A stretch of DNA of 64,000 nt from Antedon mediterranea (taxonomy: Eukaryota > Echinodermata > Crinoidea > Comatulida > Antedonidae): the NCBI RefSeq assembly GCF_964355755.1, contig NC_092677.1, positions 18,446,101-18,510,100 on the forward strand, in the 5' to 3' direction. Below the pieces are notes generated by a model. The model was not told the DNA's origin. It ran no database searches and was given only the letters and a program-made list of their open reading frames with translations. The position numbers and the translations under genes were made by a program. Positions 1 to 64,000 of the stretch are shown here, piece by piece; position 1 is the stretch's first letter; the number at the start of each line of letters is the position of its first letter.

Positions 1-399
1 TTGTTCAGAAAATTGATCGACTTTTTAAAATTCAGACATTATATATTTAATGTCCAATTTGCCAGTCCGCTTTTAACCTTTTCAATTTCTTTGAAGGTCC
101 CTTATAAGAAATTACAACAAACATCAAACCAACTGTTATATTCCCATCTTATTCGCGATGATGAGTAACGGAAATGAAATGTTTTTGATGAATTTAAATT
201 ACCTCTTAATTATGCAGTATAGAGATTTGCTTTTCAAAATAAACAAATTAATATAGCTCAATGTCGGTTTCATTTATTTGGTTGTGCACAATTGTATTTT
301 AAATGTTTGCAATGCATGTTTTTAAGGCTACTCTACCAAGTTTGGAATCACAGGAGCAGCCTTACAGACCGAAGATACAAGTAGTAAAAGAATACGTTA
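1..399. other. Unassigned AT-rich sequence
   Basis: No gene, repeat structure or RNA signature could be recognised here. Reading frames are short and broken on both strands. Confidence 0.4.
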
Positions 400-692
400 A
401 AAATACCACTCCTAAAAAAGAGTGGTTTCCTTTCACTCTTTTATGAGTTGATTATTTTCACTCTTTTTGAAAGAGTGGGTCACTTTCACTCTTTTATGAG
501 TGGATTATTTCCACTCTTGTTAAAAGAGTGAATTAAAATGTTCACTCTTTTTAGAGTTGGTTTCACTCATTTTAGAGTGATTTGGTGACCACTCTTTTTT
601 TCACTCCAAAACGAGTTGTCCCTCAGTTAACTCTTTGAAAGAGTGGAAGTTCACTCTAGTTTGAGTGGTTTCTCACTCTTTTACATTAAGAG
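400..692. repeat. Cluster of short inverted CACTCTTT / AAAGAGTG motifs
   Basis: About 290 bases are built from many copies of CACTCTTT and its reverse complement AAAGAGTG, with spacers of a few to about twenty bases. Neighbouring copies can pair into small hairpins. The layout is not a simple tandem repeat because spacer length and order vary. It lies just before a degraded LINE reverse-transcriptase segment and may be a diverged satellite or part of that element. Function unknown. Confidence 0.6.
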
Positions 693-1460
693 AGTACACA
701 TACCTCTCCTTTTCCTCATCTACATCAATGATATCCAACAAGTCTCAAATTAATTTTCTTATGTTCTTTTTGCCGACGATTCCAATATTTCATTCCGACT
801 TAAAAAAATTAGCCTAATTTAAACTTTTAATTCCGAAATTCACCACGTCTAAAGCTGGTTCAAAACTAAAAAACTCTCATTAAATATTGATAAAACTAAC
901 TTTATTCACTTCTCAAATAGTAACAAATCTAAAGAAAACCTTATCGAAATCTTCATAGACAATGTTTGAATTAAACAAGTTGATCATACTCAATTCCTCG
1001 GAGTGTCAATGACGACAAACTGAACTGGAAACGTCACATTAACACAATCTCTCAATCTATCTGGTAACAAACTAAAATTCACTTTCCCACAACACATCTT
1101 ACTTTCCCTTTATAACACCTTTATCATACCACATCTTAATTATTGTAACATTGAGTGGGCTGTCACACATTCCAAATACCTTGTCCATGGACTTCACAGA
1201 AACAACAAGACTTGACTATATGAATTATGAAGGCGATCCGTATCTGTACCCATTTCAAACACCTCACACGTTCCAAACCCCTTTTCTACAAAGTAAAAAC
1301 TCTTAACATCTTCGACATAAATAAATTGCAGACTGCTTTGTTCATACACAAATTTAGTAATGAGTAAAACTTCCTATGACATTTAATCGATTCTTTACAA
1401 AAAAACAACGAAGTTCACAATTATAACACCCGTTAAAACCCGTATCCAAAATCAAATTGA
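693..1460 (+). pseudogene. Degenerate LINE reverse transcriptase, C-terminal half
   Basis: Conceptual translation in shifting frames gives the RT landmarks LIYINDI and, about twenty residues later, FADDS (the RT active-site box, usually FADDT). A DDKLNWKRHI segment of the type LINE proteins carry after the active site follows, then a stretch like IPHLNYC. Stops and frameshifts interrupt every frame, so this is a dead copy. The clade (CR1, L2, Jockey or Rex-like) cannot be settled by eye. Confidence 0.7.
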
Positions 1461-1626
1461 AATAAAATTATAACACCTGTTATTAAACAATAATTTAAAT
1501 AATAATTGTATTTTTAAATATAATTTAAAAACAATCCACTGTTTAAATACTATTTAGCAATGCAAAATATAGTTTTATTACCATGCCATCAAAATTGTTT
1601 ATTTACTATAATTGTTATATTGCCAC

Positions 1627-1634
1627 TATATAAA
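1627..1634 (+). promoter_or_regulatory. TATA box upstream of a candidate first exon
   Basis: TATATAAA lies about 64 bases before an ATG at 1698, leaving room for a start site near 1657-1660 and a short 5' leader. The ATG opens a 14-nt exon with a good splice donor. The combination suggests a real core promoter; its use is inferred. Confidence 0.4.
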
Positions 1635-1697
1635 CTGTAGCAGCACCATTGAATCTAACTCATCGTTCTCTATTTCATTTTAAACATTGTTGTTATC

Positions 1698-1711
1698 ATG
1701 GCATCTACACG
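1698..1711 (+). CDS. Candidate alternative first coding exon (A) of the secreted EGF gene
   Basis: ATGGCATCTACACG is followed directly by the donor gtacgt. The exon encodes MAST plus two bases of the next codon, so it is phase 2. Joined to the acceptor at 12,873/12,874 it reads in frame through an Arg-Arg pair into the ATG of the signal-peptide exon. A TATA box lies 64 bases upstream. A second 14-nt ATG exon of the same phase is at 10,186. Either one, or neither, may be used, since the signal-peptide exon has its own ATG. Confidence 0.35.
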
Positions 1712-2756
1712 GTACGTAGGCCTATGCTGTTTTTTTATACTAATACATTATTTACTTTACTAATCGCTGTAGAATGATTTCTCCGATCTACTGTTTTTAG
1801 TTTTTTTATTATAAGTAATAGGTGTTTTGGTTAGCAACTAGTAAACTAGGAAATTTGAAGAGAAATTCATTGGCAAGGAATCACGTAAGAAAATTTAGTA
1901 AACATCCATTAATCTGATCGTATCGTCACTTTTTTTTTATCAAAGCATCGCATCTCAACACGAACATGATTTTACAAGAGGACACAAAAACGTTTATGTT
2001 TTTGTTTTTGTAATTTGTCAATTAATAATCAAATTGTAATGAATGAATTGAAAAAAAATACAACATATTTAATAAACTGTTAGACAAAATAATAATAAAT
2101 GTAGGTATAAAATGATTGTTTATTTTACATTAATTAAATTGAGGTTTTAAAAAGGTTAAAACACGAGACAATTTAATAGAATAGCGACAATAATATACAG
2201 TAGGGCATACAATGTTGTAAGCTTTGAAATGGATATGATTGGAAGTATATCGAAATTACTATTTGACATCATTTTTCTGATTAGACCTTGGGACGGAACT
2301 ACACAAGGCCATATACATGGCTGCAGTCGCGTGCTCAGCTCCAATTATTGTTTACCGACCAAGCGACCGACCGACCCACCAACCGACCGACACGCGTTGC
2401 ACAAGACTGAAAATGTGTTTAAATAATACAATAACTTTTAATTAGTGTCAATATATTTTATTAGTAATGTATTGTATAAAAGCTTGTTTTCCACTATTCT
2501 ATTCAATGTTTCGCAAAGAAAGAAAGAAAGAAAGATTCGCTCTACATTTTCCACTGTAGGAGCGATAGCTGTGATTTTCATTTACATGGCGTCGTGTTTC
2601 TGCTATGAGCAGAGCCATATATATAAAGAGTTACGATATTGGATTATAGTCACGTGATATGCAGATCAAATTGTGTCAAACTTGTCTCCATTAATGCATG
2701 TAAAATATAGGAGCAACAAAATACTTTCAACTTTTTCTTATATTAAAAAAAATGTA
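1712..2756. other. Intron or intergenic sequence with dispersed-repeat fragments
   Basis: No coding region was recognised. A (GAAA)n microsatellite lies near 2515-2535. A run of CCGACCGA-type repeats near 2359-2394, next to a segment reading GGCTGCAGTCGCGTGCTC, recurs inverted near 19,681-19,740. A segment around 2610-2640 (ATATATAAAGAGTTACGA) recurs inverted near 6960-7000. Confidence 0.5.
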
Positions 2757-3356
2757 ATTTCACATTTTACGATGAAATATCGACGTGCACAGCGTACAGA
2801 AGTACTTGCGGCAAAGAATATTGCGCGCGCGTGCGCTAGTACATTATAAAGTTCGTTTGATTGATTTTGGAACGAAACATCCCATAACTACGTCCTATTA
2901 ATAACAATAACAATATTTTCAATTCATGATGCATGCTTTGATGACTAAATAAATAATAAAGTGTTGTGGATATATTTGTTAATATGCTGAAAAGGGTATA
3001 AACAATATTAAAATAATAAAGGCAAATTATTATAAACTAGATGGTACGCTCGCGAAATTTCACATTTTACGGTGAAATATCGACGTGCACAGCGTACAGA
3101 AGTACTTGCGGCAAAGAATATTGCGCGCGCGTGCGCTAGTACATTATAAAGTTCGTTTGATTGATTTTGGAACGAAACATCCCATAACTACGTCCTATTA
3201 ATAACAATGACAATATTTTCAATTCATGATGCATGCTTTGATGACTAAATAAATAATAAAGTGTTCTGGATATATTTGTTAATATGCTGAAAAGGGTATA
3301 AACAATATTAAAATAATAAAGGCAAATTATTATAAACTAGATATGGTACGCTCGCT
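2757..3356. repeat. Direct tandem duplication, two 300-bp units
   Basis: The sequence starting ATTTCACATTTTAC at 2757 starts again exactly 300 bases later at 3057. Only about three substitutions were seen by eye across the unit (for example ACGATG versus ACGGTG), so the duplication is recent. The first unit ends with about 18 bases of the Helitron terminus (CTAGATGGTACGCTCGCG). The second runs into the complete terminus of Helitron copy A at 3337, so the breakpoint lies inside the Helitron hairpin. Confidence 0.85.
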
Positions 3357-4665
3357 TCGCTCGCGTACCATCTAGGTCGTGCCCACAGATGGTTCTCGAA
3401 TACACAGTAATTTCAGCGTAACAAAACTGGCGATTTCAAATGTACGTACCGCAGGACTATAATACATTGTCGTTTACAGAAACGAATAATTAGACACGAT
3501 GATTTATGTAGTAAACTAAAATTAGCACCCTGGGAATTACTTCCGAAGAAGAAACTTATCACAAAATGAGTCCAAATTTTTGATTTGGACTCATTTAAAG
3601 AAACCCAATTTGTGTTTTGTATGTAACATTAGGGTTGAGGGATGGAAAAGCGGATAGGTACAAAGAGAAACAATTTTTAAATATATTCTTTATCCACTCA
3701 GTAACGAACTATTTTTTTCATGTTTTATAGGCCTATAAATAATATACCTCTAAATACAGTAAAACATTTGCGATTTAATACTTTGTTAAAACTGTCACTG
3801 TCATAATCAATCGAAATATTAAAGTACATGTCACGATACACCACTACGACGTTTATATTTTTGGTAATTATTAATTAATACAAACGTTGAGAAGGAACTG
3901 TTACTATAAAGTTTATTTGTATATAATAATGTGTTTATATATATCTAACAGTAGAGCCTATCCACAATCTAAGTAATACAGTTTATTTGTATATACTTTA
4001 TATTACATCTAACAGTACGAACATTCACAGTAAGAAATGTTCGATTCAAATGAGGACCAAAAATAGTTAATAGGCATTTACAGTATTGTCAAAGTATTGC
4101 AAGTTTATTCTCAAAGGGCCCATATATTTACCTACCGTATGTGTTAATCCAAGGGTTCATAAATGTACCTACTTGTGTTAAACCAACTGGCAGACTGAGA
4201 GATTGGGATGTTCCATTCATCGAAATTAATACATTTGTATAATCGTATATTAAATCTGTCAAAATAGTATTTTTTTAAGAAAATCGGCCTGTCTTCAACA
4301 TTATGAGGCTGTACTCTAGCTGTTCAACCGGTTTTCAGCTATTAAAAACAATTATCGTAGGAGGAGATAGGAAAATGCGAAGCCTCATCGCATTTTTGTG
4401 GCGGTTATTTTTCAAGATGGACATCCATTAGACAGTGTATACCACGATCGGAAAACACCCCTATTTGGGGCAAATCGTTGAACCTAAATTCGTTTTAATC
4501 GTCAATAACTTATTATCTAACTTAATTTAATTAGTAAACAGGGTTACATCAGGTGGTTAAAATCAGTACCGAAAGTACGAACCAACTTTATATACCATCG
4601 AGTACAAATTCTAAAAGTAAGGCGCGATTTACCGAATTTTGCCCTTACGTAAATTTATATATAGA
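3337..4665 (-). mobile_element. Non-autonomous Helitron, copy A (first of a tandem trio)
   Basis: On the minus strand the element begins TCTATATATAAATTTACG at 4665 and ends in a GC-rich hairpin closed by CTAG at 3337. The TC start and CTAG end are Helitron hallmarks, and host A/T flanks are met at the outer ends of the trio. No coding capacity is visible, so mobilisation would depend on a Rep/helicase supplied elsewhere. Copy B abuts it with no base between. Confidence 0.8.
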
Positions 4666-5143
4666 CTAGATGGTACGCTCGTTTCGCTCGCGTACCATCT
4701 AGGTCGTGTCCACAGATGGTTCTCGAATACACAGTAATTTCAGCGTAAAAAAACTGGCGATTTCAAATGTACGTACCGCAGGACTATAAATACATTGTCA
4801 GAAATGAATAAATAGACACGATGATTAATGTAGTCAACAAAAATTAGCACACTGGGAATTAGGCCTACTTCCGAAGGAGAAACTTGTCTTAAAATGAGTC
4901 CAACAAAATAAAACTGTCCCTGTTATAGTCGATTGAAATAGTAAAGTACATGTACACCACTACAACGTATTCGTTTTAATCGTCATTAACTAATTATCGA
5001 ACTCAATTTAATTAGTAAACAGGGTTACATCAGGTGGTTAAAATCAGTACCGAAAGTACGAACCAACTTTATATACCATCGAGTAAACATTCTAGAAATT
5101 ACGCGCGATTTACCGAATTTTGCCCTTACGTAAATTGATATAA
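4666..5143 (-). mobile_element. Non-autonomous Helitron, copy B (internally deleted)
   Basis: The CTAG hairpin end (4666) and the opposite end region with TACCGAATTTTGCCCTTACG are both kept, but about 0.9 kb of the interior is missing compared with copies C and F. Its 5' terminus reads TTATATC rather than TCTATAT, so that end has mutated. Copies A and C abut it directly. Confidence 0.75.
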
Positions 5144-6607
5144 CTAGATGGTACGCTCGCTTCGCTCGCGTACCATCTAGATCGTGCCCACAGATGGTTC
5201 TCGAATACTAATAATGTCAGCGTTAAAAAACTGGCGATTTCAAATGTACGTACCGCAGGACAATAATACATGTCGTTTACAGGAACGAATAAATAGACAC
5301 TGTGATTTATGTACTCAACTAAAATTAGCACCCTGGGAATTACTTCCGAAAAAGAAACTTGTCACAAAATGAGACCAATTGTTTAAGTCAAATTTAAACA
5401 AACTTAATTTGTGTTTTATATGTAACATTATGGTTGAGGGATGGGGAAGAGGATGGTGCAAAGAGGAACAGTTTTTAAATATATTCTTTATCTATTTATT
5501 CTTTATTTATTTAGTAACGAAATATTAATTGTTTTCATGTTTTACAAATAATATACCACTAGACACAGTAAAACATTGCGATGTAATACATTTTTTAAAC
5601 TATCACCGTCCTAGTCGATTGAAAAGTACAGTACGTGTAACGACACATCACTACGACGTGTATATGTTTATAATGTATAACAATTTGTGAAAACCACCTC
5701 TATTCGGGGCAAATCATAAATTCGATTTAATCTTCAATAAATATTAAATTATCTAACTCAACTTAATTAGTAGGCCTAATGGTTTTCAATTGTTTCTTAG
5801 AGCTAATTCATACTTAAGTTGATTCCTACCCTACCCACCAAAGTTGTTCTGCGTTTAGGGCATGTGATGCACTGTAGGCCTATCCTCTACTGGCTTTACA
5901 ACGCTACTCATGCCAGTGAGGGAAGTAGGGTGTTGATGTGGGTGGTTTAACTGCAATAATAAAGATTTTTTGTACATAAATATACTGCGACTGAAAACGC
6001 TAGCTTATTATCCTTTTAAAAAAAATTATATCCAACTTCTGCAGCACAGATTGAAAAAAAAATGGATCGAATTTCTGTAATGAGTATACAGTACTTTCCT
6101 TTACGACGCCTGAGGGAATAGAAACTTGTGGAACGACACAGAGATTGGAATGTTCCATTCTTCGCAAATCAATACATTTGTATAAACGTATATTAAATCT
6201 ATAAAAATAGTATTTTTTAAAGAAAATCGGCCTGTCTTCAACATTATGATACTGTACTCGAGCTGTTCAACCGGTTTTCAGCTATTAAAAACAATTATCG
6301 TAGGAGGAGATAGGAAAATGCGAAGCCTCCTCGCATTTTTGTGGCGGGTATTTTTCAAGATGGACATCCATTAGACAGTGTATACCACGATCGGAAAACA
6401 CCCCTATTTGGGGCAAATCGTTGAACCTAAATTCGTTTTAATCGTCAATAACTAATTATCTAACTTAATTTAATTAGTAAACAGGGTTACATCAGGTGGT
6501 TAAAATCAGTACCGAAAGTACGAACCAACTTTATAACCATCGAGTAAAAATTCTAAAAGTAAGGCGCGATTTACCGAATTTTGCCCTTACGTAAATTTAT
6601 ATATAGA
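5144..6607 (-). mobile_element. Non-autonomous Helitron, copy C (full length, third of trio)
   Basis: This copy is 1464 bp long, with the hairpin and CTAG at 5144 and the TC terminus at 6607. The base after 6607 is T, so on the element strand the host base before TC is A, as expected for insertion between A and T. It matches copy F along its length. No protein-coding frame is present. Confidence 0.8.
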
Positions 6608-7683
6608 TAGATGAAATGATGAACGAGTCTCTGAAAGTTGGTGTCAAAAACACACAGAGAGCCATATACTGTATAAAAAGAGGGGTGAATTTGTGTGTTT
6701 TTTGTATTGGTTCATGCTTTGATGTATCCTGACTTGCATGTAGGCCCTAACAGTTATTCTTTTGTTATTATAGACACAATATATATACGTTACCAAAATA
6801 ATACCATTAATAAAATTAATTACTAAAATAAAAACGGAATATAAGCGTTATTTCATTGACAACAAAATCTAAGAATAATGCATGAACTACAGGAAAACGC
6901 TATACAAAATAGACGCGCGCGCCCTCAGTGTGCGAATTCTTTGACACAAAAATGGCTTCTAATTTTCAATGTCGTAACTCTTTATATATATGGCTCTGGC
7001 TATGATTGCTCATGAACGACGTCATGACTTGTTTCCTGAGCTCACATTGGTTGCGCAATTGTTCGCGCTTCACAAAATGTACCCAGTGTACTTGAATTCG
7101 TTGCAAAAAAAAAAATAATAATAAGCATGCGTATACGCTGGGGCTATAGCTTTAGATTCGTGAAAATGAATTTCCCTTTACTACCCCAAAGGATGACTCT
7201 ATGTCAATTTTATAATGTTTCACATTGCGTACGTGAGACGTATGATTCCTCACTATTCTTTTTTTTTATAATTTTTTCTGGGAGCCTAGGCGTAAAGTTT
7301 TTTAACTTATATAGGCCTTAGGGTTCCTTCCATACATACTAAGTTTTTATTGGTTATATCGTACGTGTTTATATAATTAATATTTTAATTATTATTTTAT
7401 GTATTTTTAATATATGTGTGGAGAACATTTTATTGAATATTGAATAAACGAATCAATCAATTTAATATAAAAATTTGCAGGCATACACAATAGTAACAGA
7501 TTTATGTTATAATATTATTTATGTTATAATATTATTAGTATTATTATAGTAGTTAATAATTGATTTACATTTTGTTATACTGAAAAGATATGAAAATGTA
7601 ACGACAAATATTTAGTCTGGTTTATTGATAATTGATTACTCTTTGATATGAATGTGATATCAGCATGTATCTTGATTATTTAG
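6608..7683. other. Intergenic or intronic sequence
   Basis: No gene was recognised. Around 6950-7000 lies an inverted copy of a dispersed segment seen near 2610-2640. A polyA-like AAAAAAAAAATAATAATAA run is at about 7107. The remainder is AT-rich without open frames. Confidence 0.4.
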
Positions 7684-8813
7684 ACCCTGTTTACTAATTA
7701 AATTGAGTTAGATAATTAGTTATTGACAATTAAAAAGAATTTAGGTTCAACGATTTGCCCCAAATAGGGGTGTTTTCCGATCGTGGTATACACTGTTTAT
7801 TCCATGTCCATTGTAAAAATACCCGCATACCATAATACGAGGATGCTTCGCATTTTCTTATCTCCTCCTACAATAATTGTTTTTAATAGTTGAAAACCGG
7901 TTGAAGAGCTCAAGTACAACATCATAATGTTGAAGACAGGCCGATTTTCTTTAAAAAATACTATACTATTTTGATAGATTTAATATACGTTTATACAAAT
8001 GTATTGATTTGCAATGAATGGAACATTCCAACTTATTTGGTTTAACCATACTTGCATACTTTAACAGAAGTAGGTAAATGTATGGACCCTTGGATAATAA
8101 ACATAACTAGTATTAATGCTATACAATACTGCAAATAGGTATTAACCACTTTTGATCGCCATTTGAATCAAAAGTGTGTTGGTACTGTTAGATATAATAT
8201 AAACAAGTATACTAATAAACGTTATCACTGTGAGTGTGGGTAGGCCCTACTGTTAGATTATAAACACATAATAATATAATACTTTATTACTGACAGTTGC
8301 TTCTCAGCGTTTGTATTAATTAATAATTACAAAAATATAAACGTAGTAGTGGTCTTTAAATGTACGTACTTTACTATTTCAATCGACTATGAGACAGTGA
8401 CAGTTTTAACAAAATATCGGTAATGTTTTACTCTATTTAGTGGTATATTAATTATAGGCCTATAAAAAAAATATTTTGTTACTGGGTGGATATAAAGAAA
8501 TATAAAGAATAATTTAATAATTATATAGAATATATTAAAAATTGTTCCTCTTTGTACCTATCCTCATCCCCAACCCTCAACTCTAATGTTAGATTCAAAA
8601 CACAAATTGGGTTTGTTTAAATGAATCCAAATAAAAAATTTGGACTCATTTTGTGACAATTTTCTAGGTGCTAATTTTGGTTGACTACAGGTAAATCATT
8701 GTGTCTATTTATTTGTTTCTGTAAACGACATTGTTTTATAGTCCTGCCGTACGTACATTTGAAATCGCCAGGTTTTTTACGCTGAAATTACTATGTATTC
8801 GAGAACCATCTAG
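7684..8813 (+). mobile_element. Non-autonomous Helitron, copy D (5' truncated, hairpin lost)
   Basis: This plus-oriented copy begins inside the family sequence at CCCTGTTTACTAATT, so roughly the first 140 bases are missing. It ends CGAGAACCATCTAG followed by T. In other copies the ACCATCT at this point is followed by about 50 bases containing the terminal hairpin and a second ACCATCTAG. Here the two ACCATCT copies are collapsed into one, removing the hairpin while keeping CTAG. Confidence 0.75.
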
Positions 8814-9088
8814 TAATAATAATTAATCTCATTTCACACACAATATAAAAATAAAAACCACACGTAAACAGCATTAACAATTCGTAGGCATTGTTTTATT
8901 TTATTATATTCGAATAATAACAATAATGATAATTGAAACTTTGCACATATAGAACTGTTTTTCTAAAGAATTGTTTTTAAACAGTTGTTTGTAGCTCACG
9001 TTTTATATGTAAATTAATACATTTCCTTAAACAGGTGTGTGTATATAATACATTGATCTCATTGCATACACTAACAATAAGCCACTTA

Positions 9089-10002
9089 CGCCCGTATTCT
9101 TAAACCGGACTTTAGTCGTAGTTCGAGCTAAAACTTTAAAAATAACGTCATTTTAATTCATAAACCGAACTTCAACTAAATCGCCGACTAAATCGAGACG
9201 GATTTTGATCGATTTTTTTTAGTCCTGGAGGGGGAAGGCTAAATGGTAGACTAAATGGTTTTTAAACGATGTTCATGAAAAACGTAACAGTCATTGAGTT
9301 GTTATATTGGCCAGATATTGAAGAATGAAATATCTATTTTTATATTAGCTTAATTAAATATACATTGGTATAAGTTATAATAATGAAAATCATCTTTATT
9401 TACAACCGTATACAAATTACTATATTATTTTCTTCGCGCAAGTCCGACTTGAACTACGTGACGCCATAGCGACAATGGCAGATACGGAAATTCACCACGC
9501 GATGAAATGTTTAGGGGGCCTAGCGCTTTCTTGTCACGCTATGAAGTGCGTGGTTCGTCGCGATCATACTTTGTTGGGGCCTAGAAAATATAAAAGTTAC
9601 CGTACCGCCATGGTTCCTATATATATTTTGAAGATTTTGTTTGTTGTTAATCAAATATACTTCACTGTTAAATAAATACTGATATTGTTCTAATAATTAA
9701 CGATTAAAATTATTTTTCATGTATATTATAGTCCTGATGCGTAAAAAGTGTTGTAAAAAAATGGAAAGTGATATTAATGCGCAAAATTTCGTCTGCTCCT
9801 CAAATACTCTCTTGTCATTGGTCAATGTTTAGCTTTTGTTACCCAGACGTGTGCACCTCGATTAAAAGCTCGACTTCATTAAGTCGAACTGCAAACTTCG
9901 ACTACTTCGTTTTTGAATCGAATTTGAAGTAATAGCTCGAACTACGACTTTTTCAAGTCGAACTTCGAACTACGACTAAAGTCCGGTTTAAGAATACGGG
10001 CG
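9089..10002. mobile_element. PIF/Harbinger-like MITE with TTA target duplication
   Basis: The 914-bp element has long terminal inverted repeats: CGCCCGTATTCTTAAACCGG at the left and its complement at the right, continuing through CTTTAGTCGTAGTTCGA with few mismatches. It is flanked on both sides by TTA (9086-9088 and 10003-10005). A TWA target duplication is typical of the PIF/Harbinger superfamily. No transposase is visible, so this is a non-autonomous copy. Confidence 0.75.
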
Positions 10003-10185
10003 TTAATGTAATTATTCTAAATAACATCAATGAGGAAAATTGCAAAATACATCATAAACATAATGTTTTAAACATGTGTTATTTCTTATGTTTATGTTAA
10101 TTTAACCTTTTATATTACATAAAATTGTCTTTCAAAATGATACACTAACCATTCGTACTTATACTAATTAATGTTCACTATCATC

Positions 10186-10199
10186 ATGGCTGCTAAACT
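10186..10199 (+). CDS. Candidate alternative first coding exon (B) of the secreted EGF gene
   Basis: ATGGCTGCTAAACT precedes a consensus donor gtaagt. Like the exon at 1698 it is 14 nt long and ends in phase 2. Spliced to the acceptor before 12,874 it reads MAAKL, then Arg, then the Met of the signal-peptide exon, in frame. It is 2.7 kb upstream of that exon and is the nearer of the two candidates. No clear TATA box was seen. Confidence 0.4.
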
Positions 10200-10212
10200 G
10201 TAAGTAATTTAC

Positions 10213-10600
10213 TATTATATAATACCTATATAAATTCCTGTCATTTGATTGGACGATTGTGGGTCACATTGCGTGCAATAGTATACAAATAATGAATGTT
10301 TATGAGTGCAATGGTACAAATAATGGCACGAGGTGAATGATGAAAGGTTATATCAACGAGGCAAAGCCGAGTTGATATAACCTTTCATCATTCACCAAGT
10401 GCCATTATTTGTACCATTACACGAATACAAAACATTCATTATTTGTTTTATATAACATCTAGACGTTTTTTTTTCGTACACAAAAATGTTTCAAAAAGTA
10501 CTATTTAACGATCGTTGAATAGTGCGTACTATTGCACGCCATGTGACCTACATTCGTCCAATCAAATGACAGGAATTTATATAGGTGTTATATAATATGC
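10213..10600. mobile_element. Foldback MITE with a long internal palindrome
   Basis: The outer arms read TATAAATTCCTGTCATTTGA at the left and TCAAATGACAGGAATTTATA at the right, continuing through a matched GTGACC / TTGCACG region. The centre is a near-perfect hairpin whose arms contain GAATGATGAAAGGTTATATC, around a short GAGGCAAAGCCGAG loop. A diverged relative of the central part lies at 12,105-12,330. Confidence 0.7.
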
Positions 10601-10670
10601 ACTATTAAACGATCGTTTAATAGTACTTTTTGAAACATTTTTGTGTACGAAAAAAAAAACGTCTCGCAGA
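10455..10670. repeat. Second inverted repeat overlapping the foldback MITE
   Basis: Arms of about 65 bases (around 10,462-10,525 and 10,599-10,664) carry CGTACACAAAAATGTTTC and its complement plus AACGATCGTT. The pair straddles the right end of the 10,213-10,600 foldback, so one element probably inserted into the other. Confidence 0.6.
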
Positions 10671-11031
10671 TGAAAAAAAATCTAGTACACAAATTATCCT
10701 ATGATATGGGTTCATATTGTTCATTTTTTTTTTTGCTGGTAGACACTGTGTATCAAGAGTGTGTATATATTTACATAGTTTCTAAATACTGTATATTCAT
10801 TTGTTCATATACTAATTGATATGCTAATTTAGTGTCCAAGGTTATGTATGTGAACTGAACTGAACTTTTATTGTATCTCTTTGAAATCAGAGGCACAGTC
10901 TCAATGAGATGTGCAACAAGTTTACAGTGAAAAATAATACATACACACTTAAATATAAATACAAAACAAGAAATTAGACATAAGAACAAAATTACTAAAA
11001 AAAAATAAAAAATTAAGAAAACTGAGACAGA
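10671..11031. other. Unassigned AT-rich sequence
   Basis: No gene or repeat structure was recognised beyond homopolymer runs. Confidence 0.3.
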
Positions 11032-11331
11032 TTAAATACTAAGAAAATGAATAAATGAAGTTTGAGAAGGAATTGTATTATATATATCATTTCGTGTGTT
11101 CCAAGCCATGGTCAGAAAAATTTTACAATGTTTGTCGAAAATAATACTTGCTAAATCGTATACATCATGGGTCAATTGATTTGGTGTAATTTTAAATTCA
11201 TTATGGATTTCAAGATCATCGAAGAATAAGTGGTATTTAAGATCTAGAGAGCTAGTAGTAAACAATTCCCAGAACATGGATAGATTATTGTCGTTTAGCT
11301 CATGTTTAAGGTTCATGAGTATTGGTTGCAT
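11032..11331 (-). pseudogene. LINE C-terminal fragment
   Basis: A 99-residue open frame on the minus strand carries the pattern D-x-Y-D-L-A-S-I-I-F-D-K-H-C-K followed by AWNTR. This matches the end of the LINE protein at 23,472-24,131, which has D-x-D-S-I-S-N-I-F-D-C-Y-C-K followed by AWAHR. It therefore looks like the 3' end of a related LINE. No upstream RT sequence is attached. Confidence 0.5.
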
Positions 11332-11335
11332 TTAA

Positions 11336-11516
11336 TTGGTATTAGTATTACAGTTTATTTTTAACTTGGTTTTATCAAACTTCCGTTATTATATTTTTAT
11401 ACTTATATATTTTGCTATTGTATGTTTAATTGTTTTAAGGATGCACCATTATTATGTGTGCCGCTGTTCAAAAAGCGTTTTCCGAATACATTATTATTAT
11501 TATTATTATTATAGCT
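11336..11516 (+). mobile_element. LINE 3' UTR remnant with (ATT)n tail
   Basis: Plus-strand sequence ends GGATGCACC, then TGCCGCTGTTCAAAAAGCG, then a run of eight or so ATT units. A GGATGCACC-type 3' UTR also ends the LINE fragment at 24.4 kb. The ATT run is probably the insertion tail. Confidence 0.45.
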
Positions 11517-12104
11517 CTGTACTTTGAAATACAACAGCGCCACCTGTCGTCTGGTCTCAGTTTCATTTGTAAACACCACCGCGAGATATGCAACAGTCGG
11601 CGGCCGTTTCGACTGTAAACCCCTAGTACTACTGTAGCTTGGCTGAAAAGCAAAACTTCGACAGACAATTGGAACTTATCTAGGCTAATTATGGTTTTCC
11701 AACAATTCCACGTCTTGTAGGGATGTCCCCATTAATTAATCAAAATTCTAAAAACGATCTAAAGCTAATTTAAATGTTGCTTGTTGAAGCTTCGGCGGTA
11801 TTGGCATCCCATAGAAAATGTTGGCGGCCGTTTCAGTCGGCGGCCGTTTCGGTCACACACCGTACTGGCTACTAGGTCTAGCCTAGGCCATGCTAGTACT
11901 AGGCTAGGGTAGTCTAGGCGTTTTAGCCTTGCTAGGCCTAAGATTGTTTGGTCGTTTGTTGACATAATTAACACTAAAGTTGGTGTGTTTATAAAATCCA
12001 TATAAATATAACATTTAATATAATATTAAAAACCAAATGATACTGTTTTTAATCAATGTGAATGAAATGTAGGCCTTTGGCTAGGGCTACCTTGCCTTAT
12101 TTGA

Positions 12105-12333
12105 TTCAAATGACAGGAATCTATTTAGATGTTAGGCCTATATGAAACAAATAATTAATGTTTTATATTCGTGTAATGGTAATAATAATAGCTTTTGGTG
12201 AATGATGAAAGGTTAATATCAACTCGGCTGTTGCCTCGTATATATATAACCTTTCATCATTCACCTCATGCCATTATTTTGTACCATTACACTCTTAAAA
12301 ATTCATTATTTGTATATTATTGCTTAATAGTAT
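12105..12333. mobile_element. Diverged relative of the foldback MITE at 10.2 kb
   Basis: It shares CAAATGACAGGAAT, GTGTAATGGTA, the hairpin arms GGTGAATGATGAAAGGTT and its complement, and TTTGTACCATTACAC with the 10,213-10,600 element, but the arms and loop are rearranged (TCGGCTGTTGCCTCG in the centre). Confidence 0.6.
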
Positions 12334-12873
12334 GCTGCGTTCATAGAAAACACAAACTAAGTTCTAGCTAAGCTAAGTAAGACATTTTTTCTTCATATCA
12401 GTTTAACAAGTTGATTATAATGATATACAGTATTTACAGTAACACCAACACTAACAAAGTTAATGAATGCTCTAATGTGGCCTGATGGTGCTTTTATTTG
12501 AAAGTGGGAAAGACATGGCAATAATGAAAGGAAATGAGACCAATCACTTACGATGTATTTCATATAACTGTAAATCGCTTAATTTTATAATGTTTATACA
12601 AGAGCACTTGCTCTAACATGAAGAATTAGGTTTACTTAAGTCTATACACGAGGAATATGATGGGATGGGGGTGTCCGCGGTTGATTCTTCTAAATTAGGT
12701 CTACTTATTGGTCGACCGTTTGGTGGTGTCGCTATGTGCTATTTAGGAAATGTTTAGGTAATTTTATTATAGCAATAGCAACAACAAAGTAATAATAGAA
12801 AAGTTGTGTCTTAATAAATAGTTTTATTTTCACAATTATCACATTTGATCCAGGTTGAAACTTTATTTTACAG
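12334..12873. other. Upstream sequence of the signal-peptide exon
   Basis: No coding region was recognised. The segment ends with a pyrimidine-rich acceptor (CTTTATTTTACAG) at 12,873 that precedes the signal-peptide exon. If the first exons at 1698 or 10,186 are not used, the promoter would lie in this interval. Confidence 0.4.
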
Positions 12874-12877
12874 GCGA

Positions 12878-15800
12878 ATGCAAACGTTGGTAGTTGTGTT
12901 TCTAGCCGTGTTTTTTTTTAACGGTGGTTGTGGTGAAGGTAAGTTAGTATCAAATAATATATTATTATCTTTAATTTGCTTTACAATGTATTACTATATA
13001 CATTATTGATTACATAAACCTACAAGTATAAAACAGCAACTCAAAGAACAAATATTCAACTGGGAGCCATTGGGTTTCTTTATATAAATTTACGTAAGGA
13101 AAAAATTCGATAAATCGCGCGTTATTTCTAGAATGTTTACTCGATGGTATATAAAGTTGGTTCGTGCTTTCGGTACTAATTTTAACCACCTGATGTAACA
13201 CTGTTTACTAATTAAATTGATAATTAGTTATTGACAAAACACGATTTACCCCAAATAGGGTTGTTTTCCGATCATGGTATACACTGTCTAATGGATGTCT
13301 ATCTTGAAAAATACCCGCACACAATAATACAAGGATGCTTCGCATTTTCCTGTCTTTCCTCCTACGATAAATGTTTTAATGGCTGAAAACCGATTGAACA
13401 GCTCGAGTACAGAATCATATTGTTGAGGATTTTCTTTAAAAAATACTATTTTGATAGAATTGATATACGTTTAAACCACATGTATTGATTTACGGTGAAT
13501 GAAACATTCCAAAGGTATTACTAGAGGGTTCGTTCGCTCGCCATCCTCAAGGAAGTGTAGACGTCGACGGTTCTCGGAATGATAATGACTCTGGTAAAAA
13601 TGTTTTAGAAGGAAATTTTTGCCTGGACATTTTCGGTCGGTTACCATTATTGAAATGCTTGATATTCGTAACTCACTAACCTGTTTCACAGTGTCTTATG
13701 ATTAATAGCGTTTTACGTATAGTGTTTATTGTTAGCACTAGGGATTCAGACCAAAAAAAATCAAAAAGATCTAACGTCTATTGATTTTTGGGCAAAAAAT
13801 TGCCTCAAACTGAATCCCAATAAATGCAAATCTATGCGACTTACTTAGAGAATATATCCCATTATATACAGCATTTCTGATATACGTTTAGATTGTAATG
13901 ATTTATTAAACATTTTAGGCTGTTCCATACAAAGTAACTTGTCATGGGACAATCAAGTTCAGGATGCAGTGTCAAATTGTAACCGTCTTATTGGTCTTAT
14001 ACGGTTAATCACATCTATGCCTCTAGTAGTGTAGTTCTCCATCTTTATAAGACACTTGTGCTGTCATGCTTTTATTATTGTTCTCTAGTGCGGTGGGTGT
14101 ACCGTAAAAAATATTTAAATATGTTAGAATCCGTTTAGAGGAAAGCTACCTGCATGATCTTAAAGAAAGGTTATTTACATCAACATTATATAGATAGAAG
14201 AAAGGAGCTAGGTCTAATGTCAGTAGAGAATAGACGTGATTTCTTAAACAAGACATTCATTGCCAATATAATAATTTCACCACGATCTGATTTTATGAGT
14301 GATTATATTGATTCTTTAACCGACACCTAGTTATACTTACCTTTCATTATGGTAGAGTCCGTACTGATGCTTAAATAATCAGGGATAGCAAAATGTTTTC
14401 AGAACTTGGTGCTCCGATTAGAAATAATCTTATTGAAGAGTCGTTTTTTAAGTTTAAACACAGTTTAAAGCAACATTTTATAGATTTTTTACTTTTCATA
14501 TTTTTATTTATTTTTTTAAATTGTACCTACTCTGAATTTTTAACTTTTTAACTTTTAGAAAATCAGAATTTTTAACTTTTATACAATCATAATTTGTAAC
14601 TTTTATACAATCAGAATGAAGATGACAGTTTTATTGCTTTTCCGCTACCCTGTTATACTTACATATTTTTTTTTATGTAGAAAGATTGAAAATAATTAAA
14701 AAACAAAAGAAAGAAGCGTGACAAAGAAGCGTGAGATTTAGATTAGGATTTCTCTTGCTCCAGTCGGCCATATGTAACAGAATGTGGCACACAATCGTGC
14801 GTGCTGGTGGTCTTATGACGACTATGACAAAAAATACATAACATAAGTTGCTGATTGTTGTTAACAACCTTTTTTTATCTTTACAGAGATCACATTTCCA
14901 GGAGGTTTCGGAGGAGGAAGAAGTAAGTAAAAGAAAGATATATGAAACTATAAATAAACATTCATTGTTCGTTTTAATGTTTCTCGATTTCATTGAGGCA
15001 TATTTAGTATTTAAAAAAATGAATTATGACATGCTTCATTGCTTTTATACACTAGATGGTACGCTCGCTTCGCTCGCGTACCATCTAGGTCGTGCCCACA
15101 GATGGTTCTCGAATACATAATAATTTCAGCGTTAAAAAACTGGCGATTTCAAATGTACGTAGGCCTACCGCAGGACAATAATACATGTCGTTTACAGGAA
15201 CGAATAAATAGACACTGTGATTTATGTACTCAACTAAAATTAGCACCCTGGGAATTACTTCCGAAAGAGAAACTTGTCACAAAATGAGACCAATTGTTTA
15301 AGTCAAATTTAAACAAACTTAATTTGTGTTTTGTATGTAACATTAGGGTTGAGGGATGGGGAAGAGGATGGGTGCAAAGAGGAACACTTTTTAAATATAT
15401 TCTTTATCCATTTAGTAACGAAATATTAATTGTTTTCATGTTTTACAAATAATATACCACTACACACAGTAAAACATTGCGATGTAATACTTTGTTGAAA
15501 CTATCACCGTCATAGTCGATTGAAATAGTACAGTACATGTAACGATACATCACTACGACGTGTATATGTTTATATAATGTAAAACAATTTGTGAAAACCA
15601 CCTCTATTCAGGGAAAATCATAAATTCGATTTAATCGTCAATAAATATTAAATTATCTAACTCAACTTAATTAGTAGGCCTAATGGTTTTCAATTGTTTC
15701 TTAGAGCCAATTCATACTTAAGTTGGTTCCTACCCTACCCACCAAAGTTGTTCTGCGTTTAGGGCAATGTACCGTAGGCTATCCTCTACTGGTTTTACAA

Positions 15801-18800
15801 CGCTACTCATGCCAGTGAGGGAAGGGTGATGATGTGGGTGGTTTAACTGCAATAATAAAGATGTGTACATAATATACGGCGAGTGAAAACGCTAGCTCAT
15901 TATCCGTTTAAACAAAATTTATATCCAAAATGGATCGAATTTCTGTTATGAGTATACAGTACTTGCCTTTACGACGCCTGAGGGAATAGACGGTTGTGGA
16001 ACAGAGATTGGAATGTTCCATTCATCGCAAATCAATACATTTGTATAAACGTATATTAAATCTATCAAAATAGTATTTTTTAAAGAAAATCGGCCTGTCT
16101 TCAACATTATGATGCTGTACTCGAGCTGTTCAACCGGTTTTCAGCCATTAAAAACAATTATCGTAGGAGGAGATAGGAAAATGCGAAGCATCCTCGTATT
16201 ATTGTTTGTGGGTATTTTTCAAGACGAACATCCATTAGACAGTGTATACCACGATCGAAAAACACCCATATTTGGGGCAAATCGTTGAACCTAAATTCGT
16301 TTTAATCGATCAATAACTAATTATCGAACTCAATTTAATTAGTAAACAGGGTTACATCAGGTGGTTAAAATCAGTACCGAAAGTACGAACCAACTTTATA
16401 TACCATCGAGTAAACATTCTAGAAATAACGGGCGATTTACCGAATTTTGCCCTTACGTAAATTTATATATAGATGTATAGTTAAAACATTGTAATGCTTG
16501 TTTCTTACAGGAATACAACCCACTGGAGGCCATGGTGGTGAGTTGAAAGTGTTTTATATACAATATGTTTTAGTTTTCACAAATACTATTATTTATTTAC
16601 TTGATAAACATAAAACTATGTTGAAATGGTTGTATTAAGCATATAATAATACTTATATTAATAATGATAAACCAATATAATACAAAATATTGTGCAAACT
16701 GAACAATATGTAAGTGTACCGACCAGAATTGTTCTACATAAAAATAGGACTTTCTATATAAAAACTGCCAAATTTCCTAAAACGACGAATTTTCTGTTTT
16801 TACGCTCTACCGTACGCATCTTTAAAAGAATAGATCATTTCGCAGTTTTAAATAATTTACTCACTTCCGTAATCAAGTTTTGTTTTATTTTTCTTCTTCT
16901 TTGTTTTTAGAAGTAGGTCATTGTTTAAACTGTAAATACATCACGTGTAAGCCAAAGCAGCCAAATCTTTCAACTCATGAAATAATTATCTTCTTTCAAA
17001 ACACTAAACTCTTCACTACCTGTTACAAAGTACATTTCTATTCAAATAATGATTCTATCTTCTTGAATCGTTGTCAAACTCTAAGCTAGGAAGGTAGTCC
17101 ATTAAAAAGGCAGCACTCCTATTTTGAAATCGAAATAGTACCATGGATATTTTGAATGCGAAAGAGTTAAAAAGCTGCACGGGCACTATGACTATGAATT
17201 AATGAGGTATAAATTAAAAAAATGTATACCTTCATGACTAATCTGAAATCATATGTATATCCCTAATATGTCTACATTGTTAAAATATTGTTCTCTGTAA
17301 AGTTGTCCTTGATTCTCAACCGCAAAACAATGAAGCCAAAATGTTTTATAAAATATCCAAGCACCACAATAATCTAAATCAAGATACATAGGCCTACAAT
17401 ACAAGATCAAAGGAATTATTAAAATTGGATAAACCCAAAACAGAATTTAAAACTAAAGTTTTTGATATCGTGGTAGATTATGGAATACTGTAGAAAACCC
17501 AATGCAAAGTGCCAAAAATACTTAAACAAAACTTTGCATGTAACTTTATTTTGTACCCCTAAATATAATGAAGGTTTCTGTTTATTTAGGCCTATGTTTT
17601 TCTCTCTCTTTTATTTTTAAATTAGTAATGTATTAAGTTGATCATGGCCTTGTTGTAGAACACTTTTCCGTGTTAAAATAAAATGATTTATTATTATTCT
17701 ATTATTATATGGAAAAGAGGTCATATATATTTAGAACGATTAATTAATCTTCCCCAACTATGACAAATGTGATGGCAAATGCCGTATAAACAATTATGCC
17801 CCATCGTTCACGTAAAGTTATCATGTATACTTTTTCAGCTCATGAAAGAAATCGTCGGGATAAATGTGAGTAGCTCCTGTACATATTGTAGTTAATAGGC
17901 CTACCTTTGATATATTACGTCTGTGCTGAAATAATATTTCAAATATATGTTTTTTGTTATTGATTATATAGGCCTATGTTCATTGAATTTGTATCGGTTA
18001 CTATTTGTATTTAACCTTCTGTTTTGAAATAAAATAAATATTTTCACTGAAAATGCAATAGGCCTACATACGGACACTTTAAAATAAAGTAAATGCTTTG
18101 GGTCGATAGCTATGGCAATGTTTTGGTCAATATAATAAAATTAACTAAAATACAAAGAGGACGTATCGTATCTTTATAATTTTACATACATATCGTAAAT
18201 GTACACCGATACACTACGTAATCAATTAGGTGGGGGCACATAGGCTACGTACAGCATACATTTTGCATACCTTGATTTACTGAATTTCAGATCGCTGTAA
18301 CTAAAACGTGTTACAAGGCTTAAACAAGATTAGGCCTATAACCTAACAAATTTGGGCTGTTCAAAATGTTAATTATTTGTTGTTCTACGCTTTGTAGCAC
18401 TAGTACCTCCTGCCGTAACTGGAATAAATGTTGAAAGTGGTGAGTCAACTATCCATAACTTACACTTATTTTAAACAGTAACAGGCTGATAGACAAGAAA
18501 CAATAATTATATTTTATTGCCTATGATAAAATAGGCAATAGCGTTATAGCCTACGTATTACATTTTAAAACAAGTTTAGCATAGTAACAGTACTATATTA
18601 CATTACATTATGTAAGTGCCATAAGTTATCATTTGTTTTTTTACTGTATTTCAGGTCATGACAGAATCCGCCGGGAAGAACGTGAGTAACTGTAAAAAGT
18701 TGATAAAACATTTATTTAAACAAGACTTATAATAAATCTAATATATTTTTATTATCTTAACATTTAACTTTCGATCACATCACTTTTTTTTTTTTATTAT

Positions 18801-21800
18801 TTATTTTATTTTATTTTATTAATAATTTTGTATAGTAATATCATAATCAACACATATTAACTTTCTTGCTAATTGTTTTGGTATAGATAATTAAATGCAT
18901 AAAACTCAATGAACTGAAATAGGCCTACGTATTGAGACCAACATCTACGTATCGTACTTTATACATTCAACATTATCGTAAAACTAAACGTTGATAACAT
19001 TGTTTAAACAAGATTATAACATAACAAATGTGTACAGTCTGTTCAAAATGTTAATTATTTGTTCTACGGTTTGTATTATTAGAACCTCCTGGCCCAAGTG
19101 GTAGAATAAACGTCGAAAGTGGTGAGTCAAATAACCATAACTTACACTTACACAATTCAAAAAGAAAGAGAAGAAACAATAATTATATTTCACTGCCTTT
19201 GATTTAGGAATAAAATATGCAAACGTATTACATTTTGAAACAAAGTTTAGCATCGTAAACAGTACTATTACATTATGTAAGTTCAATAATTTATTATTTA
19301 TTTAATGTATTTCAGGTCATGACAGAATCCGCCGGGAAGAACGTGAGTAACTGTAACACATAACACATAACTTAATCTATTTTTATTATCATAAAACTTA
19401 ACTTTCGATCACAACACTAAAATGTACCTTCATCGAAATGTTTATGTGCTAGCTGCTGTAGTTCTTCTTTGTGATTCAAAGTTTAATTGTATAATATTAT
19501 CATAACCAACACAGATAAACTTGATTTCGAATACATTTTCAAATAATTAATACATAGGCTAAAAATCGAAACGATTTAAAATAACAAGTAAAAATTGAAA
19601 AAATAAATAGTCAACCGAAATAAAGGAATACTGGATTAATATTTTCCTTCTACTATTTGTATTAAGTACAGCTCACTATGTCGGTCGGTTGGTCGGTCGG
19701 TCAAATAACTGAAACATGAGCACGCGACTGCAGCCATGTATATGTCCGTGTTATATTCATCATATCGTAAATATACACCCACACACTACTAAATCAATGA
19801 GGCGGTACAGTAACACACGTACAGCAACAATTGTTCATACCTTGATTTACTGAATGTCAGTACACCATCTCACCTAGTAAGCTGTATTGTAAAGGTCGTT
19901 GATCTAAATGTTAGTAAAGCGATCGCATATTCGGTGTAAGAACAGACAGAACAAAACATTTTGTGGTTGATAATATAAAATCAAATGCATTTACTCTTAA
20001 CACTTGTGTCCCACAGAGATGTGTTCTGTCCCCCTTTTTATTTACTTTATACTCATATGATTGTAAAGCAACTAGCGATTGTCACATTTTTAAATTCGCT
20101 GATGATGGGCTGATGATACAACCATAGTAGGTCTAATTACAAAAATGACGAAAATAACTATTTTAAACAGGCCGAGAGAATGATCTTGTGTTGAATGTAA
20201 ATAAAACAAAAAGAAATGCATATTTTTTTTCAGACGTCAGCAAAATTAAAAGTTCCCACTAATCCAAGGCAAAGAAGTTGAAATTGTTACAAGTTCTTAT
20301 GTATTCACTTTGCCGATGTTGACAAATGTTTCAAAAAAGGATCTCAACGTATTTTCTTTCTTAGAAGGATCAGGCAATTTGGTATTAGATCAGAGGTACA
20401 TTAATAATAATAATAACAGACTATCGATCAATAGTTGAAAGTATTCTTACTTTATCCTTTATGGCTGTTCCAATGAAGATAAAGAATAATAAAAGTTACA
20501 CAAGGTTGTTAGAAGTGCATAAAAAGTCATAGCCATACCCAAACGTTCTATTGGTACTTTGTACGCTGAACGTTTGCTCAAAAAGGCAAATTGATGATCA
20601 TAAATGATCCATACTATCCTGACATTTCCAAATTATGTCTCACAGTCACATATTTAGATCGATACTTGTAAAAACTAATTTCTGCAATCAGCAATCCGTT
20701 CAATTAATGATACATGTTTACGTTTAAGTGTTGTACTTCCCTGAAACCTTGAAATACCGGAATGGTGTCCGGCGGCGGGGTTTAGTTTTGACCAACCCCG
20801 AAACCTTGAAATACCGGAATGGTGTTCGGTGGGGTTTAGTTTTGACCAACCCCGAAACCTTGAAATACCGGAATGGTGTTCGGCGGGGTTTAGTTTTGAC
20901 CAACCCCGAAACCTTGAAATACCGGAATGGTGTCCGGCGGCGGGGTTTAGTTTTGACCAACCCCGAAACTTTGAAATACCGGAATGGTGTCCGACGACGG
21001 GGTTTAGTTTTGACCAACCCCGAAACCTTGGAATACCGGAATGGTGTCCGGCGGCGGGGTTTAGTTTTGACCAACCCCGAAACCTTGAAATACCGGAATG
21101 GTGTTCGGCGGCGGGGTTTAGTTTTGACCAACCCCGAAACCTTGAAATACCGGAATGGTGTCCGGCGGCGGGGTTTAGTTTTGACCAACCACGAAACCTT
21201 GAAATACCGTAATGGTGTTCGGCGGGGTTTAGTTTTGACCAACCCCGAAACCTTGAAATACCGGAATGGTGTTCGGTGGGGTTTAGTTTTGACCAACCCC
21301 GAAACCTTGAAATACCGGAATGGTGTTCGGCGGGGTTTAGTTTTGACCAACCCCGAAACCTTGAAATACCGGAATGGTGTCCGGCGGCGGGGTTTAGTTT
21401 TGACCAACCCCGAAACTTTGAAATACCGGAATGGTGTCCGACGACGGGGTTTAGTTTTGACCAACCCCGAAACCTTGGAATACCGGAATGGTGTCCGGCG
21501 GCGGGGTTTAGTTTTGACCAACCCCGAAACCTTGAAATACCGGAATGGTGTTCGGCGGCGGGGTTTAGTTTTGACCAACCCCGAAACCTTGAAATACCGG
21601 AATGGTGTCCGGCGGCGGGGTTTAGTTTTGACCAACCACGAAACCTTGAAATACCGTAATGGTGTTCGGCGGGGTTTAGTTTTGACCAACCCCGAAACCT
21701 TGAAATACCGGAATGGTGTCCGGTGGCGGGGTTTAGTTTTGACCAATCCCAAAACCTTGAGATACCGGAATGGTGTCCGGCGGCGGGGTTTAGTTTTGAC

Positions 21801-24800
21801 CAACCCTGAAACCTTGAAATACCGGAATGGTGTTCGGCGGGGTTTAGTTTTGACCAACCCCGAAACCTTGAAATACCGGAATGGTGTCCGGCGGCGGGGT
21901 TTAGTTTTGACCAACCAAGCAACCTTGAAATACCGGAATGGTGTCCGGCGGCGGGGTTTAGTTTTGACCAATCCCGAAACCTTGAAATACCGGAATGGTG
22001 TTCGGCGGGGTTTAGTTTTGACCAACCCCGAAACCTTGAAATACCGGAATGGTGTCCGGCGGCGGGGTTTAGTTTTGACCAACCCTGAAACCTTGAAATA
22101 CCGGAATGGTGTTCGGCGGGGTTTAGTTTTGACAACCCGGAAACCTTGAAATACCGGAATGGTGTCCGGCGGCGGGGTTTGGTTTTGACCAACCCCGAAA
22201 CCTTGAAATACCGGAATGGTGTCCGGCGGCGGAGTTTAGTTTTGACCAACCTTGAAATACCGGAAGGGTGTCCGGCGGCGGAGTTTAGTTTTGACCAACC
22301 CCGAAACCTTGAAATACCGGAATGGTGCCCGGCGGGGTTTAGTTTTGACCACGTAGTTGAAGTTCTATTTTTTTGCTGTAGCCGGGAAGCGATTTTTTTT
22401 TTTCGTACATAAGTTGGGGACCCCCTCATGAAACGTCACAAAATAAACATGAATAATTCATCAGTTAAATTTGTTGTTCCGTGTGCACCCAAGCGTATAG
22501 CAACAAGAAGCGATTACACAACTGCAATACGATACTTTCTACAACAGTAGGCCTAGGATTCTAAGTCAATTCACGCGATTGCCTTCGCGCACTCTTCTTC
22601 ACACAAAATGTGTCGAGTCGAGGCTAATCGACAGCTAGGCAAGACATTAAACTAAGTAGTAATTCATTGGACATAGCCCAAAGAAAGCTTAGACCCACAA
22701 GAATAAAGAATGTGTATAATTTGTGTACTGTATTTTTTTTAATTCTGCTATTTTATTATCAAACAATGCATGTACTCAAAGGAACTTTAAAAATGCGCGT
22801 ATATGAACACATGAGATGGGAAGATTAGACCCACTAGAATCGTACCGCACTTGTGTAATCATTTCTTGTTGCTATACGCTTGGGTGCAAACGGAACAAGA
22901 ACATTTAACTGATGAATTATTCATGTTTATTTTGTGACGTTTCATGAGGGGGTCCCCAACTTATGTACAAAAAAAAAAATCGCTACCGGGATGCGGGATA
23001 TCTTGACGCCATATCTACAATGTCCCTCTCATATTGGTCTAACTCCTCTCTACGTTGCGGATAAGCTCCGCACAATATATTTTTATAAATACCAAAGGCA
23101 TATATGAACTCCCCGATATTTAGCCTTTTGTTTAACCTTATATCTTTAGTGTGGGCATTTGCACCATCCTTGTTGTTGGATTCGATGGATAGACCAGAGT
23201 AATACGGAATCATTATTGATGCTAAAATAACATCCCTACCTGAAATGATCTGTTGCCGGATTGCCGGAGAGATTGTTTCCACTAAAGCCCCTTTCTCACA
23301 GATGTGCCTGCAATATACCGGTACAGTGCTGGCGTCGTGCCGGTATCGTTACCGGCATATAACCATTCTCATCGGACTATCGTGCCGGAAATATAACCGG
23401 TATATACCGGCTTTCTGTGAGAAAGCAGTCGGGCATATTCGGCCAATAAAAAGTCTCTGACAAAATAATTATTGAGGGCGTCCTTTAAACTGATTCCCAG
23501 TTTTGCTAAGACGTGTGCGTCTATTAATATGGACATTGACTCAATTTTCGAAACTTCCTACCTTGGCAATGACCCTGATAGTCATTGGGTTAAGAGATTT
23601 AAAGAGTTGATGCATGACACAAACATTGCATTTTGGAAAAGTGAAATGCTAAGAAAATCGTCACTTCAGACATACTCTCTTATTAAGTCTAATCCCTGCC
23701 TTGAAAAATATTTATTGGATTGTACAGACTTTCTAGGATCTAGCCTCAAATTCAAACTACGTTCTAACACCCTTCCTTTAGGTCACAGGAGTTGTAAGTG
23801 GCTTCCTGAATATGATGGTATCTGTAAAATGTGTAAGAATGGTTTAGAAGACATTCAACATTTTCTATTCACATGTAACCAACTCAATGGCATAAGGATT
23901 GAAGAATATACCAAATTAGAATATATGTTAATCGATATCAATCATTTAGATGTATGGGAAAATTGTATCTCTGGTGACCTGAACACCAAATTAAATCTTG
24001 TATTAGGTGGAACTGATAACTACTATCATTATATGTATGACGTCGATTCCATATCAAATATCTTTGATTGTTACTGTAAGCACTATGTTAAAAGAGCTTG
24101 GGCACACAGATGTATTGTTCTAGGCGAGTAATGTTCATATCAATCAAACTAAATGATTGATATCTATCTCACTAAATGATTGATATCTATCTCATTATAG
24201 TGTTAGGTCTACATTGTTGTTGCCCAATTCATTTTATATTGTACAGTTCCTACCTAGTATTCTATATGTTTATTTCTTGTAATTTTGTATTTTTAGGTGT
24301 CAGTTCAATGGTATTGTAGTTACTGTAGTTGAATTGTTTTGACATGTTGACCTATGTCGACTTTTTATTGTAATTGTTATTTTCTATATCATGTTTTTTT
24401 TTTTTTGTATATTTCTCTTGGATGCACCTTCCATTTGGTCGAGTGCCACTGTTGTAAAAGTGTAATCTCCAAATAAATTATTAATGTTATTATTTTTGTC
24501 TAGCGATGATATGGCGGCGAATGTCAAGTTACAGATTATTATCTTCCTTTATAGCATATTTATGCAATACATGCTATGTACAGTATATTGTGCATATATT
24601 ATACAGGCATAGCAATTAATTTGTCGTCATCGGCAATCTGTAAAACACCTTAGAAGGCTGTAGGCCTACAATTTACAAGGCGATGAAAGGTCAGGCACCA
24701 ACAAACAAAGAGCTAAATGGCCTAGCCTAGCGGCCTATAGATTATGCTACAAATTTCTTCTTGTCCCCTTATTTTAAGCAGCTCTCTTATCTCATTATCC

Positions 24801-27706
24801 CTCCAGTTCGACATTATTATTGTTAATTGAATTGAATAGGCGCCAAAGTGATACACTTGACCGCGCAATGTGTCAAAGCCTCGACGGGGAACCCCGGAAT
24901 TTAACGGCGATACGTTCTCACAGAATGCCCGTCTGGCATTGCGGGGAATATCCCTAGAATATTACTAGGTCTAAAGCAGGTCATGTCGATGCCGGCATGG
25001 TGCCGGCATGATGCCAAGACGACCCGTTCTCACAGAAAACCATACCGGCATGGTAATGGTATATTCCCGCAATATTCCTGGCACACAACTCTGTGAGAAA
25101 GGGGCTTAATAGACAAGTTCTATTTCCTCTGAAATATGGTGTAAGAAGCATTTTTGGGTAGAAGCTGGGATCCACTTGATTTAGGATATTTCGACCTCGC
25201 TGATTACGAATATGGCGGATCCCAAGCGAAATTCGGCCATCTAAGCCCTTAATTTGCATAATTAAAAATGGCGGCCATTTTTTATAATTACCCTATATCT
25301 CGAGAACCACTAGTCACAGATAATTAATTTTGGTCTCAAAATGTTTTAAATATATGTTTTTATATTCACTTTAATGACACATTTTCTCAAAAAATGGATG
25401 CAAGTCTTATTTCTGACATTTTGACCTTTGACCTTTATTTATCGTATCTCAGTAACCAATAATCGGAGAGACACGAAATAGGGCTCAAATTGTTCAGAAA
25501 CTATACATTCATATTTATTATAATGAAATGTTTTTACAAAAAATGGCCAATTCTACAACTATTGACCTTTGAACTATTAGTCAAATATAATAATATAATG
25601 ATAATATAACTTTGAAAATTGTGGTCTTATGAATTTTTTTTTCTTTTTAAATTGTTTAAAATATGTGTGTTTCTATCCAGTCTAATGGCACATTTTGTAC
25701 AAGAATGGCCGATAGTATGGTTATTGACCTTTAAACTACAGCATAGGCCTACTGTATACTAAATATAATATAATTGCATAACTATGAAATTATTTATACA
25801 CAATAATAATTAGTAAAATTATAAAATTCACTGCCATCAAATATGATGTGTTATGATTTATATAGATTAAAAAAAAAATTTGAACACGCAAGTTACATTT
25901 GTTGAAATTTGAAATTTGAAATCAAGACTAAAAAACATGAATTTTCCTTAATATGGTCAAATACAAAATTTGGCAAAATTCTTCCATAAAAACCAGGAAG
26001 GCTTTTTTTCAGTAGTTAGGTAGTAAACCTAATGTAATAACATTGAAAAAAGATGGTGGATATACAGTGGATAATTTTTTTGCTATAGCATGAAAATAAT
26101 TATTTTCAACAAGCTCGTGTAACACAAATTAAATGCCAAAAATTATGAAACATAGGGGAAACTATAGATCGATAATTATTGGAATGTATGATCAATAGAA
26201 ATTTTTTGCCCGCACCTGGCCTTTAAGGTGAAAATTCGAGCCAACAACAACAAGTTTACGTACTGTAATTAATAGGTAAATTAATTGTATTACATTTCGT
26301 CTGGAAAATCGTCGCTAGCGAAAGTAAACAATAAGATTTCAAACCACGAGTATGCATTATGCATGATGCTAATTAGGATTTAGAAGGACTATAGTGACCT
26401 CACACAAGGTTACCGTACTAATAAATTAAACGTAAAAGACTAGGCGACATATTAATAAAAACAGGTGTCCCTATCAAATAGATCAGATTCACTCGACACG
26501 GCCCTCCAAGCATATAACGCTCCTGCGAACAACAATATATACCTCAAGGATGTTAAAAAAAACAAATATGTAAGTTACTTACCGGTAATTCTACATTCAT
26601 TAACCATTATCAAATAATATTCCATATAAAATCATTTATGCTTTAATCATCTCTATTCTATTCTTCAGATACCAATCCATGTGACTCAGTTGATTGTAAA
26701 AATGGTGGAAATTGTTACATTAATTCTTATTACCAAGTTTATTGCGCGTGTCAAGATTGTTATTCTGGAACATACTGTGAAAAATGTAAGTTTGTTGAAT
26801 TTTGAATTCAAAATTATTTACTGCAATTACTTAAGTTATTTGAATTATAATTAACAATTTATACCCATTTTTGTTACAGATAATGATCCTTGTAATGATG
26901 ATAGTAATCCATGTCAAAACTCTGGTCTCTGTATTTCTGAGGGTTGTAATTTTTGGTGTAAATGTCCAGCATGCTATACTGGTGACAGTTGTGAATATTG
27001 TAAGAATCCTACCCACATACATACAACGTTCTTATATTAATTATAATTTTACAATTAAAATACATTTTTCTTATAAAATAATAATTAATCATTTCAGCAT
27101 TATTTTCAAATCATTTTGAAAGGTCTTACTTTCCATCCTCCTATCTGTTGTAATTGTAATTTTAATTGTGTTTGTATGAATTTATTTCACTAAATTTTAA
27201 TAAATTATTTTCTGCTTAGACATTAACCCTTGTGAAGATGTGAATTGTAATGGCGGGCAATGTGTAGTTATTTCAAACATCAGTCAGTGCACATATGAAT
27301 GTACCAACTGTCCATATGGCTATACTGGAAACAATTGTGAAACTCGTAAGTACAGTATTCAATTACTTGTTAAAGCATGCCATTTGGTTATAAATTCCCT
27401 ACAGGTGTTGGTGCCGTCGTGGAACTACTGGCAATAGATGTCAATGTAAGTATGAACACGGATTACAAAATGTATGTGTTTATGCGTTTGTTACCTAATT
27501 AACAATGCCTCTCGGAGTACAGTGATTTATTTGTTACTAACTAATTAACATGCCTCTCGGTCTACAGTGATTTATTTGTTACTAACAAGACTCCTATGTC
27601 ATAATTAACAATGCCTCTCGGAGTACAGTGATTTATTTGATAAGACTAACATTTTACAATTTTACTTGCAGATACTTCTGGTTACTACGCCCCATACGGA
27701 GGATAA
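12878..27706 (+). CDS. Secreted EGF-repeat protein with phase-1 mini-exons
   Basis: Exons: 12878-12938, 14887-14922, 16511-16537, 17839-17865, 18398-18439 (or from 18404), 18655-18681, 19083-19121, 19316-19342, 26669-26785, 26880-26999, 27220-27345, 27672-27706. The sum is 684 nt, or 227 residues plus stop. Exon 1 encodes a signal peptide (MQTLVVVFLAVFFF...). Exons 2-8 encode short Gly/Pro/charged peptides such as EITFPGG, RIQPTGG and GHDRIRREE. Exons 9-11 each encode one EGF module with 7-8 cysteines. The last encodes a Tyr/Gly-rich tail (SGYYAPYGG) and TAA. After exon 1 every junction is phase 1, so modules can be gained or lost without frame change. Mini-exons could be missed in the 19.3-26.7 kb gap. 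An extracellular role is inferred from the signal peptide and EGF modules; the precise function is unknown. Two upstream 14-nt exons could extend the N terminus. Confidence 0.75.
13077..13520 (+). mobile_element. Non-autonomous Helitron, copy E (3' truncated)
   Basis: This plus-oriented copy starts TCTTTATATAAATTTACG, one mismatch from the family 5' end, and runs about 440 bases to AATGAAACATTCCAA. The 3' half and hairpin are missing. It sits in the intron after the signal-peptide exon and abuts a second family that begins CTAGAGGG at 13,521. Confidence 0.65.
13521..13735 (-). mobile_element. Fragment of a second CTAG-ended (Helitron-like) family, copy 1
   Basis: It begins CTAGAGGGTT, preceded by host A, and shares GGTTCTCGGAATGAT, TTTTAGAAGGA, CGGTTACCATTATTGAAA and TGTTTCACAGTGTCTTA with 56,521-56,742. 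On the minus strand both copies end in CTAG followed by T. Confidence 0.6.
13738..14500 (+). pseudogene. Degenerate LINE reverse transcriptase, C-terminal half
   Basis: Broken frames give IDFWAKNCLKLNPNKCKS, LGCSIQSNLSWDNQVQ and NRLIGLIRLI, then ALL-type helices followed by ENRRDFLNKTFIANIII. This is the order seen downstream of the RT active site in CR1/Rex-like LINE proteins. Multiple stops make it non-functional. It lies in the first intron of the EGF gene on the same strand. Confidence 0.6.
15052..16473 (-). mobile_element. Non-autonomous Helitron, copy F (full length, 1422 bp, empty site known)
   Basis: Its ends are fixed by comparison with the paralogous intron at about 31,470. The empty site reads TTTATACATGTATAG. 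Here TTTATACA is followed by CTAGATGG..., and the far end ...TATATAGA is followed by TGTATAG. On the minus strand the element is therefore A|TC...CTAG|T, with no target duplication, exactly as for Helitrons. The CTAG end is part of a hairpin with arms CTAGATGGTACGC and GCGTACCATCTAG. It occupies the intron between mini-exons 14,887-14,922 and 16,511-16,537. Confidence 0.9.
17290..17705 (+). mobile_element. LINE 3' end remnant
   Basis: A short degenerate peptide (YNTRSKELLKLDKPKTEF) resembles the last residues of LINE ORF2 proteins. It is followed by a 3' UTR ending GTTAAAATAAAATGATTTA and a TTATTATT tail. It lies in the intron before the 17,839 mini-exon. Confidence 0.45.
18330..19345 (+). 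repeat. Tandem duplication of a mini-exon pair in the EGF gene
   Basis: Two blocks of about 660 bp each carry an ACCTCCTG...GAAAGTG exon and a GTCATGACAGAATCCGCCGG exon with similar intron sequence (TTACACTTA, ACAGTACTATTACATTA). The exons at 18,655-18,681 and 19,316-19,342 are identical over all 27 bases. The exon at 17,839-17,865 (HERNRRDK) is a more diverged relative, so the cassette has been duplicated more than once. Confidence 0.85.
19343..19999. other. Intron sequence
   Basis: No further mini-exon with flanking AG and GTGAGT was found. A run of GGTCGGT repeats at 19,681-19,701 and the neighbouring GAGCACGCGACTGCAGCC are an inverted copy of sequence at 2.3 kb. Confidence 0.4.
20000..20650 (+). 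pseudogene. Degenerate LINE reverse transcriptase (Rex1/Babar-like)
   Basis: Frames with stops give VPQRCVLSPFLFTLYS and, about 18 residues later, KFADDGLMI (the RT active-site FADD). LVLNVNKTK and FFLRRIRQFGI follow. The PQG-CVLSP-LFTLY pattern is typical of Rex1/Babar-type LINEs. It lies within the large intron of the EGF gene. Confidence 0.65.
20742..22352. repeat. Minisatellite, 29 units of 54 or 57 bp, with 447-bp higher-order repeat
   Basis: Unit core: GAAACCTTGAAATACCGG, AATGGTGTCCGGCGGCGGGG, TTTAGTTTTGACCAACC. The units come in 57-bp and 54-bp forms that differ by one CGG. Units 2-9 (54,54,57,57,57,57,57,54 = 447 bp) are repeated as units 10-17 with the same order of variants, including marks such as CCTTGGAATACC and AACCACGAAACC. 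Because nearly all length changes are multiples of three and the unit lacks stops, several frames on both strands stay open; this is not by itself evidence of a protein. The array is far more GC-rich than its surroundings. Confidence 0.95.
22387..22985. mobile_element. Foldback MITE with ~130-bp inverted repeats, copy 1
   Basis: Long terminal inverted repeats run from GCGATTTTTTTTT through CGTACATAAGTTGGGGACC and GAAACGTCACAAAATAAAC to AGCGTATAGCAACAAGAAG. CCGGG flanks both sides (22382-22386 and 22986-22990). No ORF is present. It differs from copy 2 (29.5-30.1 kb) at only about eight positions seen by eye, so both insertions are recent. It interrupts the gag-like ORF. Confidence 0.85.
23286..25106. 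mobile_element. PIF/Harbinger-like element with TAA target duplication
   Basis: Inverted termini read AGCCCCTTTCTCACAGA at the left and TCTGTGAGAAAGGGGCT at the right, flanked by TAA at 23283-23285 and 25107-25109. The subterminal regions are rich in CCGG/GCCGGCA palindromes on both sides. No transposase is visible. A LINE 3' end (23,462-24,500) occupies the middle, so the element was itself invaded. It splits the gag-like ORF. Confidence 0.75.
23472..24131 (+). pseudogene. 5'-truncated LINE, C-terminal zinc-binding region
   Basis: A 219-residue open frame contains LKFKLRSNTLPLGHR followed by CKMCKNGLEDIQHFLFTC, the C-x2-C...H-x4-C arrangement found at the C terminus of many LINE ORF2 proteins (zf-RVT type). 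The frame ends in AWAHRCIVLGE. No endonuclease or RT domain is attached, as expected for a 5'-truncated insertion. A 3' UTR with GGATGCACC and CCAAATAAATTATTAATG follows to about 24,500. Confidence 0.7.
25110..26668. other. Intron sequence with dispersed AATGGCGGCCATTTT-type repeat
   Basis: At 25,268-25,285 an AAATGGCGGCCATTTTTT palindrome is followed by about 900 bases containing GACCTTTGACC and ATCTCGAGAACCA segments. Similar ATGGCGGCCATTTT motifs occur at 56.1 and 58.8-59.1 kb in another repeat. No exon was recognised until the EGF exon at 26,669. Confidence 0.4.
27405..27445 (+). pseudogene. 41-nt EGF exon relic
   Basis: Between a good acceptor (TTCCCTACAG) and donor (GTAAGT) lie 41 bases. 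Read from the second base they give CWCRRGTTGNRCQ, the last third of an EGF module. The start phase this needs (2) does not match the phase-1 end of the preceding exon. Inclusion would read a different frame and replace the terminal peptide. It is therefore either a dead exon fragment or an alternative exon that changes the C terminus. Confidence 0.55.
27489..27645. repeat. Three-copy intronic tandem repeat, ~57 bp unit
   Basis: AATGCCTCTCGGAGTACAGT followed by GATTTATTTG occurs three times with small differences (one copy has GGTCTACAGT). It lies in the last intron of the EGF gene. Confidence 0.85.
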
Positions 27707-27730
27707 TATCTTAAAAGAAAATAATAATGA

Positions 27731-27736
27731 AATAAA
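27731..27736 (+). terminator. PolyA signal of the EGF gene
   Basis: AATAAA lies 25 bases after the TAA stop at 27704-27706. Other AATAAA-like sites follow in this AT-rich region, so the exact cleavage site is unknown. Confidence 0.4.
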
Positions 27737-27739
27737 TAT

Positions 27740-29464
27740 TATATAAATAAGCAGGAATTGTGTGAAAACAATGTTTAACACGATTCTATTTCTATCACAT
27801 CTCCAATGATCATTCAGTAAGATATTTCTAATATTTGTGAATTTATTTATATTATATAATATATTAGGTAATTTTAATACTATTTTATAAGAATTTATAT
27901 TAATAAATGAATAAATATGTAAAAGATAATTTATCTTCATTAAGATAATAATAATAATAATAGGGCCTAATAATAATACATTTTTAGAGCGCATACAGGG
28001 TTAAGCCTCTTTGCGATTAACAATAGAAAATAACAAGTTTCCAATAAAATAAAACTGGAACTAAATATTAAATAATATAATATAAGCATTAATATAACTT
28101 TTAGTTTGATAGAATTTGTAGCTAGGGACGTACTGTATTTTGAATTTAATGTTACAGTATAATTAATTTGTTACAATGAAATTCATGGGTTTTTGTAAAA
28201 CCAGAAAAGAATTATTATAATTTATTTATATAAACGGTGTTCAATTTGAACTAAAATATAAAATAATATGATATTTGATTTGTTTTGTATTTGTTTACAA
28301 ATAAAAATCTAAAAGTATGTCTAGTAGGACATTTGCTTTCTACATTTTAATAAACGTACTTTTATAATTAAAATTGTGATTACTTCGTTATTTTTGTTAC
28401 TCCATAATCAAATAACTTTAAATTAGATAATAGCAAATCTAACAATTATTTAAAGTTGTGAACGTCTAATTAATTATAGCATTTCTAATGTGTAATGTAT
28501 TTCATCGATCAGATTTTAAAGATGTATTGTCTCCCAAAAACATGACGGAAAAATGAAGATTAATAAAATCAGACATTGAATAGGCCATTGTATATTTTTA
28601 ATTAAGCTGTAGAAAAATGAAAAAAATAATGGTTTCACTTATAAGAAGCCAAATTAACTAATTGTCTGAGACAATTTGAGTATTTTTTGCTTTTCAGGTA
28701 AATAATTTTTTTTTCGATCCAATTTTTGGTTAAAGTTTAATATTTAAAGTTACATTAAAATGGCATATTCAACAAAAACATGTTATATATAGTCAACTGA
28801 TTCATATCTAATGCAAAGTAAACAATGGAATTCACGAAATCACCACTACAATACCACAAAGCTAAAGAAGTCCTTTTACTTCATTAAATCGTGTGTACAA
28901 AACAATTCATTCGAGTTACTACGATACCAACCAATTGTTGCTGTTCTTACCTCGTGTCTAATATCATTGGTCTTTATGATTCATATTAATCTTTATTGGT
29001 CTAATCATAACAAAAAATGTAATACGAAAATGTTTATAAACTGCAAATAAAATGTAAAAATATACATAAATATGGTTAATAACATCTCATTAAATTGGTG
29101 GTATATTATTGTAAAATGCTTCACTAAAAGTAACATAAACATAATCACTTTACGATTGTCATTTTTATGACATTCATGACAGACTACAATTTATATTGTC
29201 ACGTCATTTTTGCCATGACTATAGTCTTTATTGTCATCACCATTGAATCACCATGACTACGATCATTATCATTATTTGTTATCATAATCATGGTTACAGT
29301 CATTGTCATTTATGTTATGTTATCATCACTGTCAAAACGGTCCAACATGTCTAGCTCATCTGTCATCTTTTGTATGATTAGTCCTAGTAATCGTTATTAA
29401 TGCATATTTTAATATTAAAGTTGATCGTCTTATAGGCCTAATTCGCTTCTATACCCGGACCCGG
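27740..29464. other. Intergenic AT-rich sequence with a dispersed repeat
   Basis: No gene was recognised. The part around 28,540-28,790 (TGGTTTCACTTATAA, TCCAATTTTTGGTTAAAGT, ATGGCATATTCAACAAAAAC) is shared with 47,320-47,560. At 29,150-29,340 the sequence is enriched in GTCAT/ATCAT runs of low complexity. Confidence 0.45.
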
Positions 29465-30062
29465 ATGCGATTTTTTTTTTCGTACATGAGTTGGGGACCC
29501 CCTCATGAAACGTCACAAAATAAACATGAATAATTAATCAGTTAAATTTGTTGTTCCGTGTGCACCCAAGCGTATAGCAACAAGAAGCGATTACACAGCT
29601 GCGATACGATACTTTCTACAACAGTAGGCCTAGGATTCTAAGTCAATTCACGCGATTGCCTTCGCGCACTCTTCTTCACACAAAATGTGTCGAGTCGAGG
29701 CTAATCGACAGCTAGGCAAGACATTAAACTAAGTAGTAATTCATTGGACATAGCCCAAAGAAAGCTTAGACCCACAAGAATAAAGAATGTGTATAATTTG
29801 TGTACTGTATTTTTTTTAATTCTGCTATTTTATTATCAAACAATGCATGTACTCAAAGGAACTTTAAAAATGCGCGTATATGAACACATGAGATGGGAAG
29901 ATTAGACCCACTAGAATCGTACCGCACTTGTGTAATCACTTCTTGTTGCTATACGCTTGGGTGCACACGGAACAAGAACATTTAACTGATGAATTATTCA
30001 TGTTTATTTTGTGACGTTTCATGAGGGGGTCCCCAACTTATGTACGAAAAAAAAAATCGCAG
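29465..30062. mobile_element. Foldback MITE with ~130-bp inverted repeats, copy 2
   Basis: Same element as 22,387-22,985, nearly identical along its length. CCGG stands at both edges (29461-29464 and 30063-30066), the same target motif as copy 1. Confidence 0.85.
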
Positions 30063-31302
30063 CCGGGAAACCGTTCAAATTCATTTCAATGTAAATTGGT
30101 CTATGTTTTACAAATAACAATAAATTTACTTGACTTGACTAGAGAGGCCAGAAATACAAGTCTTCTAAAAAATGTTTAGGAGATTTTTTTGTTAATAGCA
30201 GGCAACCATGTTGAATGTATACTTTGTGGGGTGACAAAAACGATAGGGGTGGATGCCATCTTCAGTTTTGGGATTTAGGTCAGTTATGTGGTTATGTGGA
30301 TTTTTTTTCACGCTGCTGCTTTAGCCAGCTATGTCCCAGGAGGATGACTCATTAAGAAACCGAAAGTAAAGCAGAAGTTTTGCTAAAGGTTGACAGTTTT
30401 GCTAAAATGTATACTCGACTGTAATTTATAGGTACCACCAAAAAACGTCTGGGAAAGAGTCTAACGGTTGAATGACAAATCCCAAAGCATTTGTGGTATT
30501 TATGAGTTCAATGATATTATAAAATTCGCTTTCAGATGATACTTCAGACTTGAATGAAGTATCTAGTCATGATGGAGTGACCCGCAGACTTGACCTTAGC
30601 AATAAAATAAACTAAAGTGACTGATATGAAACACAGACTCTGTAACAAAAAAATAATATTTGTTCACATATAAAAAAAGAAAAAAAAACCGTTTAATTAT
30701 AACTCAAAAACCACTGTCTGACAATTAAGTATTTTTGACATTAAATTACATTTTTTCAGGTAAAATAACTGTTATGTGACAATAAAATGACACATTCAAA
30801 CACAAATTTGAAATAAAAAATATTTTTCAGAGGGACAATATATCTTTAAAACTGTTACGTCAATAAGCGAGCAGCGTTTTTTGTAAGAAATATTTCTTGT
30901 TTATTTTATTTTATTCACAGAAAATCACATCTACAGATTTTCTGAAGATCAGCTATCATCAAATATTATATTAATTATGAGATAAACATTTTATTTTATA
31001 CATAAAAACATAGGAAATGAAATACAAAAGTGTCATTTTCTCAAAATGTTGTTTTCACATAATTTCGATAGAACATCTTTTAAGTGGCGTGAAAGACACA
31101 CTGGGCGTTTCATAGAAATCACCGGCGGCTCAACTTGTCGGCGGTCCGCATTATTTTTTTTCTATGCAATTAAGGCAGAAATCATTGAATAATTCATTAT
31201 AGAATAATTATGACATAATATGGGAAAAGTGTATGCCATTAAAATACTGATACTAAGTGTTTCAATTACAGTGAAAACGTCTTCCATTTTTTATCTTTAC
31301 AG
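30063..31302. other. Dispersed repeat segments between the EGF gene and its paralogue
   Basis: The stretch 30,304-30,900 contains TTTTTCACGCTGCTGCT, TATGTGACAATAAAATGACA and AATAAGCGAGCAGCGTTTTT, which recur in shorter form at 54,541-54,745 inside the channel gene. No coding exon was recognised. Confidence 0.5.
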
Positions 31303-32337
31303 AGATCACATTTCCAGGAGGAAGAGGAGGAGGAAGAGGAGGAGGAAGTAAGTGAAAGAAAGATTAAATATCAAACTATAAAAATCATTCATTGTTCATA
31401 TTTCTTGATTGCATTGAGGCATATTAGTATTTCAAAGAAGGATTGAATAATGACATGCTTCATTGCTTTTATACATGTATAGTTAAAACATTGTGATGCT
31501 TGTTTCTCTATAGGAATACAACCCGCTGAAGGCCGTGGTGGTGAGTTGAAAGTGTTTTATATACAATATTTTTTAGTTTTCCCAAAATACTATTATTTAT
31601 TTACTTGATAAACATAAAACTATGTTGAAATGGTTGTATTAGGCATATAATATAGGCTTATATTATAAATGATAAACCAATTTTGTTGATTTATTTATTC
31701 TAATTCTTCAAATTATTAACCAAAATAGATATGATACAAAATATTGTGCAAACTGGACAATTTACAAGTGTCCCGACCAGAATTGTTCTACATAAAATAA
31801 AATGTTTAAACTAAAATTCACAACTAAATACCATCGATATACAAATTACATTTAACAACAAGTTAAAAGCTTAGCATCAAAGTTATGTTTTAGTGTTAAA
31901 GACAAAGGAGAATATAATTAATATCGAATACTTTTACATACAACATCATTCATCACAGTCGTTAACTTATTAAAGCTTCCACTCCCCACTTGGACAAAAC
32001 GCGTGGTCGCCACAAGTAAATTGACCAATCACGGCGCGGTGGATCAACTTATCTGTGTCGAGGAGCGAGGAAACAAGTCCCAATATTGCAATGAATAAAT
32101 ATGACGTAGGTTGGTCGTCGGTCAGAGGTTATATCTGTATTTGTGTGTCTACTATATCATAAAATTGATAAAAAAAGGATACAAATTGTCAACAATAAGC
32201 TACAAATAAATGTTCACAATTTTCTTAAACTGTACAGTGTGATTAATTATTATTATTAACTATTATATCATTATTGTATATACATTTTAATGTAATTAAT
32301 TATTAATGTTTCAATTGTATTTTTAGATGGTTACTAA
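31303..32337 (+). pseudogene. Partial paralogue of the EGF gene (mini-exons 2 and 3 plus a terminal exon)
   Basis: Exon 31303-31347 (45 nt, phase 1) reads EITFPGGRGGGRGGG and matches 14887-14922 with a GGR expansion. Exon 31514-31540 (27 nt, phase 1) reads RIQPAEGRG and matches 16511-16537. After TTTTTAG at 32,326 a short reading DGY-stop could be the terminal exon. Flanking intron sequence also matches (TGACATGCTTCATTGC, GTGAGTTGAAAGTG), so this is a segmental duplication. No signal-peptide exon or EGF exon was found here. It may be a fragment, or an alternative 3' end of the upstream gene, since all phases are compatible. Confidence 0.6.
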
Positions 32338-32344
32338 GGAATTA

Positions 32345-34090
32345 CATTGATCAGCCATAGATACATCTCTTTATCCTTATGTAAACAATTGGCGAATATA
32401 AACACTTGTGTGTTTTTGTGTAGCCTACATGTACAGGAACATATTCATCATTCGCGGTACTATACGTACCATTTATTTGTATCAACAACATATATATATA
32501 TAAAGTATTTCTTTCACAAGAATATTTCTATAAATACATATTGTTAAGAGATAAATATAAAGCAAGGAAAACGTGAAAAATAATTACGAAAAATTACAAT
32601 AGAAACATTTTTAAGGTAAATTCCAGTTTTAGATGTAGAGCAAAGTAGAAAATAAAAGAAAACTATGAAAAAAGATGGATATTGCGAGAACATACTACTG
32701 TCTGGCTATTTTAACCACTTCTCTATCAACACTTGTGTCTCTCTGTATTTGCTCTGTGCAGTTATGCGCATCCCTAGCTGTAACCTCATTAATGTTGGTC
32801 AGAGTACAATAGTAGTTCTTTAAATTCCTATTCAACATTTAAATTCTAAAAAAAACCAATGGTTTAGGCCTATATGTACTTTGTTTGCGACATATATAGC
32901 GCTTTTACAGTGGGTATAACTTTTTGAGCGTTCGTTCATTCTTGTGGATTCAACCAATGTATTTTAATATTTAGGTTTTGCCAAAGCCACTAGAAATAAT
33001 AACACATATTTATCATGCTTGCTGTTGTTTTTATTTATAAGGTTATTTTATTTTTGGAAATCTAAATGTTTATTTAGCCACAGTGTGCCTGTCTTTATTT
33101 TCATATACTCGCAATTCCATCATTTTCTTATACTGACCATGATTGCATAAAAGAACCTTGATATGGTTAGAAAGCTACACTCACACTTGTTCCGTTTCAC
33201 GGAATGGAAGACGTTCAATTATTTTTATGATTTTCCATTGCTTACCAAAACAGACTCGTGTTCCGTTCTCTATGGTGTGATAGCAATGTTGCCTTTTTTT
33301 ATAAGTCTTCGTTATAAAAGGTCCTGTGGCATAAATTATGACCTATTCAATGCACGGTTGTTCATTTCAACGGCTAGTACTCCGAAAATCAAAAGGGAAA
33401 CACGACGGGTAACCACACGACGCACAGTGTGCCAAAAGTCCAAAATGGTAAATGTGGCAATCCAAACTGTTTAATATTGTATTAGGAAGAAGATATCTTA
33501 AATTATATAAATCCACTAATAATTTTATATTTTGTCAATTTTAATAGTGTCCTGTAACCATGGAAACTGGAAGAAACCATGATATTTCACTTAAAATGAG
33601 CAAAAACAAATGTTTTGATAAATTCGCTGTTATTTTTTCTAGAAAAAAAGCAATGGATTTGATACTGCATGGAATTGTTGTCTGTTATTAATCATATTAG
33701 GAAGTAAAAATAAAATTTCCATTATTGCTTTATTTTGGGGTTAAAAGGCACCAAATATAGCCCCAAATACCAATAAATCGTATTTTTAAAGTAAAACCAC
33801 TAAAATAGTTTGGATTTACGTCGATTCGCGCGCTAATTTTGACATTAATATTTCGAGCAAAGCTAAAGCTTTACTTACTTTAATACCAAATTTGGCTGCG
33901 ACAATTTGCGACATTGCATATAGGAAGCGATTTAAATGTCCATATGCGTGTCGTTTAAAAATAAATGTATAATGCATTCATTGACACATTGATGTACCAC
34001 AATCGCACGAACTTGACGAAGAAAAAACCTTTCCACGACGCGTCTGTATTGGAAAAGGGAATGCTACCAGTGTGAGAATAAGCATTCGTA
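32345..34090. other. Intergenic sequence
   Basis: No gene was recognised. A 103-codon open frame at 33,163-33,474 shows no family motif, signal peptide or splice context that I can support. Confidence 0.35.
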
Positions 34091-34099
34091 AATGTAGGT

Positions 34100-35410
34100 A
34101 CATGTAACATGGCCTCCATATCAAAATAAAACTTCTGAAGCTGTCCATTCGGCTGTTTAAATTACCAATATTGACCTAGCCTGCGATGTATGTTTACGTG
34201 GATTGCATTTACATTACAATGTAAGGAATGACGAGAACATACCAAACAACCTTTTGCAGTAAACTACTAAACTATCAAAGCATTTCTTTATTGTTTACGA
34301 AGAAGATGGTACAAGTATGGCCGTCACAATCATTTCATCAGCTATTAGTAGTCAAAGAACCAGAAATTAACATGTAAAATATGTGCTGAAGTTTGCAATG
34401 CTAAAACCATCAAGACCAGCTAAAATAAGAAAGTTAATATACCAAAAAAAAACCCAGAACCGATCAAGTTTACAAGTGAAGAAGCTTTGCCACTTTTAGT
34501 TGAAACTGATATGACAAAACAGTCATACCAAACAGGTTTGCTGAAAAAGGCAACCATGCAGATATTTACCCATCATATAACAACGTGAGGGAAGCTAAGC
34601 ATAGATGCTACCCAAACAATATAACGGTTAAAGAAGATTTGGCAAGAGTACCCCTTCAAAGCTTGCTGGACCATACAGCATTTCGAATTGTTCAGGAAAA
34701 AAAAGAAGAAATTATAGAAGTAGTAGAACATTTTGAAAGATACTTCCTATCGATTTTGCCGACCTTAGACCTGCAATTCAAGAAAGAAACGACTCAACTA
34801 TAACAGACAGACAATGAGTATGTTCAAGATGAGATAAAAAAGCAGCAACCAACGAAAATATTATTTGATATTAACTATGAACTGGCTGCAGAATAAACAG
34901 AAAAGACAACATCTAGGCCTAAATAAACTACAATTTACAATTCACCATGGTTGACCAAAATGTCGTAGTAAGTAATCAATGCGATGTTATATATGTGGAG
35001 CTACTCCAAAACAGTTGATTGATTTGGAAAAACTCCCATCGTCAAGTGAAGAAGCCTACAGCTATGGGCTCTCGCCACTACACAGTGTAGGTGCTTCGAA
35101 ATGATAATTCATATTGGGTACAGAATGCCAGTAAAACAGTGGCGTATTTCGTCTGATAGTGAAAAAGCTATCGTTGTCGATATAAATAAAAAATTACACG
35201 ATCGGTTTAAAGAAGAGATAGGGCTGACAGTAGATTAACCTAACCAAGGAAAACGATGGCAACACAGCTTGCAGAGAGCTTTCCGGGAAAAAGGAGACTT
35301 TCGCTGAAATTTGCGGGTTGGATGTAAATCTAGTACACCGTATCCATATGATTTAGTAGCAATATCATGCAAATCGTGTTTAGTTATATACAACTCTATC
35401 CATGTTATAA
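34100..35410 (+). pseudogene. Degenerate transposase-like gene, possibly RAG1/Transib-related
   Basis: Shifting frames read, in order: KLTCKICAEVC (Cys pair), SEEALPLLVETDMTKQSYQ, ADIYPSYNNVREAKHRCYP, ITVKEDLARVPLQSLLDHTA, RCYICGATPKQL, LHSVLRCFEMIIHIGYRM, RFKEEIGLTVD, DGNTAC and GLDVNLVHRIHMI. I recognise this order from an uncharacterised transposon protein family common in invertebrate genomes. The GL...(D)GNTAR stretch resembles the EIGL...RGNFAR stretch of the RAG1 core, which suggests but does not prove membership of the RAG1/Transib group. Stops and frameshifts show it is dead. A central block of the protein seems missing around 34,800-34,980. Confidence 0.45.
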
Positions 35411-35706
35411 AATGCCAGTGAGTGTACATGTAACATTGTTTTTCTAGTTCATTTATTCACAATCATTTCGAGTTGTACTGCATTACCGATAGGTAGGATA
35501 AGCGAAGAGGCTCAAGAAGCAAGGAACGAAGACATAAACCCGATAAGCATGGCATGTGAATGAACGGTTAGTCGTAGCAGCTCCGCTAAATATCCTCTAA
35601 AACGTTACTAATATTTAACTACCATCAAGTCTAAGTATATTTGAACTGTGAGTATTTCATTTGTAGTATACCACATCTTAATTACACGGTGAAATTTTAA
35701 GTCAAA

Positions 35707-36465
35707 ATGCCAAAAAAGAAGGAAATAGTCCTAGCCCCAACATCACCTGAGCCACCAATACTGGAAGCCGCTGTCGCCGAAACCGACACAGAGCTATTGA
35801 GGCTTGAACAGATCTGTGCGGTATTCGTGACCAGCTGGATTCGGTCTTGCGTAACCAACAAACCATGCTTACGAGGGTGGACACACTTGAAACAAACAGT
35901 CTGAGTTTGAAAAATCAATTGAATTCACATGTGCTTCAATATCGGATTTAAAAAATAAAACTGCTACTTTAGATGCGAACATTAAAGATGTTTCGGCTGA
36001 TGTTGGAAATGAAAATTTGAAGTTGCCAACGATGCAAAAACAGCTGAATAAGCTCGAACGGCACTCAAGATCTTACAACTTGCGATTCGGCGGTCTTCCA
36101 GAAGATGATCATGAAAATGCTATAGTGAAAATTACAGATTTGATTGAAAAATAACTAAATATACCAGACATCAAAATTGAAAACGCTCATCGTATAGGAA
36201 GGCCCCGTACACTGAATGAAACATCAAGACATATTATCGTACGGTTCGTATATCGTTCTCAACGTAATCAAGTCTTTACACAAGCGAGGTCACTATTTAA
36301 AAATACAAGTAAATTTGTCATTGATGATCTCAGTGAATCAGACTTAAAGAAAAAAAGAGACTTGAGAGAAGAAATGACCAAGGCCTATGTAGAAGGGAAG
36401 TGACCTACTTTCAGAAATGGTAACCTCTATAGCAATGGTCAGTTGTATGGCCAACTTTAATTGTA
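35707..36465 (+). pseudogene. LINE ORF1 (L1 ORF1p-like), frameshifted
   Basis: It begins MPKKKEIVLAP and, after a frameshift, gives a coiled-coil-like stretch, then LERHSRSYNLRFGGLPE, ENAHRIGRP, HIIVRFVYRSQR, FVIDDLSESDLKKKRDL and FRNGNLYSNGQLY. This order matches the RNA-binding ORF1 protein of L1-type and some other LINEs. Several stops interrupt it. ORF2 fragments follow on the same strand at 36,865. Confidence 0.65.
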
Positions 36466-36590
36466 TACATTATCCTGAGGAGTAATGATCACGGCCTATG
36501 AAAAGGGGAAGCAACCAACTTTCAGAAATGGTAACCTCTATGAATGTTAATGGTTTGTTGTATGGCAACCAACTTTAATTGCACATATTT
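36385..36590 (+). repeat. Short tandem duplication at the LINE ORF1 end
   Basis: A segment of about 95-105 bases containing CTTTCAGAAATGGTAACC and GGCCTATG is present twice in a row with several differences. It duplicates the last codons of the ORF1 relic. Confidence 0.75.
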
Positions 36591-36864
36591 TGTAACTGCT
36601 TTCTTTTAATTTCTTAAATTGTTTAATTGGCGGAGCATGCTACTATTTAATGTCGGAAAGAAAATACTTTATTATATATCTTATTTTATTTATTATTATT
36701 TGTTATCTATTTATTATTTACTCCACAAAAATGCTAACACAAAGTATTATAAATATCTTAAATATTAATATTACTATGCATATATATTATAATTGATTTT
36801 AACATTACTAATTCATACCTTGACTATGACGCATTTGATGATCAAGGGTTTTTTCCTTTAAATT

Positions 36865-38178
36865 GTGAATACCTCACACACTGAACACAAATTTCATGAA
36901 CATTTTGCATCGGATACAAACCAATTTTCATTACTACACTTTAATATCCGTAGCATGAATACAAATTTTGACCACCTCTATAATTCTTTTTCATCACATA
37001 TTGATTCTGCTCCTACAATTGTTGGTCTCACAGAGACTTGCCTATCTGATTCTTCACATAACCTTTACCCACTCCCCGGCTATAATTTGTTAACAAACAG
37101 TAAACCTGGCGATCAACGTGGAGGTGGTGTAGCAATACTTGCCTTCTGTCTTCGATTGCCAAGCATTATCTGAATTACAATTTATGAATGACATATTGGA
37201 ATCTATTTTTGTAGAAATTAGATGTCCTAATAAAAAAAATATTGTCGTTGGAGTCGTGTACAGACCACCACAAAGTAACATATCATTATTTAACACTGAA
37301 ATTGAAAACATTCTCTCACATCAAGCATTAACAAATAAAAATGTGTTTATTATGGGCGATTTAAATTTAAATTTACTACATCACGATGAAAATGCACGCA
37401 TTAGTGAATTTCTAGATACATTAATTTCATTTTCACTTATTCCACTTATTACCAAACCTACACGTGTAACTGATATTTCATCTACGTTACTTGACAATAT
37501 ATTTAGCAATATCCACCCTTTCCCGGCGGTCTCGGGAATTATTGTATCCGATATATCGGATCATTTTCCGATATTAGCAAAAACCTCGCTAACGGTTAAT
37601 CAACATTGTAACTGTCATTGTAATAAGACATTGTAATCTTTTAATCCCCAATCGTTGGCTCACTTTAAAGAACGTTTGGCAATATTTTCAATATTTATAT
37701 AGGTATATTTATTGACGACAGACTTGACTGGAAAGCCCATGTTAATTACCTTTGCAAATTATTATCAAAAAATGTTGGCATGATGTATAAATTGAAATCA
37801 ATATTTCCTCAAAAAGTATTAAATATTTTATATTCTACTCTTATTTTATCATACTTAAATTATGGTGTTCTTGCTTGGGGAAATGCTTCAAAATCAATTA
37901 TTACTAAAATTTTATTAATCCAGAAACGAGCTGTCAGAATTATCTCAAGGGTAACTTTTCGTGCTCACACCCAAGATCTCTTTCAAAAAAATAAAATATT
38001 AAAAATTGAGGACCTCTATAGATTTAATGTTGGTGTCATCATGTTTCAATTAACCGCCGGACACTTACCACCTATAATATCCAGTAAATTCACTCAAAAT
38101 AAACAATACCACACTCACCAAACAAGACAAAAAGATCAGTATCACCTGCCATTTACTCGAACTAGTCTTAACGACTAG
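36865..38178 (+). pseudogene. LINE ORF2: endonuclease and C-terminal parts, RT core deleted
   Basis: The first frame (36,865-37,173) has LLHFNIRSMNTNFDHL, IVGLTETCLSD and GGGVAI. After a frameshift, 37,139-37,636 has VVGVVYRPP, FIMGDLNLNLL and DISDHFPI, all landmarks of the APE-type endonuclease. Then the sequence jumps to FIDDRLDWKAHVNYL and ILYSTLILSYLNYGVLAWG (37,690-38,178), which normally lie downstream of the RT active site. The FADD box and most of the RT are absent, so about 1-1.5 kb was deleted. Confidence 0.8.
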
Positions 38179-38383
38179 AAATAATGTACATATAACCTTG
38201 AATATACAGTTCAAATTACACTTAACCATGGACATTTTAAAACTCTAATTTAATTGTTTAACGAAATAATATTGTCATTGGGTTAAAATGGCTGTGTTAA
38301 AAGCAATACATTCTGTGCGGCGTTTGAATGCGAGGCTCTGAAGCTAGAATTGGAAGGCTATAAGCTGAAATTTCTTGGTAAAA

Positions 38384-38405
38384 TGGCTCAACATTATGTA
38401 ACAGG
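38384..38405 (+). other. Unassigned exon-like segment
   Basis: ATGGCTCAACATTATGTAACAG precedes a donor gtaaga, and the upstream sequence stays open in the same frame (EALKLELEGYKLKF). No family was recognised and no partner exon was found. It could be a lone exon of a small gene or chance. Confidence 0.2.
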
Positions 38406-38599
38406 TAAGAAATAGCCTACTGTAATTGTATTTATTTGGTGAGGAGTCTCATCTGTAGGCCTACTTCTAGGCTAGGCCCACTTTAGTATTAGCCTGAGTG
38501 TGCCAACGCCAAGCATAATGCTAATCTTCTTAACTCATGTACAGTTACTACCAGTTAGGCCTACATTTGTACAATTCTGTTTATCAAGCAGTGGGTCAG

Positions 38600-39965
38600 A
38601 CTAGATTCAAGATTCAAGATTCAAGACATTTTATTTGTCCATAAAAATGGAAATTCACTTTGCTTGGTAGATTAAAACAACAATAAAAAAACAAACATAA
38701 CAAATGTTGCAACAATTTAAAACGTGCAGTATTATAACAGATAAAATACAAGATAAAAAGTTGAAAATAAAAAAACTGTTAAAAATGTAAAACTATTTAA
38801 AAATTGCATTATCGTCTTACATTAGAATTAAAAATATGAATGCTATTTACAACGAAGGATTTTCTAGTTCTACAAAGATTTGCTCTTGGAGGTCGTAGCC
38901 TCCCTGATCTATTTAAGTTATAACAGTAATGTAACGGATGAGTGGGGTCTTTCATAATATTGTTTACTTTTTTTTAAATACTCTTTTCATAGATAAATGA
39001 ACAAGGCGTTAGATCAGCTTTAATAATACGTTGTGCAATTTTACGTGGTCCTCAATATTTTTCTTATCATTATCAGTATAGTTACCATAAAAACATCCAA
39101 TGCTAAAAGATAAAATACTTTGAATAATACTTTGATAGAATTAAAATAGTGTTATCAACTCTAATTTGCTTGAGTTTTCTGAGAAAGAAAAGCCTTTGAG
39201 ATGCCTTCTTGGAAATCATGAGAGAGTTTGACTCCCATTTTAATTTGTTGTCAATTATAGTACCTAAGTATTTGTATTGGGTTACTCTTTCAACCTCGGT
39301 TTCTTTAATAGTTATTACATTATGTTCAACTGCGGTTTTACGAAAATCTATTATCATCTCTTTGGTTTTAGTAATATTAAGTATTAAGTTCATATCCTCA
39401 CACCAATTAACAAATCTTCCAACTTCATTAACAAATTAATTTACATTATGCTTACTATCGCAAAGAAAACCACTAATTACAGTATCGTCAGCGTATTTTT
39501 ACAATATTGCAATCTTTAAAACTACTTGAATAAAGAGAAAACAAAATTGGGGAAATAACACATCCCTGAGGATCCAACACTGATAGATTCTTTGTTGGAT
39601 AGGATACCATTGCACTTAACCATCTGCGGTCTATTAATCAAAAAACTATATATAACTTTGGCGAGCTGAGGTGATAAATTAAAACTTAATAATCTATCAA
39701 TTAAAACATGTGGTAAAATAGTATTAAAAGCACTAGAGAAATCGAAAAATATAGACCGTACGTATTTCTTTTTGAATCAAGTTGATGATATGTATCATGG
39801 AGATAAGAATTTACAGCATCGTCAACCTCTCTATTTTTCTTATGCAAATTGATTCGTATCTGCATTACCAATATTTTCCTTAAGTCTAGATACAATCAAC
39901 CTTTCTAAGCATTTCATTATATTTGAAGTAATTGCAGTTGGTCTAAAATCTTTTAGGCAATGGAT
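38600..39965 (-). pseudogene. LINE reverse transcriptase relic (Rex1/Babar-like), minus strand
   Basis: Reading down from 39,965: FFDFSSAFNTI (RT motif A), PQGCVISPILFSLYS, YADDTVISGF (active site), LILNITKTKEMIIDFRK, VTQYKYLGTIIDNKLKW and KASQRLFFLRKL. The 3' end at 38,606-38,640 has three copies of TTGAATC next to AAATAAAATGTC, a repeat tail typical of some LINEs. Frameshifts separate the segments. Confidence 0.75.
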
Positions 39966-41176
39966 TTGAAGTGATTAGACTAGCCACTTATTCAGTATTA
40001 AAACAACTATTTTTTAATGTTTGAACTGTAATGTTTTAATGATAATCAATATATCACCATAGTTGACGAATTAATCCGATAAGCATTATAAGAACACACT
40101 TGATAGATTTTACTTAATTGGCATTTTGATATTTAATCTTAATTAATCAAGTGGACCATTTAAAGTTTATAGTTGGTTGAAGATAAAAATGTAATTTAAT
40201 GTTGTGAAAATAATGACGTGATATATATATACTGTAGGCCTATATATATTATAAACACATTAGGCAATGAACATTAATTCGAATATACAATCTGCAGACA
40301 GTAGGCCTACTGTTTCGATCTTATTAGATCTCGTCAGTGCAGCTCAGCTCGGTAGTCTATCATTACATGGCATCAAATGAAAACCTTTCTTGTAAAGTGG
40401 AAACTGTTATCATCTTATCGTCAAGTAACCTGTAACTTAAAAGCATGCGGATTCAAACGTACACAATCATATTGATACATTAGGCCTACTGGATATCACG
40501 ATAACAAATCACTTGTCAGTTATTTCATGTAGGACCTATAGTTACCGTAAATCTTCTAATTGTAACCCTGGGTTATTATTCTTTGATTGTTTTTTTTAGG
40601 GTGGATTGCTATTAGAAGTGGTAAGGGCCTAGAGTAGTGGGTTCTATTAACCTACTAATCTTAAATTAGGTACCTGAAAATAGTTCTTAGCCACCCCCAA
40701 CTTTTCCGGTCAGCAACTCATGGTAAAATAATAAAACAGTACGAATAAACAAATTTGGCTGAACCGTCTAACTTTATGTTAGGTTTATTAACTTTTAAAC
40801 CTTATCAACATGCATTATCTCTTTATTTTCAAAATACGGCTGCATCATAAGTTGTTGTGACTCTAATAGTAACCTCCCCCCAGCCCCCCCCCCCCCCACC
40901 ATCCCATGGGTTCTATTATCGACTCATTTTTCTGGAACGGAATCGGTTAAAACTCCAATATCCACAGGACCTTTATCTGTTTTTAAACATTAAAATTAAA
41001 ATTTTTATCGGTTACACGACGTACGTGTGATGAGAAGTTAACGTTGGTGGGGCGCTCCAACTGGTTCTGATGACCTCTGAACTGCAGAGAGAGAAAGAGA
41101 GAGATCAAAGTGGACCAAATCGTGTGTTGGCGCTGGGAAGAATACTGTGTCAATTTTCTTTACAAAATAACCTACA
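39966..41176. other. Upstream region of the cytochrome b5 gene
   Basis: No gene was recognised. It contains a run of about fifteen C residues near 40,885 and a GA-rich stretch (GAGAGAGAAAGAGAGAGA) about 90 bases before the cytochrome b5 ATG, probably in the promoter or 5' leader. No TATA box was seen near it. Confidence 0.4.
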
Positions 41177-44100
41177 ATGAGTGAAACTAAAAAATATACC
41201 TTAGAAGAAGTCAAAGAACATAACAATGGTAATTCGCTGTGGCTTGTAATTCATGATAAAGTTTATGACGTAACCAAGTTTATTGATGAGGTAAGATAAT
41301 AAGAAGAAGGGTCCATCATTCATCGTAACTAAATCCTACTAGCTAGCTAGCTAGGCCTAGCTAGGTAGGTAGTAGGCCTAGGCTAGGCTAGTTCCGTTTC
41401 GCACCTGTCGTTTATTTCGACTCAAAATTGATTAAGTAACTTTATCGTGAGTACCACACTTTAGAATTAGCCCTCAAAAATACTTTTACGAAGGAGATCA
41501 CACAAAAAGTAAAAAATAAATCCTTTAAATTGATGAATTTGCAGACGTGTTTCTCGCACATTGGGTGAATTTCGAACACTCCATGTTCAATGTTGTTGTT
41601 TCTATGGAGCGCCAAAAGAGCAATCATAATAGTAGAGGGCTAAAAACTCAGTAAATTGCGTATATTTAATGCATTTATTGGTGAAAATTACGTTCAATTT
41701 TATCATATTTTGTCAATGTCAATTCAACAAAAATATTACTGTTGATACTGTACATGGTTTTTGCAGGAACGTTTAGGAATGAAAATCAACAAATTCATTA
41801 TCATATACATGTACTGTAGTGTAGGGGTATACCTTAATCTAAATAATATGCCTCTTAGTCTTACCCTTAGGCCTAGGGTTGGTTGCTATTTGAAAACAGC
41901 AAATTATTAGCAGTAAAATGTTACAGCATTTTTATTGACAAAATATATTAAAATTAAACGTGTATTCAATAATAAATGCATTAAAAGAAGACGCATTCCA
42001 CTGAGGTTTTAACCATCTATTGTTGTTGCTCTTTTGGCGCTCCATAGAAACGAAAATATTGAACTTCGAGTATGCTAAATTCGCGAACGGTATGCGAGAA
42101 ACATGTCTGTAAAATCATCAATTTAAGGATTTATTTGTTACTTTTTATGTGATTCTTCTTCATAAAGTACTTATGAGGCCCAATTTTAAGGTGTGGTATT
42201 CACAATAAGTTGCTTAACAATTTGGAGTCAAAAGGAAGTCGAAATAAAAACAGGTGCGAAACGGAACTAGCGCCGCCTAACCTACCTAGCCTAGGCTCAG
42301 GCTTGCTTAGTTAGGCTTAGCCTACGCATATCTAGGGGCCTGGGTCCCTAGCTAGAACTACTGTATGTAGGCCTAGACCTAGCTGGGCTAGGCTAGGCCT
42401 ACTTACTGCAGGCTAGCCATAGTAGGCATAGCCTAGGCCCTAAAAAAAGTAAAAGTGAGCTGCACACCTATCTAGCCTAAACACCTGTCCTAAACTAGGC
42501 CTAGGCATATTATTATTATTATTTAATAATATACCTCCATCTGCTAGGAATTGCTTATTAATAATGTGATGACTATTTTAAAGGATTGATTATATGCCGT
42601 GGCTATGCTTACGACAAGTCGTAAGTTTAAAGATAGTTTAAAACACACAAAATAATTGTTAATGTATAATAATTAAAACTGATACAAATTTAATGAATTG
42701 AACCTGAAGTAAAGTATGCCCAAAAGTTAGCTAGCTGTTTTATTTCTAAGAATTTCATTGTATCAACTAATATTTGAATTTTCCAATTATTATAGCATCC
42801 TGGAGGAGAAGAAGTTTTACTCGAGCAAGCAGGTACGGTTGAACCAGTAATTACACTAAATTTTAGCGGAGTTATAAACTGTACTGTAATTAAGTTTTTA
42901 AAAAGTGAGAGCTCACTTAACCCGCCTCCTCTCTACTTACTTTTATAAAACAACAAATATAAAAAATTAGAAACATTAGATTTAAAATTAAAAGTTCACC
43001 AAATTATTTTACATTTTTTAAGCCATGGGCTCCCAATTTTAAAATGTTGGACCCTCCACTTATAAGTATGTCTATCAAAAAACAATTTGATCAAATATAT
43101 TATACAGTAGGCCTACATGCCAAAATCTGAAGTTGAAATTTGGAGGCTGGTCTATTTGAGCTCTCGAAGCAGATATAAAAAGATATCTGTGTGAATGACA
43201 ACCTCTGAGCTATTATCATTGAGACCAGGTGAGCCTGGAAAAAGCACAGCACCTGAAAAGCGGTGGTTGCTATGTGAGGGTTTTGCTCTTTAGTTTGTAA
43301 AAAAATTATGGCCGCAGATGAAACTACAATGATTTAAATATAGTAAATATTGCGTGAGCTTTTTGTTTATTGGAGAAAATTAGTTATACTTATATAGAAA
43401 ATGTGAAAACTATTCGCGCCCAAAACGGAAGTGTTGTCATGTACTGTATTTAAAATGTTTTAATAGATTTTGAAATCCTAATTTGTTTTTGTTATAACAG
43501 ATGATTGTTTGTTTGATGATTTAATGTTTTTAAACTGTATTACACTTTAGCTCTCCCTAAAGCAGGCATGTTTAAGCTAGTTAAAAATATCAGGTTCCAG
43601 AAATATTTTTGTATACCATTTATAAAGTAGTAGTCCAAAAAATTTAGGACTTGATGAAAGTTGGTCGGATTTTTAGTTTGACTTTAAATTGGCATTATTT
43701 AGTAATTAATTATTCATTAATTTCATCAAATAGGCAAAGATGGCTCAGAATCGTTTGAAGATGTAGGGCACTCATCAGATGCAAGAGAGTTGATGGAAGA
43801 TTACTTCATAGGAGAACTAGTTGATGTAAGTTAATTTTACTGGGTTGAATTGCACACAGGTGTTGACAAAATCTGACACAAAATGTTGAATGTCCACAAC
43901 AATAGGGGCTGAGATGAACCAGTAATCTTTTTCTTTTCCGAAAGATGAACTGGGTTCTCCGAAGTGTACACAATTCTGATGTGTATGCTGTACCTCCAGT
44001 TTTAAGTCCTTATCCAAGTAGCTATGGTTTTTGTCGCCACCTGACTTGACCGTGTGACATTAAAATATTAGTTTCGTTTTTTTTCTCTATAGTCATTCAG

Positions 44101-46224
44101 TATCTTTGATGTAATTTTTTATTTTATATCTAGGCTGATAAAGGCAAAAGTTCATTCAAGGTATGTATATTAAATCTTTATATTACATAGCCTACCGTAT
44201 GTAAATATGTGAACATGATTGGTTGAAACTGCATCACATGACTACTTCTGCGAGGATCGTAAATTGTAGATTTCCTTGAGCACGATGATATTGACGGAGT
44301 AATTTTTGCCAAGGAATCATTAATTAGTAATTATCTGTATATTATTCTTCGCAAGGTAAGGTGAATGCAACGCCTAACTGTAGGCAGGCTTATTACATAA
44401 AAGGAGGCCTAGCTACACCTGACCCAGTAGATATTCTACTTGTTGTTGGCTATATAATATAACAGATATCGCCTTTTATATCGGTAAAATATAAGATTTG
44501 ACATCCACTCGGGAATGATATTATGCCTTTAAGAATTATATTTCCCTCAGCTAGCACTTCGGGAAATATATATTCCCTCGAACATAATATCATTCTCTTG
44601 GGTATGTCAAATCTTTGATTTAAAAAGCTAATTCTTATATTTATAGTTAATTAATTTGTTGCTAATATGTCTACTATCAAGTTTTTTTCCAAGGGTCATG
44701 GAGATTGTGAAAAATGTATAACATTTAACACACATTCTTGCAATACAGCCTAATATGTTTAATATAAAAGCATGCTATATTTGCTATCAAATAACCTTCA
44801 TATTGGATGTGTGCATAATTCATCTTCACCATATGTTTTTTTAATTAACAGCCAGTGTTTTCAAGCAGTTCTGAAAGTTCTGACGATAAACCGTATGTTG
44901 TCATATTATTTTTGTTTTCTTTGTACATCAAATTTTAATGTTTTTAAAAATGTTTGTAGGATTAATGTATAAATCCTTTATTATTATTATTATCATTTTA
45001 GCCCACACTCTTGTCATATACAGCCAATTCTGAGATTTTAAATTTTCTTAAGGCAGGGATGTCACCACGCTGGTCGGTGCTGGTCGGCCCCGACCAGCAC
45101 TCAACATTTCCGACCAGGATTAACAGGCTGCCGACCACCACTATTATTTATTAATCATTACGATATTTCTTAGGCCTAGGCCTAACTAAAATTCGTACTA
45201 AAACATTTTACCTAGCACATCGTTAATAACAGACAAGCTACCCTCATATAGATAAGACAAAAGACTACAGCAAATGTTCCCGTGGTTACGTACGTTACTT
45301 TATTTGTAACACAATACCAGGCCTACCCTGCCCTGGTATTCATTGTTACAGCTTGTGAGTCATGGCGAACAACGTGCTACACAGCACAGTGTACAAGTTT
45401 AAAGTTCACATAGTGACCATTCAAGCGTTTTATTTTGCACAGATTAAAAATACAAACAAGTACGCAGTAATTAAAAATGTACAACTACATAGACCCAAAC
45501 AAAATCATTTTTAATTGCTGAATGTTTTGTCACCCTGCTTTAATTATATTATGTTACTTCTAGTTTTACATTTTTGTACTCTACGAACTATTAAAAAAAA
45601 TAAAAAAACATGCGCATGGTTTAGTGAGACCGGGCAAGTTTGTTCGTTTATGATCGCCGAGCATGGTACAATAATTACACGTCCCTGGGATAACTTCAGG
45701 TTGCTGAACTTCAGTTAACCCATAAACACGTGTCTCTGTTCTTGCCGGCCATGCACTACATGCTTGCCGCACAGTTGTGAAACAAAAAATCCGGAATTCG
45801 CGAATACGCTAAAAAACTCTCGCGCAAAAGAACACGAACATTATATCGAGCAACAAGTAGTAAGGTCTATACTAGGCTAATCATTTATCTACATTATTTG
45901 ATTAGGGATTAGGCCTAAATAAAGAAGCGCCCGTTTTTGTGGAATTCAGATTTTGGGTTTTGGGGCATCTATCTGAGCCTTGGCTAGGCCTTAGTGGTCG
46001 TAGTGTCTACTCCAAAAAGCTGGTGACATCCCTGTTAAGGTGTGGGAGGTGATTTCAATTTATACCCAAAAATAATGTTAATTTACTAGCACACATAGCT
46101 CAGCATAGTACTAAACACAAATCTTCATTTTATCTACAGTACAAGTATATGGTCTTGGTTGTTCCCAGTTGGTGTAGCCTTGCTGGTAGCACTTGCTTAT
46201 CGTTATTATCTTACATCATCCTAA
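41177..46224 (+). CDS. CYB5A: Cytochrome b5, microsomal type, tail-anchored
   Basis: Exons: 41177-41290, 42796-42832, 43734-43825, 44134-44160, 44852-44892, 46140-46224, with phases 0,1,0,0,2 and consensus splice sites. Total 396 nt, 131 residues. Residues 6-80 form the heme domain. The axial ligands are His39 in HPGG and His63 in VGHSSDA, the same numbering as in vertebrate cytochrome b5. Residues about 106-128 ([20 protein letters not shown]) form a single C-terminal membrane anchor with a short tail (LTSS). The protein would carry electrons from NADH-cytochrome b5 reductase or P450 reductase to desaturases and related enzymes on the ER surface. Length matches the family (about 134). I choose the ER form by the short polar C-tail, but the mitochondrial paralogue (CYB5B) is not fully excluded. 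Introns carry several MITEs. Confidence 0.93.
41388..42270. mobile_element. Element with ~260-bp inverted repeats in cytochrome b5 intron 1
   Basis: The left arm starts CTAGTTCCGTTTCGCACCTG and the right arm ends with its exact complement. The arms stay similar for about 250 bases (for example TTTTGGCGCTCCATAG and its complement) around a spacer of about 360 bases. CTAG at both ends may be a palindromic target duplication or part of the termini. No ORF. Confidence 0.75.
44493..44615. repeat. Palindromic foldback in cytochrome b5 intron 4
   Basis: AAGATTTGACATCC...GGGAATGATATTATG pairs with CATAATATCATTC...GGGTATGTCAAATCTT, and inner TATTTCCC / GGGAAATATA arms pair too. It is probably a small MITE. 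Confidence 0.7.
45054..46034. mobile_element. hAT-like MITE with TTAAGG target duplication
   Basis: Termini CAGGGATGTCACCA and TGGTGACATCCCTG are inverted repeats of 14 bases, flanked on both sides by TTAAGG (45048-45053 and 46035-46040). CAGGG-type ends suggest hAT, though hAT duplications are usually 8 bp. Length 981 bp, no transposase. It sits in cytochrome b5 intron 5, about 100 bases before the last exon. Confidence 0.7.
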
Positions 46225-46648
46225 TTGATAGCTGAATGAAGATAGACTACCACAGCTTTCAAGAGAACCTGCTAAGCTCGACCCAAAACATGTCATGTAA
46301 TGTCTAACAATGTTCGTCCGATATATATTCCAACAGTAGATTTTGTTTTAGTTAAAATACAATATTTTCAAACTATGCACTATGAAAATTAATTATTTAT
46401 ATCAATTATTACTGTACTTTTAATCCTATACGTCGTAATACAAATCATGATATTTTTAGTTATAGATTAGCACTGATTGAATGATTATGTAATTCAAATT
46501 CCACCTGCTCAAATTTAAGATATTGGATGCGTAGCTATTATAATGAGATGCGGATTGCTTTTTTTTTTTAATCGGTAATTTATTAAATAACCATTGAATA
46601 ATTATATATTCTATTTTTATCCTTATTACAATAATTCCTTGTCATGTT

Positions 46649-46654
46649 AATAAA
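46649..46654 (+). terminator. PolyA signal candidate of the cytochrome b5 gene
   Basis: AATAAA lies about 425 bases after the TAA stop. It is the first good hexamer noticed downstream; another AATAAA-like site is near 46,780. Confidence 0.45.
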
Positions 46655-46699
46655 ATTTACGATATTTGACAGAAAAAAATGTGTTTGTTGTATTAAAAC

Positions 46700-48156
46700 A
46701 ATACACCATTGGGTATGGTTTATTTACATTCACTTACTAACTATATTTTAACTATTTTTGTATTTCCATAAATCTATGATAAATAAATGAAATATCTCGG
46801 CAGCTGATTCGGTATATCACTGAACCAACAAAAGATGATCGGATTATTGCTTTCATACAAGTGGAATTGCTACATCTTTATTTTGTTTGAAATAGACCAT
46901 CTTCAATAATTGGTCTGATGGCATCAAAATATACCTACATTAGAACAGAATACAAAATTGACAGCTTAGCTGATAACAAGCCCTCCACCTATGTTCCAAT
47001 ACAATAGACAGTTACAGAATTTAACAAAAATAAGCAAGAAATACGGTAGGCCATATTTTATTGCATTATTTTGGGGCTATACACTATAAAATATGAATTT
47101 TGTTTTTTAAAGAAACAATCTGTCGGAGTCAAGATTTTACACCCCACCCTCAGGATAAACCAGGGTCGAATCCAGGATTTGTGAAACGGGACAGAGAACT
47201 TATTAGCAATATTCTTGTAATTTACTTTTAAAAGGGCCATTATTTATTAAAACATGAAAAATAAATATTAATAAAATTAGACTTTGAATATATTTGTTGT
47301 AGTTTTAATCAACTTCCGTAGAAAAAAAACCTGGGAAAAAAATAAGGTTTTCACTTATAAAATGACAAAATAAATGGTTAAATTCAACTAAAAACCCATT
47401 GGCTGGCAGCCATTTTGACTATATTTTGTTTTGAAATACAGTTTTTTAGGTAAATACATTTTATTTTAAATCCAATTTTTGGTCAAAGTAGATAACAATT
47501 AGGTGACATTGAAATAGCATATTCAACAAAAACAATTTAAGAATTATTTTTTCAGGAGGACAATACATCTTTAAATAAAAACCATGTTCACAGAAAAACC
47601 CTTTCACAACACTCTGGAAACGAACCAGGACAGTTCGCATTTTACTAAGACTATTGCTAAGACTACTATGACATACCGTTTTTTTTTTCTTTTAAACAAA
47701 CGCCCCATATATATACACAGTATTGTATTACAACACACTTTGATCAGCAGTAGAATTCATTGACTTCTATGCTCTAAAATTGACCAAGCATTTTGTTACA
47801 ATTTTTTTTTCTCAATTTCTTCATATTAATACTGTTGTATTTTGTCATATATATTTATGTATTTATTTGATTATACACGTTACTATATTACATCCAAAGA
47901 AATAATCGTCTCCCCCGAATAAACGTTTCCCTAAAAACTCTTCTGAACAAAACGTTTATTCGAATAAATACGGTATCTGGTTTTATAATACTGTACAGTA
48001 TTAAAATGCACTTTACTCCCAACCCCATGGTCTTTACCATCCAGATAAGCCCACTATTGCACCTAACGATTCTTATAGGTAGCAATAGACGTCGGCTTAG
48101 TCATGCTGGAATATTATACATTGTTTATGGTGATATATTCAGATATTCAGATAATA
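46700..48156. other. Intergenic region between the convergent cytochrome b5 and channel genes
   Basis: No gene was recognised. The segment 47,320-47,560 is a copy of the dispersed repeat at 28,540-28,790. Confidence 0.45.
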
Positions 48157-48162
48157 TTTATT
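48157..48162 (-). terminator. PolyA signal candidate of the Deg/ENaC gene
   Basis: TTTATT on the plus strand is AATAAA on the gene strand, about 178 bases after the stop codon at 48,340-48,342. Confidence 0.4.
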
Positions 48163-48339
48163 TAGATAATAATGAATGAATATATACAAAATAGAAAAAA
48201 GATATTAAAGTGAACATAGATAAAGCAGTAATTGGTAGAAGTTATATTATGTATATATCATGAGGACGATCAAAGTTATATTTATCGAAACGTCGAGAAA
48301 CTCATAACCACCATACAAACATTCAAGCAATATATATTT

Positions 48340-51300
48340 TTATGTTATTGTTTTTTCCTGCTTTTTTGCAATATCACTAACGCGTGATGGTGATCTTTTT
48401 GACTCTTGCCATTTTCTGAACCAAAAGTCGAGGGCTTCCAAAAATGTTAACAAACTTGCACCAAAGAAAAGTCCTAAGGCGCCACCAATATCACCTATTG
48501 AAAACAAAGACATTGTGAAATCAAATTGATTGTTTTCGAGCTTCGGAGTCTCAATAGATTTAACTTCGTTTAAGAATTTCCACTTCAACATTATATGAAA
48601 TTACAGTTATTTATTTCTCATGGTATATTTAATAAACAAAAGTCATCTATACAGTAAAATTGAATTGCGATAATTGTTTACATAAATAAATAATAAATTT
48701 AATTTAGAATTAATATAGTGTTAGAAAAATTAATTTACTAAAAAAAAAAATGGCTTACAAATCAACGAAAACACATCATAATCTTCTTGTTCTGTGATTG
48801 TTTCTAATTCCAACGTTTTGTAGTACACCTCCATGTTAACCAGATTTGACCTAGAAAATCAAATCAAAAGTAACAAGAATTAAACGGGAATTAATATTTC
48901 ACTATAGTTATTGGTCTATAGTTGTTCTTAATATAATCACCTGATTTACTCTTAAAGACCCCTTCCCTGCAATTTTGGACGTTTTTTGGAAAATAATACA
49001 AATATATCACTTTAAAAACATTAAACCATGTCATTCCTTGTCTTAAATGTACGTTTTATGGTAAATTATGATAAAAAGTGAGAAACAATGCACTACCTAA
49101 GTAGCTCGCGGCGATCGACCTCTCGTGGACGGTCTCAGGCCTAGCCTAGCTAGGCTTAGTTTTGTAGGCCTAGCTGGTAAACATCGGTAACGTACGAACA
49201 TCGTACGCTAGCTATATACCTAGTCTGACGTTGTATAGTTGCTGCATTAATTGTCTTTCTATTTTTGCCAGACTCCGTTGATACAAATTGGGGAAAACCC
49301 AGTATTTTCGCTGAAAAGTTAGGAGTCTTCCATTTGTTTTGGCTTCACGATCGATCGAAAAGTGGGCGAATTACAGGTGAAAAACAACAATATCAATCCG
49401 CGCGCAATGCATTTTGGGATTTATAGCGGGCCGCTATAATTATTAAAATTGATTTATTTTTCACATTTTTAACCGTTTAAAGACGAAAAAAGTTATCGCA
49501 ATAGGACCATATAGTATTATTTTTACATTAAATATAGTTTGTGATCTTAAATTAGATCTAAAAAACGTAGGGAATGGGGCTTTAACATTAAAAATAGGCA
49601 CTAGAATAACAAGATCTTTAGTTACATGACCATGACACGGCATAGCATTAAAGCATATACTCAATAAGATATTGTTTTCGTTTTCTAGCATATTTAAGAT
49701 GTTCACCAGCCAAACCATCAAGTCCGGGTGATTTCCATTTTCCAGAGAGTTTATCAATGCAATTAGATACAAGATTAGAAGTGACATTTATACCAATCTC
49801 AGGCGGACAGTATTCTAGAGTCTCCTCTAAAAATCTTTATGAGTTGTGTTATCCACACAGTTAAACAAATGCTCATATTGTTTGGCCTAATGATTACATA
49901 GTCACCACTAACATTATCAATACCTTCATTATTAGCACTAGTGTCAAACATATGCTACACCTTCCCAAAAACCTTGGTAGTCCCTATCACTGAAAGATTG
50001 AGCTAATCAGCCCTCATTTATTGATTCTGTTTACATGTGCGTAACGCCAACTTAAAATGAGAACGAGAAATTTTCATACAATGAAACACAGGCCCATTTC
50101 TGGGGTTTTCGTTGTTATCCATAATAAAAAGGCTTCACGAGCAACAGAATGCAGATCAGAAACATAATCATTCTAGCCGGCCCGGCACAATAACTTAGAC
50201 CTAGATGGCTTCAAACATTCACTAGATGCACGTTTAAGGCAAGCAACAATATTGTTATACCGGTAATCAATAGCAAGACGGTGACACTCATTTGCTACAA
50301 TTAACATTGATACATGTTAGTGCATCAGTACAAATTTTAACATTACTAAGTAAATATTCAGTAATTGAGGCATAATAATCAATATCAGCACCTTTAACTT
50401 TAGCCCAGTTAACGTATTCATGTTTAAGCTTGGTTCCCACTAGAACGTAACGCAAGTACGTAAACGCAACGCAAGCGTTTTAACCAATGACAAGCGAAGT
50501 TATAGACAGTTAACAATCACAAGCGAATAAGCCATCGCTTGTGATTGGTCAATACGTCCTTGTGTTGCGTCGCTAGTGGGAATCACGCTTTAGATTCACT
50601 TTCATTGGAACCTTTAAAAGAGATAGCATATTCAAATAATAAGGGAAAATGATCAGATCCCCCAAAAATATCTACTTTAGTTACACAAGCATTAGCTCCA
50701 TAAGTGCACACAATATGATCCAACCAACTTGTGATTCATTGAGATTGACTTAAACATTAATGCACAGTTATCTGAATCAAAACCTAAGTAAGATAAATCT
50801 GACAGTATCAAATCGTTTTCAGAGACAAACTTTATCAGCTTTTTGGTGCTGTGAAATTCATTAATAATCGTTTGAATTTTACATAGATAATCAACAAACT
50901 CAATGAAATTATCAGCATTATTGTCATAGGGAAGATACACATTAATAAGAAGGGATACATGTGCTCCTTTTCCTATTGTGACCCCAATCAATATTTTATC
51001 ATTAAAATCAATGCAAGAGATAACATTCGATAACTTCTTTCTGTAAAAATGGCTACCCCACCATAAGGACGTCTCAATAGTAATCCATCAGAGCTGCAGA
51101 CCTGTCAGACACTAACACAATCAAAATCAACACATGAAAAGACATAAATAAACAATTCATCATCAGTAAGCCAATGCTCTTGTATGCATGGCTACAAAAT
51201 CATTGCATAAATCGTAAATCTCTTTTTTTTGCGAGATTTAAAGAACTTGCAGTTATAGGTAACACACCACAGCTTTTCATTCATCGGCATCAATGTCCTT

Positions 51301-54300
51301 AGTGGTTTTTAAATGCAATTTAATATCATCAGTGATGGTATCAGGAGACATGTTACCCAAGTAAAACTTGCATGGAGGAGGTGGTCTACCCTTGAGTGCA
51401 ATATTTACACCAGTTCCGCGTTTGTTTTTACTTTGGCGCTGGGAATGACGTTGGAATCTAAACCCATCTTCATCCTGAGAATCAGCACGATTTCCATCTG
51501 TCATCTTGCAGTATCGATGCATGATTCCGGTTTCTATCTGGCAGTACAGCAGAAGCATTATTAACACTCATTACGTGTAATTTCATCCGCCGATAGGAGG
51601 CTATTGAATCTTTTGGTTGAAGGGAGTATTCTCCCTTTCGTCTGCTCATGACCGCCTTACTACCAATATGTTGCTTAGCAACTGCTTGAGCAAACGATTT
51701 GGGACAATCATCACATTAGTTAAGTCCAATTTGGAATTATTTGAATGTATTGTTGTACTTGCTTAGAAATATCATTTCTTTGACTAGCAGCATAGGCAAT
51801 GTCGAACCACTTATAAGTTAGTTTTTAGCTTTATTTTAGTTATAGTTGATATTCTATTGTAGTGTGTTATAAAATAATAATCATAGTTGACCATCACAGG
51901 TACAGGGAACATTGCTATTGAAGACAAAATGATTCAATAGAATCAATATTTACGGTATGTTTTTAAAAATCCATTTTCGGTAGCGATCGATCAAAGACCA
52001 TTTTCAGAAATGTTTTTTTTGTGGATCAATGTTTAATTGCAATTTCGCAGTCACGATCTCATTTTGCAAGACAAATAAAATGCAGAGTGTGCTCCATTAT
52101 GTACATTTACTGATTATGAAGATTGGAATATACACGTTGAGAAAATGATTATGACTGTCATGAATAAGACAATTTATTAAGTAGATATTGTATATATTTT
52201 ATAACTACAGTATTTTCTTGTTAATACAAAAATATTTTTTTTAAATTTATTTTGTATTTATTCAATTTCTGCCATATACATAAATAAAGAAGACAAAACA
52301 ATTATAAAAGGAGGCACGGAAAGACCAAACAGGTGCTAAACACCTATGCTAGTTGGTCAACCCAGAACAGAGAAAATTAAATAAATTACGTTCTACAATA
52401 AAAGCATCGACAAGAAAGCGACCAACTACACACATTTTTAATATCAAAATTATTTAAAAAATAAATATTGAGATAATTAATCTTAAACTCGTGTTCATTT
52501 AAGTAAATGATTCCGATTTCTATCACAATTAAACATGTTTTTTTAGTGTATTCGCAATTAACAGTCACGATTTCAATTTGACTTAGATATCTCAATCCCA
52601 AACGAACGCCACTCTAACATTTTGCTATGGAACACTCATACTGTACATACTACAAACCTTATGGTTTCAATACTGTGATCTTTAAACGGTATTTTTCTTT
52701 AAAGTTTTTAAAATTACTTTAAAATGGCTATGCACCATAATACTATGGTATGATTTTTGCGGTTTATGCTTAAAAATACTTTTATTAATTTAATTTATTG
52801 TTATAGCATAATACATTAAAACATATCAATGCATTGATAAAAGGTTGAAATGTAAAAGAAAAACAAGTTTAACTCGATGAACTTATATATAGAATATAGA
52901 ATTAAGCACTGATGAGATAATAAAGTCTTTCGATTGTGATCAATAAACTCTAATTTAGTGATTTGCAGTAATAATTTAATACGATTTACTTTTGTAGGTA
53001 CCTTACCTCATGTAATCAACTGCCAGTTCAGTTCCTTGTCGAAAAGTCAATACTTTCTCCGCAATCATAAATGTAAGGTTGCGAGTGTCGTTGTAAAACA
53101 GGCTAACATATGTCGACGACGTAAAATTAAGAAATCCAGTAAGATTCTTTCTGTCAAACTGGATGAGCTCATCAAGACTGTTCCAAAACCTAAAGTTCAC
53201 ATCACTATTGCCAGTCAATGCCATAACATTGACAATGTCAGTCTTCACCATTATGCTAATTGCTGATCCCCATTCCGTTGTTATGTTATCAATGTGATTC
53301 AATTCGTAGTATACCTCATTGCATATCGAGCGTACTATGCCTGCTACTATATCTTCCGCCAATTGTGTTAGATACTTTTTGAAACTATTCCCATCCGTAC
53401 TTAAGTAATTCAAAATCTTCTGAACTGCCATGTCAAGTAAAGTGATACCATCAAAACCAGTGTCAATTGATCTCAAAAATTCTTTCCTGAATAATACCAA
53501 GTGAAAAATACATCTAATTTGTCATTAATATCATAATTAATTATATATAATTGTATATAAATCCAAAGGCAAAATTCTGAAAAAAAATGACAATGATGGG
53601 TGTATGTGGCTGGATCTCAATAGAGATAAAAAAAAAGCGAAAGGCTAAATTAAAAGGATAAAATAAAACAGCCAGACTAAGTCTTGAGTAGAGAGCTTGT
53701 TCATCTGTGTTGCTTAATCGAACAACGCGGGACTTAGCGAAACGTATTTGCATTACAAATAATAAGATAGATTTGGCTAAATTTATCAATATCCCAGTTA
53801 ACACATCGAAGAGACAGAACCCGGACATTGGATCTGTTTCTACTAACTGGAGAATGATGCTGGTCTAGGCCTACCCTCATGCAATCATGAATTCAGAAAG
53901 ACACTGAACTGTCACTGATCTTTCAGCACACTGAACCCAGATTTCTGATTTGTAAGCAAGCGTAGATACGTTACGATAATATTGTGTTCTTGTCTCGACA
54001 GTCCACTATTAACTTACCATATCTCATCACCTAATCCACGGGCAGAATATTCATATTTTTTCATGATTTCGAGGGTCAACGGAACTACTGCTGACGGAAA
54101 AACGGAATACGACGATGCGTAACTATATTGTTCTGATGTACATGGGTAAGTACAGGAATTGCATACTTGAAATCTCGACTCAATAAATTTTTCTGAAATA
54201 AAAATAAAACCATTGAACAAATACCTAAATATCGGCTGATTCGTGGATTACTTTCGGTATAATTGAATGATGCTTGGTTGAATTAAGGAAAGCGAAGTAT

Positions 54301-57300
54301 TTACTTTAGAGGATATCGTTTATTTTGACTATGTTAGTGAATTGGTAGATTAATTATCAGGCATGTTTATTTAGTTAGTTGATTGATTGATTGATTGGTA
54401 GATAATCATAGATATAATATTTACCATACTCCACTTGGTAACAATTTGTTAGTGCAAACGGACTACAAAGAGAATAATTATTTTCTGAAAGAGAAAACAG
54501 GTATAATTATAAATGCAAACGAAGTTATAAAGAATACTTCATTTTTCACGCTGCTGCTCTAGCCCGCTACGTCCCATTAGGACTACTCAATCAGAAGCTA
54601 AAGCAAGCAGCAGTTATAGTTCTAAGGACAGACAGTAAAATAACTATTATGTGACAATAAAATGACACATTCAAAAACATTTGTAATAAAAAATATTTTT
54701 CAATAAGCGAGCAGCGTTTTTTGTAAGAAATATTTCTTGTTCTAATTATAGAAGATTCAAATTTCAAGCCGTCGTTACTCTGAATGAATACAGTGAATGA
54801 AAACAAAAACGTTGTCCTACTCGAGGTATAGTATGTCTTGCAATGGCAACGTCGATACATTTCTTCAGCTTCGCAGTCAAGAAAGCATTTAGATTGAGAA
54901 TAGTTCATATCTGGATTACAGTCATTCGATCGCTCTAGTATTGTTTTCTGAAATTCAAAATTTAGAAAATGGATAATGCTGTGACAAAACTCAGGAATTA
55001 AGAAAGCATTGTTATTTACAAGATCTCCAAATATAATGTCGATTGGCCCCGTGGTTGAGGCAAGAGGAACAATTGAACATTTTCCAATGCTCCCCTCAGC
55101 CATGATTCCGGTAGAAAACAGATCTTCTTGGATAAAAACTTAAAGTGGAGGTCCAGTATACACATGTGGTTCATGGTAGAGGTGGTTACATCGTGTCCAA
55201 TTCATAAAAAAAAAAAAAATCTTTACAGGACAATTGGTGGCACCAGAGGAACTATTTGAAGTTTAATATGCTATTTAACACATGGGTTTACTAATCAGAG
55301 GTATGCATTGTCAGTAACTAAGTGGACCAGAAAGTACACGATCACACAAAGTAGAATAGAAATGCAGATGTAAGGCCATAAATACTTTAAAACTTAACAA
55401 AGATGAGGAATGAGAAATGAAAGAGCAATGATGATAATTATAATCACAATCTCGATAAAACGGAAATGTCAATAAAAAATGAGGGATAAATAAAGAATGA
55501 TTAGGCCTACTACTAATTAATTATTTAAACAAAATGAAGCATGGGTATACCTTGTGTTTTGTTATGGCTATGGCCGAATGCATTCCAGGAGCCAATTGGA
55601 TCCTTGTTGCGGTCTGACAGTCCGGTAACACGTTCAGTGGATGAATCATAACGGCAAAGCCGATGCTTTCTCGTGGGGCAGAAACATATTGGGCTGCTTG
55701 AGCATTTAGTATTAACTTTAAACCATGCCCAGCACCTGATGAAATAATTACAAATACGTCAGAATATTCCCTAATAATAAGGCCTAACAAACCTAGTATT
55801 TTCTCTCAAATATTAATTGTAAAGCTCTTAAATACATGCTAATTTATTTCGTCCTTCTTCGAGAACGGATTCTAATGTGAACAACACAAGATTATGCATA
55901 GTCGATTGAATCAACACTTCACATTCACTATGCCTGTATTAGTGTAGGCTGGTATGTCGTTTATATGAATGTCGTGTATATTTTTTGTTAAAAGCAAACT
56001 TTGACTTTATTTCATATCTTGATAATATAAGGAATGAAAAAAAATATGTTGCCATTTTTTCAAAAGACATTTAAAGGACCAAATTCAAGATGGCCGCCAA
56101 CATTCAAATAACCCTATTAAAAATCAGAATATCACCAATAATACAAATTATGAATGTGGAACAAGTCTGTTTTGATGGTATTACTGTACCCATTATACAA
56201 TACTAACTATGTAAAGCGATAATCTGTCGGCCATCTTGGATTTCAAAATGGCCACCACTAAAAATTAAATTCTTTAAATAATTTTTTTTAAATATGTGTG
56301 CATAAATTGTTGTTTGTACACAATGTTCTAAAATTGTCACTTCTCACAGGATTGTAAATTGTAAATATAAGGCTGTCTAAGGTTGTCAATGTCCTCTATA
56401 TAACAGATATATAATACCCCACTATGACTATTAGATTAAATAATCGTTCAAAGTTGGAGTTGCAAAAGTATGGAACAACTTAACAATTTATATCAAATAT
56501 TCAACAACAATTACGTCTAACTAGAGGGTTAGACCTCTAGTTCGCTTGCTCCCCTCTCGGAAGTGTAAACGAAGGTTCTCGGAATGATGACTCGGGTAAA
56601 AAGGTTTTAGAAGGACGTTCTCCTTGTACGTTTTCTGTCGGTTACCATTATTGAAAATGCTTGGCATTCGAAAAACTAAACCTACTCTGTTTCACAGTGT
56701 CTTAGATGATTAATAACATTTTAAAGTATAGTGTTTATTGTTTTATAGGGCGGAGGTGGGGAGGCAGAGTTCATTTGAGGGAGATGCTTATTCGAGGTAT
56801 TTTTTAGTTTTAATAAGAAGGAAGATGTTTTAGACGGCTTGCAATATGGGCCCTAATGGGACACAGATAGCCTGCAGTTATTCCTGCCAGCTTACTCAAT
56901 AAAACTCGGCTATCGGGATTTTATTTTTTAACTACTGTACCTTCACACGCGCGGTCCGATCCGAAAATAAACAAAAAACTAAAATAGCAAGGTGAAGCTG
57001 TGAACTAATCGTGAACTCGGAAATTACTTTGACCGCGTACAATTGAAATTGACTTGAAAATCTACCGATGAATCAGAAATTTTGTTTTAAAACTCTTTAT
57101 AATATATTATATTCCTAAGATAGAAATATGGAACAAAATCGTAATAGTGAAAACTGTTTTACATTTCGCGGTACACCTAAGATAGTTCAGGTAGGTATCC
57201 AAGGCAGAAATTTGTTTCAAAGTTTTTCCATTGTGCTCGCCTATGTCAGAATTAACCATAATTTATATATAGATTCTAAATTACAGATCTCATTTCTTTT

Positions 57301-60300
57301 CATGAAACTGAAACTTGACAGGAGACAGGACCACAATATAAACATTTATACTTTATTGTGAAATCCTGTATAAATATGTTAAATAATAAATGCGTTATTG
57401 CTATGTAATTCAATGTCTGAACCTTCAGGGCCATAGTCACCAGTATGGTTGGTAAGTTTTCAACCTGTCAACTTTTGGCAGAAGCTTGAAGGAAATACAG
57501 ATACAGCTCTGCCTATAAATAACCTTGTAAATGAATGAACTCTTACTTCTCATCTTCTACAATCTCAACCAATTTCATTAGATATGTACCCCCTACAGAC
57601 AGACCAGCATTATACACTGGTTTGATGAGTGAACATGGTTGTGGTATAAAAACTCATGTACTAGGGAAAGACAAGAATGCTTGGTGATGACTCTTGCCCG
57701 AGATGAGTTGAGGTGGACAGAGATGACATCAAAAAGCAATTATTATGTCGACCCGGTGAACTATATGGCTTTTGGACATGTATCATTGTGAAAATAGTGT
57801 TGAGGCAAGTGCTTTCGTGTTGAAACTGAACTTGTATTACCTATACAACCAGTGACACAAATATCTTAAATGGAAAACATCTCTAAAGGACAGAAGCACA
57901 CTAATTCTGCTTTCTCTCTACAACTTGCTTCTACAAATGCAGACAGAGAAAGAGATTCTAAGTTAAGTATCATTTTGTTTGAATGAGGCTGATCATAAAG
58001 ATATTAACTTGAATACAGAGAGTCGACGAAATCTAAATGATGTGGTTAAACTATATCCCTATATATGTATATGAGAGGACATGTATATGTGGGACTTGCT
58101 GGATTTACATCTATTTATCAGGGTCATTGAGCGTGGTATCATTGGAATAACACAAATTAATGATTTCATCAGAGTTGGCAAATCTAGTTAACATTTAAAG
58201 AGAGATGATATCCCGATTAATGAAGAATGCTGCAATTCGCACAAAGGTTGGCCATGGCATGATGAAATTGGACAGGAAATGTTTGAGGCATTGGTAAAAG
58301 TCTTGTAGAAGGCAAACTGTCTATATGGGATCCTAAGAAAAAGACGAATATTGGCAAAAAAAATATATATGACGGTGAATACAGGTGACAAACTGATCAA
58401 AGTAAAAGAGGACTCCTATAGAGATTATTTGCCGGTGAAATGAGATATTTCAGTTATTTTTCCAATTTGTTTCTGAACAAGGTTGTTGGGAACGCAGATC
58501 AGTCTGTGGAAGTTTGATGGATACAGTAGTAGAGAACGAAGGAAGGTCAACTTACTGTATCGCATTCAAGATTAGAAATATTTCATTGAAGGACTTTGGC
58601 AGAGTTAGTTTAGTTGTCATTTAACTGAAGAAGTTTATGAGATGTTTTAATATGAAGAAGTGTACTGTCAGTACTGTAGACCTCCTGATGGTCAACATGT
58701 TGTGTTAATCACCATGTTGTTGTTATAAGCATATCATTTTGTGTATTTCAATCTAATTTTATTTAACTTATACAAGTTTTAAGAAATTTAACCCATTTTT
58801 AAAAAATGGCGGCCATTTTAAAATTCAAAATGGCCGCCATTTTGTGTTAATCACCAATGTTGTTGTCATAGGCCTATCATTTTATGTGATTTCAATCAAC
58901 GTCATAACTTGCACATGTTTTAATAAGAAATTTAATCCATTTTTTAAAAATGGCGGCCATTTTGAAATTCAAAATGTCAGAATACTAATGAATATAGATT
59001 TATAATAATTCTTATATAGCAGAGAACCCATATGAACTTAAAATATTATTCATAATGGGTGTTACTTTGCCCAATATGGTACATTTATTGGATATTTTAC
59101 GTATTGGCGGCCATCTTGGATTTGACACCCTTAAGCTTTTAAAAAAAAATGGCAACATATTTTTTTCATTACTTTACATCCTAAAGACACTAAATCAGCT
59201 GGAATTTTGCTTTTAACAAAAAAAATTACACGAAATTACATTGTGGCCTACACTATATATACAGTAATGCAATTTCTGACAATCAAGCTTTATTGTTTGG
59301 TAAATGATGATAAGTGAAGTCTATTACACAACTTGTAATGTTAATTGAAATTCGATATTTATTAAAGTGCAATGCCAAGATCCAGTAGCTTGTCACAATT
59401 GTCACATGACAGTCACAGAATCAATAGCTAATTATAGTACTGTATTAAAGTCTGACAATTTACATTCGAAAACACGGGTACCCTTATTAGGCCTAAATCT
59501 AAAACGGACTTTCAGTATGAATGAGTAAACCGATGTATAGTACGGTACTTTTTAAAATTTGTTTTATTGTATAGTATAGTACCTACCATAGTGCATGCAG
59601 ACAAATGAGAATCATAGAGAACATTCATAGAGAATTTCTAAGATCAGTTTTTTTTTAATTTAATACATTTTTACATGTATTCATACATTTTCTTACGATT
59701 TATAATTTTTGTATTGTAAAATTTTACGGTTTCAGCCTTCTGGCTATTGGTGGCATTGTCTTTTTTGACAAGGTTTTGTTTTATGTACAGTGTTTTCATG
59801 ATTTTAATTCTTCTTATAATATTTAGTTAAGTTAAGTCACTATAGTAAGAGGGCAGTAATAATATTGTTTATCAATTTCGCCCAAAATATAATAAAAGTA
59901 AAATAATAGCATACCGACAAAGAAAATAATTATAATACAAAATAAAAACACGTTGTTAGTATTTAGACAAACTGATTAAAATATAAAAATACAGATTCGG
60001 TGTACAATAAACGAAATAAAATTCAAACATGATAGTTCAATATAATAAAAAATAACTCACCTCTATCTTTGATCCATCGCTGATCAGACTCGTCCACAGT
60101 AAATTGAAAACAGAACCCGTAACTTGTTATAACGGGCTTAAAATTGCTTAAATTGCACTCTTTATTTTTAAATCGACACCTAGAATTCGTATAGTTTGTG
60201 TTATTCTTAAGGCCAAATCAGAGAGCATCGTACGATGACGCCCGACAAAACGTCTTGACTCGTCGGCGCTGTCTGAGATGAATCTTGTCGTCGTGAGAAC

Positions 60301-63300
60301 TTTAAACATGTTTAATTTTCTCACGATTACGACTCGTCTTAAGTGAACGGTTTGTCGGGCCTCGTCGTACGACGATGTCAGAGTTGGCCTAGGTATATTA
60401 AAACAAATAGGGTAGATAATCTAGCATTTTAAGAGAAACAAATTGCAAAGATTTTTCTTTTTTAAATGATCACATAGTGATTCATTCACAAATGGTCACA
60501 TAGTGATGCGGAGATAACAAATTAAGCATCACACCTCTGTCACTCATCTTAGCTCAAATTAGATTAGATATGCAAATTAGGGTGAAATTACAGGATTTTA
60601 TCACAGATTTGTTCAGAATGTACATATTTGTATTTGCATTCTGAATAAATCAACTCTCTCTGAGATATAGTAACGCTGTAATTTCACCCTAATTTGCATA
60701 TTTAAGTTAATTTGCATATCATCGGGATGATTGACAGATGTATAGTGTGACGCTCAACTTTTTAATCTCCTCATCATATGTGACCGGCCATTTAAAAACG
60801 AAAAGTCCCTGTTTGCAATTTGATTCACTTTGGGCTTTTTTTTAAAAGACATATTGCATAGCCTAAAAGACAAATAGTAAATTATATTTTATATCATAAA
60901 CCTCTTAAAATACCTGTGCTTTTCTATGACATTTTATACAATAATTTATTAAAAATTATAGTATAAAATAAAGTATGTAAGGTCCAATTTGGTAACTTTA
61001 TGTCCCTAGCAAGTCTAGGGACCAATTTGGCTAATCTTTTTGGTTACAAGTAATAGATATTCCAGGTGGCTCACTTTGGAGCTGGACCTTAGCCTTGAAG
61101 GCCATTTGTAGTTGAAAAGCCATGCAAGGTGGATGTATATTATTGCAATGAAGTAATAGCTATGTTAAACTATAGTATGCGGCAATATAGGCTATATGTT
61201 CTGGTACAAAGTAGTTAGCACAATCTTTGGTGAGTTTTAAGTTTATATTACCTTTATTGATGGATTGATACACATAATAAACAAACCGATTCAGTCAAAG
61301 CTAAATTGTTTATTAAAATGTCTTAGTATTTTAGGCCTTCTTTGATGTTAATTAACCAATCAATTAGTATTTCATGTCACTCATTGGTGTTTGTTGTACC
61401 ATGGTTGTTTGTTTTTTTATAATTTGATCACTTGATCTTGAAAATGGTCCATGATGGTTCCGAAACGTCGATCTTCTTGTTTTTTTGTCATTAAATTTTA
61501 TTGTAAAGTTATATAGTAAGCGTCTATTAATTCGTGATTTATACTGTATTTATGTTTATGGTGGTTGAGCCATTTGGGCCACACCTTAATTTGCTATTGG
61601 CTATAAGTATACTCATCTGTTATATATTTAAACTGTCTTTGGTTTTATTCTAGCCTGAACTACTTGGTGTTTAATTATTTGAGAGATTATCATTGTTTAA
61701 TTTGTATAACTTTACTAGTATCATTTGCTATTGTCTTATTACTGTACTCATAGGAGATATTTTGTTGTTTCAGTTAATCGGTTTATGAATGGATGACAAT
61801 AAAGATTCGCATTAAAGGTGTGCATAAAATTAGAGTGATTTGGCCAGAACAAAGAATTATGAATAATCTGATTTTTAATCAACATAATATATTACGGGAA
61901 TAAATAAATAATTCGGTTTATGTTTACTTACATTACTAGCATATCTTTAATTTCATGTGCGTTATTTGTAATAAATTCTGTGAGGTTGTCACTTGTCAAG
62001 TAGTTAGAACGATTGCCTGTAAACACATTGTAAACCTGTGTGTCGGTTTCTGTAAGTCCAGACTCGGGAATCAATAAACGAAGTGAGTAAACTCCTTCAT
62101 TAACGAAGTATAATATGCCACCATATTCTTTGGAAATTTTGTCAAAACTGAAAAAAAAAATCGTATGCCGTACATTAGTCCAACCCCGGTGGCTAAATGT
62201 GACATCAATTATTCACAACACAAAAAATAAATAAGAAAAGTGCATGCATTACAAATAAACTTTAATCACTATTACTAAATTCTCAAATTCGTCTTCTCCT
62301 ATTTCAAATTGTTGTATCTGTATTTTCGCCACCAGATTTGAATGTGGAAGGTTAGACCAGCAAACATCTTTATAGCTTCGGAGGAGAATAATACTCTCTT
62401 TCAACTTTTAATTTAGTTTTAGAAGAGTTTAGTGAGGTATTTTAATGTTTGTTTTGCGATTGATTATTCCTTAAGGTTCAACTTACTGTAGAACTGACAG
62501 ATTTATAACATAGGCCCTAATTGTTACCCACTAGCCTCGTTTTGGGATACTTTTGTATTTTTACTTACGCAAACATGTTCTTGTTGCAAATGGTGATTCC
62601 TGGAAATTCAAGCTGCTTTTCAATCCGATATTCAACTTTTGTATTAGTTGGTCGACTTATAAACTTGGTAACACATTTATAAAGCTGGAAATGTAGTCCA
62701 ACAAAGGCACATCCAATAAGGAAAATCCAAACCAACCTAATCAAAATGATAGACAAATATATATTTTTTTAATGTCAATACATTCCTATACATACCGGTG
62801 GACATTTTAAGCAGTCAAATTTATTTTCTATTTAAGCAAAGATGCCTCCATAAATAGAGAGAATGAAACATTAAAATTAGAATAAAAAGAACAATACAAG
62901 ATTACAATCAATGTCCTAGCAGCATGAAGAGTGACATTCAGTCTTCTCTAGTCCTAGTTAAAAGCAATTTCTATAGAAAATAATGAATTAACAGATCATT
63001 TTAAATTACTTAATCTCCCTCTCTCTCCACTCTCCCTCTCACATGTTTGCTTATTGTTAGGCCTAAATCAAAGTTTCTTCCATACAAATACTTTTAGGAT
63101 AATTATGTATATACTAGTTGTAATACATATTTGCTATATTTTATTTTTCTAAGGTTACATATTCGCTTAAAAGTATGGTTCTTTATTTGGCACGCGTTTT
63201 TATAATTTGCCTCTTGTAATAAATTTAGTTTCTTAAACTGAATGATATGCCTTTACAAATTGATTAAAATCATTGGAAATTTAAAAATCTATGCGAGTTT

Positions 63301-63461
63301 TATTTCTTATATGAAATGTAAGTACCTTATTGCATGCCTTACCTTCTAACTTTAGATGTTCCTTTGATTAGGTGTTTTACCCCATGAAAATTAGTATTGT
63401 CACCAAACTCATTGACATTATTTTTCCAAAAAGTACCCGCGGAATTCACCTGCGTATCCAT
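48340..63461 (-). CDS. Degenerin/ENaC/ASIC-family sodium channel subunit
   Basis: Exons, in gene order: 63461-63343, 62736-62569, 62147-61932, 60179-60061, 55735-55551, 54947-54821, 54484-54425, 54192-54018, 53486-53007, 48850-48759, 48494-48340. All phases agree; total 1896 nt, 631 residues. Landmarks: His26-Gly27 gating pair; TM1 about 41-60; FPGITICN at 84-91 (family FPAxTICN); CRFKNKEC and SYGFCFQF in the finger/palm; Gly-rich GAGHGLKLILN and GFAVMIH (palm); cysteine-rich thumb (CNPDMNYSQSKCFLDC, CHCKTYY, CNSCTYPC); NLVNMEVYY before TM2; DIGGALGLFFGAS with the G-A-S selectivity filter at 592-594, then LLTFLE. It would form part of a trimeric cation channel in the plasma membrane. The gating stimulus (acid, peptide, mechanical) cannot be read from sequence. 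Residues 390-549 are an unusual extracellular insertion. Confidence 0.92.
49460..51567 (-). pseudogene. LINE relic (endonuclease and start of RT) in a channel-gene intron
   Basis: Reading down from 51,567: a polar leader (GFRFQRHSQRQSKNKR), then after breaks LLINVYLPYDNNADNF and ENDLILSDLSYLG (APE endonuclease), then ALINSLENGNHPDLMVWL and ICFNAMPCHGHV...LVPI, which matches the first RT motifs. Several breaks. It lies on the same strand as the channel gene, between exons 9 and 10, with a small MITE inserted at 50,434-50,582. Confidence 0.6.
50434..50582. mobile_element. Short MITE nested in the LINE relic
   Basis: Inverted ends TTCCCACTAGAACGTAACGC and GCGTCGCTAGTGGGAA pair with a few mismatches. 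The inner part holds AATCACAAGCGAATAAG and CGCTTGTGATTGG arms. No clear target duplication was seen. Confidence 0.65.
51570..53006. other. Channel-gene intron sequence
   Basis: No exon, repeat terminus or RNA gene was recognised in this part of intron 9. Confidence 0.35.
53007..53486 (-). CDS. Exon 9 of the Deg/ENaC gene: extracellular insertion
   Basis: The 480-nt exon (phase 2 at both ends) encodes residues 390-549. It lies between the FPS motif ending at Ser365 and the pre-TM2 strand NLVNMEVYY starting at 552. ASICs have about 25-30 residues in this interval; here there are 186. Five N-glycosylation sequons (NIT, NLT, NFT, NDT, NLT) support extracellular exposure. No known domain was recognised. 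The phase-symmetric exon could be skipped without frame change. Confidence 0.85.
54541..54745. repeat. Dispersed repeat fragment in a channel-gene intron
   Basis: It shares TTTTTCACGCTGCTGCT, TATGTGACAATAAAATGACA and AATAAGCGAGCAGCGTTTTT with 30,304-30,900, with internal deletions. Confidence 0.7.
55950..59270. mobile_element. Putative 3.3-kb transposon with ~330-bp inverted ends
   Basis: The left end (55,975-56,280) and right end (58,790-59,235) are inverted relatives. Shared segments include TTTTTTGTTAAAAGCAAA, GAAAAAAATATGTTGCCA and CCAAGATGGCCGCCA with complements. The core between them (57,100-58,650) is less AT-rich and has broken open frames (for example MEQNRNSENCFTFRG and IINVNKSNYYVDPVNYM-like stretches) that I could not assign. 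The outer limits are approximate and no target duplication was found. Confidence 0.45.
56521..56742 (-). mobile_element. Fragment of the second CTAG-ended (Helitron-like) family, copy 2
   Basis: It starts CTAGAGGGTTAGACCTCTAG, a hairpin at the CTAG end, preceded by host A, and shares several blocks with 13,521-13,735. It lies inside the 55.95-59.27 kb repeat. Confidence 0.6.
59271..60060. other. Channel-gene intron sequence
   Basis: AT-rich; no exon or repeat terminus was recognised. Confidence 0.35.
60209..60392. mobile_element. Short MITE just upstream of channel exon 4
   Basis: Inverted ends AAGGCCAAATCAGAGAGCAT...GATGACGCCCGACAAA and TTTGTCGGGCCTCGTCGTACG...GAGTTGGCCT pair with some mismatches around a central TTTAAACATGTTTAA region. 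The nearest edge is about 30 bases from the exon 4 acceptor. Confidence 0.65.
60492..60785. mobile_element. MITE with long inverted repeats
   Basis: The left arm (GGTCACATAGTGATG, CTCATC, ATATGCAAATTAGGGTGAAA) pairs with the right arm (TTTCACCCTAATTTGCATAT, CTCCTCATCATATGTGACC) around a spacer of about 90 bases. No ORF. Confidence 0.65.
60786..61931. other. Channel-gene intron sequence
   Basis: No exon was recognised. A GGTTCCGAAACGTCGAT motif near 61,457, similar to CGAAACGTCGAG at 48,287, may be the 3' end of an old retroelement. Confidence 0.35.
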
Positions 63462-63813
63462 TGCCAGTCTAATGCAAGTTAAGTAGCAGAATCAGCAACC
63501 TAAATGACGTTTATTAAATCAATATCGGCAGAGGTTTAATATAAATAGAATTAGAACTTGACAGGAGCCTGTAAAAGTGTGATATTTGTTTCCATAGTCG
63601 TTTCCTATTCAGCGCTGTCTTGGGTTTGTTGTGAAAACCAACAATCTATTTGATTTCGCAAACGTTTCCATATTGATTATATTAATTGCTTCTGAATACA
63701 ATGGCTCTTGTTGACATTGTAAAATGATTATCTCATCGTCTCAACTAAATTGATGTATTCCATGGTTCAATATTACAATATTTATACTGTATTATGTCAG
63801 GACACATAATATA

Positions 63814-63990
63814 AGTGGAGTTGTGGCTTGGTGGTTATGGAGTGGAGTTGTGGCTTGGTGGTTATGGAGTGGAGTTGTGGCTTGGTGGTTATGATGCTTG
63901 GCTACTAATCTAAGGGTCCTGGGTTCAAGTCCTGTCATATGTCAGGATTTTTTCTCATGGCAATTTGCAACCCCACTCTCAAAGACTTGT
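63814..63990 (+). mobile_element. tRNA-derived SINE with triplicated 5' head
   Basis: A 27-bp unit (AGTGGAGTTGTGGCTTGGTG plus GTTATGG) is present three times (63,814-63,894). It contains a pol III box A match (TGGCTTGGTGG). About 27 bases after the third copy is a box B match, GGTTCAAGTCC (63,922-63,932). The arrangement is that of a tRNA gene head continuing into a non-tRNA body (CATGGCAATTTGCAACC) that runs to the window edge. The clover-leaf is imperfect, so a functional tRNA is unlikely. Confidence 0.65.
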
Positions 63991-64000
63991 AATAAGTCTT

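Follow-up and report, generated by a model that had tools for sequence, protein, structure and literature searches.

The 1422-bp insert at positions 15052–16473 (minus strand) of the window, the 64,000-nucleotide stretch of DNA analysed here (G000:C8:18446101–18510100), is very probably a non-autonomous Helitron that is moved in trans by a Helraiser-like RepHel, enters sites of the form A|T-N6/7-AATT and inserts serially at the left end of resident copies. With somewhat less confidence, we consider it likely that this represents a group of Helitrons with a true directional target (A|T, with AATT 8–9 bases on) that homes in on left ends of copies already in place, including those of another family. 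Three things go beyond the original prediction of a Helitron with base-exact ends and an empty site in the same window: the target motif, the arrays formed by self-insertion (three units inside the window) and a one-base ambiguity of the ends. Our findings touch on how Helitrons choose their sites and on whether tandem Helitrons reveal rolling-circle replication.

Direct reading of the plus strand at 15052–16473 gave TTTATACA | CTAGATGG...TATAGA | TGTATAG: the insert lies in an intron, starts with TC and ends with CTAG on the minus strand, and is too short for a RepHel frame. The intact paralogous intron expected near 31,470 was located by direct reading and intron alignment, with the empty site TTTATACATGTATAG (corresponding to TTTATACA|TGTATAG) at 31468–31482 of the plus strand; its core is intact on that strand of the 64-kb window only there, and with the insert left out both introns align gaplessly across the junction, within 45 identical bases. 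The claim of base-exact ends without duplication holds in part: no longer duplication is present, but one base is ambiguous because the first T of the element (minus strand) equals the host T; on the plus strand, the base preceding the insert and the last base of the insert are both A. A|TC...CTAG|T, AT|C...CTAGT and C...CTAG with a 1-bp T duplication fit the window insert equally well, and the choice of the A|TC boundary follows only by analogy with the cleavage of Helraiser before TC, as described in passages of PMC4778049. A palindrome centre was also considered as target, as TATACA|TGTATA is palindromic, yet the targets of the fetched copies generally are not and this was taken as chance. 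A search of the genome (354 Mb, 18 contigs) with the empty intron found no locus beyond the two of the window itself (3 pieces).

Given at least 53 genome matches and the shared ends of the genomic copies (39 loci fetched, ends read), the window insert is not a chance sequence. Near full-length matches at 91–100% identity number 35 with the window copy counted, and these match counts are lower bounds, 40 of 3093 candidates having been scored; the copy at G000:C8:4463207 is 99.7% identical. Genome-wide, the 15-base 3'-tip pattern has 955 matches and the 16-base 5'-end pattern 1838 (backward control: 3). The 5' end is intact at position 1 in 33 of 40 end-alignment rows, the base before it being A (27), T (5) or G (1, L017), and the remaining seven rows comprise three fused dimers, one altered start (L025), two 5' truncations (L033, L036) and one 5' end at another offset (L035). 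A second, cleaner empty site was obtained for a copy inside a highly repeated sequence (L020), where 42 pieces were listed and all four paralogues fetched proved ungapped over 300 of 300 joined bases with one mismatch each. A weaker one is provided by a diverged repeat in the window (38176–38304, plus strand), which matches the joined flanks of L037 at 72% with gaps near the junction. Neither another consistent boundary nor longer target duplications, the outcomes named beforehand as contrary, were seen, and the identity as a non-autonomous Helitron is upheld by dispersed copies with TC/CTAG ends and A|...|T flanks, by the cleaner empty site and by RepHel relatives. A Spy-like element was ruled out by the TC/CTAG ends and RepHel relatives; elements of that kind move by cut and paste without target duplication. 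The window also contains the 5' part of another copy, 85% identical (13077–13512, plus strand), and two genomic copies (L038, L039) each contain a different piece of foreign DNA, about 410 bp in one and 365 bp in the other, at almost the same inner spot, near element position 547.

The search for an autonomous Rep/helicase copy that the original prediction had called for was successful, with 87 genome matches to the PF14214 profile and RepHel copies with related ends. The autonomous relative E44 (C1:29677649–29686831, 9183 bp) starts A|TCTATATTATAATTAACATACGTAAGGGC and shares three stretches with the window insert: the 3'-terminal 66 bp (94% identical), 13 bp at the 5' end, where the tips also look similar by eye, and an internal block of 30 bp; as the matches are limited to these stretches, we regard E44 as a relative with compatible ends and not as the proven driver. 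Its RepHel is a 1439-codon open frame with Pfam matches to Helitron_like_N (9e-53) and PIF1 (9e-70), which aligns with Helraiser (7lcc) at E 1.1e-243 over residues 85–1422 and exhibits HVH at 507, the paired tyrosines Y653/Y657 and a Pif1-type helicase; a Pfam scan of the frame found no endonuclease domain. A second autonomous relative, E42 (C5:12368752–12378190, 9439 bp), pairs with a second non-autonomous family (L089: first 160 bp 94%, last 59 bp 80%), and has a split RepHel frame; in its sister E41 the frame is open. The left-end tip TCTATATATAAATT, at 16460–16473 (minus strand) in the window insert, is identical in both non-autonomous families and E42, and a left end of the second family, TCTATATATAAATTATGGTTAATT, follows a host A at 57250–57273 (minus strand). 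Upstream of RepHel, the autonomous elements (L049/L044, L047/L042) contain a conserved small ORF of 154–155 aa, ORF1 (154 aa in E44), with 47% identity over 137 residues between both elements and no Pfam family above cut-off; it is a likely coiled coil and may serve as an accessory or target-binding protein. The canonical Helitron family L040/L043, also present in this genome, was ruled out as partner because its 3' end is different. A long tandem array of 61-bp units was also seen to adjoin an autonomous Helitron (L048/L041; E41 2040–4430).

Judged by ends, insertion site and RepHel relatives, we would file the window element as a Helitron that is variant in hairpin placement, and we count the flush hairpin, the directional target and the insertion at its own left end as variant features. 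It shares with Helitron1 the 5' TC and 3' CTRR ends, the A|T insertion without target duplication (the one-base ambiguity being inherent) and, through E44, an autonomous relative with a RepHel (HUH, Pif1 helicase). Canonical Helitrons have a spacer between hairpin and end. The hairpin of the window element does not lie 10–12 nt upstream of CTRR: it is flush with the end and has CTAG inside its stem, for which reason we do not call the element a canonical Helitron1. That it should instead be a Helitron2/Helentron (HINE-like) is barely conceivable: the hairpin is unusually near the end and RepHel frames that are open over about 3000 aa, a length typical of Helentrons, are numerous in the same genome, but the A|T site, the TC and CTAG ends and a partner RepHel of 1439 codons that matches Helraiser over 85–1422 and has no Pfam endonuclease domain all argue against it, and T|T or TTTT|T is not the usual insertion site (of 83 unique flanks, 95% have A and 5% have T at -1). 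These long frames contain Helitron_like_N, are in part clustered locally (C1, C4, C8) and represent a second, larger RepHel type; L045 and L046 are neighbouring pieces of one such locus of about 3000 aa, L046 also holding bases 1–547 of a family-1 copy. Among the closest known systems is the bat Helitron1 Helraiser/Helibat1, which likewise has TC...CTAG ends, an A|T site and a RepHel with HUH, paired tyrosines and Pif1-type helicase; unlike the stem found here, which includes CTAG, its 19-bp palindrome is set 11 nt upstream of the element's terminus (PMC4778049).

The hairpin predicted at the very tip of the insert could be verified: it comprises 37 nt including CTAG (15052–15088, minus strand), with a 13-bp stem and a GCGAAGC apex, and folds at -14 kcal/mol (z -6.45), with 0 of 200 shuffles equally good. 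GCGAAGC has been described in the literature as an extraordinarily stable DNA mini-hairpin. Across eight tip sequences from both families the columns GCGAGCGAAGCGAGC are invariant and four stem pairs vary on both sides; in a shuffle test (500) of this alignment the cells paired (93.3%), the cells changed on both sides and the covariation score exceeded all shuffles, and the number of changed pairs (99/500) and the pair types (77/500) were not beyond them. As the second-family rows came from a pattern fixing GCGAAGCGAGC and CTAG, independent support for a common apex comes only from W, E44 and E41. The flush hairpin with like apex and varying stem in two families hints at what in the terminator is recognised by its sequence and what by its shape. 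In L029 and four C1 rows of the 3'-tip matches the loop is inverted relative to the family (GCTCGCTTCGCTCGC) with the stem unaltered; hairpins with inverted loop, read from the other side, account for 4 of the 100 listed 3'-tip matches.

Ends without hairpin were also found: TCGAGAACCATCTAG has 68 matches genome-wide, and a partial copy in the window (7684–8813, plus strand; similarity from element position 122) ends ...GAGAACCATCTAG|TAATAATAATT and lacks the hairpin. ACCATCT repeats flank the hairpin, and the hairpin-less ends look like clean loss between both repeats, the usual T...AATT flank being present in most. Two of 55 unique flanks are common to hairpin-less and hairpin-bearing copies, which suggests that the hairpin was lost after insertion in at least two copies.

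In most unique sites examined the target is the extended site A|T-N6/7-AATT. Among 80 unique 3' junctions, AATT lies at +8 or +9 past the end in 52, compared to 4.3% of AT-matched A|T sites; it starts at +8 in 45% and at +9 in 20% (about 1.3–1.5% each for A|T sites of the window), A at +9 reaches 93% versus 40% in AT-matched sites, and T follows CTAG in 79/80. These junctions were kept from 100 listed of the 955 matches, all on contig C1, after dropping 15 repeats, 2 inverted-loop hairpins, 2 array flanks and, by eye, 1 G-flanked repeat (GCCTAGG...). The motif recurs in 24 of 33 held-out copies (from 40, less the duplicates L006 and L007, the array loci L022, L023 and L031 and 2 contained in the first set), in 62/92 unique flanks (from 100) of the second family with its other stem, versus 5.6% (353 matches to its own tip pattern), and in 36/55 unique hairpin-less flanks (from 68). 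The autonomous copies fit it as well, with AATT at +8 in E44, +9 in E41 and +8 in E42. A score matrix from the 80 sites separates the 33 held-out sites from background with an AUC of 0.93 and places the window insert site at the 81st percentile of A|T sites: its host 3' flank TGTATAAAAGC (15041–15051, minus strand), with T at +1 and A at +8/+9 and no AATT, is a weak form of the motif, and roughly a third of unique sites have no AATT at +8/+9. The 5' flank (83 unique sites from 100) shows A at -1 in 95%, T at -1 in 5%, no G at -2, T at -3 in 52% and little signal beyond -3. Since the motif is one-sided and the 5' flank offers little but A, recognition of the site is mainly one-sided, at a distance of roughly one helical turn from the nick.

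A mere by-product of AT-rich or open insertion sites could in principle generate such a signal, and Helraiser prefers AT-rich targets, most strongly on the 3' side (PMC4778049); we consider this highly improbable here, since AT-matched sites give 4–6% against the 65–73% observed, the signal is one-sided and at fixed positions, and AATT is present in 0 of 7 T-flanked ends from L040/L043, a canonical Helitron with spaced hairpin in this genome; that set is small and some of its rows may be chance (9 rows listed, 2 not T-flanked; backward control 3). Keeping to a directional target, the AT-rich 3' preference of Helraiser could be a weaker relative of the AATT signal, although the text of PMC4778049, its logo figure aside, gives AT-richness and no AATT at fixed distance. 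A word search of the literature (helitron, AATT, target site), with Repbase, supplements and figures outside its scope, gave no match. IS200/IS605 and IS91 also use HUH transposases that act on a single strand, with no duplication and a short preferred target; these elements are bacterial and without RepHel, and their short targets abut the element end, unlike the signal described here, which lies 8 bases off.

Copies also occur head to tail, with 68 exact CATCTAG|TCTATATATAAATTTA junctions genome-wide; allowing up to two mismatches raises this to 102, ordinary A-flanked ends being among the additional matches. With about 77 million genomic A|T sites (scaled from 13,971 in the window, both strands), far fewer than one junction is expected by random insertion. 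The window itself holds a triple array (3337–6607, minus strand): unit 1, of the same family as the window insert (5144–6607), unit 2, internally deleted with the altered left end TTATATCAATTTACG (4666–5143), and unit 3, with the 3' tip CATATCTAG followed by TTTATAATAATTT and AATT at +9 (3337–4665). At its first junction the resident left end is altered to TTATATCAATTT, which gives AATT at +8.

Both a concatemer reading (PMC5876387) and a serial-insertion reading (PMC2267711) of such arrays are in print. Rolling-circle concatemers, in which one element is copied repeatedly in a single event, would account for CTAG|TC junctions that are exact and have no A in between, and are the published reading of bat and plant arrays in PMC5876387; for the arrays described here we hold them to be very unlikely, as neighbouring units are no more alike than shuffled ones (19 unit pairs: mean identity 0.9370 versus 0.9378 ± 0.0023, with 61% of shuffles at or above the observed value), each unit has a closer relative than its own neighbour in 19/19 pairs, and in six mixed junctions a right end of one family abuts a left end of the other, three in each direction. 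The pairs derive from 20 fetched array loci, 13 with both left ends readable, plus 6 earlier pairs; the window is represented by the first and third units of its triple array, and L067 and L068 represent the same array in two copies, the closer relative being in each case the other copy. No array of near-identical units was found among the 19 pairs. The cross-family junctions were picked from near-matches in the junction list, with 6/6 confirmed on reading, and two of them (L096, L098) look like duplicates. Given neighbours no closer than shuffled pairs and the cross-family junctions, we therefore read the arrays as serial insertions at the element's left end and not as concatemers, and this is the better reading for the pairs examined. 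In maize, one pair of different Helitrons with an exact head-to-tail G/T junction was likewise read as consecutive insertion, with the order unclear (PMC2267711), as opposed to the 68 exact junctions, the shuffling test and the cross-family junctions available here. FoHeli of Fusarium provides one insertion 2 bp from another element's 5' end and a preference longer than two bases (TNAT); unlike the present elements with TC/CTAG and A|T, it has Helitron2-type ends and asymmetric inverted repeats (PMC5148889).

Serial insertion could also proceed in the opposite order, with the downstream unit as newcomer at G|T after an existing CTAG: the junction would be identical, and the downstream unit appears younger by nearest-relative identity in 5 of 15 untied pairs, the upstream one in 10, with 2 ties and L067 and L068 excluded. 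We regard this as unlikely, because G precedes TC in 0/83 unique 5' flanks (a single array flank set aside) and in 1/33 intact ends (L017), and because the normal site, A|T, is available at the left end of the resident copy. A good match of the left end to the score matrix was ruled out as explanation for insertion at the resident left end: with the left end an ordinary target (57th percentile) and AATT at +11, the target motif alone does not explain self-insertion.

We envisage that RepHel, or the accessory protein ORF1, would nick one strand between A and T with AATT just downstream, that the tip hairpin with its GCGAAGC apex would mark the end of the copied strand, and that this strand would then join the nicked site. 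The left end TCTATATATAAATT would itself receive a RepHel nick whenever a move begins; because of this obligatory nick, new copies may also enter the left end and stack head to tail, and where a junction within a stack decays, both units could move as one longer element. If true, the head-to-tail arrays that have been taken as evidence of rolling-circle concatemers in Helitrons are stacks of separate insertions, and decay of inner junctions is a birth route of longer, composite Helitrons. A single genome here offers hundreds of junctions, a motif open to mutation and in vitro testing, a test that separates both readings of tandem arrays, and natural composites with broken terminators moved as units.

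Such composites are found at three loci (L011, L016, L021), which contain the same 2.7-kb fusion of two units between differing A|...|T flanks. Their inner junction is missing roughly 12 bases from the tip of the right end and 8 from the start of the left end that follows. The two units are 93–94% alike within a composite, while like units are 98–99% alike across the three loci with their different flanks: the two fused units have therefore transposed together, which is what read-through of a broken terminator would produce.
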